Source: Acidobacteriota bacterium (GTDB lineage: Bacteria; Acidobacteriota; Thermoanaerobaculia; Multivoradales; JAGPDF01). Taken from it: 62,070 nucleotides of DNA. The DNA is taken from the NCBI GenBank assembly GCA_014584695.1, contig JACTMI010000045.1, positions 1 to 62,070 of the forward strand, written 5' to 3'. A program made the translations under genes and the position numbers. The notes under the pieces were generated by a model. That model saw only the letters and a program-made list of their open reading frames with translations. It was not told the origin of the DNA and did not search any database. Shown piece after piece: positions 1 to 62,070 of the stretch (positions are counted from its first letter, which is position 1; the number at the start of each line of letters is the position of its first letter).

Positions 1-2
1 AC

Positions 3-38
3 GCTTCAATGGGGCCGAGGCTTCGCGCCTCGGATGAC
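3..38 (-). CRISPR. Leader-proximal CRISPR repeat (type I-G style), array truncated by window edge
   Basis: A 36-nt unit read on the minus strand begins GTCATCCGAGGC and ends CCCCATTGAAGC. It contains a 7-bp stem (CCGAGGC/GCCTCGG) around a 5-nt loop. The ATTGAAGC 3' end and the GC-rich palindrome fit repeats associated with type I-U/I-G systems. It lies just beyond cas2 in the direction of cas transcription, where the leader end of an array is expected. Only one copy is visible, and bases 1-2 would be the start of the first spacer. The call therefore rests on position and shape, not on repetition. Confidence 0.72.
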
Positions 39-247
39 AGTGGCTGCTCCAAGTTGCTTGGTCGAAAGGGGTTGCCACGTGGTTTTCGAGCGCTGAGGAT
101 CGCGGGGCCGGCGACTGCACTCGCCGCGGTGCAGCTCGTCGACTTTCTCGCTTCCAACTGTTTCGGTTTTCAAGGAGATGCGACCTCGCGAGCGCTGGCC
201 GTATACAGACGGGCCACTCGAGCGCTCGCGACTCGATCCGGCAGCGA
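39..247 (-). promoter_or_regulatory. Probable CRISPR leader
   Basis: This non-coding stretch lies between the cas2 stop and the single CRISPR repeat. By position it should carry the promoter for pre-crRNA and the signals that direct new spacers to the first repeat. It is slightly richer in A/T runs (TTGAAAACCGAAACAG near 152-171, read on the minus strand) than the neighbouring genes. No unambiguous -35/-10 pair was identified. The boundary with the repeat could shift by one or two bases. Confidence 0.5.
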
Positions 248-538
248 TCACAGGATTCGCGGCCCCGCGTCGACGGGCCGGAAGGGAAGCCCCAAGCTCG
301 TGACTTGTGGCTTGATGCTCTCCGCCGGGCCCAGATCGAGGCAGAGGACGTGGTCCTCGCCCGCGTCGATCATACTCTCCAGGCGGCCGAGCATCTGCTC
401 GCGGCGGCGGGCGGACAGCCGGCACTGGAAGGCCGAGAGCTGAAGCCACTCGCCGAAGCCGTGCATCGTCCGGAAGATCCGTCGCCAGCGCTTGGGATGG
501 CGGATGTCGTAGATCACGACGTAGAGATGCTCGCTCAT
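248..538 (-). CDS. cas2: CRISPR-associated endonuclease Cas2
   Basis: A 96-residue protein of normal Cas2 length. It starts MSEHLYVVIYDIRHPKRWRR, the ferredoxin-like first strand with the conserved Asp of YDI. Cas2 forms the Cas1-Cas2 integrase that inserts spacers at the leader end of the array. The ATG overlaps the cas4-cas1 stop in an ATGA junction, so the two are translationally coupled. The frame stays open far upstream through the Cas1 region, but that part is antisense-like shadow, and the ATGA start gives the family length. It is the last cas gene before the leader. Confidence 0.93.
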   Translation of the reverse strand: MSEHLYVVIYDIRHPKRWRRIFRTMHGFGEWLQLSAFQCRLSARRREQMLGRLESMIDAGEDHVLCLDLGPAESIKPQVTSLGLPFRPVDAGPRIL

Positions 539-2208
539 CGGGTCGTGAAGTTGGGATTCTCCTGGAGCTCCCCGAGCAGGTACCGGCCCAGCAGGCGCGC
601 CTGGAGCTCGACCAGGCGGCGATAGCTCAGCTTGTAGCCGAAGAGCGGATGCGTGACCTCCTGATCGAGACGGCGCTCGTAGGCCGCGATGAGCGCCTTG
701 CGCCCGCGCTCCTCCAGGCTCACCGCCCCCCGGGCGCTCACGAAGTCGCTCGCGCGCACCTCGCCATTGTTCACGACCTGGAGCACCGTGGAGTCGGCGA
801 GCAACGGTCGGAACGGCTCCATCATGTCGAGCGCGAGCGCAGGCCGCCCGAAGCGGGGCTGATGGAAGAAGCCGCGGTAGGGATCGAAACCCACCGAAAC
901 CAGCGTCACGGACCAGGTCCTCACGAGCAGCGCGTAGGCGAACGAAAGGAGGGCGTTGACCGGGTCCCGGGGCGGACGCCGGTTGCGGCCTTCGAAATCG
1001 AGCTCCCACTCCTTGCCCGGCCGTTTCGCCAGCACTCCGCCGAAGTTCAAGAAGTAGGCCGCCGCCGCCAACCCTTCGATACCCAGAAGGACTTCGAGGG
1101 AGTCGGCGGCCTGGGCGCGGCGCCCGCACTCCGCCATTCGCGCGAGAGCCTCGTCGGGCGGCTCGCCTCCGCGCCAGTTGCGACGCAGAAGCGTCCTCTG
1201 GTTCGCGATCTTCGCCCTGACCCATCCACGGGCGAGCTCGAGACAGAGCCCCGGATCGAAGCTCACTCGGTACTGCGCGGCCCGAAGCTCCACGTTCTTG
1301 TGTCCGAGCCCCGCGGTGTAGCCCAGGAACCATCCACCGAAGCTCGTCCAGACGACGGGAATCTCCCGGCGCATCAGCTCGTGCAGGGCCGGCGTCGTCA
1401 GGTAGACGTTCCCCTGGAGTACCAGCTGCGAGACCTCGTCGAGGCGCAGGTGGCTCCTGTCGGAATCCTCGATCTCGACCTCGAGGCGCTCCCCGTCCAG
1501 GCTCACCTTCGCCCTGCGAGCCTGGACATAGGCGGGAAAAGCCTCCGTCCGGACGACCGCGAGCGGGCGCGGCGGCGTTCGCCCGTCGCGCAGGTACTGC
1601 GTTTCGTCGGGAAGGCAGATCCCCACCAGCGAACAGCGTGGACACTTCGGGCTCCCCACCAGCGGCGCAGGGATGACCTCCTTGCGCACGCTCTCCGCGA
1701 GCTCGCGCGCGGCCATCAGGGTCTGCTCCACGAGCTCCGCGTCGAGATCCACGGGCACGCGCTCCTTCGACGCCACGTAGTAGATGTAGCCGCGTTCGCA
1801 GCGATAGCCGTGCTCCCGCAGGAGGAGCCCCTGAGCGCAAATCTGCACCCGCTCCGGGTCGTAAACGCCACGCGCGACGTGCGGCCGCTTTCCGCGCTTG
1901 TAGTCGACGGGCGCCACTCCTCCGTCCCCGTCGCCTTCGACCAGATCGATCTTCGCGACCAGGCCGAGGCGATCCGAGGAGAGCGTCACGGATCGGGCAT
2001 GGATTCTCTCCGCTGTCTCGGCGGCCCCGGGATCGGGCAATGCCCCACCCTCACGGTCCACCCTGCGATGCCGCCGGCGCCCCTCCTCGGTATCCGCCGA
2101 ATCGGCCCATTCGCCCTGCACCCACTCGAGGTACGCGAGCCGCGGGCAGTAGACGTGCTCGTTGAGCATGCGAGCGGGAATGAGAAGCAGACCCTCCGAA
2201 TCGCTCAT
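535..2208 (-). CDS. cas4-cas1: Cas4-Cas1 fusion protein (spacer acquisition)
   Basis: A 557-residue fusion. The N-terminal Cas4 nuclease half has the four cysteines of its Fe-S cluster at about residues 21 (CPRLAY), 189, 192 and 198, plus the VDYKRGKRP nuclease motif near 101-109. The Cas1 half has Glu378 in GIEGLAAAAYF, His449 in GFFHQPRFGRPALALD, and Asp461/Glu464, matching the metal-binding E-H-D set. Cas4 trims prespacers and checks the PAM, and Cas1 integrates them. This fusion is a hallmark of type I-U/I-G loci. The start at 2208 was chosen for the GGAGG seven bases upstream; an in-frame ATG 11 codons earlier lacks this context. Cas2 follows with an ATGA overlap. Confidence 0.95.
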   Translation of the reverse strand: MSDSEGLLLIPARMLNEHVYCPRLAYLEWVQGEWADSADTEEGRRRHRRVDREGGALPDPGAAETAERIHARSVTLSSDRLGLVAKIDLVEGDGDGGVAPVDYKRGKRPHVARGVYDPERVQICAQGLLLREHGYRCERGYIYYVASKERVPVDLDAELVEQTLMAARELAESVRKEVIPAPLVGSPKCPRCSLVGICLPDETQYLRDGRTPPRPLAVVRTEAFPAYVQARRAKVSLDGERLEVEIEDSDRSHLRLDEVSQLVLQGNVYLTTPALHELMRREIPVVWTSFGGWFLGYTAGLGHKNVELRAAQYRVSFDPGLCLELARGWVRAKIANQRTLLRRNWRGGEPPDEALARMAECGRRAQAADSLEVLLGIEGLAAAAYFLNFGGVLAKRPGKEWELDFEGRNRRPPRDPVNALLSFAYALLVRTWSVTLVSVGFDPYRGFFHQPRFGRPALALDMMEPFRPLLADSTVLQVVNNGEVRASDFVSARGAVSLEERGRKALIAAYERRLDQEVTHPLFGYKLSYRRLVELQARLLGRYLLGELQENPNFTTR

Positions 2209-2515
2209 CGTTCCTCCATCGAATCGAAGGAAGAAAAGCACGGAGGACTGTCAAAAACTTTCACAGGTGGCGGGCCGAGCGAGGAAACGAATCCAGACCA
2301 GCGTTGACCCAGGGGGCGGCGCGACTCTTTGTCCGCAAGCGGCTCCTCAGGCCGCAGGGCAAGGTGAGGGGTTGCGCCCTCGATCCTGTCGACGAAGCCC
2401 TGAAACCCCGCTCACCGGCCTGTCGTCGTCCTCGAAACTCGGCCCACCGAGGCTCTACTGGAGAATCGACTGCCAGGACCCTGCGTGCTCGACGGTGCTG
2501 ACGAAGCGAAGCTGA
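2209..2515 (-). promoter_or_regulatory. 307-bp gap between interference and adaptation cas genes, possible promoter
   Basis: No gene is seen here. Every other junction in the Cas locus overlaps or nearly so, which makes this gap notable. A consensus -35 hexamer TTGACA occurs on the minus strand at 2254-2249, but the sequence 17 bases downstream (TCCTTC) is a poor -10. It may be the promoter that drives cas4-cas1-cas2 separately from the effector genes, or it may be a scar of a lost gene. No CRISPR-like repeat was found in it. Confidence 0.35.
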
Positions 2516-7356
<4,841 letters not shown>

Positions 7357-7360
<4 letters not shown>

Positions 7361-10005
7361 CGAATCTCCTCGTTCGCGAGGAGCGGATCGGAGGTCAGGA
7401 GTCGTGAGGCATGCACGTCAGCGGCGCGCAAGCACGCTTCCAGTAAGGCCAAGGCGAAGGGCCCCTCGGACCGGATGAGATTCGACACTCGGTCAGTCCA
7501 GCTTCGGCCCGTCTTCTTCGAGAGGCCGATGGCCGCTGGCTCCAGAGTCAGAGCGAGCGCTGGAATCGGCGGGCCATCGGCACTGAGCGGGGTCGGGGGC
7601 AGCACGTCGCCCTCGCGCACCCCGCGGATGGGCTGCCCACGGCCATCCACGTCGCGGTAGTCCTGATCCGCTGGCGCTGCGTGCAGCCGCGCACGTACTT
7701 TTCCATGATGGCTCGCCACCAAGTAGACGACAAGATCGAAAAGATCAGGTGAGGTCAGAAGGTCGAGGAGTTCCTGCTCCGCCGCGGTCGGGTCGCGCGC
7801 GGAAGCGGGTTCCGCTATCCCGAGGATCTCAGCCCACGGCCCGAGCAGCGCGGGATGCTCGGGGCGACATGCCGAGAGCACGGCGAACAAACCAAGAGCA
7901 CTCGCCAGCTCGTGCCGGAATCCCCGGCGCCGCTCTCCGGTCTGGGCGTCCTGATACAGGTGTGCTCGAGGCCAGGCACGTGTCGGCGCCTTGGCGAGAT
8001 CCGCCCGGGCTGCCCGATCGTGTGACCGAATCGAGCCCTGGAATGCAGGATGAGCCTTGCCGAGGTCGTGCCAGAGACCGGCGATGCGCAATGCGGAGAT
8101 GTGCCGGGCAGGGAGGCCGAGAGTCTCGGCAATGCGAACGGCTTCCGCGGCAACTTCACTTCCGTGGCTGGCGATGGTCTTCCAATCGTATTCGCTCGCG
8201 GCGTCCGCATCCTGGGCCAGGTCGGCTCGGTCCTGATCGGAAGGGGATTCGCTGGCCACAGGCTCTACCTCGGCGACGGAGTCTGGATCGAAGCCTCGGG
8301 TCGGGTCATAGCCGCCAGTGTCGGCGGAGACCAGCAGGATCCTGCCGGGGAGCACGAGAGACGCTCTCAACTCCTGCCACTCCCCCTCGATGAAGTCCCA
8401 CACCCACGCGCGCTTCTTGGGGCGCAGTCTGACCCCATCGCACAACCAGGTACGGGCCTTGTGGACGGGCACGGCGCACAAGGCTTCGCGGCCAGGCTGG
8501 ATCTCGGCGGAGGGCTGCTCGCCGCGCGGAACCTCCACCCAGGCCACGGTGACGTCGCGCTCGTCGCCGGTCCGGATGAACCGGCTGATATCGAGGTCGG
8601 CCCCGGTCAGATCGGGCGTGGTGTCGAAGAGCTCGTCCACTTCGCGGCGAAGCAACAGGTGCATGGGGTGGTAGGGATAGAGCCGCTCGATACGGTCGGC
8701 GGGAAGGGCTTGTTCGAACACTTCGAGCCGAAGTGGGCTCACATCCGTGAGGTCATCGAGCGCCTCGCGTGCACCGGCGAGCTCATCGACGGTGTAGGGG
8801 GCGGAGTCCTTGTCTTCTGTGAACCCCGGGTCGAGAACACCCACCAGCGCGCGACCTCCACCGCGTGCGGCACGACCAAAGCGCTGCACGAGCGACGGCC
8901 AGGGTGCTATCTCCGTGAGGAGCAGGTTGGCATCGAGATCCACACCCGCTTCGACTACTTGGGTGGCGACGACGATCCGCCCAGCCGGTGGTTGCGCTGC
9001 GGAGCGACCCAGGAACTCCTTTCGCCAACCCGCACGCTCCGCGGCGCGGAACCGCGAATGCACCAACCTCAGGTCGGGTCGTCCCGGTTCTCCGGCGAGC
9101 TTCTTCTCGAGAGCGTCGTACACCGCGCGAGCCCGATCCACGGTGTTGACGACCACCAGGCACAGCTTGCGCTCGGAGATGGACCAAGCCTCGAGAACCT
9201 GTTCGGCGAACGCCTTCCCGAGGTCGCCATACTTCCTGCCCTCGAACGAAATGCGCTCCACCGGTTTCTCGACGTCGTCCCACAAATGCCCTCGTCGAGC
9301 GGCGGGTGCGATGGCGAGTTGCGTCAGGGTGGCGATCCGAGGCATGGTATCCACGGATTCGAGCCACCGCCGCTGCAAGGTGGCGCTCATCCACCACGCC
9401 ACGAAGGGCCGCAGTGCGCGATTCTCGACCTGCGCTTGAGCGATGAAGGCCTCCAGTTGCGCGGACGTAGCGAGGCCCACATCCATGAGCTGGACCTCGT
9501 CGAGAACCCAGAGGGCGTCCTGCGTGAGGAGCCCGAGCTCCACTGGCCAGCGGGCACGGGGTGCTGCATAGCCCCGGTTCAGAGCGCGGGAGAGCAGCAT
9601 GTCTTGAGTTCCGACCAAGACGGCGTCTCCATCCAAGTCGAGGTGCCATTCCATCGCAGCCGCGCCTCCCATGAGTAGATGCACGGCAACGCCATCCGGC
9701 CGTTGCTCACTTCGGAGAAGCCCGGCCTGGTCGAGGGTCTCCCGAACCACCTCTTCGGTCTGCTCGACGAGCACACGCATCGGAAGACAAAGGACGAGGC
9801 GTCGCGGCCAGGTCGCGTCCTTCCGAACGACGCGATTCCAAGTCCAGGCCCCGAGAACTCCAAGCGTCTTGCCGAATCCCGTGGGAATTCGGATCAGGCG
9901 GCTTTCCGCCTTCGACGCCGCCGAGAGCTCCACTTGCCACGGATACGGAGACTTCCCCGTAAACCGCCGAAACCACTCCGAAAATTTCTCCTTGGTCTCA
10001 CTCAT
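7357..10005 (-). CDS. cas3: Cas3 helicase-nuclease, type I-G (helicase then HD)
   Basis: An 882-residue protein with the helicase first: Walker A IPTGFGKT at 40-47, a DEVQ box at 169-172, SAT at 207-209 and motif VI QRFGRAAR at 374-381. The HD nuclease domain is C-terminal: His614 (SHGSEV), His646-Asp647 in WHDLGK, His698, His766-767 in ASHHGKV and Asp863 in AADVH. This order is the reverse of most Cas3 proteins and is typical of type I-G. Cas3 unwinds and degrades target DNA after Cascade binding. The start at 10005 (MSETKEKFSEWF) follows a GGGAGG tract; the upstream in-frame start lacks a ribosome site. It is the first gene of the cas operon. Confidence 0.95.
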
Positions 10006-10235
10006 CCTGTCGAACGCCTCCCTCCCGCCCTCAGTGCGAATAGGCCTCGGCAACATCCCAGCCGCGCATTCCCGACTTCACGATCCGCCGCGCGTCACCT
10101 CTCGAAGACACGATAATGAGGGATCATCGTCCTATCACCCGGCCAGGTCGCAGAGTGAATCTCACCGGCCCCGCACCGTCCCGAGGCACCGCATGATGTC
10201 GCCGCGGTGCGGCGTGAGCCCGCAACTACCCGGTC

Positions 10236-10529
10236 ATGCTCATCGAGCACATCTCGACCCTCCCGGCTGTCGACCAATTGCCGCTCGGGATTCAGCAGGT
10301 CGCTGGGCGCACGGTTCTGGTCCAATCCCGGCCCAGCTGCGGTGACCCCATCGCGGAGCGTTTCGCGCTGCGAGCTATGGATGCGATTCACTTCGCCGCC
10401 ACCGAGCGGGTCGGGGAGGCCCAGGCACCCGAGGCGGTCTCGTTCGTTTCGCTCGACCGCCGGCAGACGGACGCGGCGATTCGCCTGGGCCTGCGGGTGC
10501 CTGGGATCTTGCGCGACGGCACCGACTGA
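10236..10529 (+). pseudogene. VapC-type PIN toxin remnant (C-terminal part)
   Basis: The last 50 or so codons read ALRAMDAIHFAATERVG then AVSFVSLDRRQTDAA and LGLRVPGI. This is the usual C-terminal half of VapC PIN ribonucleases, including the Asp of the DAIH motif and the Asp of LDRR. The upstream part of this frame does not carry the N-terminal LDTS motif. A short VRREPAT-like piece lies in another frame near 10206, so the 5' half appears frameshifted or degraded. No antitoxin partner is seen. Bases 10006-10235 upstream hold no recognised gene. Confidence 0.45.
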
Positions 10530-10701
10530 CGGGAACCCAAGCAGCCCGACGTTCGCCACGAATCGCGCCGCAGCCGGAGTGCCCCTTCGCGAGGCCTCCC
10601 GAGAATGTCTCTGGCAGTCCGCGCTCCGAGCCTGAATCGAAGCGGCCCCGGCGTTGCTTCCTGGTTGTCCTGCGCTGAGCCGTTCCTTGTACACTGGCAT
10701 G

Positions 10702-11706
10702 TCAGTCTCCTGTGCGCGGCCCTTTGCTCCCGCCCGGCCATTCTTTCGCGCCGCGATGCCGCCTCCGCTCCGCAGCGTTCGCCTCCACGACGCCCCGGGC
10801 CAAGTCGACGACTCGCGCGCGCAGCGCCTCCGGTCCGAGGACGACGACATTCCCCCCGAACCCCACGACCCAGCGGGCTAGCTCGTCGAGGTGGGTGACG
10901 CGGACGTGGTAGTCGATGGTGCCGTCCTCGGCGGTGGTGGCCTGCTCCTGGGGGTGGTGGCGGGCGCGGAGGATCAAGGGGGCGAGGCTGGGGGCGAAGC
11001 GGAGGTGGACGTCGATCTCCTGCTCGCCGCGGAAGAGCTCCCAGGCGCCGGCGAGGAAGGCGTCGAGGTCGAAGCCGGGGGGCGGGGCGAAGCGGGCGTC
11101 GAGGGCCTGGACCTGGTCGAAACGGTCGAGACGGAAGAGGCGGACCTCCTCGTGCTCGGGGGCGAAGGCGGCCAGGTACCAGGCGTCCGCGCGCTCGAAG
11201 AGACACAGCGGGTGGAGCCGGCGGGAGCGGCGGTCGCCGCCCGAGAGCGACGCGTAGACACCCTCGCAGACCCGCCGCTCTCGGATCGCCGACTCGAAGG
11301 TCGCCAGCGCGGCCTCGGCGGCGGGGCCCGTGCGGTCGACCGGGGCGAGCGCGAGCAGTGGCTCCATCGTCGGCCAGCCGCGCATCGCGGCGGCGAGCTT
11401 CACTTCGATCGAGCGCAGGCGGCGGGCGAACGCGCCCCGGCCGGCGAGGGCGCCCTGGTGGAGCGCGATGTGGAGCAGCACCGCCTCCTCGTGGGTCAGA
11501 TTCAGCGGGCGCAGCGTCGCCGACGCCATCAGCCGGTACCGGCCCTCCTCGGCGACGATCGCCGCGCCGTGGCGCTTCTCGAGCAGCTCGAGATCGCGGT
11601 AGGCGGTGCGCGGCGAGACCTCGAAGCGGCGGGCGATCTCCGCGATCGACAGCCGCCGGCCGGCGAGCAGGTGGTACAGCTCGAGGATCCGCTCGGGGCG
11701 CGACAC
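10702..11706 (-). CDS. WYL-domain transcriptional regulator (DeoR-type HTH)
   Basis: A 334-residue protein. Residues 1-60 form a winged helix-turn-helix (SIAEIARRFEVSPRTAYRDLELLEK). From about 140 onward comes a WYL ligand-sensing domain with DAWYLAAFAPEHEEVRLFRLDRF, followed by a WCX-type C-terminal region. WYL proteins bind nucleotides or ssDNA-like ligands and often sit next to phage-defence loci. The start is GTG with GGAGG four bases upstream. It lies upstream of the Cas operon in the same orientation but is separated by the VapC remnant, so a role in cas control is only a hypothesis. Tandem CTGACA repeats lie upstream. Confidence 0.88.
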   Translation of the reverse strand: MSRPERILELYHLLAGRRLSIAEIARRFEVSPRTAYRDLELLEKRHGAAIVAEEGRYRLMASATLRPLNLTHEEAVLLHIALHQGALAGRGAFARRLRSIEVKLAAAMRGWPTMEPLLALAPVDRTGPAAEAALATFESAIRERRVCEGVYASLSGGDRRSRRLHPLCLFERADAWYLAAFAPEHEEVRLFRLDRFDQVQALDARFAPPPGFDLDAFLAGAWELFRGEQEIDVHLRFAPSLAPLILRARHHPQEQATTAEDGTIDYHVRVTHLDELARWVVGFGGNVVVLGPEALRARVVDLARGVVEANAAERRRHRGAKEWPGGSKGPRTGD

Positions 11707-11783
11707 TACGCCTCCGGACCGCGGGTGCTGCCGTTCGAACCCGGAGAGATCGGACTCACGGCGCCCTCCCTATCACGACCGCA

Positions 11784-11799
11784 TGTCAGTTCCTGTCAG
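11784..11799 (-). promoter_or_regulatory. Tandem CTGACA repeats upstream of the WYL regulator gene
   Basis: Two copies of CTGACA (minus strand, 11799-11794 and 11789-11784) lie ten bases, one helical turn, apart and about 80 bp upstream of the regulator start. The first resembles a -35 hexamer and has a weak TGATAG 18 bases downstream. The arrangement suits a promoter overlapped by an autoregulatory site. The rest of the 287-bp gap to the antitoxin shows nothing else clear. Confidence 0.35.
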
Positions 11800-11958
11800 G
11801 GCCGGAGCGTGACCACCCGCGGCTCCGAGGCCTCCCTTCTCCTCCCAAAGACGAAACGAGCCACCATTCTGAACGGGTTTCTCGGCGCCAAGTCCGCCCT
11901 CCCGTGCTCTGGGCTTCGGGCCGAGGAGGCGCGACGACTCGGTCGCCGGGGCAGATCT

Positions 11959-11983
11959 TGCTACGGTGTGCTACACCTGCTAC
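11959..11983 (+). promoter_or_regulatory. Putative antitoxin operator (three TGCTAC repeats plus a palindrome)
   Basis: TGCTAC occurs at 11959, 11969 and 11978, spaced 10 and 9 bases. The middle copy sits in a perfect inverted repeat GGTGT-GCT-ACACC (11965-11977). The cluster ends 10 bases before the antitoxin ATG, where Phd/YefM-type antitoxins usually bind to repress their own operon. Confidence 0.5.
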
Positions 11984-11993
11984 GGTGATCGCC

Positions 11994-12242
11994 ATGGCCG
12001 AGAAGATCTCTCAGCGCGACCTGCGCAACGACTCCGGGGCGGTGCTGCGGCAGGTGCAAGCGGGCCAGAGGCTGGTGGTGACCCGCAACGGCGTGCCGGT
12101 CGCCGAGCTGCGGCCACTGGCTGGCCGGCGCTTCGCGCGCCGGGAGGTGATCGCGGCGGCGGCGCGGACGGCGCCCCGAATCGACGCGCGACGGTTCCGC
12201 GCCGATCTCGAAGCGGTGGCGAATGGGGCGCTCGAGGACTGA
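11994..12242 (+). CDS. Antitoxin, Phd/YefM family
   Basis: An 82-residue protein. It begins MAEKISQRDLRNDSGAVLRQV and continues with GQRLVVTRNGVPVAELRPL, the standard Phd/YefM DNA-binding fold. The C-terminal tail (RIDARRFRADLEAVANGALED) is the toxin-wrapping segment. It neutralises the PIN toxin encoded 9 bases downstream and represses the pair's promoter. No strong Shine-Dalgarno is visible ahead of the ATG. Confidence 0.9.
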   Translation: MAEKISQRDLRNDSGAVLRQVQAGQRLVVTRNGVPVAELRPLAGRRFARREVIAAAARTAPRIDARRFRADLEAVANGALED

Positions 12243-12251
12243 GGCGTCGGT

Positions 12252-12734
12252 ATGAGCGCGCGCGGGACGAAACGAAATCCGAAGCGCGAGCGGCGGTCGG
12301 CCGACGAAGTGCGCGAACCCGCCCGGTCGGCCGGCCCCGGCGACGAGCGCGGCCTGCTGGACACCTCGGTCGTGGTCGACATCGACCGCATCGACCCGGC
12401 GCTTCTCCCCGCAGAAAGCGGCATCTCGGCGGTCACTCTCGCCGAGCTCGCCGCCGGCCCCCACGCCACGTCCGATCCGCGGGAGCAAGCGCGGCGTCAA
12501 GACCGCCTGCAGTGGGCGGTGGAGGCCTGGAGCGCGATCCCCTTCGACACCGACGCCGCGCGGGCCTACGCCCGGGTCTTCGCCGCGGCTCGCGTGGCGG
12601 GGCGAACGAGCCGAACCCGCCTCGCGGACCTGCTCATCGCCGCCACCGCCGCCGCGCACGGTCTGCCGGTCTACACGCGGAACCCGGAGCACTTCCACGG
12701 CCTCGACGGCGTCGTCGCCGTGGTCGCGATCTGA
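12252..12734 (+). CDS. vapC: PIN-domain toxin, VapC family
   Basis: A 160-residue protein with the PIN ribonuclease core: LLDTSVVVDID near residue 36 (first catalytic Asp), SAVTLAELAAG (Glu) near 60, RLADLLIAATAAAHGLPVYTRN (Asp) near 118, and a final NPEHF. VapC toxins cut tRNA or rRNA when released from antitoxin. The first 33 residues are a charged extension not usual in the family, so a GTG near 12309 may be the true start. It is the second gene of a two-gene operon. Both catalytic acids are present, so it looks intact. Confidence 0.87.
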   Translation: MSARGTKRNPKRERRSADEVREPARSAGPGDERGLLDTSVVVDIDRIDPALLPAESGISAVTLAELAAGPHATSDPREQARRQDRLQWAVEAWSAIPFDTDAARAYARVFAAARVAGRTSRTRLADLLIAATAAAHGLPVYTRNPEHFHGLDGVVAVVAI

Positions 12735-12788
12735 CCGGGCCAAGGCGTCACCGGTCGCTGTCTCGAAGAGCGCCGGTCGATCGCTATC

Positions 12789-13163
12789 GATGACCCAGAC
12801 AGCGAATCGAGCTACATCCGCGGCGTCTCGGCGGCGAAGCTGCTCGGCCAGGGGCTGCGCGACACCGACGTGGTGGCGCGCCTCGGGGGCGAGGAGTTCG
12901 GAGCGCTCCTGTCGCATGCCGACGCCGAGGCGGCGCGCGAGGTGACGGAGCGAGTGCGCAGAAGCGTCGCCGCGCTCCGTCTGCCGCTCGAAACCGGCGG
13001 CGAGCTGCGGACGACGGTCTCCGCCGGCGTGGCGGCCTATCCGGTCCACGGCGGCGACGACCGCGCGTTGATGCGTCGAGCCGACCAGGCGCTCTACGAG
13101 GCCAAACGGAGCGGGCGCGATCGCGTCGTCGTCGCGCCGACGCCGGAGCCGGAATCCGGCTGA
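12789..13163 (+). pseudogene. Truncated GGDEF domain (diguanylate cyclase fragment)
   Basis: About 124 codons encode the C-terminal half of a GGDEF domain: LLGQGLRDTDVVARLGGEEFGALLSH, then SAGVAAYP and RRADQALYEAKRSGRDRV. The active-site loop GGEEF is intact. The first half, including the metal-binding D-x-D-x-F region that should lie 35-40 residues earlier, is missing, as is any sensor domain. The fragment begins within 60 bases of the vapC stop, so it was probably cut off when the toxin-antitoxin cassette arrived or by deletion. Translation could start at 12870, but the product would not be an active cyclase. Confidence 0.7.
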
Positions 13164-13300
13164 GCCTCGGCCCGGAAGGCTCGCCTGCGTTCGGCGCGAG
13201 CGGCCGTGGCCGCCGGAGACGACGGGCGATCGCGGCCCTCGACATGGGCTCCTTCGATTCTCGGAGCCGAGCGCGGAGTCCACCGCCATGGGCGAGACCC

Positions 13301-13993
13301 TCAGGCGCCGTGGCGAGCCAGGAAGCGGGCGAGGCGCTGCTCGTCGCCGGGGCGAAAGCGGAGGAAGCGGAGACCGAGGCCGGTCACGGGGTCCCGAGGT
13401 GGCGCGGCGTGACGAACCACCTCGGCGTCGCCCCCGAGCTCCTCCGCTCCGTCCGGCAGGTCGAGCACGAACTGCACGGCGGCACCGACCGGGTAGCGAT
13501 TGGCGGTGACCGCGAGCATGCCGCTGCGCGAGAGGTCCCGGGTCTGGCAGACGAACCGAGACGCTCCCTCCGCGATCCGCACCGTCAGCCTCGCCATCAC
13601 CCGGGTCGCGAGGCGGACGCGCTCGCGCAAGAGCTCGAGCACGGCTTCCTGCAGCTCGAGCGCGCCCCGCGCGGTCGAGAGCACGCGGTCCGACCGGCCG
13701 GCGAGAGCGCGCTCGGCCGACTCGAGCGTCGCGGGCGAGGCGAAGACGAGCAGCCGCGACGCACGGCTCGCCGAGCCCGACTGGCGCACCGCGTCGAGCA
13801 GCTGAAGCGCGCTCTCGCCGTCGTCGAAGCCCACCAGCAGGACGTCGAAGTCGATCAGCCGCGCCAGCTCGAGCGCGCTGGCGTGGCTCGACACGCGGTT
13901 GAGGTCGAAGTCGGATCGCTCCAGCGCCGGCGTCAGGGCCGCCGTCAACTCGGCCGGCAAGGCGGCGGCGAGCACGCGTCGCGGATGGCTCAT
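13301..13993 (-). CDS. PilZ-domain protein with receiver-like N-terminus
   Basis: A 230-residue protein. Residues 1-115 look like a degenerate response-regulator receiver (alternating strands and helices, DFDVLLVGFDDGESALQLL). The C-terminal 100 residues form a PilZ domain with the c-di-GMP-binding RxxxR (RLATR) and DxSxxG (DLSRSG) motifs. It is likely a c-di-GMP effector. Its start overlaps the preceding small gene (ATGA at 13990-13993). A diguanylate cyclase fragment lies just beyond its end on the other strand. Confidence 0.78.
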   Translation of the reverse strand: MSHPRRVLAAALPAELTAALTPALERSDFDLNRVSSHASALELARLIDFDVLLVGFDDGESALQLLDAVRQSGSASRASRLLVFASPATLESAERALAGRSDRVLSTARGALELQEAVLELLRERVRLATRVMARLTVRIAEGASRFVCQTRDLSRSGMLAVTANRYPVGAAVQFVLDLPDGAEELGGDAEVVRHAAPPRDPVTGLGLRFLRFRPGDEQRLARFLARHGA

Positions 13994-14220
13994 CGGTCCT
14001 CGCGCTGGCGGCTCAGGCGGAGGGTCTCGCGCAGGAGCGGCAGCGCCGCGAGGTCCTTCGGTCGCCCGGCGGCCTCCTTGCTCTCGATGACCGCTTCGAG
14101 GTCGAAGGTGGTCATCGGCGCGCCGTGGAGCACGGCGGCCGCCGCGTCCACGACGACATGCTCGACGCCGTGACGCGCGAGGAGCCGGAGCAGGTCACCG
14201 AATCTCTGGCCAGCGTCCAC
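13990..14220 (-). pseudogene. Nucleotidyltransferase-like protein with apparent internal deletion
   Basis: The 76-residue product starts (GTG) with FGDLLRLLARHGVEHVVV and LHGAPMTTFDL, the N-terminus of MNT/AbiEii-like nucleotidyltransferases. It then jumps directly to EAVIESKEAAGRPKDLAALP, which in relatives I recall sits near the C-terminus, tens of residues later. The glycine pair expected before the LHG segment is replaced by VDAAAA. It therefore looks like an in-frame deletion product lacking the catalytic core. It overlaps the upstream small gene by 26 bp and the PilZ gene by 4 bp. Confidence 0.6.
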
Positions 14221-14431
14221 CGGCGAGGTCCAGGAGATCGTCGACCGCTCGTTCGAGCACCGCGAGCCGCTCGGCGGGCGTCCGGTGCAGGCTCCGCCAG
14301 ATCTGCGTGCGATCGACTCCCTCGGGCGAGATGGCCACGCTCTCGAGCCAGCCCGGATAGGCGGGATCTTCCGGCTCGGGCGCGCCGGCCAGGTCGACGC
14401 CGGGCAGGGGCGGAAGCGCGCTCTCGGTCAA
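14195..14431 (-). CDS. Small conserved protein paired with nucleotidyltransferase-like gene
   Basis: A 78-residue protein with TTG as its likely start. The middle, WLESVAISPEGVDRTQIWRSL then TPAERLAVLERAVDDLL, resembles the small partner often encoded directly before nucleotidyltransferase-like genes. It has no signal peptide or membrane segment. The function is unknown; it may be the surviving half of a two-gene toxin-antitoxin-like module whose second gene is decayed. Confidence 0.55.
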   Translation of the reverse strand: MTESALPPLPGVDLAGAPEPEDPAYPGWLESVAISPEGVDRTQIWRSLHRTPAERLAVLERAVDDLLDLAGGRWPEIR

Positions 14432-14504
14432 GGTCCCGCGATTCTACGCCCTATGCCCCGCCACTCTGGCCTCGCCAGGCGGCGTCGAGGCGCTCGAGAC
14501 CCGG

Positions 14505-15806
14505 TCAGGCCTGCCGGCGCACCAGCAGGCGGTCGTAGGCGACCATCAGCACGGTCGAGAGGACGCCGATGCCGCCGACCCAGTACCACATGTGCGAGGC
14601 GTGGGCGAAGCCGGGGCCGGGGACGAACTGGCCGTCGACGGTCGCGCCGACGTAGTGGGCGACCAGCTTGCCCGAGGTGGCGCCGGAGATGAACGTGCCG
14701 ATCGCCACCGGCAGGAAGGCGAAACCCATGTAGGTTCCCACCTGCTCCTTGGGCGCGAGGTCGGCGACGTACTCGTAGTAGCGCGGCGCCTGCGTCGCCT
14801 CGCCGATGGCGAAGATGACGATCGCGCCGACCGTCATCGCCAGCGTCGGGAAGGCGCCCATGACGAACCAGGACACGGAGGCCAGCACGAAGCCGACGAT
14901 CATGGCGGCGAGCGGCGACAGGCGCCGGGCCACCGCCGCCGCCGGCACGGTGACCAGGATGATCGTCCAGGCGTCGACCGTTTCGATGATCTCGAAGCGC
15001 TCGAAGCGGAGCACGTCCCGGACGTAGAAGGGCAAGGCGTAGAAGATGTGCCAGAACATCGCCCAGAAGCCCGAGAAGATGATCAGGAAGCTCATGAACT
15101 TGAAGTCCCGGCCGACTTTGACCATGTCGGCGAGCACCCCCGGCATCGTCTTGGGCGGCGGCGCGTCGGCCGGCCGCTTCGGCTCCGTGAAGAAGACCAG
15201 GGTCGCGATCACCAGCGCCAGCGAGGTCAGCGAGGACATCACCAGGACGAAGGAGATGCCGACGCTCTCGCGCACCTGCAGCGCCAGGATCGGGCCGATG
15301 GCGCCGCCCAGATTCACCAGCGTGTAGTAGATCGAGTAGCCGAGCCCCTTGGTGTCGGCGCTGGTCGTGCGCGCCACCGTGCCGACGATCGACGGCTTGA
15401 TCAGCGAGCCGCCGATCGCGGTGACGAGCAGCGCCAGGATCATGTAGACCTCGGCGCCCAGGGCGTCGACTAGGGGCTTGCCCTGCGGCAGGCCGCCCAG
15501 GCCGATCAGGAAGTAGCCGACGCAGAAGATCGAGAAGCAGGCGAGCAGGCTCTTCTTGAAGCCGTAGCGGTCGACCACCGTGCCGGCCAGGATCGGCAGC
15601 AGGTAGAGCAGCGTGTTGAACAGGCTCCCCACCAGCCAGCCGGCCTTCTCCGGGCCGAGGCCGACCTGATCGGCGACGAAGACCGCCAGGATCGCCTTCG
15701 AGCCGTAGTAGGCGAAGCGCTCGAACAGCTCGATGATGTTGGCGACCCAGAAGTTCCTCGAGAAGCCGGTGCGCGCCTTGTGCAGCAAGTCCGAGAATCC
15801 CGACAT
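14505..15806 (-). CDS. POT-family (MFS) peptide transporter
   Basis: A 433-residue integral membrane protein with about 12 hydrophobic segments. The N-terminal FWVANIIELFERFAYYGSKAIL carries the ExxERFAYYG-type motif of proton-dependent oligopeptide transporters. VDRYGFKKSLL is the MFS loop 2-3 motif. POT proteins import di- and tripeptides with protons across the inner membrane. A large-subfamily peptide transporter gene (OPT) lies 28 bases upstream in the same direction, so the two are probably one peptide-uptake operon. Confidence 0.87.
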   Translation of the reverse strand: MSGFSDLLHKARTGFSRNFWVANIIELFERFAYYGSKAILAVFVADQVGLGPEKAGWLVGSLFNTLLYLLPILAGTVVDRYGFKKSLLACFSIFCVGYFLIGLGGLPQGKPLVDALGAEVYMILALLVTAIGGSLIKPSIVGTVARTTSADTKGLGYSIYYTLVNLGGAIGPILALQVRESVGISFVLVMSSLTSLALVIATLVFFTEPKRPADAPPPKTMPGVLADMVKVGRDFKFMSFLIIFSGFWAMFWHIFYALPFYVRDVLRFERFEIIETVDAWTIILVTVPAAAVARRLSPLAAMIVGFVLASVSWFVMGAFPTLAMTVGAIVIFAIGEATQAPRYYEYVADLAPKEQVGTYMGFAFLPVAIGTFISGATSGKLVAHYVGATVDGQFVPGPGFAHASHMWYWVGGIGVLSTVLMVAYDRLLVRRQA

Positions 15807-15834
15807 GGTCGTGGGGCCTCCGTCGATCGAAAGG

Positions 15835-17850
15835 TCAGGCGCGCACGCGGCGCAGCGGCAGGCCGACCAACAGCCAGCCGATCACGCCCAGCGCGACGAG
15901 CGAGCTCCAGGCGCCGGCCGGGCCGGCCACGAAGGCGAACTGCTCGACTCCGAAGAGCGTCTGGGTGAGCGAGACGAAGCCGTCCGAGACCAGCACCAGC
16001 CCGGCCATCACGACGCCGGTCAGCGACTCGCCCGCGATCAGGCCCGAGGCGACCAGCGAGCCGAAGTTGTCGAAATTGTCGCCGGCGATCCCCCGCCGCG
16101 CCGCGAGCTTGTCCGCCGCCCACTTCAGGCAGCCGCCGAGGAAGATCGCGCCCGTGGTCTCGAACGGCAGGTACATGCCGACCGCGATCAGCGTCGGCGA
16201 GGGCGCCTTCATCAGGATCAGCGCCAGCGAGAAGCACATGCCGAACAGCACCAGGCCCCACGGCATCTCGCCGCCGACGATCCCCTGCGCGAGCTGCGCC
16301 ATCAGCCCGGCCTGCGGCGCCGACAGCTCGCGGTCGCCGATGCCGATGCCGCCCCGCAGCTTGTTCGCCTCGTGCAGCCAGAGCATCGGGAAGACCAGGA
16401 CGAACGAGGTCGAGATGGTGGCCAGGATCTCGGCGATCTGCATCTTGCGTGGCGTGCCGCCGAGGATGTGGCCGACCTTGAGATCCTGGATCAGGCTGCC
16501 CGAGACGCAGATCGCGCAGCAGACGACCGCCGCCACGCCGAGCACCGCCCCGACCCCCTCGAGCCCGGTGACGCCGAAGGCGACCATCAGCAGCGCCGAG
16601 AGAATCAGCGCCGAGAGCGTCAGCCCGGAGACCGGCTGGTTCGAGCCGCCGACCAGGCCGACCAGGTAGCCGCCGACGGCGGAAAGCAGGAAGCCGAGCA
16701 CCAGCATCACCAGCGCCGCGATGCCGGCCGCCATCCAGTCGCCGGTGAAGTGCTGGTAGATCCAGGCGATCGCGAGCGTCAGGGCGACGATGCCGCCGAG
16801 GATGAAGCGGGGGTCGAGGTCCTGCTCGAGGCGCGACGGCGCCGCCTGGCGGCTCCCCTTGTGGAAGGCGCCTCGGAAGGCCGAAGCGATCGACTTGCGC
16901 ATCCCCCACATCGTCTTGCTGGCGCCGACCACCATGGCGCCGACCGCGATCGGCCGCACGACGTTGTACCAGACCGAGAAGATGAGCTCGGAGTCCGGAG
17001 CGGCGGCGCCGCCCGCCGACAGCGTCTGCGCCAAATTCGGATCGACGAAGAAGGCGAGCGGGATGAAGACCAGCCAGGCGAGCACGCCGCCCGAGAAGTT
17101 GATCGCCGCCAGCTCGAAGCCGATGATGTAGCCGACGCCGATCAGCGCCGGCGAGATCGCCGGCGTGGCGAAGGCGACCGCGCCGCGGTGCTGTACGTCG
17201 CCGAGCGGCGTGCGCGAGGAGTCGAAGTGGTGCACCACCGAGGCCGGCAGCGCGCGGAAGAACTCGACCGATTCCCGGAACAGCCGCACGCCGGCGCCGT
17301 CCTTGAAGATCTGGATCAGCATGCCGACGCCCATGGCGCCGAAGACGTACTTCGCGCCGCTCTCCCCGGCCTGGCCCGCGCGCACGATCGCCGCGCAAGC
17401 GCGGCTTTCCGGATAGGGCAGGCCGGCGTCGACCGCCAGCGTGCGCCGCAGCAGCGTGATGAAGAAGACGCCCAGCACGCCGCCGAAGAGCAGGATCAGG
17501 CTGGTCTCCCAGTAGTTGAACGTCGACCAGAGACGCTGGCCGTCGACCGAGACCAGGAGAAAGGCCGGAATCGTGAAGATGGCGCCCGCGGCGAGGGCCT
17601 CGCCCACCGTCCCGGCCGCGCGCGCGATGTTCTGCTCGAGCACGGTGCCGCGGACGAACGGCAGCCGGAAGGCGGCGAGCGCGAGGATCGCGGCCGGAAA
17701 GGTCGCCGACACCGTCTGGCCGGCCTTCAAGGCCAAGTAGGCGTTGGCGGCCCCCATCATGGCGGCCAGCACCAGCCCGAGGACCACCGCCTTGATCGTC
17801 AGCTCGGCGACATTGGCGTCGGCCGCGATGTACGGCTTCTGCTCCTCCAT
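15835..17850 (-). CDS. OPT-family oligopeptide transporter
   Basis: A 671-residue polytopic membrane protein. Near the N-terminus ELTIKAVVLGLVLAAMMGAANAYLALKAGQT matches the opening of the OPT/YSL family. Hydrophobic helices continue to the C-terminus, with a short hydrophilic loop near 300. OPT transporters move peptides or metal chelates. The start at 17850 (MEEQKPYIAADA) was chosen because the protein then begins as in the family and a G-rich tract precedes it; extending further upstream adds 47 low-complexity residues. Confidence 0.9.
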   Translation of the reverse strand: MEEQKPYIAADANVAELTIKAVVLGLVLAAMMGAANAYLALKAGQTVSATFPAAILALAAFRLPFVRGTVLEQNIARAAGTVGEALAAGAIFTIPAFLLVSVDGQRLWSTFNYWETSLILLFGGVLGVFFITLLRRTLAVDAGLPYPESRACAAIVRAGQAGESGAKYVFGAMGVGMLIQIFKDGAGVRLFRESVEFFRALPASVVHHFDSSRTPLGDVQHRGAVAFATPAISPALIGVGYIIGFELAAINFSGGVLAWLVFIPLAFFVDPNLAQTLSAGGAAAPDSELIFSVWYNVVRPIAVGAMVVGASKTMWGMRKSIASAFRGAFHKGSRQAAPSRLEQDLDPRFILGGIVALTLAIAWIYQHFTGDWMAAGIAALVMLVLGFLLSAVGGYLVGLVGGSNQPVSGLTLSALILSALLMVAFGVTGLEGVGAVLGVAAVVCCAICVSGSLIQDLKVGHILGGTPRKMQIAEILATISTSFVLVFPMLWLHEANKLRGGIGIGDRELSAPQAGLMAQLAQGIVGGEMPWGLVLFGMCFSLALILMKAPSPTLIAVGMYLPFETTGAIFLGGCLKWAADKLAARRGIAGDNFDNFGSLVASGLIAGESLTGVVMAGLVLVSDGFVSLTQTLFGVEQFAFVAGPAGAWSSLVALGVIGWLLVGLPLRRVRA

Positions 17851-18235
17851 CCCGCCCCCCCCTTTTTCACCGCTGACCTGGAATCGAGTCCGAACGACGC
17901 CGGATCCTACCAGCCGCCCAGCCGCGTGGTCGCCTCTCCAAACCGACGGGAGGCCAAGAGAGCCCACGGGGGCCCTACCCTTCCCCCTCACCCCTTTCTT
18001 CCCGCAAGAGGCCTCCGACTCCTCTGCCTCCCGGGAAGCTCGGAGGCCGCGCCACCGCGGGCCCGTCCACCCCTACCGCCCCAACGCGGCCGACGCGCAG
18101 GCGCGCGCTCACGATCCGCGCGCCACCCGAAGCGCGCCGGTTCCCGGGAGGGAGAGGAGTCGGAGGCCTCGCCACCACGAGCGCCACGAACTGCGCGCAG
18201 CCGGGAAGCCGCGCGGCGGGGAAACGAGGAGGACT
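17851..18235. other. Gene-free 385-bp region between OPT transporter and tRNA-Pro
   Basis: No coding gene is supported here. The region is very GC-rich and is dominated by the inverted-repeat structure listed separately. On the minus strand it lies between the tRNA 3' end and the transporter start, so it would contain the tRNA terminator and the transporter's promoter or leader. A long frame runs through it on the plus strand, but its composition is antisense-like. Confidence 0.6.
18008..18170. repeat. 30-bp imperfect inverted repeat flanking a 103-bp core
   Basis: Bases 18008-18037 and 18141-18170 are reverse complements with 29 of 30 matches. A third related arm, TCGGAGGCC at 18040-18048, can pair perfectly with 18010-18018, so the left arm has two competing partners. 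The structure could be a small mobile or palindromic element, or a leader that switches between hairpins ahead of the OPT gene on the minus strand. Confidence 0.7.
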
Positions 18236-18312
18236 TGGTCGGGGCGAGAGGATTTGAACCTCCGGCCTCACGGACCCGAACCGTGCGCTCTACCAAGCTG
18301 AGCTACGCCCCG
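18236..18312 (-). tRNA. tRNA-Pro (anticodon CGG)
   Basis: Full cloverleaf on the minus strand: 7-bp acceptor CGGGGCG/CGCCCCG, D-arm GCTC/GAGC, anticodon stem CACGG/CCGTG around loop TTCGGGT (anticodon CGG, reads CCG), and T-arm GGAGG-TTCAAAT-CCTCT. The discriminator is A and CCA is encoded at 18238-18236. It serves the CCG codon, which is common in a genome this GC-rich. Confidence 0.96.
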
Positions 18313-18471
18313 GAGAGTGCTGCGGCGCCGCGAGAACCGCGGCTACCCGTCGCCTCGGGTTCGCGACGGGGCGGAGGGAGCCTCCGCGAGGGGCGCAGAC
18401 TATCGCCGCGCCGGACGCCGGTCAAGCGCGCCTGCGGTAGGATCCCGGCAGATTCCCAGGGAGTGGGGCGA

Positions 18472-20241
18472 ATGCCGATCCGCACGCTTGCCGAGCTGTT
18501 CCAGACCGCCGCCGGCTACCAGAAAGCGGCCTGCCTGATGCACAAAGTGGACGGTGAGTACCGGTCGATCTCGACCGAGGAATTCGCCGGCCAGGTGCGC
18601 AAGCTGGCCAAGGCCCTGCTGGACGCCGGCATCCGGCGCGGCGACCGCGTGGCGCTGATGGCGGAGAACGGCCCCCACTGGCCAGTGGTCGACTTCGCGA
18701 CCCTGGCGATCGGCGCCGTCCTGGTGCCGATCTACCCCACCCTGCTGCCCGAGGGCGCGGCCTACGTCGCGCGCGACAGCGGCGCGCGCATCCTGTTCGT
18801 CCAGGGCCGGGAGCGGCTCGAGGGGATGCTCGGCGTGCGCGCCGAGATGCCGGCGATCGAGAAGGTGGTGGCGATCGGCGCCGGAGGCGGGCCCGCGGAG
18901 GTCGAGGGCTTCGAGGCCTTCGTCGCCCTCGGTTCGGAGGTCACCAAGGCGGAATTCGACTCCTGGACCGCGATCGCGCAACCGGAGGACCTGGCGACGC
19001 TCATCTACACCAGCGGCACCACGGGTGAGCCCAAGGGGGTCATGCTGACCCACTCGAATCTGGTCTCGAACATCCTTTCGGGCTGTCAGGTGCTGGGACT
19101 CCAGGGCGACTTCACGGCGCTCTCCTTCCTGCCGCTCTCGCACTCCTTCGAGCGGCTGGTCGACTACTGCTACTTCCACGTCGGCGTCACCATCGCCTAC
19201 GCCGAGTCGGTGCAGACCGTGGCCCAGAACCTGCTCGAGGTCCGGCCGCACGTCTTCGTCGCGGTGCCGCGGGTCTACGAGAAGGTGATGGCCCGCGTGC
19301 TCGACACCGCCACCGCCGCCGGCGGCCTCAAGGCCAAGATCTTCCGCTGGGCGCTCGGCGTCGGCCGCGCCGCGCTGCCCAGGCGGCTGCGGTTCGAGGG
19401 CGCCGGCTTGCGCGCGGCGATCGCCGACAAGCTGGTCTTCTCGAAGATCCGCGCCCGCCTGGGCGGGCGCTTCGTGTTCGCCATCTCGGGCGGCGCCCCG
19501 CTCGCGCGCGACACCGCGGAGTTCTTCTGGGGGGCGGGCATCCCGATCTACGAAGGCTACGGGCTGACCGAAACCTCTCCGGTGATCTCGGTCAACGGCC
19601 GCGGCGCGGTCAAGCTCGGCACGGTCGGCCGCGCCATTCCGGGCGTCGAGGTCCGGATCGCCGACGACGGCGAGATCCTGGCCAAAGGCCCGAACATCAT
19701 GCAGGGCTACTTCGGCCGCCCGACCGACACCGCCGAGGTGATCGACGCCGAGGGCTGGTTCCATACCGGCGACATCGGCCAGGTGGACGAGGACGGCTTC
19801 CTCGCCATCACCGACCGCAAGAAGGAGCTGATCGTCAACGCCTACGGCAAGAACATCGCCCCGGCACCGATCGAGAACGCGCTCAAGACCAGCCGCTGGA
19901 TCGCCCAGGCGGTGGTCATCGGCGACACGCGACAGTTCCTCTGCGCCCTGCTGGTGCCCGATTTCGAGACCGTGCGGCCGTGGGCGGCGGCGCAGGGGAT
20001 CGAGGGCGACAATGCCACCCTCGCCGCGCACCCGCGGCTGCTCGAGCTGGTGCGCGCCGACGTCGACGCGGTCAACGCCGAGCTCGCCCGCTACGAGCAG
20101 ATCCGCGCCTGGACGCTGTTGCCCCAGGAGTTCACCATCGAGTCGGGCGAGCTGACGCCGAAACTGTCGGTCAAGCGGCGGGTGGTGCACAAGAAGTACC
20201 TGGCCGAAATCGAGCGGCTGTACGGCCAAGTCGAGGGCTGA
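18472..20241 (+). CDS. Long-chain fatty acid--CoA ligase (AMP-forming)
   Basis: A 589-residue ANL-superfamily enzyme that activates fatty acids to acyl-CoA through an acyl-adenylate. The P-loop YTSGTTGEPKGVMLTHSN lies near residues 178-195, YEGYGLTETSP near 361-371, and the GWFHTGDIGQVDEDGFLAITDRKKELI hinge near 425-451. The C-terminal lysine region ELTPKLSVKRR is present. The length and the LPLSHSFERL segment match bacterial FadD15-like long-chain ligases. The start MPIRTLAELF follows CAGGGAG. It lies six bases ahead of a beta-oxidation fusion gene. Confidence 0.93.
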   Translation: MPIRTLAELFQTAAGYQKAACLMHKVDGEYRSISTEEFAGQVRKLAKALLDAGIRRGDRVALMAENGPHWPVVDFATLAIGAVLVPIYPTLLPEGAAYVARDSGARILFVQGRERLEGMLGVRAEMPAIEKVVAIGAGGGPAEVEGFEAFVALGSEVTKAEFDSWTAIAQPEDLATLIYTSGTTGEPKGVMLTHSNLVSNILSGCQVLGLQGDFTALSFLPLSHSFERLVDYCYFHVGVTIAYAESVQTVAQNLLEVRPHVFVAVPRVYEKVMARVLDTATAAGGLKAKIFRWALGVGRAALPRRLRFEGAGLRAAIADKLVFSKIRARLGGRFVFAISGGAPLARDTAEFFWGAGIPIYEGYGLTETSPVISVNGRGAVKLGTVGRAIPGVEVRIADDGEILAKGPNIMQGYFGRPTDTAEVIDAEGWFHTGDIGQVDEDGFLAITDRKKELIVNAYGKNIAPAPIENALKTSRWIAQAVVIGDTRQFLCALLVPDFETVRPWAAAQGIEGDNATLAAHPRLLELVRADVDAVNAELARYEQIRAWTLLPQEFTIESGELTPKLSVKRRVVHKKYLAEIERLYGQVEG

Positions 20242-20247
20242 CGTTCG

Positions 20248-22398
20248 ATGAACGAGATCTTCCACCTCGAGGTGGGAGCCGGCGGCGTCGCGACGCTGAC
20301 CTTCGACTTGCCGGGCAAGAAGGCCAACATCTTCACGCGCGCGGCGCTGGTCGAGCTCGACGCCCTGGTCGGCGCGCTCACCCTGCGCCGCGACATCTCC
20401 ATCCTGGTGCTCTGCTCCGCCAAGCCCGACATCTTCATCGCCGGCGCCGACGTCGAAGAGATCGCCCACGTCACCGACCCGGTGGTGGCCGAGACCGGCT
20501 CGCGCTACGGCCACCGGATCTTCTCGGCCTGGGAGGCGCTGCCCTTTCCGACCGTCGCGGCGATCCGTGGCACCTGCCTGGGCGGCGGCACCGAGCTGGC
20601 GCTGGCTGCGACCTGGATCGTGGTCTCGGACCGGCCCGAGCTGCGGATCGGTCTGCCCGAGATCCAGCTCGGCATCGTCCCCGGCTGGGGCGGCTGTGTC
20701 CGCCTGCCGCGGCGGGTCGGGCTGCTCGCGGCACTCGAGCTGATCCTGCCCGGCAAGGCGATCCCCGGCCGCCGCGCGGCGAAGCTGGGGCTGGCCGACG
20801 CGGTGCTGCCGGACGCCGGCTTCCTCCACCACGTCCGGGACTTCGCCACCGCCAAGGCCGGCACCCGTGGTGGGCCGCGCCGCCGCGTCGGCTGGCGCGA
20901 GCGGCTGCTGATCTCGAACCCGCTGGGTCGCCGGTTCGTGATCGAGCAGGCGCGCCGAAAGACGTTGGCCCAGACCCGGGGGCGCTTCCCCGCGCCGCTC
21001 GCCGCGCTCGAAGTCGTCGCGACCGCGCTCGGCGAGGGAGCCGCCGCAGGCTTCGAGGCCGAAGCGCGGGCGATCGGCCGTCTCGCTACCTCGCCGGTGG
21101 CCAAGAACCTGATCTACCTGTTCCGTCAGATCGAAGCCGGCAAGCGCGGCGGCGACGAGGGCACCGAGCGCATCGCCGAAGTCCACCGGCCGGCGGTGAT
21201 CGGCGCCGGGGTCATGGGGGGCGGCATCGCCCACCTGATCGCCGACAAGACCGGGCTGCCGGTGCGGGTCAAGGACCTTCAACCGGAAGCCCTCGCGACC
21301 GCGCTCCGGCACGCTTCCGGCCTGTTCGAGCGACAGGTCCGCCGGCGCCGGATGAAGCCGGCCGAGAAGCGGCGCCGGATGGCCCTCGTCCAGCCGACGC
21401 TCGAGGATGACGGCCTCGCGAGCTGCGATTTCACGATCGAGGCGGTGGTCGAGAATCTCGGCGTCAAGCAGCGCGTTTTCGGCGAGCTGTCGAAACGGGT
21501 GGGGGACCGGGCAATCCTCGCCACCAACACCTCGTCGCTGTCGATCGAGGACATTGGCCAGCTGGCGGCCCACCGCGAGCGGGTGGTGGGGATGCACTTC
21601 TTCAATCCGGTCGACAAGATGCCGCTGGTCGAGGTGGTGGTCGGCAAGCACACCGGGCGGCTCGCCGCGCGGGCCGCCGCCGCCTTCGCCCGGCGGCTCG
21701 GCAAGACGCCGGTCGAGGTTCGCGACGGGCCGGGATTCCTGGTCAACCGTCTGCTCGCTTTCTACTCGGCCGAGGCGATGTGGCTCCTGGACGAAGGCTT
21801 CCGGGTCGAGGACGTCGACCGCGCGATGGTCGATTGGGGGATGCCGATGGGTCCGCTCCGCTTGGCCGACGAGGTCGGTCTGGACGTCTCGGCCAAGGTC
21901 GGCAAGATCCTGCACGAGGCCTTCGGCGACCGCCTCCCCTTCCCGGCCTGGATCGACCGTCTCGCCGAGCCTGGCCGGCTGGGCGTCAAGAGCGGCCTGG
22001 GGGTCTACCGCTACGACGGCCGGCGCCAGCTCGGACCCGACCCGGCGCTCGCCGGCCGGCTGGGGTTGGTGCCCCGGCATCGCGACCCCGACCTCGGCGC
22101 GCTGGCCGAGCGAATGGTGCTGCCGATGGTCAACGAAGCCGCACGCTGTCTCGAGGAGCAGATCGTCGCCAACCCCGGCGCGCTCGACCTGGCGATGGTG
22201 TTCGGCACCGGCTTCCCCCCCTTCCGCGGCGGCCTCTGCCGCTGGGCCGACCAGGAGGGGCTGGTCCGCCTGGTCGAGCGGCTGGAGCGCTATGCCGATG
22301 CGGTCGGTCCCCGCTTCGCTCCCTGCGAGGCCCTGCGCCGCTTCGCCGACGAAGGGGGATTCGCCGCCGCCTTCCTGTCGGAGACCCGGATCGCCTGA
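20248..22398 (+). CDS. fadJ: Fatty acid oxidation multifunctional protein (enoyl-CoA hydratase / 3-hydroxyacyl-CoA dehydrogenase)
   Basis: A 716-residue FadB/FadJ-type fusion. The crotonase half has the oxyanion-hole segment IRGTCLGGGTELALAA and both catalytic glutamates (about Glu116 and Glu138). The dehydrogenase half begins with the NAD fold VIGAGVMGGGIAHLIADK near 315 and has the catalytic His in GMHFFNPVDKMPLVEVV. It performs the second and third steps of beta-oxidation. No thiolase is next to it. It forms an operon with the acyl-CoA ligase just upstream. The symbol is by family; FadB versus FadJ cannot be separated here. Confidence 0.92.
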   Translation: MNEIFHLEVGAGGVATLTFDLPGKKANIFTRAALVELDALVGALTLRRDISILVLCSAKPDIFIAGADVEEIAHVTDPVVAETGSRYGHRIFSAWEALPFPTVAAIRGTCLGGGTELALAATWIVVSDRPELRIGLPEIQLGIVPGWGGCVRLPRRVGLLAALELILPGKAIPGRRAAKLGLADAVLPDAGFLHHVRDFATAKAGTRGGPRRRVGWRERLLISNPLGRRFVIEQARRKTLAQTRGRFPAPLAALEVVATALGEGAAAGFEAEARAIGRLATSPVAKNLIYLFRQIEAGKRGGDEGTERIAEVHRPAVIGAGVMGGGIAHLIADKTGLPVRVKDLQPEALATALRHASGLFERQVRRRRMKPAEKRRRMALVQPTLEDDGLASCDFTIEAVVENLGVKQRVFGELSKRVGDRAILATNTSSLSIEDIGQLAAHRERVVGMHFFNPVDKMPLVEVVVGKHTGRLAARAAAAFARRLGKTPVEVRDGPGFLVNRLLAFYSAEAMWLLDEGFRVEDVDRAMVDWGMPMGPLRLADEVGLDVSAKVGKILHEAFGDRLPFPAWIDRLAEPGRLGVKSGLGVYRYDGRRQLGPDPALAGRLGLVPRHRDPDLGALAERMVLPMVNEAARCLEEQIVANPGALDLAMVFGTGFPPFRGGLCRWADQEGLVRLVERLERYADAVGPRFAPCEALRRFADEGGFAAAFLSETRIA

Positions 22399-22422
22399 CC
22401 CCTGGTTCGCGGCTTGCAGTAG

Positions 22423-22442
22423 CTCCTCCCCGAAAGGAGGGG
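22423..22442 (+). promoter_or_regulatory. Hairpin covering the Shine-Dalgarno of the VWFA gene
   Basis: CTCCTCC (22423-22429) can pair with GGAGGGG (22436-22442) through seven pairs, one of them G-U, around loop CCGAAA. The 3' arm contains the AGGAGG ribosome site, three bases before the ATG at 22446. The hairpin would mask the ribosome site when folded. Confidence 0.5.
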
Positions 22443-22445
22443 CCC

Positions 22446-23672
22446 ATGTCGCCGACCCCCCTGCCGTCTCGCTTTCCCAGCCACCGCTCGCGACTGGCCC
22501 CGTCAGGGCCCGCCGGGGCGGGTTCGCGCATCGGTACCGTCGCCGCCTCGGCCGGCCCGGACCTCTCGCTGTTCTGGATGTTCCTCGCCGGCATCCTGGT
22601 GATGGCGCTCGCTTCGGCGGCCGGCGCGGCCACCCCGCCGGCCACTGCCGTCCAGCCTCCGGGCTTCGCCGGGGAAGTGACCGTCCAGGAGGTGCTGCTC
22701 GACGCCCTGGTCACCGACCGCGCCGGCAACGTCATCCTCGGCCTCGGCCCCCAGGACTTCCAGGTCACTGTGGGGGGGCAGCCGGCCGAGATCTCCGACG
22801 TGACCTTCTACAGCAACCGTCGCTACCTCGAAGGGGCGGGCGCCTCGCGGCTCGGCCTCGACCCGGCGACGGTGCCAGACCGCCGCTACTTCATCCTCTT
22901 CTTCGACGACCTGCGCCGCAGCAGCCTCGACCTGCCCGGCGCCTTCCAGGTGCAGATCCGGGCCGCGCGCGACGCCAGCCGGTGGCTCGCGACCGAAACC
23001 CAACCCGGGGACCGGATCGCGGTCGTGAGCTTCGACGCCAAGCTCAAGCTGTTCGCCGACTTCACCGGGGATCGGCAGGCGCTCCTCGCCGCGGTCGAGG
23101 CGGCGACCCGCGGCGCCGAGGGGCGGGGCGACTGGCCCTCGCGGCGCGCCCCGGACAGCGGCGAAGCGTCGCTCGCGGCTGCCCTGCCGGTCGGCAACGC
23201 CCTGCGCGACGCGACCCCGACGGTCTACGAGGCGCTCCAGACTCTGGCCTCCGCGGCGGCCCAGATTCCAGGGCGCAAGAACCTCCTGCTCTACTCGATC
23301 GGTTTCGGTGACATCAACCGGTTCGGACAGTGGGTGCCGGACGCGCGCTACCAACGGCCGACCGCCGAGGCGCTCAACGCGGCCAACGTCGCGGTTTACG
23401 GCGTCGATCTGACCCGGCCCGGGCTCGACAATCCGCTGCAGAACGGCCTGAACTCGCTCGCGCTCGAAACCGGCGGGCGGCTCTTCTGGAACCTGCAGAG
23501 CTTCACCCGTCCCCTCACCGACGTGGCCAAGGAGACCAACGGCTACTACCTGATCGCGATTCGCGCCGGGCACCCGGCGGGTGAGTCCGGCTACCAGCCG
23601 GTCGAGGTCGCGCTGGCCAATCCCGAGTTCCGGATCACCGCGCGCCGGGGGTATCGGTACGGCGAGAACTGA
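22446..23672 (+). CDS. VWFA-related secreted protein (acidobacterial type)
   Basis: A 408-residue protein. A long positively charged leader and a hydrophobic segment (LSLFWMFLAGILVMALASAAGAA, about 40-62) suggest export. A beta-rich piece follows (VTVQEVLLDALVTDRAGNVILGL, then DFQVTVGGQ), then a von Willebrand A-like fold (YFILFFDDL, DRIAVVSFDAKLKLFADFT, NLLLYSIGF). The overall plan fits the VWFA-related family that is expanded in Acidobacteriota. The classic metal-site DxSxS is replaced by DDLRRSS, so metal-dependent adhesion is doubtful. The function is unknown. Confidence 0.8.
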   Translation: MSPTPLPSRFPSHRSRLAPSGPAGAGSRIGTVAASAGPDLSLFWMFLAGILVMALASAAGAATPPATAVQPPGFAGEVTVQEVLLDALVTDRAGNVILGLGPQDFQVTVGGQPAEISDVTFYSNRRYLEGAGASRLGLDPATVPDRRYFILFFDDLRRSSLDLPGAFQVQIRAARDASRWLATETQPGDRIAVVSFDAKLKLFADFTGDRQALLAAVEAATRGAEGRGDWPSRRAPDSGEASLAAALPVGNALRDATPTVYEALQTLASAAAQIPGRKNLLLYSIGFGDINRFGQWVPDARYQRPTAEALNAANVAVYGVDLTRPGLDNPLQNGLNSLALETGGRLFWNLQSFTRPLTDVAKETNGYYLIAIRAGHPAGESGYQPVEVALANPEFRITARRGYRYGEN

Positions 23673-23708
23673 CGGCCCGGCGCCGGCGCCGGGACCGTGG
23701 ACCCGCGG

Positions 23709-24500
23709 CTACTCGAACTCGGTGTCCTCGCCGTCGTCCTCGGGCTCGATGCGCAGCAGGACCACGGAGACGTTGTCGAAGCCGCCGCGGGTGTTGGCGT
23801 CCTGGACCAGGCGGCCGCAGACCTCCTCGAGCCGGTTGGAGGCCTTGAGGCGGTCGAGGATCTCGTGGTCGCTCAGCATCGTGGTCAGGCCGTCCGAGCA
23901 GAGCAGGAAGAGATCGCCGGCGGCGATCTTCCACTCGCGGACGTCGACCTCGACCTCGGTGTCGCCGCCCAGGGCGCGGGTGACCACGTTCTTGAGCGGA
24001 TGCGCCCGCGCCTGCTCCTCGGACAGGAAGCCGGCGACGACCTGCTCGTTGACCCAGGTGTGGTCCTGGGTCAGCAGCTCGAGCTTGCCGTTGCGCAGCC
24101 GGTAGGCCCGGCTGTCGCCGACGTGCGCCACCGCCGCGACGTCCCCGTCGAGCAGCAGGCCCACCACCGTGGTGCCCATGCCATGGAGTGAAGTGTCCTG
24201 GCGGATCGCCCGCAGCACCCGGTCGTGGCCGATCCGGATCGCGGCGCGCAGCACGTTCGAGTGACGGCCGAGCTTGGGGTCCATCTCGAAGGGGAGCGTG
24301 GCGTCCTCGTCGGCGCTCTTGGCGATGAATTCGCGGATCGCCTCGACCGCGATGCGGGAAGCGATCTCGCCGTGGCTGTGCCCACCCATGCCGTCGGCGA
24401 CCACGAACATCTGGTGCTCGGGGTCGATCTCGAAACAGTCTTCGTTGTGGCTGCGAATGACCCCGACGTCCGACAGGCCGCAGGCTCGCGCTCTGAGCAT
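23709..24500 (-). CDS. PP2C-family serine/threonine phosphatase
   Basis: A 263-residue protein with complete PP2C motifs: RSHNEDCF, VVADGMGGHSHGEIAS, AHVGDSRAYRLRNGKLELLTQDHT, LLCSDGLT and GGFDNVSVVLLR. The metal-binding aspartates are present. It removes phosphate from Ser/Thr residues, probably opposing kinases such as the membrane kinase encoded at 41.4-43.5 kb, though no direct link is shown. Its ATG overlaps the stop of the J-domain gene by one base (TGATG). It is the last gene of a five-gene minus-strand cluster. Confidence 0.93.
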   Translation of the reverse strand: MLRARACGLSDVGVIRSHNEDCFEIDPEHQMFVVADGMGGHSHGEIASRIAVEAIREFIAKSADEDATLPFEMDPKLGRHSNVLRAAIRIGHDRVLRAIRQDTSLHGMGTTVVGLLLDGDVAAVAHVGDSRAYRLRNGKLELLTQDHTWVNEQVVAGFLSEEQARAHPLKNVVTRALGGDTEVEVDVREWKIAAGDLFLLCSDGLTTMLSDHEILDRLKASNRLEEVCGRLVQDANTRGGFDNVSVVLLRIEPEDDGEDTEFE

Positions 24501-25144
24501 CAACCGCCCCTTCCGAACAGACCGCCCCATCCCTTCTTGGAGCCCTTCCGGATCTCCTCGAGGGCCTTGGAGACGACCGGGTCTTCTCCGCCCCAGGTGA
24601 TGGCCTCATTGTAATACCGCTCGGCCGCTTCGAGCTGCCCCGCCTCGGCGTGAAGGCGGCCCGCCAGTTTCAGGTAGGAGGGGTTCATACCGTTGAGCTC
24701 GCAGGCGCGGACGATCGCTGAGACGGCCTTGGCGCGGTGTCGCGGGTGCTGCGCCGCGGCCTGGGCGAGATGGTGCCAAGCCTGGTGGCTCTTGGCGTCC
24801 GCTTGGGTCGCCCGCTCGAAGCTCTCGACCGCCTGGGCGAAGTTGCCGTCGCGGTAGAACTGCACCCCTGCCTCGAGGTGGAAGCGGAGCAGGCGCTGGG
24901 TATCGGCGTTGACACCCAATTCGGGGCGCGCCAGCTCGACGTCGTGCTGGCGGCGCCGGTCCGGATTCGACAGCACGTTGAAGGCCTCGGTGATCTCCTG
25001 GAACTCCAGCTCGGCGCGCGCCCGCTCCGCGCCCTGGAAGCGGTCGGGATGGCGCAGCCGCGCCAGCTCCCGGAACCGATCGCGGATCTGGTCCGAGGTG
25101 GCGTTGCGAGACACCGCCAGGATCGAGTAGTAGTCCGGTGCCAT
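24500..25144 (-). CDS. J-domain protein with TPR-like C-terminus
   Basis: A 214-residue protein. Residues 4-70 form a J-domain with the essential HPD at 32-34 (LRHPDRFQG), so it should stimulate a DnaK-type Hsp70. Residues of about 85-200 form helical pairs typical of TPR repeats (FYRDGNFAQAVESFERATQADAKSHQAWHHL, then AGQLEAAERYYNEAI). There is no Gly/Phe or zinc region, so it is not DnaJ itself but a specialised co-chaperone. It sits two bases after a helical-repeat gene. Confidence 0.88.
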   Translation of the reverse strand: MAPDYYSILAVSRNATSDQIRDRFRELARLRHPDRFQGAERARAELEFQEITEAFNVLSNPDRRRQHDVELARPELGVNADTQRLLRFHLEAGVQFYRDGNFAQAVESFERATQADAKSHQAWHHLAQAAAQHPRHRAKAVSAIVRACELNGMNPSYLKLAGRLHAEAGQLEAAERYYNEAITWGGEDPVVSKALEEIRKGSKKGWGGLFGRGG

Positions 25145-25146
25145 GG

Positions 25147-26166
25147 CTAGGTTCGTTTGATTCTATACAAGCGCTCGGCCGTCGATCGCACCGCGTCGGA
25201 GACGTTCCGGTCGCGGGCGAGCCCCTTGAGGTCGCGCACCGAGAGTCGCGAGACCAGACGGACGGCGATGCCGACCTGCGTCCGCGGATTGCGCACCAGA
25301 TTGTGCACCACATTGTAGCGGGAGACCCAGTCCCGCTTGCGGGCGATCGCCGCCAGCACTTCGTCGACGACGGTGCGGCTGGAAGCGAGCTGCTCGACCT
25401 CGTCCTCGGTCATCGCGCTGTTGAGCAGCGCCGAGACCGCCACCATGGCGTTGGCGTCCTTGAGCAGGATGCCGCGCAGGGTCCGGGAGGCGCCCCGGGT
25501 CAGCTTCATGCGCACCGGGACCGGCAGCGCCCGGATCTGCCCCTCGGACAGGCCGGTCCGTTCGTCGACCTCGCCTTCGACCGGCAGCGCCTGCACGCGC
25601 GCGATCTCCCGCAGGTCCTCCGCCGTGAGCTCCTCGGCGCTCTCGGGACCGGGCTCGGCGCGCTCGGCCTCGGCCTCCTGGTCCCGAGGGAGCAGGTGCT
25701 CCCGGTACTCGAGGATCCGGCGCCGGGAGTAGATCGACAGCTGGGGATTCGCCTCCAGCGCGGCGAGAATCTCGGGGCGCTCGACGATCGCGTCCTGGCG
25801 CAGGAGCAGCACCTCCTGCAGATCCGCCGAGACCCGCCGCGCGAGCCCGACCAATAGGTCGCGCGGCGTGTCGCGCCGGCGCAGGATCGCTTCGAGCAGC
25901 AGCGGCTCCTGGTGATTCTCGGCGAAATAGGCCAGGACCTCCGCGGAGGCCTCCCCGCCGAGGAAGAGGGCCGCGAGCCGCGGCTCGACCGCCTCGAGCG
26001 CCGACCGCGCGTACTTGGCGACCATCGGATCGCCCTGGCTCGCCAACCGGACTTGCAGCTCGATGAGCTCCTCGGGCGCGAGCGGCAGGATCCCCTGCGC
26101 CGCGAGAACCTGCAGCTCGAAGCTCTCGCCCGAGAGGACCTGGGCGACCAGCGGGTTCGCGGTCAC
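25147..26166 (-). CDS. Uncharacterised helical-repeat protein A
   Basis: A 339-residue, all-helical, Leu/Arg/Glu-rich protein with no signal peptide or membrane segment; GTG start. I do not recognise a named family. The C-terminal 100 residues (VSALLNSAMTEDEVEQLASS then WVSRYNVVHNLVRNPRTQ) line up with the C-terminal part of the product of 27136-27891. The two are therefore likely distant paralogues built from HEAT- or leucine-rich-variant-like repeats. An acidic, Glu/Pro-rich linker lies near residues 165-185. It sits between the RodZ-like gene and the J-domain gene. Confidence 0.7.
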   Translation of the reverse strand: MTANPLVAQVLSGESFELQVLAAQGILPLAPEELIELQVRLASQGDPMVAKYARSALEAVEPRLAALFLGGEASAEVLAYFAENHQEPLLLEAILRRRDTPRDLLVGLARRVSADLQEVLLLRQDAIVERPEILAALEANPQLSIYSRRRILEYREHLLPRDQEAEAERAEPGPESAEELTAEDLREIARVQALPVEGEVDERTGLSEGQIRALPVPVRMKLTRGASRTLRGILLKDANAMVAVSALLNSAMTEDEVEQLASSRTVVDEVLAAIARKRDWVSRYNVVHNLVRNPRTQVGIAVRLVSRLSVRDLKGLARDRNVSDAVRSTAERLYRIKRT

Positions 26167-26172
26167 GGAGAG

Positions 26173-27039
26173 CTAACCGGCAGGCGCCACCCGGGCGCGG
26201 GTGGCCCGGTCGATACGAAAGTCGCGCACCACGCGGGCCGAGTTGACGGGCAGGACGATGGGGCGGCCGTCGACCTCCACCCGCACGGCCGGCGCGTTGC
26301 CGAGGGTGAGCAGGATCGAGTCCTCGGCCTCGAGCTGAAGCGTCTCGCCGCCGGCCCGGAGCTCGGAGGCGCGGCGCCGGCCGTCGATCACCAGCTCGAC
26401 CCAGCAGTCCTCGGCGAACTCGAGGCTCACGCTGAGCGGCCGGTCGACGGGCGCCACGGGGATCGGAGTCGCGGCGGGTGGGCCCGCCGTGGGTGTCGGC
26501 GCGAGCGAGACTGCAGACTCCTCGGTGCCGGGGGTCGCATAGGCCACGGCGACCTCCGGCGCCACCGCATGCGAGGGGCGCTGGTTGCGCTGTCCGGCGT
26601 AGTAGGAGAGCAGGGCGGCCACGCCCAGGAAGACCACGACCGCCAGGGCCAGGAGCAGGCCATAGCCGAGGGTCGAAGGCGCGGCCGGCCGCCGGAGCTT
26701 CGGCGGCGGCGGCGCGACGGCTGGCGGCGCGCCGCTGGGTTGGATCTCAGTGCTGGCGATCAGGTAGAGATTGACCGCTTCGTCCGGATCCAGCCCGACG
26801 ACGCGCGCATACTCGCGCAGGAATCCACGCGCGAAGACGGGCGCGGGCAGGACGTCGAAGCGGTCCTGCTCGAGCGCTTCCAGGTAGCGCAGGCTGATCT
26901 TGCTGGCATCGGCGATCTCGCGCAGCGACACTCCACGCGCTTCTCGCTGGTGGCGCAGCCAGGCTCCCAGCGAGCCGTGCGGCAGCGCCGACGGATCTCG
27001 CTGGGCGCCCTCTCGATCCTGCGGCCTGTTCTTGGTCAT
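26173..27039 (-). CDS. RodZ-like membrane-anchored HTH protein
   Basis: A 288-residue protein. A Cro/CI-type helix-turn-helix spans about 24-90 (SLGAWLRHQREARGVSLREI, SLRYLEALEQDRFDVLP, FARGFLREYARVVGLDPDE). A single membrane helix follows at about 124-147, then a Pro/Ala/Thr-rich stretch, then a periplasmic beta-rich DUF4115-like domain (205-288). RodZ links the MreB cytoskeleton to the membrane, and many relatives lack a proven role. The start at 27039 follows GGGAG. Its place between two related helical-repeat genes is unusual. Confidence 0.82.
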   Translation of the reverse strand: MTKNRPQDREGAQRDPSALPHGSLGAWLRHQREARGVSLREIADASKISLRYLEALEQDRFDVLPAPVFARGFLREYARVVGLDPDEAVNLYLIASTEIQPSGAPPAVAPPPPKLRRPAAPSTLGYGLLLALAVVVFLGVAALLSYYAGQRNQRPSHAVAPEVAVAYATPGTEESAVSLAPTPTAGPPAATPIPVAPVDRPLSVSLEFAEDCWVELVIDGRRRASELRAGGETLQLEAEDSILLTLGNAPAVRVEVDGRPIVLPVNSARVVRDFRIDRATRARVAPAG

Positions 27040-27135
27040 CGCTCCCGTGGGCGGCGGATGCGGCTCCGCTCCGCTGGCTGCAAACGGATGCCCTGCAAAG
27101 ACTTGAAGCGTACCGGGAGCGGCGGGCCCGGTCAA

Positions 27136-27891
27136 TCAGCGCGTCGCGTGCGGTTCGGAGCCGGTGCCCGCCAGCAAGTGGGCACGGCGACGAACCGGCA
27201 GCAGCAGGCGGACATCGGCGGCCACCGCCAGCAGGTCGCCCTTTTTCAGCATGGGCAGCAGACCGAGCACCGCTCGCAGCGGCGTCGCCGGATTTCGGCA
27301 CAGGGCGACTCGGATCGGATAGCGAACCGACCACTTGGCGCTCGCCGCGACCACGGCGAGGACCCCCGCCGAGGCCCGTTCCCCGGCCACCAGCGGCAAC
27401 AGGACCCCTTCGGTGAGGCGGGGATTCTCGAGCAGCGCCGAGACCACCCGCGGCGTCGGATCTCCCCGCAGGGCGGCCAGCACGGCGGGGCTACCGCCGC
27501 GCGCGATCGCCATCTTCTCCCCGATCGCCAACCCGGGCAGCCGCTCGACCAGGCGCGTGTCCCCAGCCCGCCGGACCACCGGATGGAGCCGGGTGTCGAC
27601 GCCCAGCCGGACCAGATCGGCCCAGTAGAGCCCGGGGACGAAGCGCAGGGCGAGCAGCTGCGGCGTCGCGGGGTGGAACACCGCCGCCCGCCGGATCTCG
27701 TAGGCCGACACGAGGCCGGGCCGGGCCAGCAGGGCCTCGATCATCGCGCGGGTGAGGAAGGGGTTGCGGAACGCTTCGCGCGCCGCCGCGACGTCGATCT
27801 CTTGCTGGCGCTCCTGCAGCAGGCGAGCGAGCTCCTCCTCACCGGCTTCGCGCAGCCGGCGGCGGAGCTCGTCGGAGGGCTGGTCGGTCAT
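27136..27891 (-). CDS. Uncharacterised helical-repeat protein B
   Basis: A 251-residue all-helical protein without membrane segments. Repeated units such as NPFLTRAMIEALLARPGL, DPTPRVVSALLENPRLTEGV and CRNPATPLRAVLGLLPML carry an asparagine-proline and leucine spacing typical of stacked helical repeats. The last 95 residues resemble the C-terminus of repeat protein A (25147-26166). First gene of the five-gene cluster, divergent from the GreA-fusion gene across 45 bp. No function can be assigned. Confidence 0.7.
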   Translation of the reverse strand: MTDQPSDELRRRLREAGEEELARLLQERQQEIDVAAAREAFRNPFLTRAMIEALLARPGLVSAYEIRRAAVFHPATPQLLALRFVPGLYWADLVRLGVDTRLHPVVRRAGDTRLVERLPGLAIGEKMAIARGGSPAVLAALRGDPTPRVVSALLENPRLTEGVLLPLVAGERASAGVLAVVAASAKWSVRYPIRVALCRNPATPLRAVLGLLPMLKKGDLLAVAADVRLLLPVRRRAHLLAGTGSEPHATR

Positions 27892-27936
27892 GACGGTCGG
27901 ATGCTTCCGGCCGGGCTCTGATATCGTTCCACTTCT

Positions 27937-30021
27937 GTGGCCCGCCGTTCCTTCGAAGAATACCTAGCTTCCGACGATCTCGCGACGATCGAGGACGACT
28001 GGATCGCCGAGATCGAGCGCGACGCGACCGACCTCGACTACTTCGTCTCGCTGGCGCAGGCCCTCGCCACCGCGGGGGAAGAGGACCGAGCGCGCGGCCT
28101 GCTCGAGCTCTACGATGCCGAGCTGCTCGAGCGCGGGCACGCCGCGACCCGGCTCGAGCTGCTGCGCCGCGCCGGGCCGCTGGTCGTCCGCTTCAACAAG
28201 ATGCAACGTGAGGTGCTGGCGACGCTCGAGCGGCTCTGGGGCGAGCGGCCCAACTACCGTTCGATGATCGAGTACGTCGGGCTGCACCGGTCGATCGACA
28301 CCCCGAACAAGCTCTGGGACGCCGTGGTCCGCTTGCAGAGCCTCCAGCTCTTCGACGTCGGTGCGATCGTCGCCATGGCGGGCCAGGGCGTCGGCCGGAT
28401 CGCCGAGGTGAATCTGCCGCTGGAGACGCTGAAGATCGACTTCGACAAGAAAGCGGGGGTCACGGTCGGCTTTCGCGCCGCGGCGAAGCTGCTCAAGCCG
28501 CTCCCCCCGGGGCATCTGCTGCGGCGCAAGCTCGAGGAGCCGGACGCTCTGGCGCGCCTGCGCGACGAGCAGCCGACCGAGCTGTTGCGCGCCGTGCTCG
28601 AGACGGCGGAGGGACCGCTCACCGCGGGCGAGATCCGCGAGATGCTCTCGGGGGTGGTCTCCGAGGCGCAGTGGACTTCCTGGTGGGCGGCGGCGCGCAA
28701 GCACCGCCAAGTCGTCGCCTCCGCCAGCGGCCGCCAGTCCTACCGCTGGGAGGCCTCCGCGGCGGGCGCGCTCGCCGCGGTCCGCTCCGCTTTCACCCGC
28801 GCCGAGCCGCGCGCCCGGATGGAGATCTTCCGCAAGAACGCCGTTCGCGACGACGAGCTGGTGCGCGACATGGCGGGCGATCTGGCATCCGTGGCGGCGG
28901 AGGCGCTCGAGAGCGATCCCGGGCTCGCGTTCGAGATCTGGTTCCTGCTCGAACGGGCCGGCCGCCTGCCCGAGGCCTTGAGCGGCGAGATCGATCAGCT
29001 GACGGGACCCGCCGTCGACAGCCGTCGGCTCCTCGCGGGTATCGAAGATCGCCTGCTGCGCGAGCGTGCGCTCGCCATGCTGCGTGAACGGCGCCCCGAC
29101 TGGCTGGAGATCTACCGCGACCACCTCACCCGCGAGAGCGACCCGCGGCTGCTGACGACGCTCGCCGACGCGCTCGCCGCGGCCGACCGACCGGCTTTCG
29201 AGCGGTGGATCGACGATCTGCTCGCCCAGCCGCGGCGCGCCACCGCGGCTTTCGTCTGGCTGGCCGAGCGCGCCGCCGAGGACGAGTGGTTGCGCGCGCG
29301 TTCACCGCTGCGCCTGATGCAGCAGGTCTTGCTCGCCCTGATCGCCGACGAGTTCTCGGCCTACCGGGCCCGTCTGCGGCCGCTCTCCGAGTCCGGCGGG
29401 ACGCTGCCCCGCCTGCTCGCGCACCTCGAGCCCGAGCAGGGCCCGACCGCGCTCGAGGCGATCCGGCGGGCGAGTGGTCTCGAGAGCTACCAGAAGGAGC
29501 CGCTCGCCAGCGCCCTGGTGATGCGATTTCCCGAGCTGCGCGAGGAGAACGCCGGCGGACCGCTCTACGCGACCGCCGAGGCGATCACCGCCAAGCGCGA
29601 GGAGCTGCGCCGGCTGACCGAGGTCGAGATCCCGGCCAACCGCAAGGCGATCGAAGAAGCTCGCGCGATGGGAGACCTGCGGGAGAACTTCGAATACAAA
29701 TCGGCGCGCGAGCGGCACGAGTACCTGAACACCCGGGTCGCGGCCCTCCACCGCGACCTGGGCCGCGCTCGCCCGATCGACTTCGCCGCGGTCGACATTT
29801 CCGAAGTCCGGATCGGTGCGCGCGTCCACGTCGCCGCCGCCGACGGCCGGCAGCGGACGCTCAGCCTGCTCGGCCCCTGGGACAGCCGTCCGGAGGACGG
29901 CATCCTCTCCTACGAGTCCGATCTCGCCCGCGCCCTGCTGGGCAAGACCCTGGGCGAGACCGTGGCGCTCGGCAACACCAGCTTCCGCATCGAGCGAATC
30001 GAGCCCTTTCGGTCCGCCTGA
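27937..30021 (+). CDS. Large GreA/GreB-domain protein with long N-terminal extension
   Basis: A 694-residue protein starting at GTG. The last 150 residues are a complete GreA-type factor. A coiled coil (KREELRRLTEVEIPANRKAIEEA) leads to the tip motif GDLRENFEY near 578, where the acidic residues that enter the RNA polymerase channel lie, followed by the FKBP-like domain (GILSYESDLARALLGKTLGETV). The first 530 residues are helical with a small beta patch (VGRIAEVNLPLETLKIDF). Long GreA-containing proteins of this kind occur in several deep bacterial lineages; their role is unclear. It may be a second, regulated transcript-cleavage factor. Confidence 0.83.
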   Translation: MARRSFEEYLASDDLATIEDDWIAEIERDATDLDYFVSLAQALATAGEEDRARGLLELYDAELLERGHAATRLELLRRAGPLVVRFNKMQREVLATLERLWGERPNYRSMIEYVGLHRSIDTPNKLWDAVVRLQSLQLFDVGAIVAMAGQGVGRIAEVNLPLETLKIDFDKKAGVTVGFRAAAKLLKPLPPGHLLRRKLEEPDALARLRDEQPTELLRAVLETAEGPLTAGEIREMLSGVVSEAQWTSWWAAARKHRQVVASASGRQSYRWEASAAGALAAVRSAFTRAEPRARMEIFRKNAVRDDELVRDMAGDLASVAAEALESDPGLAFEIWFLLERAGRLPEALSGEIDQLTGPAVDSRRLLAGIEDRLLRERALAMLRERRPDWLEIYRDHLTRESDPRLLTTLADALAAADRPAFERWIDDLLAQPRRATAAFVWLAERAAEDEWLRARSPLRLMQQVLLALIADEFSAYRARLRPLSESGGTLPRLLAHLEPEQGPTALEAIRRASGLESYQKEPLASALVMRFPELREENAGGPLYATAEAITAKREELRRLTEVEIPANRKAIEEARAMGDLRENFEYKSARERHEYLNTRVAALHRDLGRARPIDFAAVDISEVRIGARVHVAAADGRQRTLSLLGPWDSRPEDGILSYESDLARALLGKTLGETVALGNTSFRIERIEPFRSA

Positions 30022-30059
30022 CAAGCGGGCCGGCGGCCCGGAAGCTGGACGCTCAACTG

Positions 30060-30704
30060 CTACTGCTGGAGATCTCCGGACAAACGCAGGCGTTGGCCAA
30101 CGGCGACGACCTCCACGTCCGCCTCGGCGAGCAGCTCCGCCAGTTCCGGCTGCTCGGCCAGGAGAGCCGAGCGCTCCGCCTCGCTCGCCAGCCGGGGTTC
30201 GCCGAGGATCGACGGGTCGATTTCGACCCAACCACGGCTGGAGCGCTCGAACCGGCGCGTCCCGATCCGGCGTTCGGCTGGCTCGAGCCGCTCGAGCCCC
30301 GCAGCCCCCAGTCGGAAGGCGCGCGGCGCCGGCTCCGATGGCGCCGGCTCGGGCGCCCAACCCTCGAAGCCGCCGAACAGGGCCAACAGGACGGCGAGCG
30401 CGAGCACGACGGTCAACGGCAGCACCAGCGGCAGCGGCAGCAGCGCGCCCGGCGCCCGGGCGACCAGGGGAGAGGGCGCGCTCGCCCGCAGGGGGTGCCG
30501 TCCGGTGATCAGCAGGTCGAGCGCCCGCGGCGCTGGCGCCCGCTCCAGGCGGGTGAGCCCTTCCGCGACCGACCGCAGCCCCGCCAGGCGTACCCTGCAG
30601 TCGGCGCACTCGTCGAGATGCCGCCGCGCCGAGCGCCGCTCCCGGTCCGGCAGCTCGCCGTCGAGCAGCGACGAAAGATGCTCGAGGGCCAGGTGAGCGC
30701 TCAT
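30060..30704 (-). CDS. Anti-sigma factor with zinc-finger N-terminus
   Basis: A 214-residue protein. The N-terminal HLSSLLDGELPDRERRSARR then HLDECADCRVRL contains the HxxxCxxC zinc motif of ZAS-type anti-sigma factors. A membrane helix lies near 90-115 (LPLPLVLPLTVVLALAVLLALFG), and an outer domain of about 95 residues follows. It should hold the ECF sigma factor at the membrane until a signal releases it. Its ATG overlaps the sigma gene stop (ATGA at 30701-30704). Confidence 0.88.
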   Translation of the reverse strand: MSAHLALEHLSSLLDGELPDRERRSARRHLDECADCRVRLAGLRSVAEGLTRLERAPAPRALDLLITGRHPLRASAPSPLVARAPGALLPLPLVLPLTVVLALAVLLALFGGFEGWAPEPAPSEPAPRAFRLGAAGLERLEPAERRIGTRRFERSSRGWVEIDPSILGEPRLASEAERSALLAEQPELAELLAEADVEVVAVGQRLRLSGDLQQ

Positions 30705-31273
30705 GGCAGGCTCCTCAATCGGTCGCGCAGGGCCTCCCGCCCGCGCGCAATGCGCGACCGGACGGTTCCGACCGGGACCTTCAGGACTTCGGCGATCTCG
30801 TCGTAGGCGAGGCCTTCGACGTCCCTCAGCACGACCGCTTCGCGAAAGGCGATGGGCAGGCTTTCGAGCGCCGCGGCCAGGTGGCGCTCGAGCTCGGCGC
30901 CGGCGGCACGGACCTCCGGATCGGGTCCCGGCTCGGCCGGTTCGCGTCCAGGGGCTGTCAGATCTTCCAGCGTCCGCAGGACCGGTCGCTTCCGGCTCAG
31001 GCGGCTCCGGCACAGGTTGACCGTCACCCGGTAGATCCAGGTGCGCAGGCTCGCCCGCCCGCCGAAGCCGCCCAGATGGCGATGCACCCGGAGGAAGACC
31101 TCCTGCGCCAGGTCGAGCGCCTCCTCGCGCTCCCCGACCAGCCGCCAGCAGAGGTTGAAGACCAGGCCGGCGTGCCGCCGGTAGACCTCCTCGAACGCCG
31201 AGGCATCCCCGGCCGCGTGCCGGCGGGCGAGCTCGAGATCCGCAGCCAGCGGGCTCGAGAGCGGAAACGACAC
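30701..31273 (-). CDS. ECF-family RNA polymerase sigma factor
   Basis: About 190 residues with sigma region 2 (FEEVYRRHAGLVFNLCWRLV, EEALDLAQEVFLRVHRHLGGF) and region 4 (LPIAFREAVVLRDVEGLAYDEIAEVLKVPVGTVRSRIARG). There is no region 3, as expected for the group. The start is uncertain. The GTG at 31273 is the first ordinary start but lies 20 bases from the only Shine-Dalgarno (GGAGGAG at 31300-31294). A CTG codon at 31285 is spaced ideally at eight bases and would add four residues. Co-expressed with its anti-sigma factor. Confidence 0.9.
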   Translation of the reverse strand: MSFPLSSPLAADLELARRHAAGDASAFEEVYRRHAGLVFNLCWRLVGEREEALDLAQEVFLRVHRHLGGFGGRASLRTWIYRVTVNLCRSRLSRKRPVLRTLEDLTAPGREPAEPGPDPEVRAAGAELERHLAAALESLPIAFREAVVLRDVEGLAYDEIAEVLKVPVGTVRSRIARGREALRDRLRSLP

Positions 31274-31285
31274 CGAAGCGTTCAG

Positions 31286-31605
31286 CGCCCTGTCTCCTCC
31301 AGCAATTGAGACCCGCGCGAGAGGGCGTTGGTTCCCGCACGCCCCGCCCGCGCCGAGCCCCCCTGCTCTTCGGGATGCAAGAGACTGGCCGAGGGGGTGC
31401 GCTAGCCTGGACTTCTCACCAGCGTTCGTCGCGAGGGGCCGGAGCTGCCTGGGGCTGCAAGGCGCGCGACCGAGGGCCCCGCAGGCGGACCTTAGCGGTC
31501 CGTCGAGGAGCCCGACCGAGCGCAACCCCCCATACAGCGGGGGGCACAGCGCCGCAGACGCGGGCAGATCCGGACCCGCAGTAGAAAGCTGGTGAGAAGT
31601 CCAGG
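31286..31605. other. Gene-free 320-bp region carrying a MITE-like element
   Basis: This stretch lies between the sigma factor start and the amidase stop and holds no credible gene. The first 115 bases would contain the sigma operon promoter (minus strand), though no clear hexamers were found. The remainder is the inverted-repeat element described separately. Confidence 0.6.
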
Positions 31606-31610
31606 CTAGC
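31401..31610. mobile_element. 210-bp MITE-like element with perfect 23-bp terminal inverted repeats
   Basis: Bases 31401-31423 (starting GCTAGCCTGGACTTCTCACC) and 31588-31610 are perfect reverse complements. Because the outer GCTAGC is itself a palindrome, it may be target site: a CTAG duplication at 31402-31405 and 31606-31609 would leave terminal repeats starting CCTGG. A 4-bp duplication and ends starting with C resemble the IS1380 family, but this is an inference. The core has no open frame of note but contains small hairpins (CGGACC/GGTCCG at 31486-31502). The right end supplies the amidase gene's TAG stop. Confidence 0.8.
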
Positions 31611-33406
31611 TCGGTCCGGGTCGTTCCCCGAAGTAGGCCCGCAAGCCGGCGACGATCGCCCCCGCGACCTGGTCCCGGAACGCCCGCGTCTGCAGCAGCC
31701 GGCGGTCTTCCGGGTTGGCCAGGTTGCAGACCTCGAGCAGCATTCTGGCCGGCACGGCGTTGTAGCGCAGCACCGCCGGCACCCAGGCCCTGCGGCCGCG
31801 GAAGATCCGGTCGCGCACCGGCTGGAAGGGGTGGACGGCGAGACCCGCCGCGCGGAACGAGCCCAGAACCTGGCTCGCGAGATCGCGCGAGAGCCCCTCG
31901 GCCTGCTGGCGCTCCCGCAGCGAGAACTCGACCCGCGGCTGCTCGCGCACCTCCTGGCGGTCGGTGAACACGCTTCCCGCCTTGCTGAACGCCCCCGCGG
32001 TGAGCGCCGCCGCGGGAATGTAGGCGGTGGCGCCGCGCAAGGACGGGTGGAGCGAATCGGCGTGGATCGAGACGAACACCACGCGCTCCCGCCCCCCCTG
32101 CCGCACGGCGGCCCGCATCAGGCTGTTGGCCAGGTACCAGCGCAGGTGGACCCCTACCGTGGCGTCGGTGATCGGATAGGAGGGGCGGGTCAGCACCTGA
32201 TGGCCGCGCGAATAGGGCAGCACGTCCCGGTCCAGGATCTCGTACGCCCTGCCGTCGCGAGTCGTGGTGTGGACGCGCGCGTGGGTCTCGGCTTCCAGCC
32301 GCCGCTTGACCCGCAGCATCACGTCGTAGACGTAGAGGCTCTCCCAAACGCCGCCCGTCGACGCCCCGACGTCGGAGCCACCGTGCCCCGCGTCGAGGAT
32401 CACCGTCACGCCCTCCAGGCCCTTCGCTCGCACCTCGTTGCGGAACTGGTCGGCGAGCCGTCGCTCGACCTCCCACTCGAGGCGGCGAGGTTCCCCGGCG
32501 GGCAGGAACTCCGGCAGCAGCAGCTCGAACGGGATCTTGACCGGAAAACCGATCGGGATGTCGGTGACGTCCGTGATCCCGCTGCGCGCCGCGATCTCGA
32601 GCGCCAGCGCGTTGACGTCCTCGGCCAGGAGCCGCCCGGTGAAGCGGACCACGACCGCCGAGTAGAGAGCCTCACCGGGTCGCAGCCGGTAGAGCGCCAC
32701 CTTGCCCCGCTCGTCCTGGCTGAACTCGAGCAGCGCGCTGATCTGTTCCGTCGCCGCCGCCGGCGCCGCGGTGGCAGGCCTTGGCGCTCCGGTGTCCCCC
32801 GCGCGCGGCGTCGCCCTGGTCTCCGCCGCCGCTTCCGCCGGCATCGGCGCCGGCGCCGACCAGCGGAAGATCGGCTCGAGCAGCTGGTTCGGAATGCGGA
32901 TCTCCTGGCGCGCGCGGGTCCGGCTCCCCGTCAGCTGATTGGCTCGGCGGAGGGCCTCGGCGCGAGCCCCGTCGCCAGTGAACCACTCGGCGATCCGCTC
33001 GAGCTCCTCGCCGCGGCTCCGGTGCAGCCAGCCGTCCTCCGTGGCCCGGTCGTCGGGGAAAAGGGCGCGGACCGTGGCCAGCTTCCACTCCGGCGCCAGC
33101 CGCGCGTAGGGGACCCGGTAGCGCACCCCGGCGAGCAGCCGCTTCGGGTTCCGGTTGAGCCGGGCGATCTCCGCCGCCGCTTCGGTGCCGCCGGTGAGGC
33201 GGCGCGAGAACGCCAGCAGGCCCTCGCTGCGCAACGGCGCCGCCTCGAGGAAGATCTCGCGCGCGTCGACCAGCGCCGCCTGCTCGCCTCCCGGCAGGCG
33301 CGCTCGCTGCGTGGCGCCCTGCGCCGGCACTGGCGCCAGGATGGCGATTCCAGCGGCCAGCAGGGCGGCGGCCGCGAGTCGGCGGCGGCCGGCCGCGAGC
33401 CGGCGG

Positions 33407-33429
<23 letters not shown>
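31606..33429 (-). CDS. N-acetylmuramoyl-L-alanine amidase (Amidase_3), secreted
   Basis: About 607 residues. A signal peptide is seen (RRRLAAAALLAAGIAILAPVPAQGA). A helical and beta-rich middle region of roughly 320 residues comes next. The C-terminal Amidase_3 domain has zinc ligands in DAGHGGSD, WESLYVYD (Glu), SIHADS (His) and the late LLEVCNLAN (Glu). It cleaves peptide stems from glycan strands in the cell wall. GTG at 33429 was chosen because GGAG lies four bases upstream; a GTG at 33474 has no ribosome site. It overlaps gatA by 23 bp. The stop codon TAG lies inside the end of the mobile element, so the last residues may have been altered by the insertion. Confidence 0.87.
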
Positions 33430-34880
<1,451 letters not shown>

Positions 34881-34888
<8 letters not shown>

Positions 34889-35171
34889 CGCCGCCGCCGA
34901 GGACTCGCGGCACCACGAAGAACGAGCCAGCGGCGAGGGGGGCGTTGCCCAGCAGCTGTCCGCGATCCGACCGCTCCTCGACCTCGTCGGCGGCATCGCG
35001 CGCCGCGAGCGGCGCCGCGCTCTCCGGCTCGACCGCCGAGCAGCTCTGCAGTTGATCGATGTAGTCGACGACCCTGCCGAGCTGGGCGGCGAAACGCAGC
35101 TCTTCGTCCGGGCTCAGCCGCAAACGGGCGAGCGACGCGATGCGATGGACCTCGAGGACGTCGAGCGGCAT
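34881..35171 (-). CDS. gatC: Asp/Glu-tRNA amidotransferase subunit C
   Basis: A 96-residue protein starting MPLDVLEVHRIASLARLRLS, with the GatC helical pattern (LGRVVDYIDQLQSCSAVEPESA) and the C-terminal FFVVPRVLGG tail that wraps around GatA. It stabilises the GatA-GatB complex. The start at 35171 gives the family length. It is divergent from the tRNA nucleotidyltransferase-family gene, and the two starts are only 24 bases apart. Confidence 0.9.
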
Positions 35172-35195
35172 ACTAGGCGGCGCGGATCCTAGCAG

Positions 35196-36506
35196 ATGGC
35201 CGACGATTCCCACTCGCAGCTCGCGCTCGACACGGCCGCGGCGCGCGTCGCCGCGCTCGCGGAGCACCCGCTCGTTCTCGCGCTGCGCGAGATCGCCGCG
35301 CGGGAGCGGCCCGTTCTGGTGGGCGGCGCGTTGCGAGACGCCGCGCTCGGACGCCCCGTGGCCGATCTCGACGCCGTGGTCGCTCGCGATGGCGAGCGCC
35401 TGGCCGGCGCGCTCTCACGACGAATCGGTGGGCGCGCGATTCGCCTCGCGCCCGGCCGCTTCCTGGCCTGGCGAGTGATCTGCCCGGCCGGCGAGATCGA
35501 CCTCTGGGATCTCGACGGCGCGACGCTCGCGGCCGACTTGCGCCGCCGGGATCTGACCGTCAACGCCATCGGGCTGGATCTCGCCGCCGCGGCCCTCATC
35601 GACCCCCACGACGGGCTGCGGGATCTCTGCCAGCGCCGGCTGCGGGCGGTCGAGTTGTCGACCTTCGAGGACGATCCGGTCCGGGTGCTGAGGTTGGCGA
35701 GGTTCCGCGTTCAGCTCGCGGGATTCTCCGTCGACGCGGAGACGGCGCGCGCCGCACGCCAGGCCGCCCCGGGTCTCGATCGCGTCGCCGGTGAGCGGAT
35801 TCGCGACGAGCTCGCGACCCTGGCCGGCTTCGATCGGCCGGCCGCCGCACAAGGAGCGCTGGCCGAGTTGGCGGTCTATCCCGGCCTGTGGTGCGGTTTC
35901 GAAGCCGGCCGGACCGGCCACCCGGAGGTCGAGGCCTTTGCCCGGTTCGAGCGCGCGCTCCGCGCACTGGAGCCGACCGATTCACCGATCGAGTCCCGCG
36001 TCGCCGCCGAGCACGCGCTCCGGCTCCGCCTCGCCGCGACGGGCTCCGAGCTCACCCACGCGGACCGACTGACCCGGCGGGCGATCCTGTCGCGCCGCGA
36101 GCTGCGGCTGATTCATCTCCTGCTCGACCGGGTCGGACCGCCGCCCGAGGATGACCCAGCCCTCGCGCTCCAGATCTGGCGAGCCGGCCGGCACTGGGCC
36201 GAAGCCCTGTCCGTCGCGGCGGCGCTCGCGGCCTCCGGCGAAGCCACCGCCTGGCCCCGGACGCTGTCGCGCGCGCGCAGCTTGGTCACCCGGCGCGGTG
36301 CCGCGCTGCTCGAGCCCAGGCCGCTGCTCGACGGCGATCAGGTCGCCGCCCTGCTCGGGCTGGCGCCGGGGCCTCGGGTCGGAGCCGCGCTCCGGGCGCT
36401 GGTGGAAGCCCAGGTCCAGGGGACCGTCACCGACGAGCTGGCGGCTCGGTCGTTCCTGCGCAGGGGGGGGTGGCGGCACGAGGGCCGCGAACGGGTCCGC
36501 GGCTAG
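35196..36506 (+). CDS. tRNA nucleotidyltransferase / poly(A) polymerase family protein
   Basis: A 436-residue class II nucleotidyltransferase: VLVGGALRDAALGRPVADLDAVV (the GG and DLD catalytic motif), RRRDLTVNAIGLDL, then STFEDDPVRVLRLARFRVQL. It probably adds or repairs the CCA end of tRNAs, or polyadenylates RNA; the two cannot be separated from sequence by eye. The C-terminal half is helical and less conserved. Its last bases overlap the convergent PilT-like gene stop by four. Confidence 0.85.
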   Translation: MADDSHSQLALDTAAARVAALAEHPLVLALREIAARERPVLVGGALRDAALGRPVADLDAVVARDGERLAGALSRRIGGRAIRLAPGRFLAWRVICPAGEIDLWDLDGATLAADLRRRDLTVNAIGLDLAAAALIDPHDGLRDLCQRRLRAVELSTFEDDPVRVLRLARFRVQLAGFSVDAETARAARQAAPGLDRVAGERIRDELATLAGFDRPAAAQGALAELAVYPGLWCGFEAGRTGHPEVEAFARFERALRALEPTDSPIESRVAAEHALRLRLAATGSELTHADRLTRRAILSRRELRLIHLLLDRVGPPPEDDPALALQIWRAGRHWAEALSVAAALAASGEATAWPRTLSRARSLVTRRGAALLEPRPLLDGDQVAALLGLAPGPRVGAALRALVEAQVQGTVTDELAARSFLRRGGWRHEGRERVRG

Positions 36507-37942
36507 CGGAAGATGCCGGACTTCTTGTCGCTCTCGGAGCCGCCGTTGCCGATCAGGCGCTGGTTGAGCTCCTTGATGCGATCCATCAGCTTGTCGATCT
36601 TCTCCTGGGCTTCCTGGCGCAGCCGGTTGTAGTCGCCCCGCATCTTCTCCATCTCGGACATCGCTTCCTGCAGGCGCCGATCGAGATCGCGCAGTCGATC
36701 GTCGCGCCCGGAGATCACCGCTTCCAGATCCGCGATCCGCTCGTCCTTCTCGGCGATCCGCAGGCGGTTCTTCTCTTCCTGCTCCTCGTAGAGCTTCTTG
36801 TACTGCTGGAGCATCAGGATCTCGGAGAAATCGGCGGTCGACGGGCTCATCTGTCCTCCCTGCGCCTCGATGTTGGGGAACATCTTGCGCAACTTGAGCG
36901 AGAGGTCCTCCGGATCGGGGGACTGTCGCATCGCCTCCGGGTAGGTGATCACGCTGTGGACCAGGAGGGCCAGCAGAGACTGGTTCATCGACTGCATGCG
37001 GTAGTAGCCGACCGAGGTCTCGACCTCCTCGAGCAGGAGTGAGGTCTCGCCTTTCTCGACCAGCTGCGCCACGCGCGGCGAGCTCTTCAGCACCTCGAGC
37101 GCGGCGATCAGCCCGTTGCCGTCCGCGCGCTCGACCAGCTTCATCGACACGACGCCCTTGAGCACCTGCGCGACCTGGGCGCGAACCTGGTTCTGCTGGT
37201 CGGCCGGGAAGGCGTCGAGGATCCGGTCGACGGTCTGGGTGGCGCTGTTGGTGTGCAGCGTCGAGAACACGAGGTGCCCGGTCTCGGCGGCGGTGATCAC
37301 CGTGCTGATGGTCTCCGGATCCCGCATCTCGCCGACCATGATGACGTCCGGATCCTGCCGCATGACGTTGCGCAGGGCTTCCGCAAAGGTCGGCGTGTCC
37401 GTGCCCACTTCGCGCTGGGAGATCGAGGCCACACCGTCGGTGAACAGGAACTCGACCGGATCCTCGATCGTCACGATGTGCACCGGCCGCCGGCCGGTGA
37501 TGTATTTGATCAGCGCCGCGAGCGTCGTCGACTTGCCGCTGCCGGTCGGGCCGGTGACCAGCACCATGCCCATCGGGATGTCGCAGAAATCGAGCAGCAC
37601 GTCCGGCAGGTTCAGCGAGTCGGCGGTGCGAATCTCGTACGGGATCCGGCGGAACGCCATCGCCGTCGTGCCGCGCTGGATGTAGATGTTGCAACGGAAC
37701 CGGGCCAGGCCGTGGACGCCGTAGCCGAGGTCGACCGACATGCGATCCTCGAGCCGCCGCCGCTGCTGGGGAGTCAGGATGCTGTCGACCATCGCCTGGA
37801 TCTCCTCCGGGCGGACGGCCTCCTCGCCCACCGGTTGGAGCCTGCCCGAGATGCGGATCAGCGGCGGGCGCGTAGGCTTGAGGTGGAGATCCGAGGCTCC
37901 GCGCTCGGTCATCACCCGCAGCAGATCGTCGAGCTGGCGCAT
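36503..37942 (-). CDS. pilT: PilT-like twitching ATPase with coiled-coil tail
   Basis: A 479-residue secretion-superfamily ATPase: Walker A TGPTGSGKSTT at 130-140, the Asp box TIEDPVEFLF near 158-167, Walker B DVIMVGEMRDPET near 199-211 and a His box STLHTNSA near 227-234. The PilT-type C-terminal segment MNQSLLALLVHSVITYPEAM is present. Residues 375-465 form a long charged coiled coil, absent from ordinary PilT of about 350 residues. PilT powers type IV pilus retraction. No pilus genes are nearby. It may be a PilT paralogue with an added partner-binding arm. Confidence 0.9.
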   Translation of the reverse strand: MRQLDDLLRVMTERGASDLHLKPTRPPLIRISGRLQPVGEEAVRPEEIQAMVDSILTPQQRRRLEDRMSVDLGYGVHGLARFRCNIYIQRGTTAMAFRRIPYEIRTADSLNLPDVLLDFCDIPMGMVLVTGPTGSGKSTTLAALIKYITGRRPVHIVTIEDPVEFLFTDGVASISQREVGTDTPTFAEALRNVMRQDPDVIMVGEMRDPETISTVITAAETGHLVFSTLHTNSATQTVDRILDAFPADQQNQVRAQVAQVLKGVVSMKLVERADGNGLIAALEVLKSSPRVAQLVEKGETSLLLEEVETSVGYYRMQSMNQSLLALLVHSVITYPEAMRQSPDPEDLSLKLRKMFPNIEAQGGQMSPSTADFSEILMLQQYKKLYEEQEEKNRLRIAEKDERIADLEAVISGRDDRLRDLDRRLQEAMSEMEKMRGDYNRLRQEAQEKIDKLMDRIKELNQRLIGNGGSESDKKSGIFR

Positions 37943-38008
37943 GGTCGCCGGGATTCTACTGCCGAAGGCCGCCGGGCGCGAACCGGCCCAGCGAGCGGTC
38001 TTGCCGCC

Positions 38009-38626
38009 TCAATAGCGCCGCATCAAACCGACGACGATCCCCTGGACGCGCACGTCGCTAGCGGGGACCCGCAGCGGCTGCATCGCGGGGTTTGCCGGCT
38101 GCAACCGGACCAATTCCCCTTCCGGATAGAAGCGCTTGAGCGTGACCTCGTCGCCGATCAGGGCGACCACCGTCTCCCCGCTCTGAGCCCGTTCGCGCCG
38201 CTCCACGACCACCCAGTCGCCGTCGTGAATGCCCTCGCCGATCATCGAGTCGCCGCTGACCCGCAGCACGTAGTGATCCTGGCCGCGATCGCCGAACAGC
38301 TGCGGCGGCACGGTCAGCTGCTCGGCGCCCGCGACGGCTTCGATCGGCCGCCCGGCGGCGATCCGGCCCAGGAACGGCAACTCGGCCGCCGCGCCGGAGC
38401 CGGCGCCGGCCGCCAGGGTGACCTCCAGGCCGCGCCGCTGGTGGCGATCCCGCTTGAGAAAGCCCTTCTCGACCAGCAGCTTCAGGTGTTTGTAAGCGGT
38501 CCCGTACGAGGAGAAGCCGAAATGCTCGCAGATCTCGCGATGCGTCGGGGCGATGCCGCGGCGGCTGCGAAACTCCTGGATGTAGTCGAGGATCGCCTTC
38601 TGGCGCTCGGTCAGAAAGGTAGCCAT
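38009..38626 (-). CDS. lexA: LexA repressor (SOS response)
   Basis: A 205-residue protein. The N-terminal winged helix includes TERQKAILDYIQEF and APTHREICEHFGFSSYGTAYKHL. The Ala91-Gly92 self-cleavage site lies in GRIAAGRPIE, followed by nucleophile Ser127 (GDSM) and general base Lys164 (EVTLKRFYPEG). RecA-triggered cleavage would lift repression of DNA-repair genes. The start MATFLTERQK was chosen by family alignment. The promoter region appears to overlap direct repeats that may be its own operator. Confidence 0.95.
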   Translation of the reverse strand: MATFLTERQKAILDYIQEFRSRRGIAPTHREICEHFGFSSYGTAYKHLKLLVEKGFLKRDRHQRRGLEVTLAAGAGSGAAAELPFLGRIAAGRPIEAVAGAEQLTVPPQLFGDRGQDHYVLRVSGDSMIGEGIHDGDWVVVERRERAQSGETVVALIGDEVTLKRFYPEGELVRLQPANPAMQPLRVPASDVRVQGIVVGLMRRY

Positions 38627-38632
38627 GGCCCG

Positions 38633-38662
38633 AATGTACGGCGGTAACGCGGCGTAAGTCAA
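38633..38662 (-). promoter_or_regulatory. Predicted lexA promoter with TTAC direct repeats
   Basis: Minus-strand TTGACT (38662-38657), an 18-base spacer and TACATT (38638-38633) make a fair sigma-70 promoter. Its -10 ends seven bases before the lexA ATG, so the mRNA may be leaderless. TTAC occurs at 38657-38654 and 38647-38644, ten bases apart between the two hexamers, a plausible LexA-binding site. Confidence 0.5.
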
Positions 38663-38732
38663 CCCCTCCCCGGGCGGCCGCCGCCGCGCCGTCGAGTTGC
38701 GCGGCGCGGACCGCACCTGATAGGTCTCTGAG

Positions 38733-40010
38733 ATGACCATCGCGCTGCCTCGCGAACTGCGGCGGGAACGCCTCGCCAACGGGCTCGACGTCGTTCTCTA
38801 CCCCGATCGGACGTTGCCGCTGGTGGCGGTCAATCTCTGGTACCACGTCGGCTCGAAGAACGAGCGGCCGGGCCGCACCGGTTTCGCGCACCTGTTCGAG
38901 CACATGCTCTTCCAGGGCAGCGCCCACGTCGGCACGAACGACCACTTCCGCCATCTCCAGAGCATCGGCGGGGTGGCCAACGGCTCGACCTGGTACGACC
39001 GCACCAACTACTACGAGACCGTGCCCGCCCATCAACTCGACCTTGCGCTCTGGCTCGAGTCCGACCGCATGGGCTTCCTTTTGCCCGCGCTCGATCAGCG
39101 CAAGCTCGACAACCAGCGCGACGTGGTGATGAACGAGCGCCGCCAACGGGTCGACAACCAACCGTACGGCCGGCCTTACGAGCGTCTGTTCGAGCTGCTG
39201 GTGCCGCCGGATCACCCCTACCACTGGCCGGTGATCGGCACCATGGAGGACATCGCCGCGGCGACGCTCGAGGAGGTGCGGGAGTTCTTCACCACCTGGT
39301 ACACCCCCGCCAACGCCGTTCTCACTCTGGGCGGGGATTTCGATCCCGACGACGCGCTCGACCGGGTCGCCCGCTACTTCGGTGAGATCCCCGGAGGAGC
39401 GGCGCCCGAACGGACGCGCCACCCCCTGCCGCCCCTGGCAGCCCCGGTTCGCGAACGGGTCGAGGACGCCGTCCAGCTGCCCCGGATCTACCTCGCCTTC
39501 CGGACTCCGCCGTTCGGGACGCGCGACTGGTTCGCCGCTTCGCTGCTCTCGTCGGTCCTCGGCGAGGGCAAGTCCAGCCCGCTCTACCACGACCTCGTCT
39601 ACGGCCGGCAGATCGCGCAGGACGTGGCGGCTTACGTCTACCCCACGGAGGAGATCGGCATCTTCCTGCTGGTCGCCACGGCGAAGCCCGGCGTGACTCC
39701 CGAGACGCTGGCCGAGGCGCTGTGGGACCACCTCGGGCGCGCCGCCAGCTCCCCGCCGGCGGCGGCCGATCTCGAGCGGGCTCGCAACAGCACGCTGGCC
39801 GGTATCTACGGCCACCTCGAAACACTCGACCACCGCGCCGATCAGCTGTCGATGTATGCCACCTACTTCGATCGCCCCGACCTCGCCTGGCAGGAGGCGG
39901 AGCGCTATCTCGAGCTCGGCGGCGACGAGCTCGCCGCCTTCGCGGGCAGCGCCCTCGCGCGCGCCCACGGAGTCGAGCTGACGGTGGTGCCGGACGGAGG
40001 TGGGCGATGA
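38733..40010 (+). CDS. M16-family zinc metalloprotease (catalytic subunit)
   Basis: A 425-residue insulinase-family protease with the inverted zinc motif HLFEH at 53-57 and the distal glutamate region RDVVMNERRQRVDNQPYG near 130. It likely works as half of a heterodimer with the next gene product, whose own zinc motif is missing, as in PqqL-like or mitochondrial-processing-type pairs. It ends in an ATGA overlap with that gene. No signal peptide is evident, so the compartment is uncertain. Divergent from lexA. Confidence 0.92.
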   Translation: MTIALPRELRRERLANGLDVVLYPDRTLPLVAVNLWYHVGSKNERPGRTGFAHLFEHMLFQGSAHVGTNDHFRHLQSIGGVANGSTWYDRTNYYETVPAHQLDLALWLESDRMGFLLPALDQRKLDNQRDVVMNERRQRVDNQPYGRPYERLFELLVPPDHPYHWPVIGTMEDIAAATLEEVREFFTTWYTPANAVLTLGGDFDPDDALDRVARYFGEIPGGAAPERTRHPLPPLAAPVRERVEDAVQLPRIYLAFRTPPFGTRDWFAASLLSSVLGEGKSSPLYHDLVYGRQIAQDVAAYVYPTEEIGIFLLVATAKPGVTPETLAEALWDHLGRAASSPPAAADLERARNSTLAGIYGHLETLDHRADQLSMYATYFDRPDLAWQEAERYLELGGDELAAFAGSALARAHGVELTVVPDGGGR

Positions 40011-41383
40011 CCGTGGCGCTGGATCGCTCCTCGCCGCCCAAGGCGGGCCGGCCGGCTCCGTTCCACTTCCCGCGCTTCGAGCGCTTCCGGCTCGACAACG
40101 GCCTCGAGGTGTTCCTGGCGCCACGGCAGGGCGTGCCGACGATCGAGCTCTCGCTGCTGCTGCCGGCGGGGGCGGAGCGCAACCCGCGCGACCGCCCGGG
40201 TCTCGCCACGCTGACGGCCGCGCTGCTCGACGAGGGGTCGCTGCGCCGGACCGGACCCGAGATCGCCGCGACCATCGAGCGGCTGGGCGCCCGGCTGGCC
40301 ACCCGCGCGGATTGGAATGGCGCGCAGATCGAAGTCGACCTGCTGGCGCGCGACCTGGCCACCGGCGTCGAGCTGCTGGCCGAGCTCGCCCGCGAGCCGC
40401 AGTTCCCGGATCACGAGCTCGAGCGCCTGCGCCGCCAGGCCATGACCGAGCTGATCCGGCGCCGCGATCAACCGGCGCTCCTCGCCGAGGAGGCGCTCGC
40501 CCGCGCGCTCTATTTCGACACTCCGTACGAGCACCTCCTGCTCGGCTCGGAGCAGTCCGTCCCGACGCTGGCCCGCGCGGACGTCGTCGAGTTCCACCGC
40601 TCGTGGTACCGCCCCGCCGGCGCGGCCGTGCTGATCGGCGGCGACTTCGAACCGGCCGCGGCGCGCGCCATGCTCGAGCGCAGCCTGGGCGACTGGCGCG
40701 ACCTCCCCGCCGCGCCGCCCTCCGAGATCCTCGCCCCGCGCCGAGACGGACGCTCCGTCCTGATCGTCGATCGCCCGCGCGCCGCTCAGACGGAGCTCCG
40801 CCTGGCCCATGTCGGCATCCGGAGAGACCATCCGCAGCGCAACCGACTGGCGCTGCTCAACGCCCTCCTGGGCGGCAAGTTCACCAGCCGGATCAACCTC
40901 AACCTGCGCGAGCGTCACGGCTTCACCTACGGTGCCTCGAGCCGGTTCGTCGAGCGGCGCAGCGCCGGCCCGTTCGTGGTCGGCGCGGCGGTGGCGAATC
41001 AAGTGGCGGGAGCCGCGGCGCGTGAGGTTCTCGCAGAGCTCGACCGGCTGCGCCGGGAACCGGTCGCGGACGACGAGCTGGCCGAGACCCAGAGCTACCT
41101 GGTCGGAGTCTTCCCCTACACGCTGCAAACCACCGGCGGCGTACTTTCGCGTCTGCAGGAGCTGGCGACTTACGGCCTGCCGAACGACACCTTCGATCGG
41201 GCGCTCGACGAGATCGCGGCGGCGAGCCCTCGGGACCTCTTGCGGTTGGCGAACGATTTCATCCGGCCGGAGGAAATCTTGATCGTCGCCGTCGGGCCAG
41301 CCGAGCAGTTGCGGCCACAGCTCGGCGAGCTCGGGCCGGTCGAAGTCGTCGAGATCGCCCCCGCCCCCGGCGCGCCGGCCTGA
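40007..41383 (+). CDS. M16-family protein lacking the zinc motif (partner subunit)
   Basis: A 458-residue M16-like protein. Where HxxEH should be, the sequence reads LATLTAALLDEGS, so it cannot bind the catalytic zinc. The C-terminal domain retains LLGGKFTSRINLNLRERHGFTYGASSRF with the Arg/Tyr pair that positions substrate in M16 dimers. It is therefore the non-catalytic partner of the preceding gene, to which it is coupled by ATGA. It ends seven bases from the convergent kinase gene. Confidence 0.9.
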   Translation: MTVALDRSSPPKAGRPAPFHFPRFERFRLDNGLEVFLAPRQGVPTIELSLLLPAGAERNPRDRPGLATLTAALLDEGSLRRTGPEIAATIERLGARLATRADWNGAQIEVDLLARDLATGVELLAELAREPQFPDHELERLRRQAMTELIRRRDQPALLAEEALARALYFDTPYEHLLLGSEQSVPTLARADVVEFHRSWYRPAGAAVLIGGDFEPAAARAMLERSLGDWRDLPAAPPSEILAPRRDGRSVLIVDRPRAAQTELRLAHVGIRRDHPQRNRLALLNALLGGKFTSRINLNLRERHGFTYGASSRFVERRSAGPFVVGAAVANQVAGAAAREVLAELDRLRREPVADDELAETQSYLVGVFPYTLQTTGGVLSRLQELATYGLPNDTFDRALDEIAAASPRDLLRLANDFIRPEEILIVAVGPAEQLRPQLGELGPVEVVEIAPAPGAPA

Positions 41384-41390
41384 TCCGGCG

Positions 41391-43529
41391 CTACTGGAAG
41401 CTCGCCGTCGCCACTCCGTCGGCGTCGACGCGGATGGTCAGGACGTGCTGCCCGCCCGGCGTCAGAATCCCGTCCAGGGTCACCGCCCGGGTCGGCTTGC
41501 CAGAGATCGAGACGTAGATCCGCATCGTCGTCGCGCCCGGCGGCAGCTCCCGATCGACCGCGAGCGTGCCGGAGATCTTCTCCGAGCGCAGGAAGCCGGT
41601 CTTGCGGACGAACCTGAACTGTTCGCGCAAGATCTGACGCTCCCCGGCGTAGATCGTCAGCGTGCCCTCCGAGGTGTCGGATTGGAACGCGATCCGCAGG
41701 CCGGCATCGCGCGCGACTGGCGGCGCGACGGCGGCGGGCGTCGGCTGCGGCGTCGGGGTCGGCCGGACCGCGGTCGGGACGGGCGTGGGGGTCGCCGCCG
41801 CCGCCTCCCGAGCCAGCCGCTGGCGCTCGCGCTGGCGATCCCGGGCGAGCTCGGCGTCGGCGAGCAGCTTGTGGGCCTCCGGCTCCTCCGGCCGCAGCTC
41901 GAGCACGCTCCGAGCGAAGGTCACCGCGTCGTCGTACCGGCGCTTGGCGTAGGCCTCGCGAGCCGCGATCATTCCCTCCGCGACCTGCCGGTCGAGATCG
42001 GATGCCGCGACGATCTCCCGCGAGCGCGCGTCGATCTCCTCTCGCAACTTGCGGGCGTCGACGCTGTCGGGCGCCGCCAGCTCGGCTCTCGCCACCGCCT
42101 GGAGCGCCGCCTGGAGGTTGTCCATCGCCAAGTGGGTCCTGGCCTCGGCCAAGGCGGTCGCGGCTGTGATCCGGTGCTGTTGCTCGGGCGCCGGCGCCGG
42201 CGCCACGTTCGAAGTGGCGGGTGAGCTCGCGGTCAGCCAGACTACGGCGACGACCGCGGCGACCGCGGCCGCTGCGGCGCCGATCCCGATCCAGAGCCAC
42301 CGGCGCCTTCCAGTCGGCGGCGTCTCCACAACGGCCTCGGCCGGCGGTGCCGACGGCGGCTTGGGCGCGACGTAGGCGGCAGCTGGGGATGCCGGAGCGC
42401 CGGTGGCCGCCGCCGGCGCGCGCGTGCGCGTCGCGGCTGGCGTCGCCCCGGGTGCGCCCGCCGGCGGCGTCGAGGCAGCCGGTCCCGTCGCCGCCTTCGT
42501 CGCTTGTGTCCCCTGCCTGGACGGCGCCGCGGGCGCCGAAGCTGGTGTCGGAGGCGCCGGCGGTGTGGAAGGAGCGACCTGCGGCGGTGCCGCGTGGGCG
42601 AGAATCTCGGACACCGGCATCCGCCGCGTCTTCTGCTGCTCGAGCGGCTCGACCTCCTGCGTCGCCGAGGTGTCGTCGAGATCCTGCTGCTCGTCGGCGA
42701 GCGCCCGGCGAAGCTCCTTGGCGATCTCGGCAGCCCGTGGGAAACGGCGGTTCGGGTCCTTCTCGAGGCAGCGGTTGAGCACCGACGCCAGACCCGCCGG
42801 CAGGTCGCGGACGATCTCCTCGGGGGGCGTGAACGGCTCGTAGACGATCTTGTGCGTCACCGCCGTCAGGTTCTCGCCCTGAAAGGGCTTGCGGCGGGTC
42901 AGCATCTCGTAGAAGACCACGCCGAGCGAGAAGATGTCGGCCCGGTGGTCGACTTCCTTGCCCAGGATCTGCTCGGGCGCCATGTAGTTCGGCGTTCCGA
43001 GCAGCTGCCCCTCCATGGTGAGGTTCGAGGTGTCGAGCCGCGCGATGCCGAAGTCCGTGATCTTGACCTTCTCGTCGGGCGTGATGAGGATGTTCGCCGG
43101 CTTGATGTCGCGGTGCACGACGCCGCGCGAATGCGCGTAGTCGAGCGCTTCGGCGATCTGCGCGACGATTCCGACCAGGAAGTCGTTGGTGAAGGGGTCC
43201 GGGCGCTGGAGCAGCTGCTTCAAGTTGGTGCCCTTGACGAACTCCATGGCGATGAAGCAGGTACCGTCGGCACCCTCGTCGACGACGTCGTGGATGGTGA
43301 CGATGTTCGGATGCGACAGGATCCCGGCGCTCTGGGCCTCGCGCACGAACCGGCTCCGGAACTGCTGCAGCTCGTGGTCCTTGGCGGAGAAGCCGATGCG
43401 GAAGGTCTTGAGCGCGACCAGGCGGCCGATCAGCGGGTCGCGCGCGAGGTAGACGACCCCCATCGCGCCCTTGCCGATCTCCTCGAGGACTTCGTACCGG
43501 CCGAGCTTGTTGGGCGGAGAGGGGGTCAT
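41391..43529 (-). CDS. Membrane-bound Ser/Thr protein kinase (PknB-type)
   Basis: A 712-residue protein. The kinase domain (11-280) has GKGAMGVVYLAR, Lys41, HRDIKPAN at 139-146, DFG at 159-161 and GTPNYMAPEQ. A Pro/Ala-rich linker with basic RRRW precedes a single membrane helix (about 430-455, WIGIGAAAAAVAAVVAVVWL). Helical repeats resembling TPRs and a small beta domain with VTLDGILTPGGQHVLTI follow outside the membrane. It senses unknown signals and phosphorylates Ser/Thr targets. The start MTPSPPNKLGRYEVLEEIG is set by the kinase glycine loop. Confidence 0.93.
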   Translation of the reverse strand: MTPSPPNKLGRYEVLEEIGKGAMGVVYLARDPLIGRLVALKTFRIGFSAKDHELQQFRSRFVREAQSAGILSHPNIVTIHDVVDEGADGTCFIAMEFVKGTNLKQLLQRPDPFTNDFLVGIVAQIAEALDYAHSRGVVHRDIKPANILITPDEKVKITDFGIARLDTSNLTMEGQLLGTPNYMAPEQILGKEVDHRADIFSLGVVFYEMLTRRKPFQGENLTAVTHKIVYEPFTPPEEIVRDLPAGLASVLNRCLEKDPNRRFPRAAEIAKELRRALADEQQDLDDTSATQEVEPLEQQKTRRMPVSEILAHAAPPQVAPSTPPAPPTPASAPAAPSRQGTQATKAATGPAASTPPAGAPGATPAATRTRAPAAATGAPASPAAAYVAPKPPSAPPAEAVVETPPTGRRRWLWIGIGAAAAAVAAVVAVVWLTASSPATSNVAPAPAPEQQHRITAATALAEARTHLAMDNLQAALQAVARAELAAPDSVDARKLREEIDARSREIVAASDLDRQVAEGMIAAREAYAKRRYDDAVTFARSVLELRPEEPEAHKLLADAELARDRQRERQRLAREAAAATPTPVPTAVRPTPTPQPTPAAVAPPVARDAGLRIAFQSDTSEGTLTIYAGERQILREQFRFVRKTGFLRSEKISGTLAVDRELPPGATTMRIYVSISGKPTRAVTLDGILTPGGQHVLTIRVDADGVATASFQ

Positions 43530-43642
43530 CGAGTCGCGCCGCGGAGCGACCGCGATTCTAGGCGTCCCCCGGAGAGGCGTCAAACGGCCATTTCACCGGT
43601 CGTTCCGGGGCCTCCGCGGACACCGGGAACCAGAGGTGCCTT

Positions 43643-43651
43643 TGATATAGT
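43643..43651 (+). promoter_or_regulatory. Extended -10 promoter for the EF-G-like gene
   Basis: TGATATAGT fits an extended -10 (TGn then TATAGT, five of six to consensus). No -35 is obvious. It lies 45 bases ahead of the ATG at 43696 in an otherwise GC-rich gap, the only AT-rich spot there. AGGAG is 12 bases before the ATG. Confidence 0.45.
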
Positions 43652-43695
43652 TTCCGCTCCGTCGTAGCGCCCCGCACCCGAGGAGATCCGCAACG

Positions 43696-45786
43696 ATGCA
43701 GGTCGATAGCCCCGCGAAGCTCCGCAACGTCGCTCTGGCAGGCCACAACGACACCGGCAAGACGACCCTGGCGAGCGCCATGCTTTACGCGGCCGGCGCC
43801 ACGCCTCGGCTGGGCCGGGTCGAGGAGCGGTCGGCGACGACCGATTTCGACCCCGAGGAGCAGGAGCGCGGCATCTCGATCGGCCTGGCGCCGGCCTATC
43901 TCCCCTGGCGCGACCACAAGGTCAATCTGCTCGACTGCCCTGGCTACGGGATCTTCTTCTCCGAGACCAAGGCCGGCATGCGCGCGGCCGATCTCGCCCT
44001 CGTCTGCGTCAGCGCGGTCGCCGGCGCCGAGGTCAACACCGAGAAGGTGTGGGAGTACGCCGCCGAGATCGAGCAGCCGATCATCTTTCACCTCAACAAG
44101 ATGGACCGCGAGCGGGCCGATCTCGACCGCGCGCTCGAGAGCCTGACCAAGACCTTCGGGCGCCAGGTCCTCCCGGTGCAACTGCCGATCGGCGCCGAGA
44201 AGGACTTCTCCGGCGTCGTCGACCTGATCGCCGGGAAGGCATACCGATTCGAGCGCGACGGCAACGGCAAGGGCAAGGCGACCGAGATTCCGGCCGAGCT
44301 CGCCGCCGCCGCGGAGTCGGCGCGAGTCCGTCTCGTCGAGGCCGTGGCGGAGAGCGACGAGACGTTGCTAGAGAAGTTCTTCGAGGAGGGGACGCTGGAG
44401 ACTGGCGACCTGGTCCGCGGTCTGCGCGCGGCGGTCGCGCGTCGGAAGCTCTTCCCCGTCACCCTGGGTTCGTCGGCCCACTCGATCGGCACCTCCAGCC
44501 TGCTCGATTTCCTGATCGATTTCGGACCCGCGCCCGCGGACCGCGTTCACCCGGCGCACCGAATCGACGGCGCCGAGCTGGGCTTAGCGGCGGAGCCGGA
44601 CGCGCCGGTGGCCGCGCTCGTCTTCAAGACCCTCAACGACCCGTTCACGGGCAGACTCACCCTGCTGCGCGTGCTCCGGGGCACGCTGGTCAACGACGCG
44701 CAGGTCTGGAATCTGCGCGTCGAGGAGACCGAGAAGGCCCACGGACTGCTCCACGTCCAGGGCAAGCAGGGCACGGCGACGCCGCGCCTGATCGCCGGAG
44801 ACATCGGCGGCGTGCCCAAGCTCAAGGGGACCCAGACTGGCGACACCCTCGCCGCCAAGGACCAGCCGCTGCGCGCGGCCTGGATCCACGTGCCGGATCC
44901 GGCGATGTCGTTCGCGATCGAGCCCAAGTCGAAGGGCGACGAGGAGAAGATCGGTGACGCCCTCGCCCGCTTGATCGAGGAGGACCCTTCGCTCCGCGCC
45001 GGCCGCGATCCGCAGACCAACGAGTTCCTGCTCTCCGGTTCGGGTCAGCTCCACGTCGAGATCGCCCTCGCGCGGATGAAACGGCGCTCGAACGTCGAGG
45101 TCATCCTCCATCCGCCGAAAGTGCCCTACCGGGAGACCATTTCCCGCGCGGCCGACGGGCACGGCCGCCACAAGAAGCAGAGTGGCGGCCGGGGCCAGTT
45201 CGCCGACTGCAAGATCAAGATCGAACCTCTGTCCCGCGGGGCCGAGTTCGAGTTCGTCGACGAGATCTTCGGTGGTTCCATCCCGCAGAACTACCGTCCG
45301 GCGGTGGAGAAGGGGATTCAGGAGGCCCGCGCCAGAGGATTCCTCGCCGGGTTCCCCATGGTCGACTTCCGCGTCCGCTTGATCGACGGCCAGTACCACG
45401 ACGTCGACTCCTCGGAGCTGGCCTTCAAGATCGCTGGTTCGCTCGCCTACAAGGACGCCATGGCGAAGGCCACGCCGATCCTGCTCGAGCCGATCATGAA
45501 GGTCGAGATCCAGACCAGCGACGAGTTCATGGGCGACATCATGAGCGATCTGTCCCACCGACGCGGTCGGCCGCAAGGGATGGACTCGCGCAACGGCGCC
45601 CAGATCGTGCAGGCGACCGTGCCGCTGGCGGAGATGCTGAACTACGCGCCGGCGTTGCGCGCGATGACTCAGGGCCGCTCGAGCTTCCAGATGGAGTTCT
45701 CTCACTACGAAGAAGTGCCGCGCACGGTGCAGGAGAAGATCGTCGCGGAAGCCCGCAAGTCGCTCAAGGAAGAGCAGGAGGCCTGA
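43696..45786 (+). CDS. Elongation factor G-like GTPase (EF-G2 type)
   Basis: A 696-residue translational GTPase paralogue of EF-G: P-loop GHNDTGKTT at 16-24, NKMD at 134-137, then EF-G domains II to V (GSGQLHVEIALARMKRRSNV, HKKQSGGRGQFADCKIKIEPL, VDEIFGGSIPQNY, EIQTSDEFMGDIMSDLSHRRG). Switch II reads DCPGYG at 80-85, so the catalytic His of the canonical DTPGH is Tyr84. This occurs in EF-G2-like proteins whose role is not settled. The standard fusA, usually next to tuf upstream of rpsJ, would lie past the window's right end. It is followed by efp. Confidence 0.88.
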   Translation: MQVDSPAKLRNVALAGHNDTGKTTLASAMLYAAGATPRLGRVEERSATTDFDPEEQERGISIGLAPAYLPWRDHKVNLLDCPGYGIFFSETKAGMRAADLALVCVSAVAGAEVNTEKVWEYAAEIEQPIIFHLNKMDRERADLDRALESLTKTFGRQVLPVQLPIGAEKDFSGVVDLIAGKAYRFERDGNGKGKATEIPAELAAAAESARVRLVEAVAESDETLLEKFFEEGTLETGDLVRGLRAAVARRKLFPVTLGSSAHSIGTSSLLDFLIDFGPAPADRVHPAHRIDGAELGLAAEPDAPVAALVFKTLNDPFTGRLTLLRVLRGTLVNDAQVWNLRVEETEKAHGLLHVQGKQGTATPRLIAGDIGGVPKLKGTQTGDTLAAKDQPLRAAWIHVPDPAMSFAIEPKSKGDEEKIGDALARLIEEDPSLRAGRDPQTNEFLLSGSGQLHVEIALARMKRRSNVEVILHPPKVPYRETISRAADGHGRHKKQSGGRGQFADCKIKIEPLSRGAEFEFVDEIFGGSIPQNYRPAVEKGIQEARARGFLAGFPMVDFRVRLIDGQYHDVDSSELAFKIAGSLAYKDAMAKATPILLEPIMKVEIQTSDEFMGDIMSDLSHRRGRPQGMDSRNGAQIVQATVPLAEMLNYAPALRAMTQGRSSFQMEFSHYEEVPRTVQEKIVAEARKSLKEEQEA

Positions 45787-45834
45787 GGAGGTGAATCCTC
45801 TCGGTCCCATCCGAATCGTTCAGGAGGTCGACGC

Positions 45835-46392
45835 TTGATCCAGGCCAGCGCGCTGCGAGGCGGCATGTGCATACTGCACGGTGGGGACATCTGCCGCGTG
45901 ATGACCGTGACCCACCGGACGCCCGGGAACCTGCGTGCCTTCGTTCAGGTCCGGATGCGGAATCTGAAGACCGGCAACAGCTTCGAGCATCGGTTCAGCT
46001 CGACCGAGGCGGTCGAAAGGGCGATTCTCGACACCGTGCCGATGGAGTACCTCTACTCGGACGGCGAGGGGCACCACTTCATGAACCAGGAGAGTTTCGA
46101 GCAACTCGCTCTCTCCGACGAAGTCCTCGGTGACGCCCTGCTCTACCTGCTGCCCAACACCGTGCTCAGGATCGACTTCTACGACGGCACTCCGGTCGGG
46201 CTCGAGCTCCCGCAGACGGTGGTCTTGGAGGTGGTCGAGACCGAGCCCGGAATGAAGGGGGCGACCGCCTCTTCTTCCTACAAGCCGGCCAAGATGGAGA
46301 CCGGCCTGACGGTTCAGATCCCACCTTTCGTCGAAGCCGGCACCAAGATCGAGATCGACACGCGCGAGAACAAGTACCTGCGGCGCGTCTGA
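45835..46392 (+). CDS. efp: Elongation factor P
   Basis: A 185-residue EF-P: KOW-like domain I, OB domains II and III, ending SYKPAKMETGLTVQIPPFVE and DTRENKYLRRV. EF-P relieves ribosomes stalled on polyproline. The domain I tip reads TPGNLRAF with Asn32 where the modified Lys34 (E. coli) or Arg32 (Pseudomonas) sits, so neither known beta-lysyl nor rhamnosyl modification seems possible. The start is TTG at 45835, set by CAGGAGG seven bases upstream and the length. A terminator hairpin follows. Confidence 0.93.
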   Translation: MIQASALRGGMCILHGGDICRVMTVTHRTPGNLRAFVQVRMRNLKTGNSFEHRFSSTEAVERAILDTVPMEYLYSDGEGHHFMNQESFEQLALSDEVLGDALLYLLPNTVLRIDFYDGTPVGLELPQTVVLEVVETEPGMKGATASSSYKPAKMETGLTVQIPPFVEAGTKIEIDTRENKYLRRV

Positions 46393-46441
46393 CCGCGCCG
46401 CGATCACCGACCGGCTCTGCAGAATCCCGCCCGGACGCGCG

Positions 46442-46470
46442 AAAGGCCGACCCCACCGGGGTCGGCCTTT
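46442..46470. terminator. Bidirectional terminator hairpin between efp and rplQ
   Basis: A perfect 13-bp stem (AAAGGCCGACCCC / GGGGTCGGCCTTT) around loop ACC, with A and T ends that give a short U tract in either direction. It separates the convergent efp and the ribosomal super-operon. Confidence 0.88.
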
Positions 46471-46501
46471 CCAGTTGCAGGCGGCCGGACGGCCGCGACG
46501 C

Positions 46502-47092
46502 TCAGGAGCTACCGATCTTCTTCGGCGTCGAGGTCTTCTTCGCCGCTGCCGGCGCCTTGGGCGCTGCCGCCTTGCCCCTCGTCGCCGCCTTCTTCTCCGC
46601 CGGCGCCTTGGCGGCCGCCGGCGGGCGCGGAGACCGCGGACGCTTCGGCTTCGCCTCGCTCGCCGCCGTCTCTTCCGCCTTGGCCTTCCTCGCCTTGGCG
46701 TCACCAGCGGGCGCGGGCGCCGCCGTCTTCTTCAGTTGGAAATCGACGAATTCGAGAACCGCCATCTCGGCGCCGTCTCCCTGCCGGGGGCCGAGCTTCA
46801 CGATTCGCAAATAGCCGCCGGGACGCGACTCGAATCGAGGCGCGATCTCGTCGAACACCTTCTTGATCAAGTCGCGATCCAGGATCCAGCGGCCAACCAA
46901 GCGACGAGCGTGGACCGTCGCGCGCTTGCCCTGGGTGACGACCTTCTCGGCGATCGGCCGCAGCTCCTTGGCCTTCGGGAGCGTCGTGATGATCCGCTCC
47001 TTCGACATCAGGGAAGCCAGCTGATTCCGGAACATCGCCAGGCGGTGACTCGTGGTGCGACCCAGCTTCCTGCCGAACGCGTTGTGACGCAT
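46502..47092 (-). CDS. rplQ: 50S ribosomal protein L17 with long C-terminal tail
   Basis: A 196-residue protein. The first 120 residues are standard L17 (MRHNAFGRKLGRTTSHRLAM, RRLVGRWILDRDLIKKVFDEIAPRF, GYLRIVKLGPRQGDGAEMAVLEFV). The remaining 75 are an Ala/Lys/Pro-rich, probably disordered basic tail absent from most L17. It is the last gene of the super-operon, 19 bases after rpoA. Confidence 0.95.
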   Translation of the reverse strand: MRHNAFGRKLGRTTSHRLAMFRNQLASLMSKERIITTLPKAKELRPIAEKVVTQGKRATVHARRLVGRWILDRDLIKKVFDEIAPRFESRPGGYLRIVKLGPRQGDGAEMAVLEFVDFQLKKTAAPAPAGDAKARKAKAEETAASEAKPKRPRSPRPPAAAKAPAEKKAATRGKAAAPKAPAAAKKTSTPKKIGSS

Positions 47093-47111
47093 GGTGCGAT
47101 CCCTCCCCTCC

Positions 47112-48089
47112 TCAGACGCTCAGCCCGGTGCCGCTGGAGACATTCATCCCGAAGGAAAGGCCGAGCCGCGCCAGCAGTTCCTGGAGCTCCTCGAGCGACT
47201 TCTTGCCGAAGTTCTTGATCTCCAGGATGTCCTTCTCCGACTTCGACACGAGATCCTTGAGCGTCTGGATGCTCGCGTTCTTCAGGCAGTTCGCCGTTCG
47301 CACCGACAGATCGAAATCCTCGAGGCTCTTGGCGAGCAACAGGTCCATCTCCGGATCTTCCGCGCCCGTGCCGGCGTCGAGCCCACGCGCGGCGTCCTCG
47401 GCGGCGATGAAGATCGCCAGGTGCTCCTTGAGCAGGGTGGCGGCCAGCGACACCGCCTCCTCGGGAGCGATCGTGCCGTTGGTCCACACCTCCAGCGTCA
47501 GCTTCTCGTAGTCGGTCATACGGCCGACACGCGCGGTCTCCACCTTGTAGTTGACGCGCTTCACCGGACTGTGGACCGAGTCCAGCGGCACCCACCCGAT
47601 GCCCAGGCTCTCGTCGGTGTTCTTGTCGGCGGTCACGTAACCGCGGCCGCGCTGCACCTGCACCTGCATCCGCAGGTGCCCCTCCTCGTTGACCGTCGCG
47701 ATATGGACGCTCGGGTCGCAGATCTCGATCTGCGGATCACCCGCCAGATCGCCGGCGGTCACCTCGCGCGGCCCGACGACGTCGACGGTCAGGATCCGTG
47801 GCTCCTCGGAAAACATCCGGATCGGGACCAGCTTGAGGTTCAGCACGACGTCCGTCACGTCTTCCTTGACTCCGGGAATCGACGAGAACTCGTGCTGAAC
47901 GCCGTCGATCTGGATCGAGGTCGCTGCCGCGCCCTCGATCGAGGAGAGCAGGCAGCGCCGCAGCGCGTTGCCCACGGTGGTTGCGAAGCCGCGCTCGAAG
48001 GGCTGGGCCGAGAATTTCCCGAACGTCGGCGTCAGGGTCTCGGTATCGATCTCGACGCGCTTGGGGCGCTGGAATCCCTTCCAAAGCAT
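47112..48089 (-). CDS. rpoA: RNA polymerase subunit alpha
   Basis: A 325-residue subunit. The N-terminal dimerisation domain (FGKFSAQPFERGFATTVGNALRRCLLSSIEGAA) and the C-terminal promoter- and activator-contacting domain (LSVRTANCLKNASIQTLKDLV, EIKNFGKKSLEELQELLARLG) are both complete. The start MLWKGFQRPKRVEI follows AGGAG by eight bases, which favours it over a GTG three codons earlier. It lies between rpsD and rplQ as in most bacteria. Confidence 0.97.
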   Translation of the reverse strand: MLWKGFQRPKRVEIDTETLTPTFGKFSAQPFERGFATTVGNALRRCLLSSIEGAAATSIQIDGVQHEFSSIPGVKEDVTDVVLNLKLVPIRMFSEEPRILTVDVVGPREVTAGDLAGDPQIEICDPSVHIATVNEEGHLRMQVQVQRGRGYVTADKNTDESLGIGWVPLDSVHSPVKRVNYKVETARVGRMTDYEKLTLEVWTNGTIAPEEAVSLAATLLKEHLAIFIAAEDAARGLDAGTGAEDPEMDLLLAKSLEDFDLSVRTANCLKNASIQTLKDLVSKSEKDILEIKNFGKKSLEELQELLARLGLSFGMNVSSGTGLSV

Positions 48090-48123
48090 TGTTGTCACTC
48101 CTTGCTGTCGCCGGTGGCTCGGT

Positions 48124-48753
48124 TTAGCGGCTGTACAGCTCGACGATCAGCTGTTCCTCGATCGGGAGCTTGATGTCCTCGCGCGTCGGCAGGGCCTGGA
48201 CCTTGCCGGTGAAGCTCTCGGCGTCGAGCGACAGCCACTCCGGCACCCCCCTGCCGGCTGCCGACTCCACCGCGCCGCGGATCTGGTCGTTCTTCCGGCT
48301 CGCTTCTCTGACCGCGATCGCCTGGCCGGCGCGAACCTGGTAGGAGGGTATGGTCGTCTTCTTGCCGTCGACCAGAATGTGGCCGTGGCGGACGAGCTGC
48401 CTCGCCTGGGCGCGTGAAGAGGCGAACCCGAGGCTGAATACGACGTTGTCGAGCCGCAGCTCGAGCATCTGGAGGAGGTTCTCGCCCGTGATGCCCTTGC
48501 GGCGATCCGCCTCCTGGAAGTACAGGCGGAACTGGCTCTCAAGCACGCCGTAGATCCGCTTGACCTTCTGCTTCTCGCGCAGCTGCAGGCCATAGCCGAC
48601 GATGCGCCGGCCCCGGCGCTGGCCGTGCTGACCCGGGGGATAGCCGCGCCGCTCGATCGCGCACTTCTCCTTGAAGCAGCGATCCCCCTTGAGAAAGAGC
48701 TTCATGCGCTCGCGCCGGCAGAGCCGACAAACCGGTCCCGTGTAACGTGCCAC
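48124..48753 (-). CDS. rpsD: 30S ribosomal protein S4
   Basis: A 209-residue S4 with GTG start and GAGGAG upstream. It has [23 protein letters not shown] at the N-terminus, where CRLC with a later [14 protein letters not shown] fits the zinc-type N-domain (Cys pairs), and the S4 RNA-binding fold [32 protein letters not shown]. It initiates 30S assembly and may repress the alpha operon. The 152-bp gap before it (48754-48905) holds nothing recognisable. Confidence 0.97.
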
Positions 48754-48905
48754 TGTCGATCTCCTCGTTTCGTCTTCTCCCCGCCGCTACGGGGACTCCA
48801 GTTCAAGGAAGACGCCGTCGAGCTCGCGGTGGACGCCACCGAGCCGAGGCGCTCGTTGTGCTCTTTCTTCCTGCCCCTCCCCCACCCTGTCGATCCGGGT
48901 GGCGC

Positions 48906-49322
48906 TCAGACGCGCCGCCGCTTGCGCGGCCGGCAGCCATTGTGGGGGATGGGGGTCACGTCCTTGATCGACTTGATCTCGACCCCACTCGCCTGGAGGG
49001 CCCGAATCGCCGACTCCCGGCCGGCGCCGGGCCCTTTGACCTCGACGTCGACCGAACGCATGCCGAGGTCCTTGGCCAGGTTGCCCGCGCTCTGCGCCGC
49101 CACCTGGGCCGCGAAGGGCGTGCCCTTGCGAGAGCCCTTGAAGCCGATGCGCCCCGCCGACGACCAGGTGAGCACGTTGCCTTCGGGATCCGAGATGGAG
49201 ACGATCGTGTTGTTGAACGAAGCCTGGACGTGCGCCACACCGTGGGGCACGTTCCGCTTCTCCTTCTTCTTGGCGCCCTTCTTTTCCTTCTTGGCGCCCG
49301 TAGCCGCCGCTGCCTTGGCCAT
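48906..49322 (-). CDS. rpsK: 30S ribosomal protein S11
   Basis: A 138-residue S11. A Lys/Ala-rich N-tail is followed by [30 protein letters not shown] and ends [16 protein letters not shown]. It forms the 30S platform near the mRNA exit. It follows rpsM by 12 bases. Confidence 0.97.
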
Positions 49323-49334
49323 CTCGTTTCCCCG

Positions 49335-49718
49335 TTACTTCTTGGTCAGCTTCTTCTTGGTGGCCACCGTCGCCTTGCGCGGACCCTTCCGGGTGCGGGC
49401 GTTGGTGTTCGTACGCTGGCCGCGAACCGGCAGACCCCGGCGGTGCCGAACGCCGCGGTAGGCCCCGATCTCCATCAGGCGCTTGATGTTCTGGGTGACC
49501 TCCTTGCGCAGGTCGCCCTCGACGCGCCCCTCTTCCTGGATGATCTTCCGGATTCGCTGCGCCTCGTCCTCCGAGAGATCTCGGACCTTGGTGGCCTCGG
49601 GAACTCCCGCGGAGGCGAGGATCTTCTTCGAGCGCGTGCGACCGATCCCGTGGATGTAGGTCAGGCCGATCCAGACCTGCTTGTTCTGGGGGAGGTCGAC
49701 CCCTGCGATGCGTGCCAT
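49335..49718 (-). CDS. rpsM: 30S ribosomal protein S13
   Basis: A 127-residue S13 beginning [26 protein letters not shown]. It has the [22 protein letters not shown] segment that contacts tRNA and the B1 intersubunit bridge, and a basic C-terminal tail. It lies ten bases after rpmJ, the usual alpha-operon order. Confidence 0.97.
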
Positions 49719-49728
49719 CCTCGCCTCT

Positions 49729-49842
49729 CTAGCCCTGACGCTGCTTGTGCTTGGGGTTCTCGCAGATCACCCGGATCACGCCCGCACGGCGTACGATTTT
49801 GCACTTCGGGCAGATCCGCCTCACAGACGAACGAACTTTCAT
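49729..49842 (-). CDS. rpmJ: 50S ribosomal protein L36
   Basis: A 37-residue protein read as [20 protein letters not shown] then [17 protein letters not shown]. The four zinc ligands are Cys11, Cys14, Cys27 and His32, so this is the zinc-binding form. Too short for most gene finders; identified from its place between infA and rpsM and its complete sequence. Confidence 0.96.
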
Positions 49843-49856
49843 GGCTCCGTACCTCT

Positions 49857-50075
49857 TCACTTCAACCGGTAGACGATCCGCCCGCGCGTCAGGTCGTACG
49901 GCGACAGCTCCACGAGCACGCGGTCCCCCGGCAGGATTCGGATGAAGTGCTTGCGCATCTTGCCGGAGATGTGAGCGAGCACCTGGTGCTTGTTCTCGAG
50001 CTCCACCTTGAACATGGCGTTCGGCAGCAGCTCGATCACCACGGCTTCGACTTCGATCGCCTCTTCCTTGGCCAA
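49857..50075 (-). CDS. infA: Translation initiation factor IF-1
   Basis: A 72-residue OB-fold protein: [70 protein letters not shown]. It binds the ribosomal A site during initiation. The start is TTG, with AGGAAGG upstream and the family-standard length. Confidence 0.96.
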
Positions 50076-50097
50076 GCTACCGGTCCTTCCTCTGCGT

Positions 50098-50841
50098 TCA
50101 CATGCCCAGAACGCGCGCTCCGGTCTCGGTCACCGCGACCGAGTACTCGAAGTGCGCGGAAAGCGAACCGTCCCGCGTGCGCGCCGTCCAGCCATCGGCG
50201 TCGACCTCGACCTGCGACGTGCCAGCGTTGACCATCGGCTCGATGGCCAGCACGAGACCCGGCTTGAGCTTGGGCCCGCGACCGGGCTCGCCGAAGTTGG
50301 GCACCTGCGGCTCCTCGTGGAGCGAGGTCCCGATGCCGTGCCCGACGAAGTCCCGGACCACCGAGAAGCCCTGCGACTCGACGTAGGCCTGAACCGCGTG
50401 ACCGATGTCGGACAGTCGCTGGTCGGGCCGCACCGCCGCGACAGCGAGCTCGAGTGCCCGTCGAGTGGCAGCAATCAGTCGCGCGGCATCGGCGGTCACC
50501 CTGCCCACCGCGAAAGTCCTCGCCGCGTCGCCATAGTATCCCTTATAGACCACTCCACAATCAACTCCGACGATGTCGCCCTCGCGCAGGGCCTGATCGT
50601 TGGGGATCCCGTGCACGATCACCTCGTTGATGGAGGTGCAGAGGGTCGCCGGGAAACCCCGGTAGTTCAAGAACGCCGGCACCGCCCCGGCGGCGCGAAT
50701 CAGCGACTCGGCGAAGATGTCGAGCTCCTTGGTCGTCACTCCGGGGGCGATCCGCTCCGCGATCCCGTCGAGGACCCGATGAACGATCCGGTTCGCCTCG
50801 TCCATCAGCTCGATCTCGCGCGATGTCTTGAGCACCATCAT
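50098..50841 (-). CDS. map: Methionine aminopeptidase, type I
   Basis: A 247-residue enzyme that removes the initiator Met. The metal ligands lie in [22 protein letters not shown], the [19 protein letters not shown] His segment and LAIEPMV Glu segment. Two ATGs are possible (50841, 50838); the first forms an ATGA overlap with the adk stop. Its place after secY-adk is common. Confidence 0.96.
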
Positions 50842-51413
50842 CCGACCTTCCTCAGCGCTTCCAGAAGGCTGCGGGTGACGGCGTCCATCGTCCGGTTACC
50901 GTCGACTTTCACCAGCAGTCCCCGCTCACCGTAGTGCGCGACCAGTGGCTCGGTCTTCTCCCGGTAGACCGCCAGCCGGGACCGGATCACCGCCTCCCTG
51001 TCATCGGCCCGCTTGCGCCCGAGCGCTCTGCGTACCAGCTCCTCCTCGGGAACGTCGAGGTACAGGACCGCGTCGATGCGCACGTCGTTCGCCGCGAGCA
51101 GGCGGTCCAGCGTCTCGGCCTGGCCCGGAGTCCGGGGATAGCCGTCGAGCAAGAATCCGCCCCGGGCGTCCGTCTGCCCCAGGCGAGCGGCGACCACTTC
51201 CGCCATCAACCCGTCGTCGACCAAGTCACCGGCAGCCATCACGCCCCCGACCCGCGCGCCAAGCTCGGTTCCCGTCGCCACCGCCTCGCGGAGCATCTCC
51301 CCGGTCGAGATCGCTGGCACGCCGAGGGCGGTCGCCAGACGCTCCGCCTGGGTTCCCTTGCCGCTGCCCGGCGCACCCAGCAGGACCACGTAGAAACCGC
51401 CGCCCGTCGCCAT
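50838..51413 (-). CDS. adk: Adenylate kinase, short-LID form
   Basis: A 191-residue enzyme interconverting ATP, AMP and ADP. P-loop LLGAPGSGKGTQAERL near 11-26, AMP site STGEMLREAV near 36, and FLLDGYPRTPGQAETLD near 86. The LID is short (RKRADDREAVIRSRL) with no zinc cysteines, so the protein is about 25 residues shorter than the long bacterial form. Four bases separate it from secY. Confidence 0.95.
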   Translation of the reverse strand: MATGGGFYVVLLGAPGSGKGTQAERLATALGVPAISTGEMLREAVATGTELGARVGGVMAAGDLVDDGLMAEVVAARLGQTDARGGFLLDGYPRTPGQAETLDRLLAANDVRIDAVLYLDVPEEELVRRALGRKRADDREAVIRSRLAVYREKTEPLVAHYGERGLLVKVDGNRTMDAVTRSLLEALRKVG

Positions 51414-51417
51414 CGGA

Positions 51418-52800
51418 TCAGCCGCGCCGCCCCCGCACGCGTCCTCGCTTCAAGAATCCATCGTAGTTCCGCATCACCAGCTGGCTCTCGACTTGTTGCA
51501 GCGTGTCCATGGCGACGCCCACGACGATCAGCAGGGAGGTGCCGCCGAAGTAGAAGTTGATGCCGAGACCCTGAGTCACCCACTGGGGCAGGTACGGATC
51601 CATCATGGGACCGATCCAGGGCAGGTTCTGGACGCGAATGCCGTTGAGCAGGAAGTCCGGCAGGATCGCCACCAGCGCCAGGTAGCTGGCGCCCACCAGG
51701 GAGATGCGCGTCAGGATTCGGTCGATGTACTCGGCGGTTCGCTTGCCGGACCGGATACCGGGAATGAAGCTCCCGTACTTCCGCATGTTCTCCGCGAGAT
51801 CGGTCGGGTTGAAGATGATCGAGATGTAGAAGTAGCAGAAGAAGATGATCCCGGCGATGTACAGCAGGTAGTGCAGGGGCTGCCCCCAGGCCATCTGATC
51901 GGCGAACTTCTGAACCCACTCGACCTGGAACATCTGGGCCGCCGTGGCAGGCAGCGCCAGGAGCGAGCTGGCGAAGATGACCGGAATCACGCCCGCGGTG
52001 TTGACGCGCAGCGGCAAGTAGGTGCTCTGGCCGCCATAGACCTTGCGACCAACCATCCGCTTGGCGTACTGGACCGGGATTCTTCGTTGCGCCCGTTCCA
52101 TGAAGACGATGAAGCCGACTACCACGATCATGAACGCCAACAGTACGACCACGCCGAGAATGCTCAACTCGTTGGTGCGGATCCGGCCGATGGTGTCCGC
52201 CGTCGCGCTCGGGAGCCCGACCACGATGCCGGCGAAGATGATGAGCGAGATGCCGTTGCCGACTCCCCGCTCGCTGATCTGCTCGCCCAGCCACATGATG
52301 AACGCGCAGCCCGTGGTCAGAGTCAGAATCGTCATCAGGCGGAAGGCCCAGCCGGGAGAGGGCACCAGCGCCGCTCCGGCCGGCGTCGTGGTCTTCTCCA
52401 GGAACAGGGCGATGCCAGTCGACTGGATGACCGAGACGAGAACCGTGCCGTAGCGCGTGTACTGGGTGATCTTCTTCCGCCCCAGCTCGCCCTCCTTGGA
52501 GAGCTTCTCCAGGTGGGGGACGACGACGGTCAGGAGCTGCAGAATGATGGAAGAGGTGATGTACGGCATGATGCCGAGCGCAAAGACCGCGACTCGCTCG
52601 AGGCTGCCGCCGGTGAAGGTGTTGACGAAGCCCAGGAACGTGTTCTGCACCGCGTCCATGAACTCGAGCAGCGCCTTGGGATCGATCCCCGGCGTGGGGA
52701 TGTGACACCCGACTCGATACACGGCGAGCAGGCCGAACGTGAAGAGCACCCGCTTGCGCAGGTCCGGGATCGCGAAGATGTTCCGGAAGCTCTCGAGCAC
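51418..52800 (-). CDS. secY: Protein translocase subunit SecY
   Basis: A 460-residue membrane channel subunit with ten hydrophobic helices. It begins LESFRNIFAIPDLRKRVLFTFGLLAVYRVGCHIPTPG. The cytosolic loops (QYAKRMVGRKVYGGQSTYLPLRVNTAGVIPVIFA and the late Arg-rich GKRTAEYIDRILTR) are present. It forms the protein-conducting pore with SecE and SecG. The start GTG directly follows the rplO stop with no spacer. Confidence 0.97.
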   Translation of the reverse strand: MLESFRNIFAIPDLRKRVLFTFGLLAVYRVGCHIPTPGIDPKALLEFMDAVQNTFLGFVNTFTGGSLERVAVFALGIMPYITSSIILQLLTVVVPHLEKLSKEGELGRKKITQYTRYGTVLVSVIQSTGIALFLEKTTTPAGAALVPSPGWAFRLMTILTLTTGCAFIMWLGEQISERGVGNGISLIIFAGIVVGLPSATADTIGRIRTNELSILGVVVLLAFMIVVVGFIVFMERAQRRIPVQYAKRMVGRKVYGGQSTYLPLRVNTAGVIPVIFASSLLALPATAAQMFQVEWVQKFADQMAWGQPLHYLLYIAGIIFFCYFYISIIFNPTDLAENMRKYGSFIPGIRSGKRTAEYIDRILTRISLVGASYLALVAILPDFLLNGIRVQNLPWIGPMMDPYLPQWVTQGLGINFYFGGTSLLIVVGVAMDTLQQVESQLVMRNYDGFLKRGRVRGRRG

Positions 52801-53235
52801 TTAAGCGATCTCCTCGCACTTGCCGCCCGCGGCCTCGATCTTCGTTCGAGCCGCGGCGCTGAACTTGTGGGCGCGGACGGACACCGCCGCCGTGATCTCA
52901 CCGTTGCCCAGCACCTTGACCTTGCGCCCCTTGTGGATCAGGCCCCGCTCGGCCAGCAGCTCCGGGTGGACCGCGGCGCCGAGATCGGCGAGCTGGGAGA
53001 CATTGACCACCGCGTACTCGACGCGGAACTCGTTGTGAAAACCCCGCTTCGGCACGCGCCGGATGAGCGGCATCTGGCCGCCCTCGAAACCGGGGCGGGA
53101 GCTATGGCCCGATCGCGAGCCGCCGCCCTTGTGGCCGCGACCCGAGGTCTTTCCGAGTCCAGATCCCGGACCGCGTCCGACTCGCTTGCGCGCGTGCTTG
53201 CTGCCCTTGGCGGGGGAGAGATCGTGCAGCTTCAT
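52801..53235 (-). CDS. rplO: 50S ribosomal protein L15
   Basis: A 144-residue L15: [20 protein letters not shown], the Gly-rich [42 protein letters not shown] and C-terminal helical RNA-binding domain. Start coupled to the rpmD stop (4-bp overlap at 53232-53235). Confidence 0.97.
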
Positions 53236-53426
53236 CGTCCTTCCTCACTGACCTCGAGCAGGTAGGAGACCTTGGCGATCATGCCCCGGACCGCCGGACT
53301 GTCCTGCCGCTCGACCTCGTGGCGGATGCGCCGCAAGCCGAGGCCACGCAGGATTTCCCGGTGCGCCGGCTTGGTCCCGATGGCGCTCCGGACCTGGCGG
53401 ATTCGAATCTTCTTCTCGTTGCTCAT
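53232..53426 (-). CDS. rpmD: 50S ribosomal protein L30
   Basis: A 64-residue L30: [30 protein letters not shown] then [14 protein letters not shown]. The start MSNEKK at 53426 follows AGAGGT; an earlier in-frame codon would run into the rpsE coding end. It overlaps the next gene by four bases. Confidence 0.95.
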
Positions 53427-53452
53427 TTCGAAACCTCTATCCCGCTTTCGGG

Positions 53453-53953
53453 TCAAGCGCCTGCGGGCACTGGCGCCTCGGCGCCGGGACGCCGGCGGCG
53501 ATCCTCCCCGCGCAGCTTGAGCAGCGCATCGAAGGCGGCCTTCACGACGTTGTGCGGGTTGGTGGATCCGAGCGACTTGGTCAGGATGTCTTGGATCCCG
53601 GCCGCCTCGATCACCGCCCGAACCGGTCCGCCGGCGATCACGCCCGTGCCGGCGGAGGCCGGCTTCATCAGGACCTTGCCCGATCCAAACCGCCCCGTTG
53701 CCTCGTGCGGAATCGTGCTGCCCTTGGTCGGCACCGTGATGAGGTTCTTTTTCGCGACCTCGATTCCCTTGCGAATCGCGGTGGGAACCTCCTTGGCCTT
53801 GCCCGCACCGTAGCCGACCCGGCCGTTGCCGTCGCCGATCACGACCAGCGCCGAGAAGGAGAAGTTCTTGCCGCCCTTCACGACCTTGGTCACGCGGTTG
53901 ATGTGCACGACCTGCTCGACGAACTCGCTCTCCTGCTCGAAATCCCTTGCCAA
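53453..53953 (-). CDS. rpsE: 30S ribosomal protein S5
   Basis: A 166-residue S5 with [39 protein letters not shown] and the C-terminal [30 protein letters not shown]. It helps decoding accuracy and forms part of the mRNA entry channel. Confidence 0.97.
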
Positions 53954-53998
53954 AGCCGTTCTCCTCCGCCCCCGTGTCGCGGGCGCCTGGAACCTCTG

Positions 53999-54385
53999 TC
54001 AGAACTGCAGTCCCTTGGCGCGCGCCGCGTCGGCGAGCTCCTTGACCTTGCCGTGGTACAGGTAGCCGCCCCGATCGAAGACGACTTTCTGGATCCCCTT
54101 CGCCAGCGCCCGCTCGGCGACCTTCTCACCCACGAGCTTGGCAGCGGCCTTGTTGGCGGCCGAAGCGCCGAGCTTGCCCTTGATCTCCGGCTCGAGCGAG
54201 GCGGCGGCGACGAGCGTCGCCCCCTTCTCGTCGTCGATCACCTGAACGTACATATAGCTCGAGCTCTTGAAGACCGCCAGCCGCGGGCGCTCCGCGGTAC
54301 CGACGATGCGCTGCCGGAGCCGCTGGTGAGCGCGCTCGCGGCGAGCTCGCTTCTCGAGGACCTTCTTCTTGCTCAGATCCGACAT
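53999..54385 (-). CDS. rplR: 50S ribosomal protein L18
   Basis: A 128-residue L18 ([49 protein letters not shown], ending [26 protein letters not shown]). It binds 5S rRNA. The N-terminal helix is Lys/Arg rich as usual. Confidence 0.97.
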
Positions 54386-54424
54386 GACGTTCCTTCCCGA
54401 TCCGACCCGTCCGATGCCCGCGCC

Positions 54425-54967
54425 TTACTTGGCGCCGGCCTTACCGACCTTGCGCCGGATGACCTCGCCGGCGAACTTGATGCCCTTGCCCTTGTAGGGA
54501 TCCGGCGGTCGCAACCGGCGGATTTCCGCGCAAACCTGGCCGAGCAGCTGCTTGTCCGCGCCCGAGATCTTCATCTTGCCGGCCTTGGAATCGACCTCGA
54601 TGTCGATACCCGTCGGAATCCTGAAGACCACGGGATGGGAATAGCCGAGAGCGAAGTGAACCTCACTGCCCTTGACCTCGGCCTTGTAGCCCACCCCGAC
54701 GATCTCCAGGCCGCGGGAGAAGCCGTTCGCCGCACCCTCGACCGCGTTGGCGAGCAGCGCCCGCAACAGGCCGTGCTTGGCCCGCTCCGGGCCCGCGTCG
54801 CCGGGCCTTCCGACCCTGATGGTCGATCCCTCGATCTCGACCGCGAACCCGGGAATCAGCTGCTGCGCCACCTTCCCTTTCGGGCCTTCGGCGGTGAAGA
54901 CACCTTCGGCTACCGTCACCCTGACCCCATTCGGGACCTCGATCGGCATCCTTCCGATTCGCGACAT
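54425..54967 (-). CDS. rplF: 50S ribosomal protein L6
   Basis: A 180-residue L6 starting MSRIGRMPIEVPNGVRVTV and ending with RRLRPPDPYKGKGIKFAGEVIRRKVGKAGAK. It sits near the sarcin-ricin loop. The start at 54967 gives the normal length; an earlier one would overlap rpsH coding sequence. Confidence 0.97.
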   Translation of the reverse strand: MSRIGRMPIEVPNGVRVTVAEGVFTAEGPKGKVAQQLIPGFAVEIEGSTIRVGRPGDAGPERAKHGLLRALLANAVEGAANGFSRGLEIVGVGYKAEVKGSEVHFALGYSHPVVFRIPTGIDIEVDSKAGKMKISGADKQLLGQVCAEIRRLRPPDPYKGKGIKFAGEVIRRKVGKAGAK

Positions 54968-54977
54968 CGCGGCCCCC

Positions 54978-55376
54978 TTACCAGACCTCGCAGAGCACTT
55001 CGCCGCCCACCCGGCGCTCACGCGCCTGGCTGTCGGAAAGCAGTCCGAGGTTGGTCGAAATCACGCCCAGGCCACGACCGTTGAGCACGGGTCGAATGTC
55101 GTCCGCGCCACGGTACACCCGCCGCCCCGGCTTCGACACCCTTTGCAGGTGCGTGATCGCCGGCTCGCCGGACTCGTCGTACTCAAGGAAGACGCGGATC
55201 ATCGGGAAGGGCTGCTGCTCGAGGAGCCGGTAGTTCCGGATGAAGCCCTCTTCCTTCAAGATCCGGCAGATCTCGGCCTTCAGCTTCGAGCTCGGTACAT
55301 CCACCCGGTCGTGCTTGGCCATGTGCGCGTTCCGGATCCGCGTCAGCAGATCCGAAACCGGATCCATGTTGCTCAT
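54978..55376 (-). CDS. rpsH: 30S ribosomal protein S8
   Basis: A 132-residue S8: MDPVSDLLTRIRNAHMAKHDRVDVPSSKLKAEICRIL and the RNA-binding C-terminus RPVLNGRGLGVISTNLGLLSDSQARERRVGGEVLCEVW. In many bacteria S8 represses this part of the operon. Confidence 0.97.
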   Translation of the reverse strand: MSNMDPVSDLLTRIRNAHMAKHDRVDVPSSKLKAEICRILKEEGFIRNYRLLEQQPFPMIRVFLEYDESGEPAITHLQRVSKPGRRVYRGADDIRPVLNGRGLGVISTNLGLLSDSQARERRVGGEVLCEVW

Positions 55377-55386
55377 CTCGATCTCC

Positions 55387-55572
55387 TTACCAGCTCGCCT
55401 TGATCACGCCCGGCAGGTAGCCCTGCCTGGCGAGGTCCCGAAAACAGATCCGGCACAACCCGAACTTGCGCAGAAACGCTCGCGGCCGCCCGCAGCGCTT
55501 GCATCGGTTGCGCTCGCGGATCTTGTACTTCAGGGAGATCCGTGTCTTCGCCATTCTCGCCGCAGTCGCCAT
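55387..55572 (-). CDS. rpsN: 30S ribosomal protein S14, zinc type
   Basis: A 61-residue short S14 with zinc cysteines 24, 27, 40 and 43 (RCKRCGRP and [10 protein letters not shown]), ending [11 protein letters not shown]. The longer zinc-free form is not present here. The start at 55572 has GAGGGG upstream; an internal ATG would give a 55-residue form. Confidence 0.96.
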
Positions 55573-55597
55573 CTCTTCCCCTCGTGTCCTCAGCCGC

Positions 55598-56182
55598 TCA
55601 GTTCCGAGCGAACGGCATGCCCAGCTCCCGGAGCAGGTGCAACGCCTGCTCGTCGTTGCCGGCGGTCGTGACGAAGGTGACGTTCATACCCTTCGACTTG
55701 TCGACCTTGTTGTAATCGATCTCCTGGAAGATCAGATGATCGCGAATCCCCAGGGTGTAGTTGCCGCGCCCGTCGAAACTCCGTGCCGGGACGCCGCGGA
55801 AGTCGCGCACGCGCGGCAACGCGATCGTGATCAGACGATCCAGGAACTCCCACATGCGATCGCCGCGCAGCGTCACGCTGCAACCGATCGGCATGCCCTC
55901 GCGCAACTTGAACGATGCGATGGACTTCCGCGCTCGCCTGACGGAAGGGCGCTGGCCGGCGATCGCGGCCAGTTCTTCCACGCCGTCGTCGAGCGTCTTG
56001 ATGTTCTGAATCGCGTCCCCGAGCCCCATGTTCAATACGATCTTCTCCAGGCGCGGAACCGCCATCTGATTCTCGATTCCGAACTCCTTCTTGAGCTTCG
56101 GAACGACGTCCTCCCGGTACTGCTTCTTCAGGCGCGGCACGGCCTTGTCCTTGTCCACGCTCTTCTGTCTCTTCTCAGCCAT
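55598..56182 (-). CDS. rplE: 50S ribosomal protein L5
   Basis: A 194-residue L5: [70 protein letters not shown] and [25 protein letters not shown]. It binds 5S rRNA and the P-site tRNA. Confidence 0.97.
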
Positions 56183-56195
56183 CGCCCCGATGCTC

Positions 56196-56519
56196 CTAAC
56201 CGAGCGTCGCGCCGCTCTTCTTCGCGACGCGCGTCCCGCTGCCGTCCTCGAGCCGCTTGCGACCGACCCTGGTCGCCTTGCCGGATTGCGGGTCGATCAC
56301 CATGAGGTTCGAAAGGTGGATCGGCGCCTCGCGCTCGAGGATGCCGCCCTGAATTCCCTTCTGCGGATTGGCCTTGGTGTGCCGCTTGACCAAGTTGACT
56401 CGCTCGACCACTGCCATCGACTTGGCCGGCAGAACGCGCAAGACCCTCCCCTTGGCGCCGCGGTCCTTGCCAGCGATGACCTGGACCTGATCGTTCTTCT
56501 TGATTTTCGTCTTCCGCAT
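56196..56519 (-). CDS. rplX: 50S ribosomal protein L24
   Basis: A 107-residue KOW-domain protein: [55 protein letters not shown], and [18 protein letters not shown]. It is an early 50S assembly initiator. Confidence 0.97.
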
Positions 56520-56540
56520 CGTGCGCCTCCCGAGGCCGCC

Positions 56541-56906
56541 TCAGATCACTTCCGGCGCGAGCGAGACGATCTTCATGAAGCGCCTCTCGCGGAGCTCACG
56601 CGCCACCGGACCGAACACGCGAGTGCCGATCGGCTCCTTCTGGTCGTTGATCAGCACCGCGGCGTTCTGGTCGAAGCGAATATAGCTGCCGTCTCGCCGC
56701 CGCTCGGCCTTCACCGTTCGCACCACGACCGCCTTCACCACCTGGCCCTTCTTCACGGTGCCGTCCGGCGTGGCTTCCTTGACCGACGCCGTGATGACGT
56801 CGCCCAACCGCGCATAGGTGCCGAGCGCACCGCGGAGCTGAATGCAAGCGATCTTCTTGGCGCCGGAATTGTCGGCCACGTCCAGAATCGTGCGCATCTG
56901 GATCAT
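56541..56906 (-). CDS. rplN: 50S ribosomal protein L14
   Basis: A 121-residue L14: [56 protein letters not shown], ending [14 protein letters not shown]. Forms intersubunit bridges. Confidence 0.97.
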
Positions 56907-56910
56907 CGGA

Positions 56911-57189
56911 TCACTCCCCCTGGGCCGACTCGAGGATCTCGCTCACCGTCCAGCGCTTGAGACGCGACAACGGCCGGCTGGCGACGAGGCGGACCTTGTC
57001 GCCCGGCTTGCAGCGGTTCTCCTCGTCGTGCGCGTAGAACTTCGAGGTCCTCTTCTGGTAACGATGGTACAGACGATGCGTAATGGTCTTCTCGACCGCC
57101 ACGACGACCGTCTTGTCCATCTTGCTGCCGACGACCACGCCGACCTTCTCCTGACGGCGCGCGCGGTCGACCTTCTTTGCCTCGCTCAT
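56911..57189 (-). CDS. rpsQ: 30S ribosomal protein S17
   Basis: A 92-residue S17: [70 protein letters not shown]. The ATG at 57189 has GAGGGTGG upstream; a GTG three codons earlier is less likely. Confidence 0.96.
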
Positions 57190-57200
57190 GGTCGCCACCC

Positions 57201-57407
57201 TCAGCCCGCCGCGCGCTTCTGGCGCAGCACGGTCAGAACTCGCGCCAACTCGCGCCGCGCGTCGCGGAACTTCGAGGGCTTCTCGAGCTGACCCGTTGTC
57301 TTCTGTAGCCTCAGCGCGAAGAGCTGGTCGGCGAGCTCGCGCTCCCGCGCGATCAGGTCGGCCTCGGTCTTCTCGTGCAGCTCGCGCAGCTTCGCCTGCC
57401 TCTTCAT
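57201..57407 (-). CDS. rpmC: 50S ribosomal protein L29
   Basis: A 68-residue two-helix protein: MKRQAKLRELHEKTEADLIARERELADQLFALRLQKTTGQLEKPSKFRDARRELARVLTVLRQ. It lines the polypeptide exit and docks trigger factor and SRP. Confidence 0.95.
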   Translation of the reverse strand: MKRQAKLRELHEKTEADLIARERELADQLFALRLQKTTGQLEKPSKFRDARRELARVLTVLRQKRAAG

Positions 57408-57417
57408 GACCCCTCTC

Positions 57418-57837
57418 CTACCTCAGCTCGGCTTGCCGCGCCACGAAGCGCGTCTTGATTCCGAACTTGTGAGACGCGAGGCGCATCGCCTCGAGCGCGA
57501 CCTCGGGAGTGACGCCCTCGATCTCGAACAGGATTCGGCCCGGCTTGACCACGGCAACCCAGCCCTCCGGGTTGCCCTTGCCCTTGCCCATCCGGGTCTC
57601 GAGCGGCTTCTTGGTGAAGGGCTTGTCCGGAAAGACCCGGATCCAGACCTTCCCGCCTCGCTTGACGTGACGGGTAATCGCGATTCGGCCCGCCTCGATC
57701 TGCCGCGCGGTAACCCAACCGGGCTCGAGCGCCTGGAGCGCGAAGTCCCCGAACGCGATGTACGCCCCGCCCTTGGTGCCGCCGGCGCGGCGCCCGCGGT
57801 GCTGCTTGCGGAACTTGACCTTCTTCGGCATCAACAT
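57418..57837 (-). CDS. rplP: 50S ribosomal protein L16
   Basis: A 139-residue L16: [93 protein letters not shown]. The start at 57837 has AGAGG eight bases upstream. Contacts tRNA in the A site. Confidence 0.97.
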
Positions 57838-57857
57838 GGCATCGAACCTCTTTTACG

Positions 57858-58508
57858 TCACGCGCTGGCGCGACGCCCCTTCTCCTTGAGGAGGTCCCCC
57901 TTGTAGACCCACACCTTGCAACCGATCACGCCGTAGGTCGTGCGCGCCTCGGCGAAGCCATAGTCGATATCCGCCTTGAGCGTGTGCAGCGGGAGCCGGC
58001 CCTCCTGGTACCACTCGGTCCGGGCGATCTCGGAGCCGCCGAGCCGGCCGGCGACCATGATCTTGACGCCCTTGGCCCCGAATCGGAACGCCGACTCCAT
58101 CGCCTTCTTCATCGCGCGACGAAAGGAGACGCGGCGCTCGAGCTGACCCGCGATCGACTCGGAAACCAGCTGGGCATCGAGCTCGGGCCGCTGGATCTCC
58201 TGGATGTTGATGTGCACTTCCCGACCGGTCGACTTCGCCAGGTCGTCGCGCAGCTTGTCGACCTCGGCACCCTTGCGGCCGATGATGATGCCCGGACGAG
58301 ACGTATGAATCGTCACCCGGAGCTTGTCGGCCGCCCGTTCGATGTCGATCTCCGAGACTCCAGCGTGGCCGAGGCGACGCTTGAGGTCCTGCCGGAGCTT
58401 GAGATCGGAGTGCAGCAGCTTGGCGTAGTCGCCCTCGGCATACCATCGGGAGTGCCACGTCTTGTTGTAGACGAGTCTGAATCCGTAAGGATGAGTTTTC
58501 TGACCCAC
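57858..58508 (-). CDS. rpsC: 30S ribosomal protein S3
   Basis: A 216-residue S3 starting with GTG ([22 protein letters not shown]), with the KH domain [19 protein letters not shown] and [14 protein letters not shown] near the end. AGGGAGG lies nine bases upstream inside the end of rplV. It forms the mRNA entry site. Confidence 0.97.
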
Positions 58509-58510
58509 GA

Positions 58511-58870
58511 CTACTTGCCTCCCTGGGCGCCGCTCTTGCGGGTGTCCAGCTTGATGGTGACGTGGCTGCGACGCTTCAGGATCCTGAACGCCCGGCCCAT
58601 CGTGTTGGCACGAATCCGCTTCAAGGAAGGCCCGCCGTCGACGAACGCCTCCTTGACGAAGAGCTTGCCGACGTCGACGTTGTCGCCGCGATTCTCCGCG
58701 TTGGCGACCGCCGACTTGAGCAGCTTCTCGAGCGGCCGAGCCGCGGCCTTCTTGGTCAGCCGCAGGATCGTGGCCGCCTCTTCCACGTCCTTGCCGCGAA
58801 TTAGATCGACCACGAGGCGCACCTTCTGGGCCGAGGCCGGCAGATGGCGGAGTCGAGCCGTGACTTCCAT
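58511..58870 (-). CDS. rplV: 50S ribosomal protein L22
   Basis: A 119-residue L22: [55 protein letters not shown] and the hairpin [22 protein letters not shown] that lines the exit tunnel. Confidence 0.97.
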
Positions 58871-58881
58871 GTCTCCCCTCC

Positions 58882-59178
58882 TCAGGCCTTCCGCGGCGCG
58901 GCTGTCTTCTCCGCGGCCTTCTTACCACTGTGGCCCCGGAAGGTCCTGGTCATCGCGAACTCGCCGAGCTTGTGCCCGACCATGTTCTCGCTGACGTAGA
59001 CCGGGATGAACGACTTGCCGTTGTGCACCGCGAAGGTGTGTCCGACCATTTCCGGAATGACAGTCGAGCGGCGGGACCAAGTCTTGATCACTCGCTTCTC
59101 ACCGCTCGAGTTCATCGCCACCACCTTGTCCTGCAGATGGTGGTCGATGAAGAAGCCCTTCTTGAGCGAACGCGACAT
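58882..59178 (-). CDS. rpsS: 30S ribosomal protein S19
   Basis: A 98-residue S19: [74 protein letters not shown]. Sits in the 30S head. Confidence 0.97.
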
Positions 59179-59192
59179 CGGCTACCCCCGCA

Positions 59193-60020
59193 TCACTTCT
59201 GATTGCGCCGGCGAACGATCATGGCGTCCGTCCGCTTGTTGTTGCGCGTCTTGAATCCCTTGGTCGGCGTGCCCCAAGGCGTGCACGGATGCCGGCCACC
59301 CGAGGTCTTACCCTCACCGCCACCCATCGGATGGTCGACCGGGTTCATCGACACGGCTCGGTTGTGGGGCCGGCGGCCCAGCCATCGACGCCGGCCCGCC
59401 TTGCCGTACGAGACATTCTCGTGATCGAGATTGCCGACTTGGCCGATGGTGGCGAAACAGTCGATGTGCACACGCCGAACCTCGCCCGACGGCAGCTTGA
59501 CCTGTGCGTAGGCACCCTCCTTCGCCATCAGCTGGGCGCCCGCGCCGGCCGAGCGGACCATCTGACCGCCCTTGCCCCGCTTCAGCTCGATGTTGTGAAT
59601 CACCGTGCCGAGGGGGATCTGCCGCAGTGGCAAGGAGTTCCCGACGTTGATCTCGGCCTTCTCTCCGGCCACCACCGTCATCCCGACTTCCAAACCCTGA
59701 GGCGCCAGGATGTAGCGCTTTTCGCCGTCCGCGTAGTGGAGCAGCGCGATGCGCGCCGAGCGGTTCGGATCGTACTCGATCGCCGCGACCTTGCCCGGCA
59801 CGTCGTGCTTGTCGCGGCGAAAGTCCACGACCCGATACCGGCGCTTGTGCCCGCCGCCACGGAACCAGTTGGTGAGGTGGCCCTTGTTGTTACGCCCCCC
59901 CGACGACTTCTTGCCCTCGGTCAGAGACTTGAGGGGGCGATCGGTCGTGACCTCCCGAAAGTCCGGAAAACTCTGAAACCGGCTCGAGGGGTTGACCGGA
60001 CGAAGCTGACGAATGCCCAT
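59193..60020 (-). CDS. rplB: 50S ribosomal protein L2
   Basis: A 275-residue L2 with [26 protein letters not shown], the SH3-like middle and the C-terminal [28 protein letters not shown] that holds the catalytic-centre histidine. Ends [14 protein letters not shown]. Confidence 0.98.
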
Positions 60021-60035
60021 TGCGCAGATTCCTCC

Positions 60036-60326
60036 TTACGCACCCTCGAAGAAGTCGATGGTCTTCTCGCCCGGCGCGAGCCGGACATAGGCCTTCTTCC
60101 AGTCGGAGCGACGCCCGGCGAAGCGACCCTGGCGGCGGACCTTGCCGTGACAGTTGGCCACCCGCACCTCAGCCACCTTGACCTTGAACTGCGTCTCCAC
60201 CGCGCGTTGGATCTCCACCTTGTTCGCACGGACGTCGACCTCGAAAGCCAGCACGTTGATGCCCTCGCGCTGCACGCTCGACTTCTCCGTGATGAGCGGG
60301 CGCCGAATGACTTCCTGGATCCTCAT
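60036..60326 (-). CDS. rplW: 50S ribosomal protein L23
   Basis: A 96-residue L23: VIRRPLITEKSSVQREGINVLAFEVDVRANKVEIQRAVETQFKVKVAEVRVANCHGKVRRQGRFAGRRSDWKKAYVRLAPGE. Its start overlaps rplD by four bases. Confidence 0.97.
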   Translation of the reverse strand: MRIQEVIRRPLITEKSSVQREGINVLAFEVDVRANKVEIQRAVETQFKVKVAEVRVANCHGKVRRQGRFAGRRSDWKKAYVRLAPGEKTIDFFEGA

Positions 60327-60946
60327 GCTCCGAGCACCTCCAGCAAGCGACCGAGCGCCTGCTCGCTGACGACCAGGTACGGACGATCGACGAGATCGTA
60401 GACCGTCACTCCCATGGCATCGACGGCCTTGATCGAGGGATGGTTCCTCGAAGCCAGCGCGAGGTTCTCGTTCTCGTGGCGGTCGACCAGCAACACCTTG
60501 CCCTCGGCGCCGAGCCGCGCGAGCAGCGAGGCCAGGTCCTTGGTCTTGTGCGTGCTCACGGCGAGGCTCTCGAGGACGATGAGTCCGTTCTCCTTCGCCT
60601 TGCGCGCCAATGCCGACTTGAGTGCGTTCTTCTTCTCACCGGCGGTGAGCGCCTTGGAGTGGTCCCGAGGCACGGGGCCGTGAACAGTGCCGCCCTTGCG
60701 CCAGAGCGGGCTCCGCACCGATCCGATTCGTGCCCTGCCGGTGCCTTTCTGCTTCCAGAGCTTTCGCCCAGAACCGGACACCTCGCTGCGCACTTTCGTC
60801 TTGTGGGTCCCCGAGCGGAGGCCGGCGAGATAGGCCTGCACCGCGGTGTGGATCAGGTGTTTCTTGTAGGGGTAGGAGAACACCGCCTCGGGAAGGTCGA
60901 GCTCCCTGACCGGCACGTTCTCGAAGTTGCGGACAGCGATCTTCAT
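60323..60946 (-). CDS. rplD: 50S ribosomal protein L4
   Basis: A 207-residue L4: the N-terminal strand MKIAVRNFENVPVRELDLPE, the tunnel loop TKVRSEVSGSGRKLWKQKGTGRARIGSVRSPLWRKGGTVHGP, and the helical core. In many bacteria L4 represses the S10 operon. The start at 60946 gives the family length. Confidence 0.97.
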   Translation of the reverse strand: MKIAVRNFENVPVRELDLPEAVFSYPYKKHLIHTAVQAYLAGLRSGTHKTKVRSEVSGSGRKLWKQKGTGRARIGSVRSPLWRKGGTVHGPVPRDHSKALTAGEKKNALKSALARKAKENGLIVLESLAVSTHKTKDLASLLARLGAEGKVLLVDRHENENLALASRNHPSIKAVDAMGVTVYDLVDRPYLVVSEQALGRLLEVLGA

Positions 60947-60962
60947 CGTCCACGCCCCTCGC

Positions 60963-61592
60963 TCAGCCACGCTTCGCGCGCTTGAGCGCCACGTAAGCGT
61001 TGCGGGCGCCGGGCACGGCGCCACGCAAGTAGATCAAGTTCTTCTCCTCGTCGACTTTGACGACCAGGAGGTTCTTCGCGGTGATGCGCGCACCACCCAT
61101 GCGTCCGCCCGCCCGCATGCCGGGGAAGACGCGGGAGGGATAGGACGAGCCGCCGATCGAGCCCGGCGCGCGGTGGAACATCGAGCCGTGAGAGGACCGG
61201 CCACCGGCGAAGCCATGACGCCGAACGACGCCCTGGTAGCCCTTGCCCTTGCTCACTCCCACCGCGTCGACCCACTCCTGCTCCTGGAAGATCGAGACTT
61301 TCACCTGGTCGCCGGGGCTCCAAGTCTCGCCGGGCTCGGTCGCGAACTCGGCGAGGCGCCGCATCGGGGTGACGTCCGCCTTCTTGAAGTGGCCCTGCTG
61401 CGGCTTGGTCACCTTCCGTGGCGGCTTCGCCTCGACCAAACCGACCTGGACGGCGTCGTAGCCGTCTTTCTCCATGGTCCGTCGGAGGATCACCACGCAG
61501 GGTCCGGCCTCGACGACCGTCACCGGGACCGTGGCGCCGTCCGCGGTGAAGATCTGGGTCATCCCCAGCTTTCTGCCCAGAATGCCTTCCAT
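60963..61592 (-). CDS. rplC: 50S ribosomal protein L3
   Basis: A 209-residue L3: MEGILGRKLGMTQIFTADGATVPVTVVEAGPC, HGFAGGRSSHGSMFHRAPGSIGGSSYPSRVFPGMRAGGRMG and ENLIYLRGAVPGARNAYVALKRA. An early 50S assembly protein. Confidence 0.97.
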   Translation of the reverse strand: MEGILGRKLGMTQIFTADGATVPVTVVEAGPCVVILRRTMEKDGYDAVQVGLVEAKPPRKVTKPQQGHFKKADVTPMRRLAEFATEPGETWSPGDQVKVSIFQEQEWVDAVGVSKGKGYQGVVRRHGFAGGRSSHGSMFHRAPGSIGGSSYPSRVFPGMRAGGRMGGARITAKNLLVVKVDEEKNLIYLRGAVPGARNAYVALKRAKRG

Positions 61593-61605
61593 CTCCCGCT
61601 CCTCG

Positions 61606-61923
61606 TTACTTCCCGAAGGCCTTGATCTCGACATCGACGCCCGCCGGCAGCTCCAGCTTCATCAGCGCGTCCACCGTATTGCTGGTGGGCTCGTAGATGT
61701 CGAGCAACCGCTTGTGCGTCCGGATCTCGAACTGCTCCCGAGACTTCTTGTCGACGTGGGGGGACCGGTTGACCGTGTATCGGGAAATCTGCGTCGGCAG
61801 CGGAATCGGTCCGACCACGCGAGCGCCCGTACGCCGGGCGGTGTCGACGATCTCGTGCGTAGAGGAGTCGAGAATGCGATAGTCGAACGCCCGAAGGCGA
61901 ATGCGGATCTTCTCGTTGAGCAT
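61606..61923 (-). CDS. rpsJ: 30S ribosomal protein S10
   Basis: A 105-residue S10: [72 protein letters not shown]. First gene of the S10 group; also the transcription antitermination partner of NusB. Confidence 0.98.
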
Positions 61924-61955
61924 GATCTTTCCCCCTGCCGACTACTGGTGCAACC

Positions 61956-62070
61956 TCACGCGATGACTTCGGTGACGGTACCGGCGCCGATGGTGCGGCC
62001 GCCCTCGCGGATCGCGAAGCGCACGCCCTTCTCCATCGCCACCGGCGCGATCAACACGATCTCCAGGCCC
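61956..62070 (-). CDS. tuf: Elongation factor Tu, C-terminal end (cut by window edge)
   Basis: The final 37 codons read [20 protein letters not shown] then [17 protein letters not shown] and stop, the last strands of EF-Tu domain 3. Its place just upstream of rpsJ on the minus strand is the usual str-S10 arrangement. The rest lies outside the window. Confidence 0.95.

Follow-up and report, generated by a model that had tools for sequence, protein, structure and literature searches.

A gene-less hairpin element on the stop codon of an acidobacterial amidase gene, and its widespread family with IS1380-like ends

The window analysed here is the whole stretch of 62,070 nt that makes up positions 1 to 62,070 of contig JACTMI010000045.1 (assembly GCA_014584695.1, an Acidobacteriota bacterium). 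In it, a gene for an N-acetylmuramoyl-L-alanine amidase is followed on the same strand by a gene for an ECF sigma factor, and a hairpin element of 200 bp lies between the two (Table 1). The amidase frame carries its Amidase_3 domain (PF01520, E = 2.6e-19) at residues 358-612 of 622, in agreement with the claim of an earlier reading, made from the sequence alone, that the catalytic domain was left untouched. The sigma factor gene and a zinc-finger anti-sigma gene form a pair which is placed between the amidase and a GreA-domain gene (window 27937-31606).

The inverted arms of the element are a perfect match over 23 bp (31401-31423 and 31588-31610), as the sequence-only reading had reported, and when extended to 31401-31427 and 31584-31610 they agree over 27 nt at 96%. 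On closer view the 23-bp repeat is made up of the element end, which is 18 bp long (CCTGGACTTCTCACCAGC), the 4-bp target duplication and one base that matches by chance. The strand from 31401 to 31610 folds end to end, with -145.7 kcal/mol against -94.4 ± 5.5 kcal/mol for shuffled sequences (z = -9.4); like the recurrence of the element in the genome, this is far beyond chance. No transposase or other recognisable gene is present inside the 200 bp, and the listed open reading frames that overlap it are mechanical readings which cover at most part of the element. The copy in the window measures 200 bp rather than 176 bp because of an extra hairpin of 24 bp.

Table 1. Features at the 3' end of the amidase gene (positions of the window)
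Feature	Position	Strand	Remark
Mobile hairpin element, 200 bp	31406..31605	+	Structural-model match R1 over 31406-31605, 130.3 bits
Left target-duplication copy, 4 bp, CTAG	31402..31405	no strand	Duplication status in the family from a nested insertion
Right target-duplication copy, CTAG; holds the amidase stop codon	31606..31609	no strand	
Left terminal inverted repeat, 18 bp, perfect	31406..31423	+	
Right terminal inverted repeat, 18 bp, perfect	31588..31605	-	
Subterminal motif TTCGTCGCGAG	31425..31435	+	Exact or near-exact in related elements of several phyla
Additional small hairpin, 24 bp	31526..31549	+	Missing from the 176-bp copies at C3 and C17
Amidase TAG stop codon, within the target copy	31606..31608 (read 31608-31606)	-	
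N-acetylmuramoyl-L-alanine amidase (Amidase_3) gene	31606..33474	-	Insertion most likely targeted its stop
Gene for an ECF sigma factor, downstream and co-directional	30701..31285	-	Start codon provisional; same gene order, without the element, in G003

The assembly (48 contigs, 97.84% complete) holds further copies. A query of 221 bp finds, besides itself, four near-complete copies in both orientations with identities of 97%, 87%, 87% and 85%, and the structural model, with at most six candidates scored per genome, gives at least six matches, the sixth at C7; a solitary element end is located at C38. Five copies have recognisable ends, and four of the five are flanked by CTAG on both sides while the fifth has CTAG/CCAG. 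A very weak structural-model match in the window at 10420-10505 (13.3 bits, E = 0.073) is probably due to chance. Thus the amidase element has the marks of a MITE, namely a length of 200 bp, no internal gene, perfect ends of 18 bp, CTAG on both flanks and multiple genomic copies, and the non-autonomous, MITE-like transposon proposed by the sequence-only reading is supported by the genome search that it called for.

As CTAG is palindromic, the four flanking bases could in principle belong to the element ends instead of to the target. The family provides an informative case in the Fermentibacteria genome G076 (Candidatus Fermentibacteria CSMAG_2897), where at locus L237 an element of 177 bp is nested in another family copy with GTAG at each side, and the uninterrupted relatives of the nested host copy (two at L235, one at L241) have a single GTAG at the insertion point. 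In the same genome identical, non-palindromic 4-mers stand in direct orientation in 5 of 22 copies; the flanking 4-mers mostly differ there, and one inverted pair, TTAG/CTAA, appears under looser pairing. Among 48 copies of the phylum found with the model, 18 have identical direct 4-mers (10 CTAG, 6 TTAA, 1 CTAA and 1 TTAG) and none has an inverted pair only, with 16 of the 18 being palindromic, so that only two are informative on duplication versus end. These comparisons show that in the family the four bases arise by duplication of the target, and they support the possible CTAG duplication of the sequence-only reading for the element in the window, which has CTAG on both sides. G076 is also the site of a large expansion of the family, nested into itself (e.g. 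L237, 16900-17076): with up to two mismatches allowed, its 4.1 Mb contain the end motif 228 times forward and 215 times reverse, whereas the reversed pattern occurs 10 times in each direction.

With the duplication identified, the amidase stop codon can be assigned. The sequence-only reading had placed the TAG in the terminal repeat; it does lie within the 23-bp repeat as seen, yet there it belongs to the CTAG target copy and not to the element end. When the element and one CTAG are removed in silico, the rejoined frame closes with ...CCG AGC TAG, the stop being the codon used now, so the suggestion that the element end supplied the stop is not supported. Because the TAG is inside the target copy, the amidase most likely already ended there before the insertion, although no empty allele of the locus was found and the nearest relative has an amidase of 66% identity that ends in TGA. 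The protein also looks ordinary at its end, contrary to the proposal that the insertion had reshaped the C-terminus: six residues (ERPGPS) follow the conserved YFG/FFG, against between 3 and 14 in five relatives that lack the element at this gene (QNG in G003, EGAAARPAGGRGRR in G004, EKR in G005, APR in G006 and ARR in G007), the tail comparison leaving aside G001 and G002, which have a different motif (YYD) at that position.

In all, seven relatives of the window's family were compared at the amidase, whose stop is TGA in six and TAG in one. The sequence-only reading had named a lack of other copies and an inverted repeat shared by orthologues as what would speak against a transposon; what is found is that copies exist and that 0 of the 7 relatives have the element at the amidase. 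The window copy matches nothing in four of the seven genomes, and in the remaining three what it matches is on other contigs. In the sister genome G003 the gene order amidase, sigma factor, zinc-finger gene is shared, with a gap between amidase and sigma factor of about 100 bp, against 116 bp here after subtracting 204 bp. The sigma/anti-sigma pair thus follows the amidase in G003 likewise (loci L180 and L182-L186 compared), while in the stretches of G001, G002, G005, G006 and G007 the GreA-domain gene comes next after the amidase and no match to the pair is present.

The reading in which CTAG is part of the inverted repeat, so that the element end gave the stop and the amidase was truncated or altered, agrees with the position of the TAG, which in the window falls inside the visible inverted repeat, and with the CTAG flanks of most copies in GC-rich genomes. 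It is at odds with the varying flanking 4-mers, whose identical non-palindromic cases repeat directly, with the nested GTAG case and its uninterrupted sites having one copy of the four bases, and with the normal length of the amidase tail; being already contradicted at the family level, it is judged very unlikely. The element most likely neither gave the amidase its stop nor visibly altered the protein. A stop codon which is inside a repeat and is read as donated by a transposon can be the wrong way round.

Next we consider what moved the element. The sequence-only reading described its ends as IS1380-like, and a comparison with full IS1380-family elements bears this out. In the same order, locus L149 of G068 is an IS1380 element of 1743 bp with a frame of 494 residues, ends CCCGGATTTCTCAC and CTAG on both sides. 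The same arrangement of ends and flanking CTAG marks IS1380 elements of a Gammaproteobacteria MAG (L199), which has a short copy as well (L111), and of the Planctomycetota MAG OFTM9 (L200), which has dozens of end matches. The IS1380-family element of P. putida pKF715A (L372) and ISMaq4 of Methylophaga frappieri (L376) both show CTAG|CCCG.ATTTCTCA on both sides, and an IS1380 element on a Mesorhizobium plasmid has CTAG with differing tips. Overall, 7 of 16 scanned IS1380 stretches have a CTAG/CTAG-flanked end and share with the short elements the ends CC[CT]G..[CT]TTCTCAC or CCCGGATTATTCATGA together with the 4-bp CTAG duplication. The other nine are without such an end: L373 (the IS1380A copy of Acetobacter), L374, L377, L378, L150, L157 and L371 lack it, L375 has the end with a duplication that does not match, and L151 has CTAG/TTAG with a poorer end. 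The likeness is confined to the outer 14-16 bp or so plus the duplication: the full elements differ in having about 1.6-1.75 kb and a transposase, and the core structural model finds no match in 15 IS1380 stretches.

The tips of the short elements vary at both ends jointly. In the window's order they are mostly CC[CT]G..[CT]TTCTCACC with CTAG, and other copies in the phylum have the tip CCCGGATTATTCATGA with TTAA or CTAG; this second type is seen on the IS1380 element L203, one end being exact and the other having one change. The pattern fits element tips that follow differing IS1380 transposases.

The transposases themselves are unevenly found. A full element with a transposase, which the sequence-only reading suggested to look for in this genome, is missing, as PF13701 (IS1380-family) has no match in the assembly. 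In the window's order 17 of 72 genomes have PF13701 matches, 15 above the cut-off, and so do 4 of the 10 genomes reached via element copies, three of them above it. Among 30 PF13701 stretches of the order both ends are seen only in L149, and one end in L166 and L176, which are short contigs; in 80 stretches (L068-L147) scanned for a full element with a transposase between such ends, only short pairs are found. The term 'IS1380-mobilised MITE' is therefore supported by the comparison of ends and not by a resident transposase, and an IS1380 transposase as the mover is what these ends point to, none being left in the assembly.

Put together, the element is very probably a MITE that was moved in trans by an IS1380-family transposase into the amidase's own C-TAG stop. 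In this mechanism an IS1380-family transposase (DDE, PF13701), acting in trans, would insert the element at the CTAG that is the amidase stop; a staggered cut would double the four bases, by which the TAG would stay with the amidase and the other side would lose nothing; and the duplication of a palindromic CTAG would spare even two convergent genes with a common stop. Copies would come to lie on TAG stops in several GC-rich genomes, above all in two Planctomycetota, because the target, CTAG, is a rare tetranucleotide, because copies that land within genes are lost and because the duplication is harmless.

Several known systems are similar in part. The Chunjie MITE of Geobacter uraniireducens (178-235 bp; PMC10969869) is alike in size, inverted ends, direct repeats, many copies and the lack of a transposase; unlike Chunjie as it is known from that review, the element here has one core across phyla, at least two end types and an excess of copies at stops in some genomes. 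The piggyBac superfamily, distant eukaryotic relatives of IS1380, is alike in its 4-bp TTAA-type duplication and CCC-type ends, and differs in being eukaryotic; published work on piggyBac takes IS1380 as the outgroup and describes TTAA duplications (PMC10813416, PMC10140906). Related literature deals with prokaryotic MITEs (PMC10969869), transposons of Paracoccus (PMC3281130) and TIMEs (PMC4133298). A further reading would be a repeat of the REP/RAYT type, moved by a tyrosine (HUH) transposase. The element is a palindromic repeat that lies mostly outside genes, and REPs often end in GTAG (PMC3733652); GTAG-type REPs, though, are described there as having 20-40 bp and a HUH transposase and as not being two-ended and IS-like. 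With a length of 176-200 bp, a perfect inverted repeat at either end and a duplicated target of 4 bp, the element is outside the REP range of 20-40 bp without two IS-like ends or target duplication, and its ends are also those of some IS1380 (DDE) elements, which makes this reading extremely improbable.

Beyond this genome, the 16-bp end was scanned over one genome per species, giving 81 stretches, of which 80 were checked for end pairs. Inward-facing pairs, mostly about 160-220 bp apart, occur in MAGs of Planctomycetota, Nitrospira, Gammaproteobacteria and Fermentibacteria, and beyond the ends these share subterminal motifs and, to varying degree, a core. An alignment of 15 copies (13 of the window's order and 2 of Fermentibacteria) has a mean column identity of 79% and a structure of 58 pairs, 33 of them with compensatory changes. 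Its covariation amounts to 0.464, whereas shuffles give 0.208, with none of 500 coming up to the observed value, and sliding gives no more than 0.087; the covariation supports the structure rather than proving it, since the structure was derived from the same, related sequences, and the arms could also stay alike via template switching between them.

Of the 396 genomes of the phylum, 66 are matched by the covariance model built on this structure; they belong to 49 of 210 genera, and the model matches 40 of 338 genomes of at least 90% completeness, the training genomes being included in these counts; nearly all of the matches listed span the full model length. The model also matches 38 of the 81 stretches of the end scan (13 of 44 and 25 of 37), belonging to MAGs of the same four groups, among them the Fermentibacteria copy L129, which was in the model. 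In the remaining 43 stretches the 16-base end may be there by chance or as a remnant, and where a MAG has a single copy, wrong binning can account for it. Plasmid and phage records have no match to the 176-bp copy at the DNA level, and no viral contig has the end plus the subterminal motif.

Such a conserved hairpin might instead be a functional RNA or regulator, an attenuator or mRNA stabiliser for instance, that is kept for the host. The compensated pairs, a core kept between phyla, and the position between the co-directional amidase and sigma factor genes would fit this; a survey of IS neighbourhoods has IS1380 over-represented between co-directional genes (PMC9208149). The sites, however, are scattered, the orthologous amidase loci compared are without the element, there are matching ends as well as target duplications, no promoter- or terminator-like match is seen, Rfam 15 has no match to the element at the gathering score or at E up to 1, and covariation is also obtainable from template switching. 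We regard a host RNA as improbable, and the transposon moved in trans as the preferred reading. The family is widespread, strongly covarying and without an Rfam match, so that including it would improve the annotation of genomes of acidobacteria and planctomycetes.

The position on a stop codon was then compared with that of other CTAG sites. Genes were called per genome with a home-made caller, trained on frames with GC3 > GC1 > GC2, the elements having been removed beforehand. The sample comprises 51 CTAG/CTAG-flanked copies from nine GC-rich genomes and 513 other CTAG sites in the same stretches of ten genomes, G002 contributing 5 control sites and no CTAG/CTAG copy; G076 (Fermentibacteria) was excluded from the tests based on the caller because its flanks are mostly not CTAG. 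Of the 51 copies, 35 are on a TAG stop (4 of these common to two convergent genes), 15 are intergenic and 1 is inside a gene, whereas the 513 controls fall on 177 stops, 199 intergenic sites, 135 sites in genes and 2 gene edges. Stops are thus in excess against all the rest (35/51 against 177/513, Fisher p = 3e-6; odds ratio 4.0 and p = 2.9e-5 when stratified by genome). They are also in excess against intergenic sites, the ratio being 35:15 for the copies and 177:199 for the controls (p = 0.0025; odds ratio 2.6 and p = 0.007 when stratified by genome), an excess that is not decisive, since the intergenic controls include promoters, where insertions may also be lost. A further 18 copies with imperfect flanks are outside the 51, and 7 of them are at stops.

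The caller was swapped after the first result had been seen: an earlier, poorly trained caller gave 32/51 against 161/513 and put the amidase copy 'in gene'. A crude first version, which took in all groups including Fermentibacteria and judged stops by a codon-position rule, had 31 out of 104 for TAG-bearing flanks and 53 out of 414 for the control CTAG sites.

The excess is uneven. Two Planctomycetota drive it, with 17/19 at stops against 32/73 (stop:intergenic 17:2 against 32:34, p = 0.0014). In the window's order 18/32 against 145/440 gives p = 0.011 against the rest, and stop:intergenic is 18:13 against 145:165 (p = 0.26); the window's own family has 3/10 against 25/98, that is, no excess of stops. 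Among 20 further copies in five genomes three are at stops, all of them in G014 (3/5 against 4/92 CTAG sites, p = 0.002), and in G191 0 of 4 TTAA-flanked copies are at stops, against 7 of 245 TTAA sites. The amidase case is hence one of a real class, which in its own family is no commoner than CTAG stops themselves.

It is rather probable that this parking on stops is a shadow of the CTAG distribution and of selection against insertions in genes, without stops themselves being preferred. Base composition predicts 4431 CTAG sites where 592 are counted, a 7.5-fold deficit, stops already make up the large share of control sites given above, copies inside called genes are nearly missing where controls there are many, and the order, the family and G191 behave as a shadow would. 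The excess over intergenic sites in the nine genomes, driven by the two Planctomycetota, and the same direction in G014 run against it. Target rarity and selection can explain most of the stop parking. The results suggest how such an element persists in dense genomes, as a palindromic target with a stop, duplicated on insertion, would cost the host gene nothing.

What lies at the amidase is a gene-less hairpin of 200 bp on the stop codon of a gene that is not visibly harmed, and it is a member of a widespread family. No description of the family, of IS1380 with CTAG, or of stop-codon insertion by IS1380-type elements was found in open-licence papers. The wider family, with its conserved core and uneven stop bias, is a more interesting result than the single locus. 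Excision of piggyBac elements is seamless. Tentatively, and as a possibility that we hold to be somewhat doubtful, the copies in MAGs of five phyla might be one old hairpin lineage of about 176 bp, recognised by its conserved folded core, whose tips were refitted to the resident IS1380 transposase, and for which CTAG stops would be safe sites, since insertion, and excision too if it is as seamless as that of piggyBac, would spare one or two genes.

Internally shortened copies of 67-78 bp that keep both ends are seen at L269 (1589-1655, flanks CTAG/TTAG), L275 (4849-4926, CTAG/CTAG) and L279 (6336-6408, CTAG/CTAG), all at stop codons; movement may therefore not need most of the core. In addition, copies part two convergent genes with a common stop tetranucleotide, each gene keeping its own TAG, at L207, L253, L279, L287, L314 and L357; the tetranucleotide shared in these pairs is CTAG, with TTAG/CTAG at L314.
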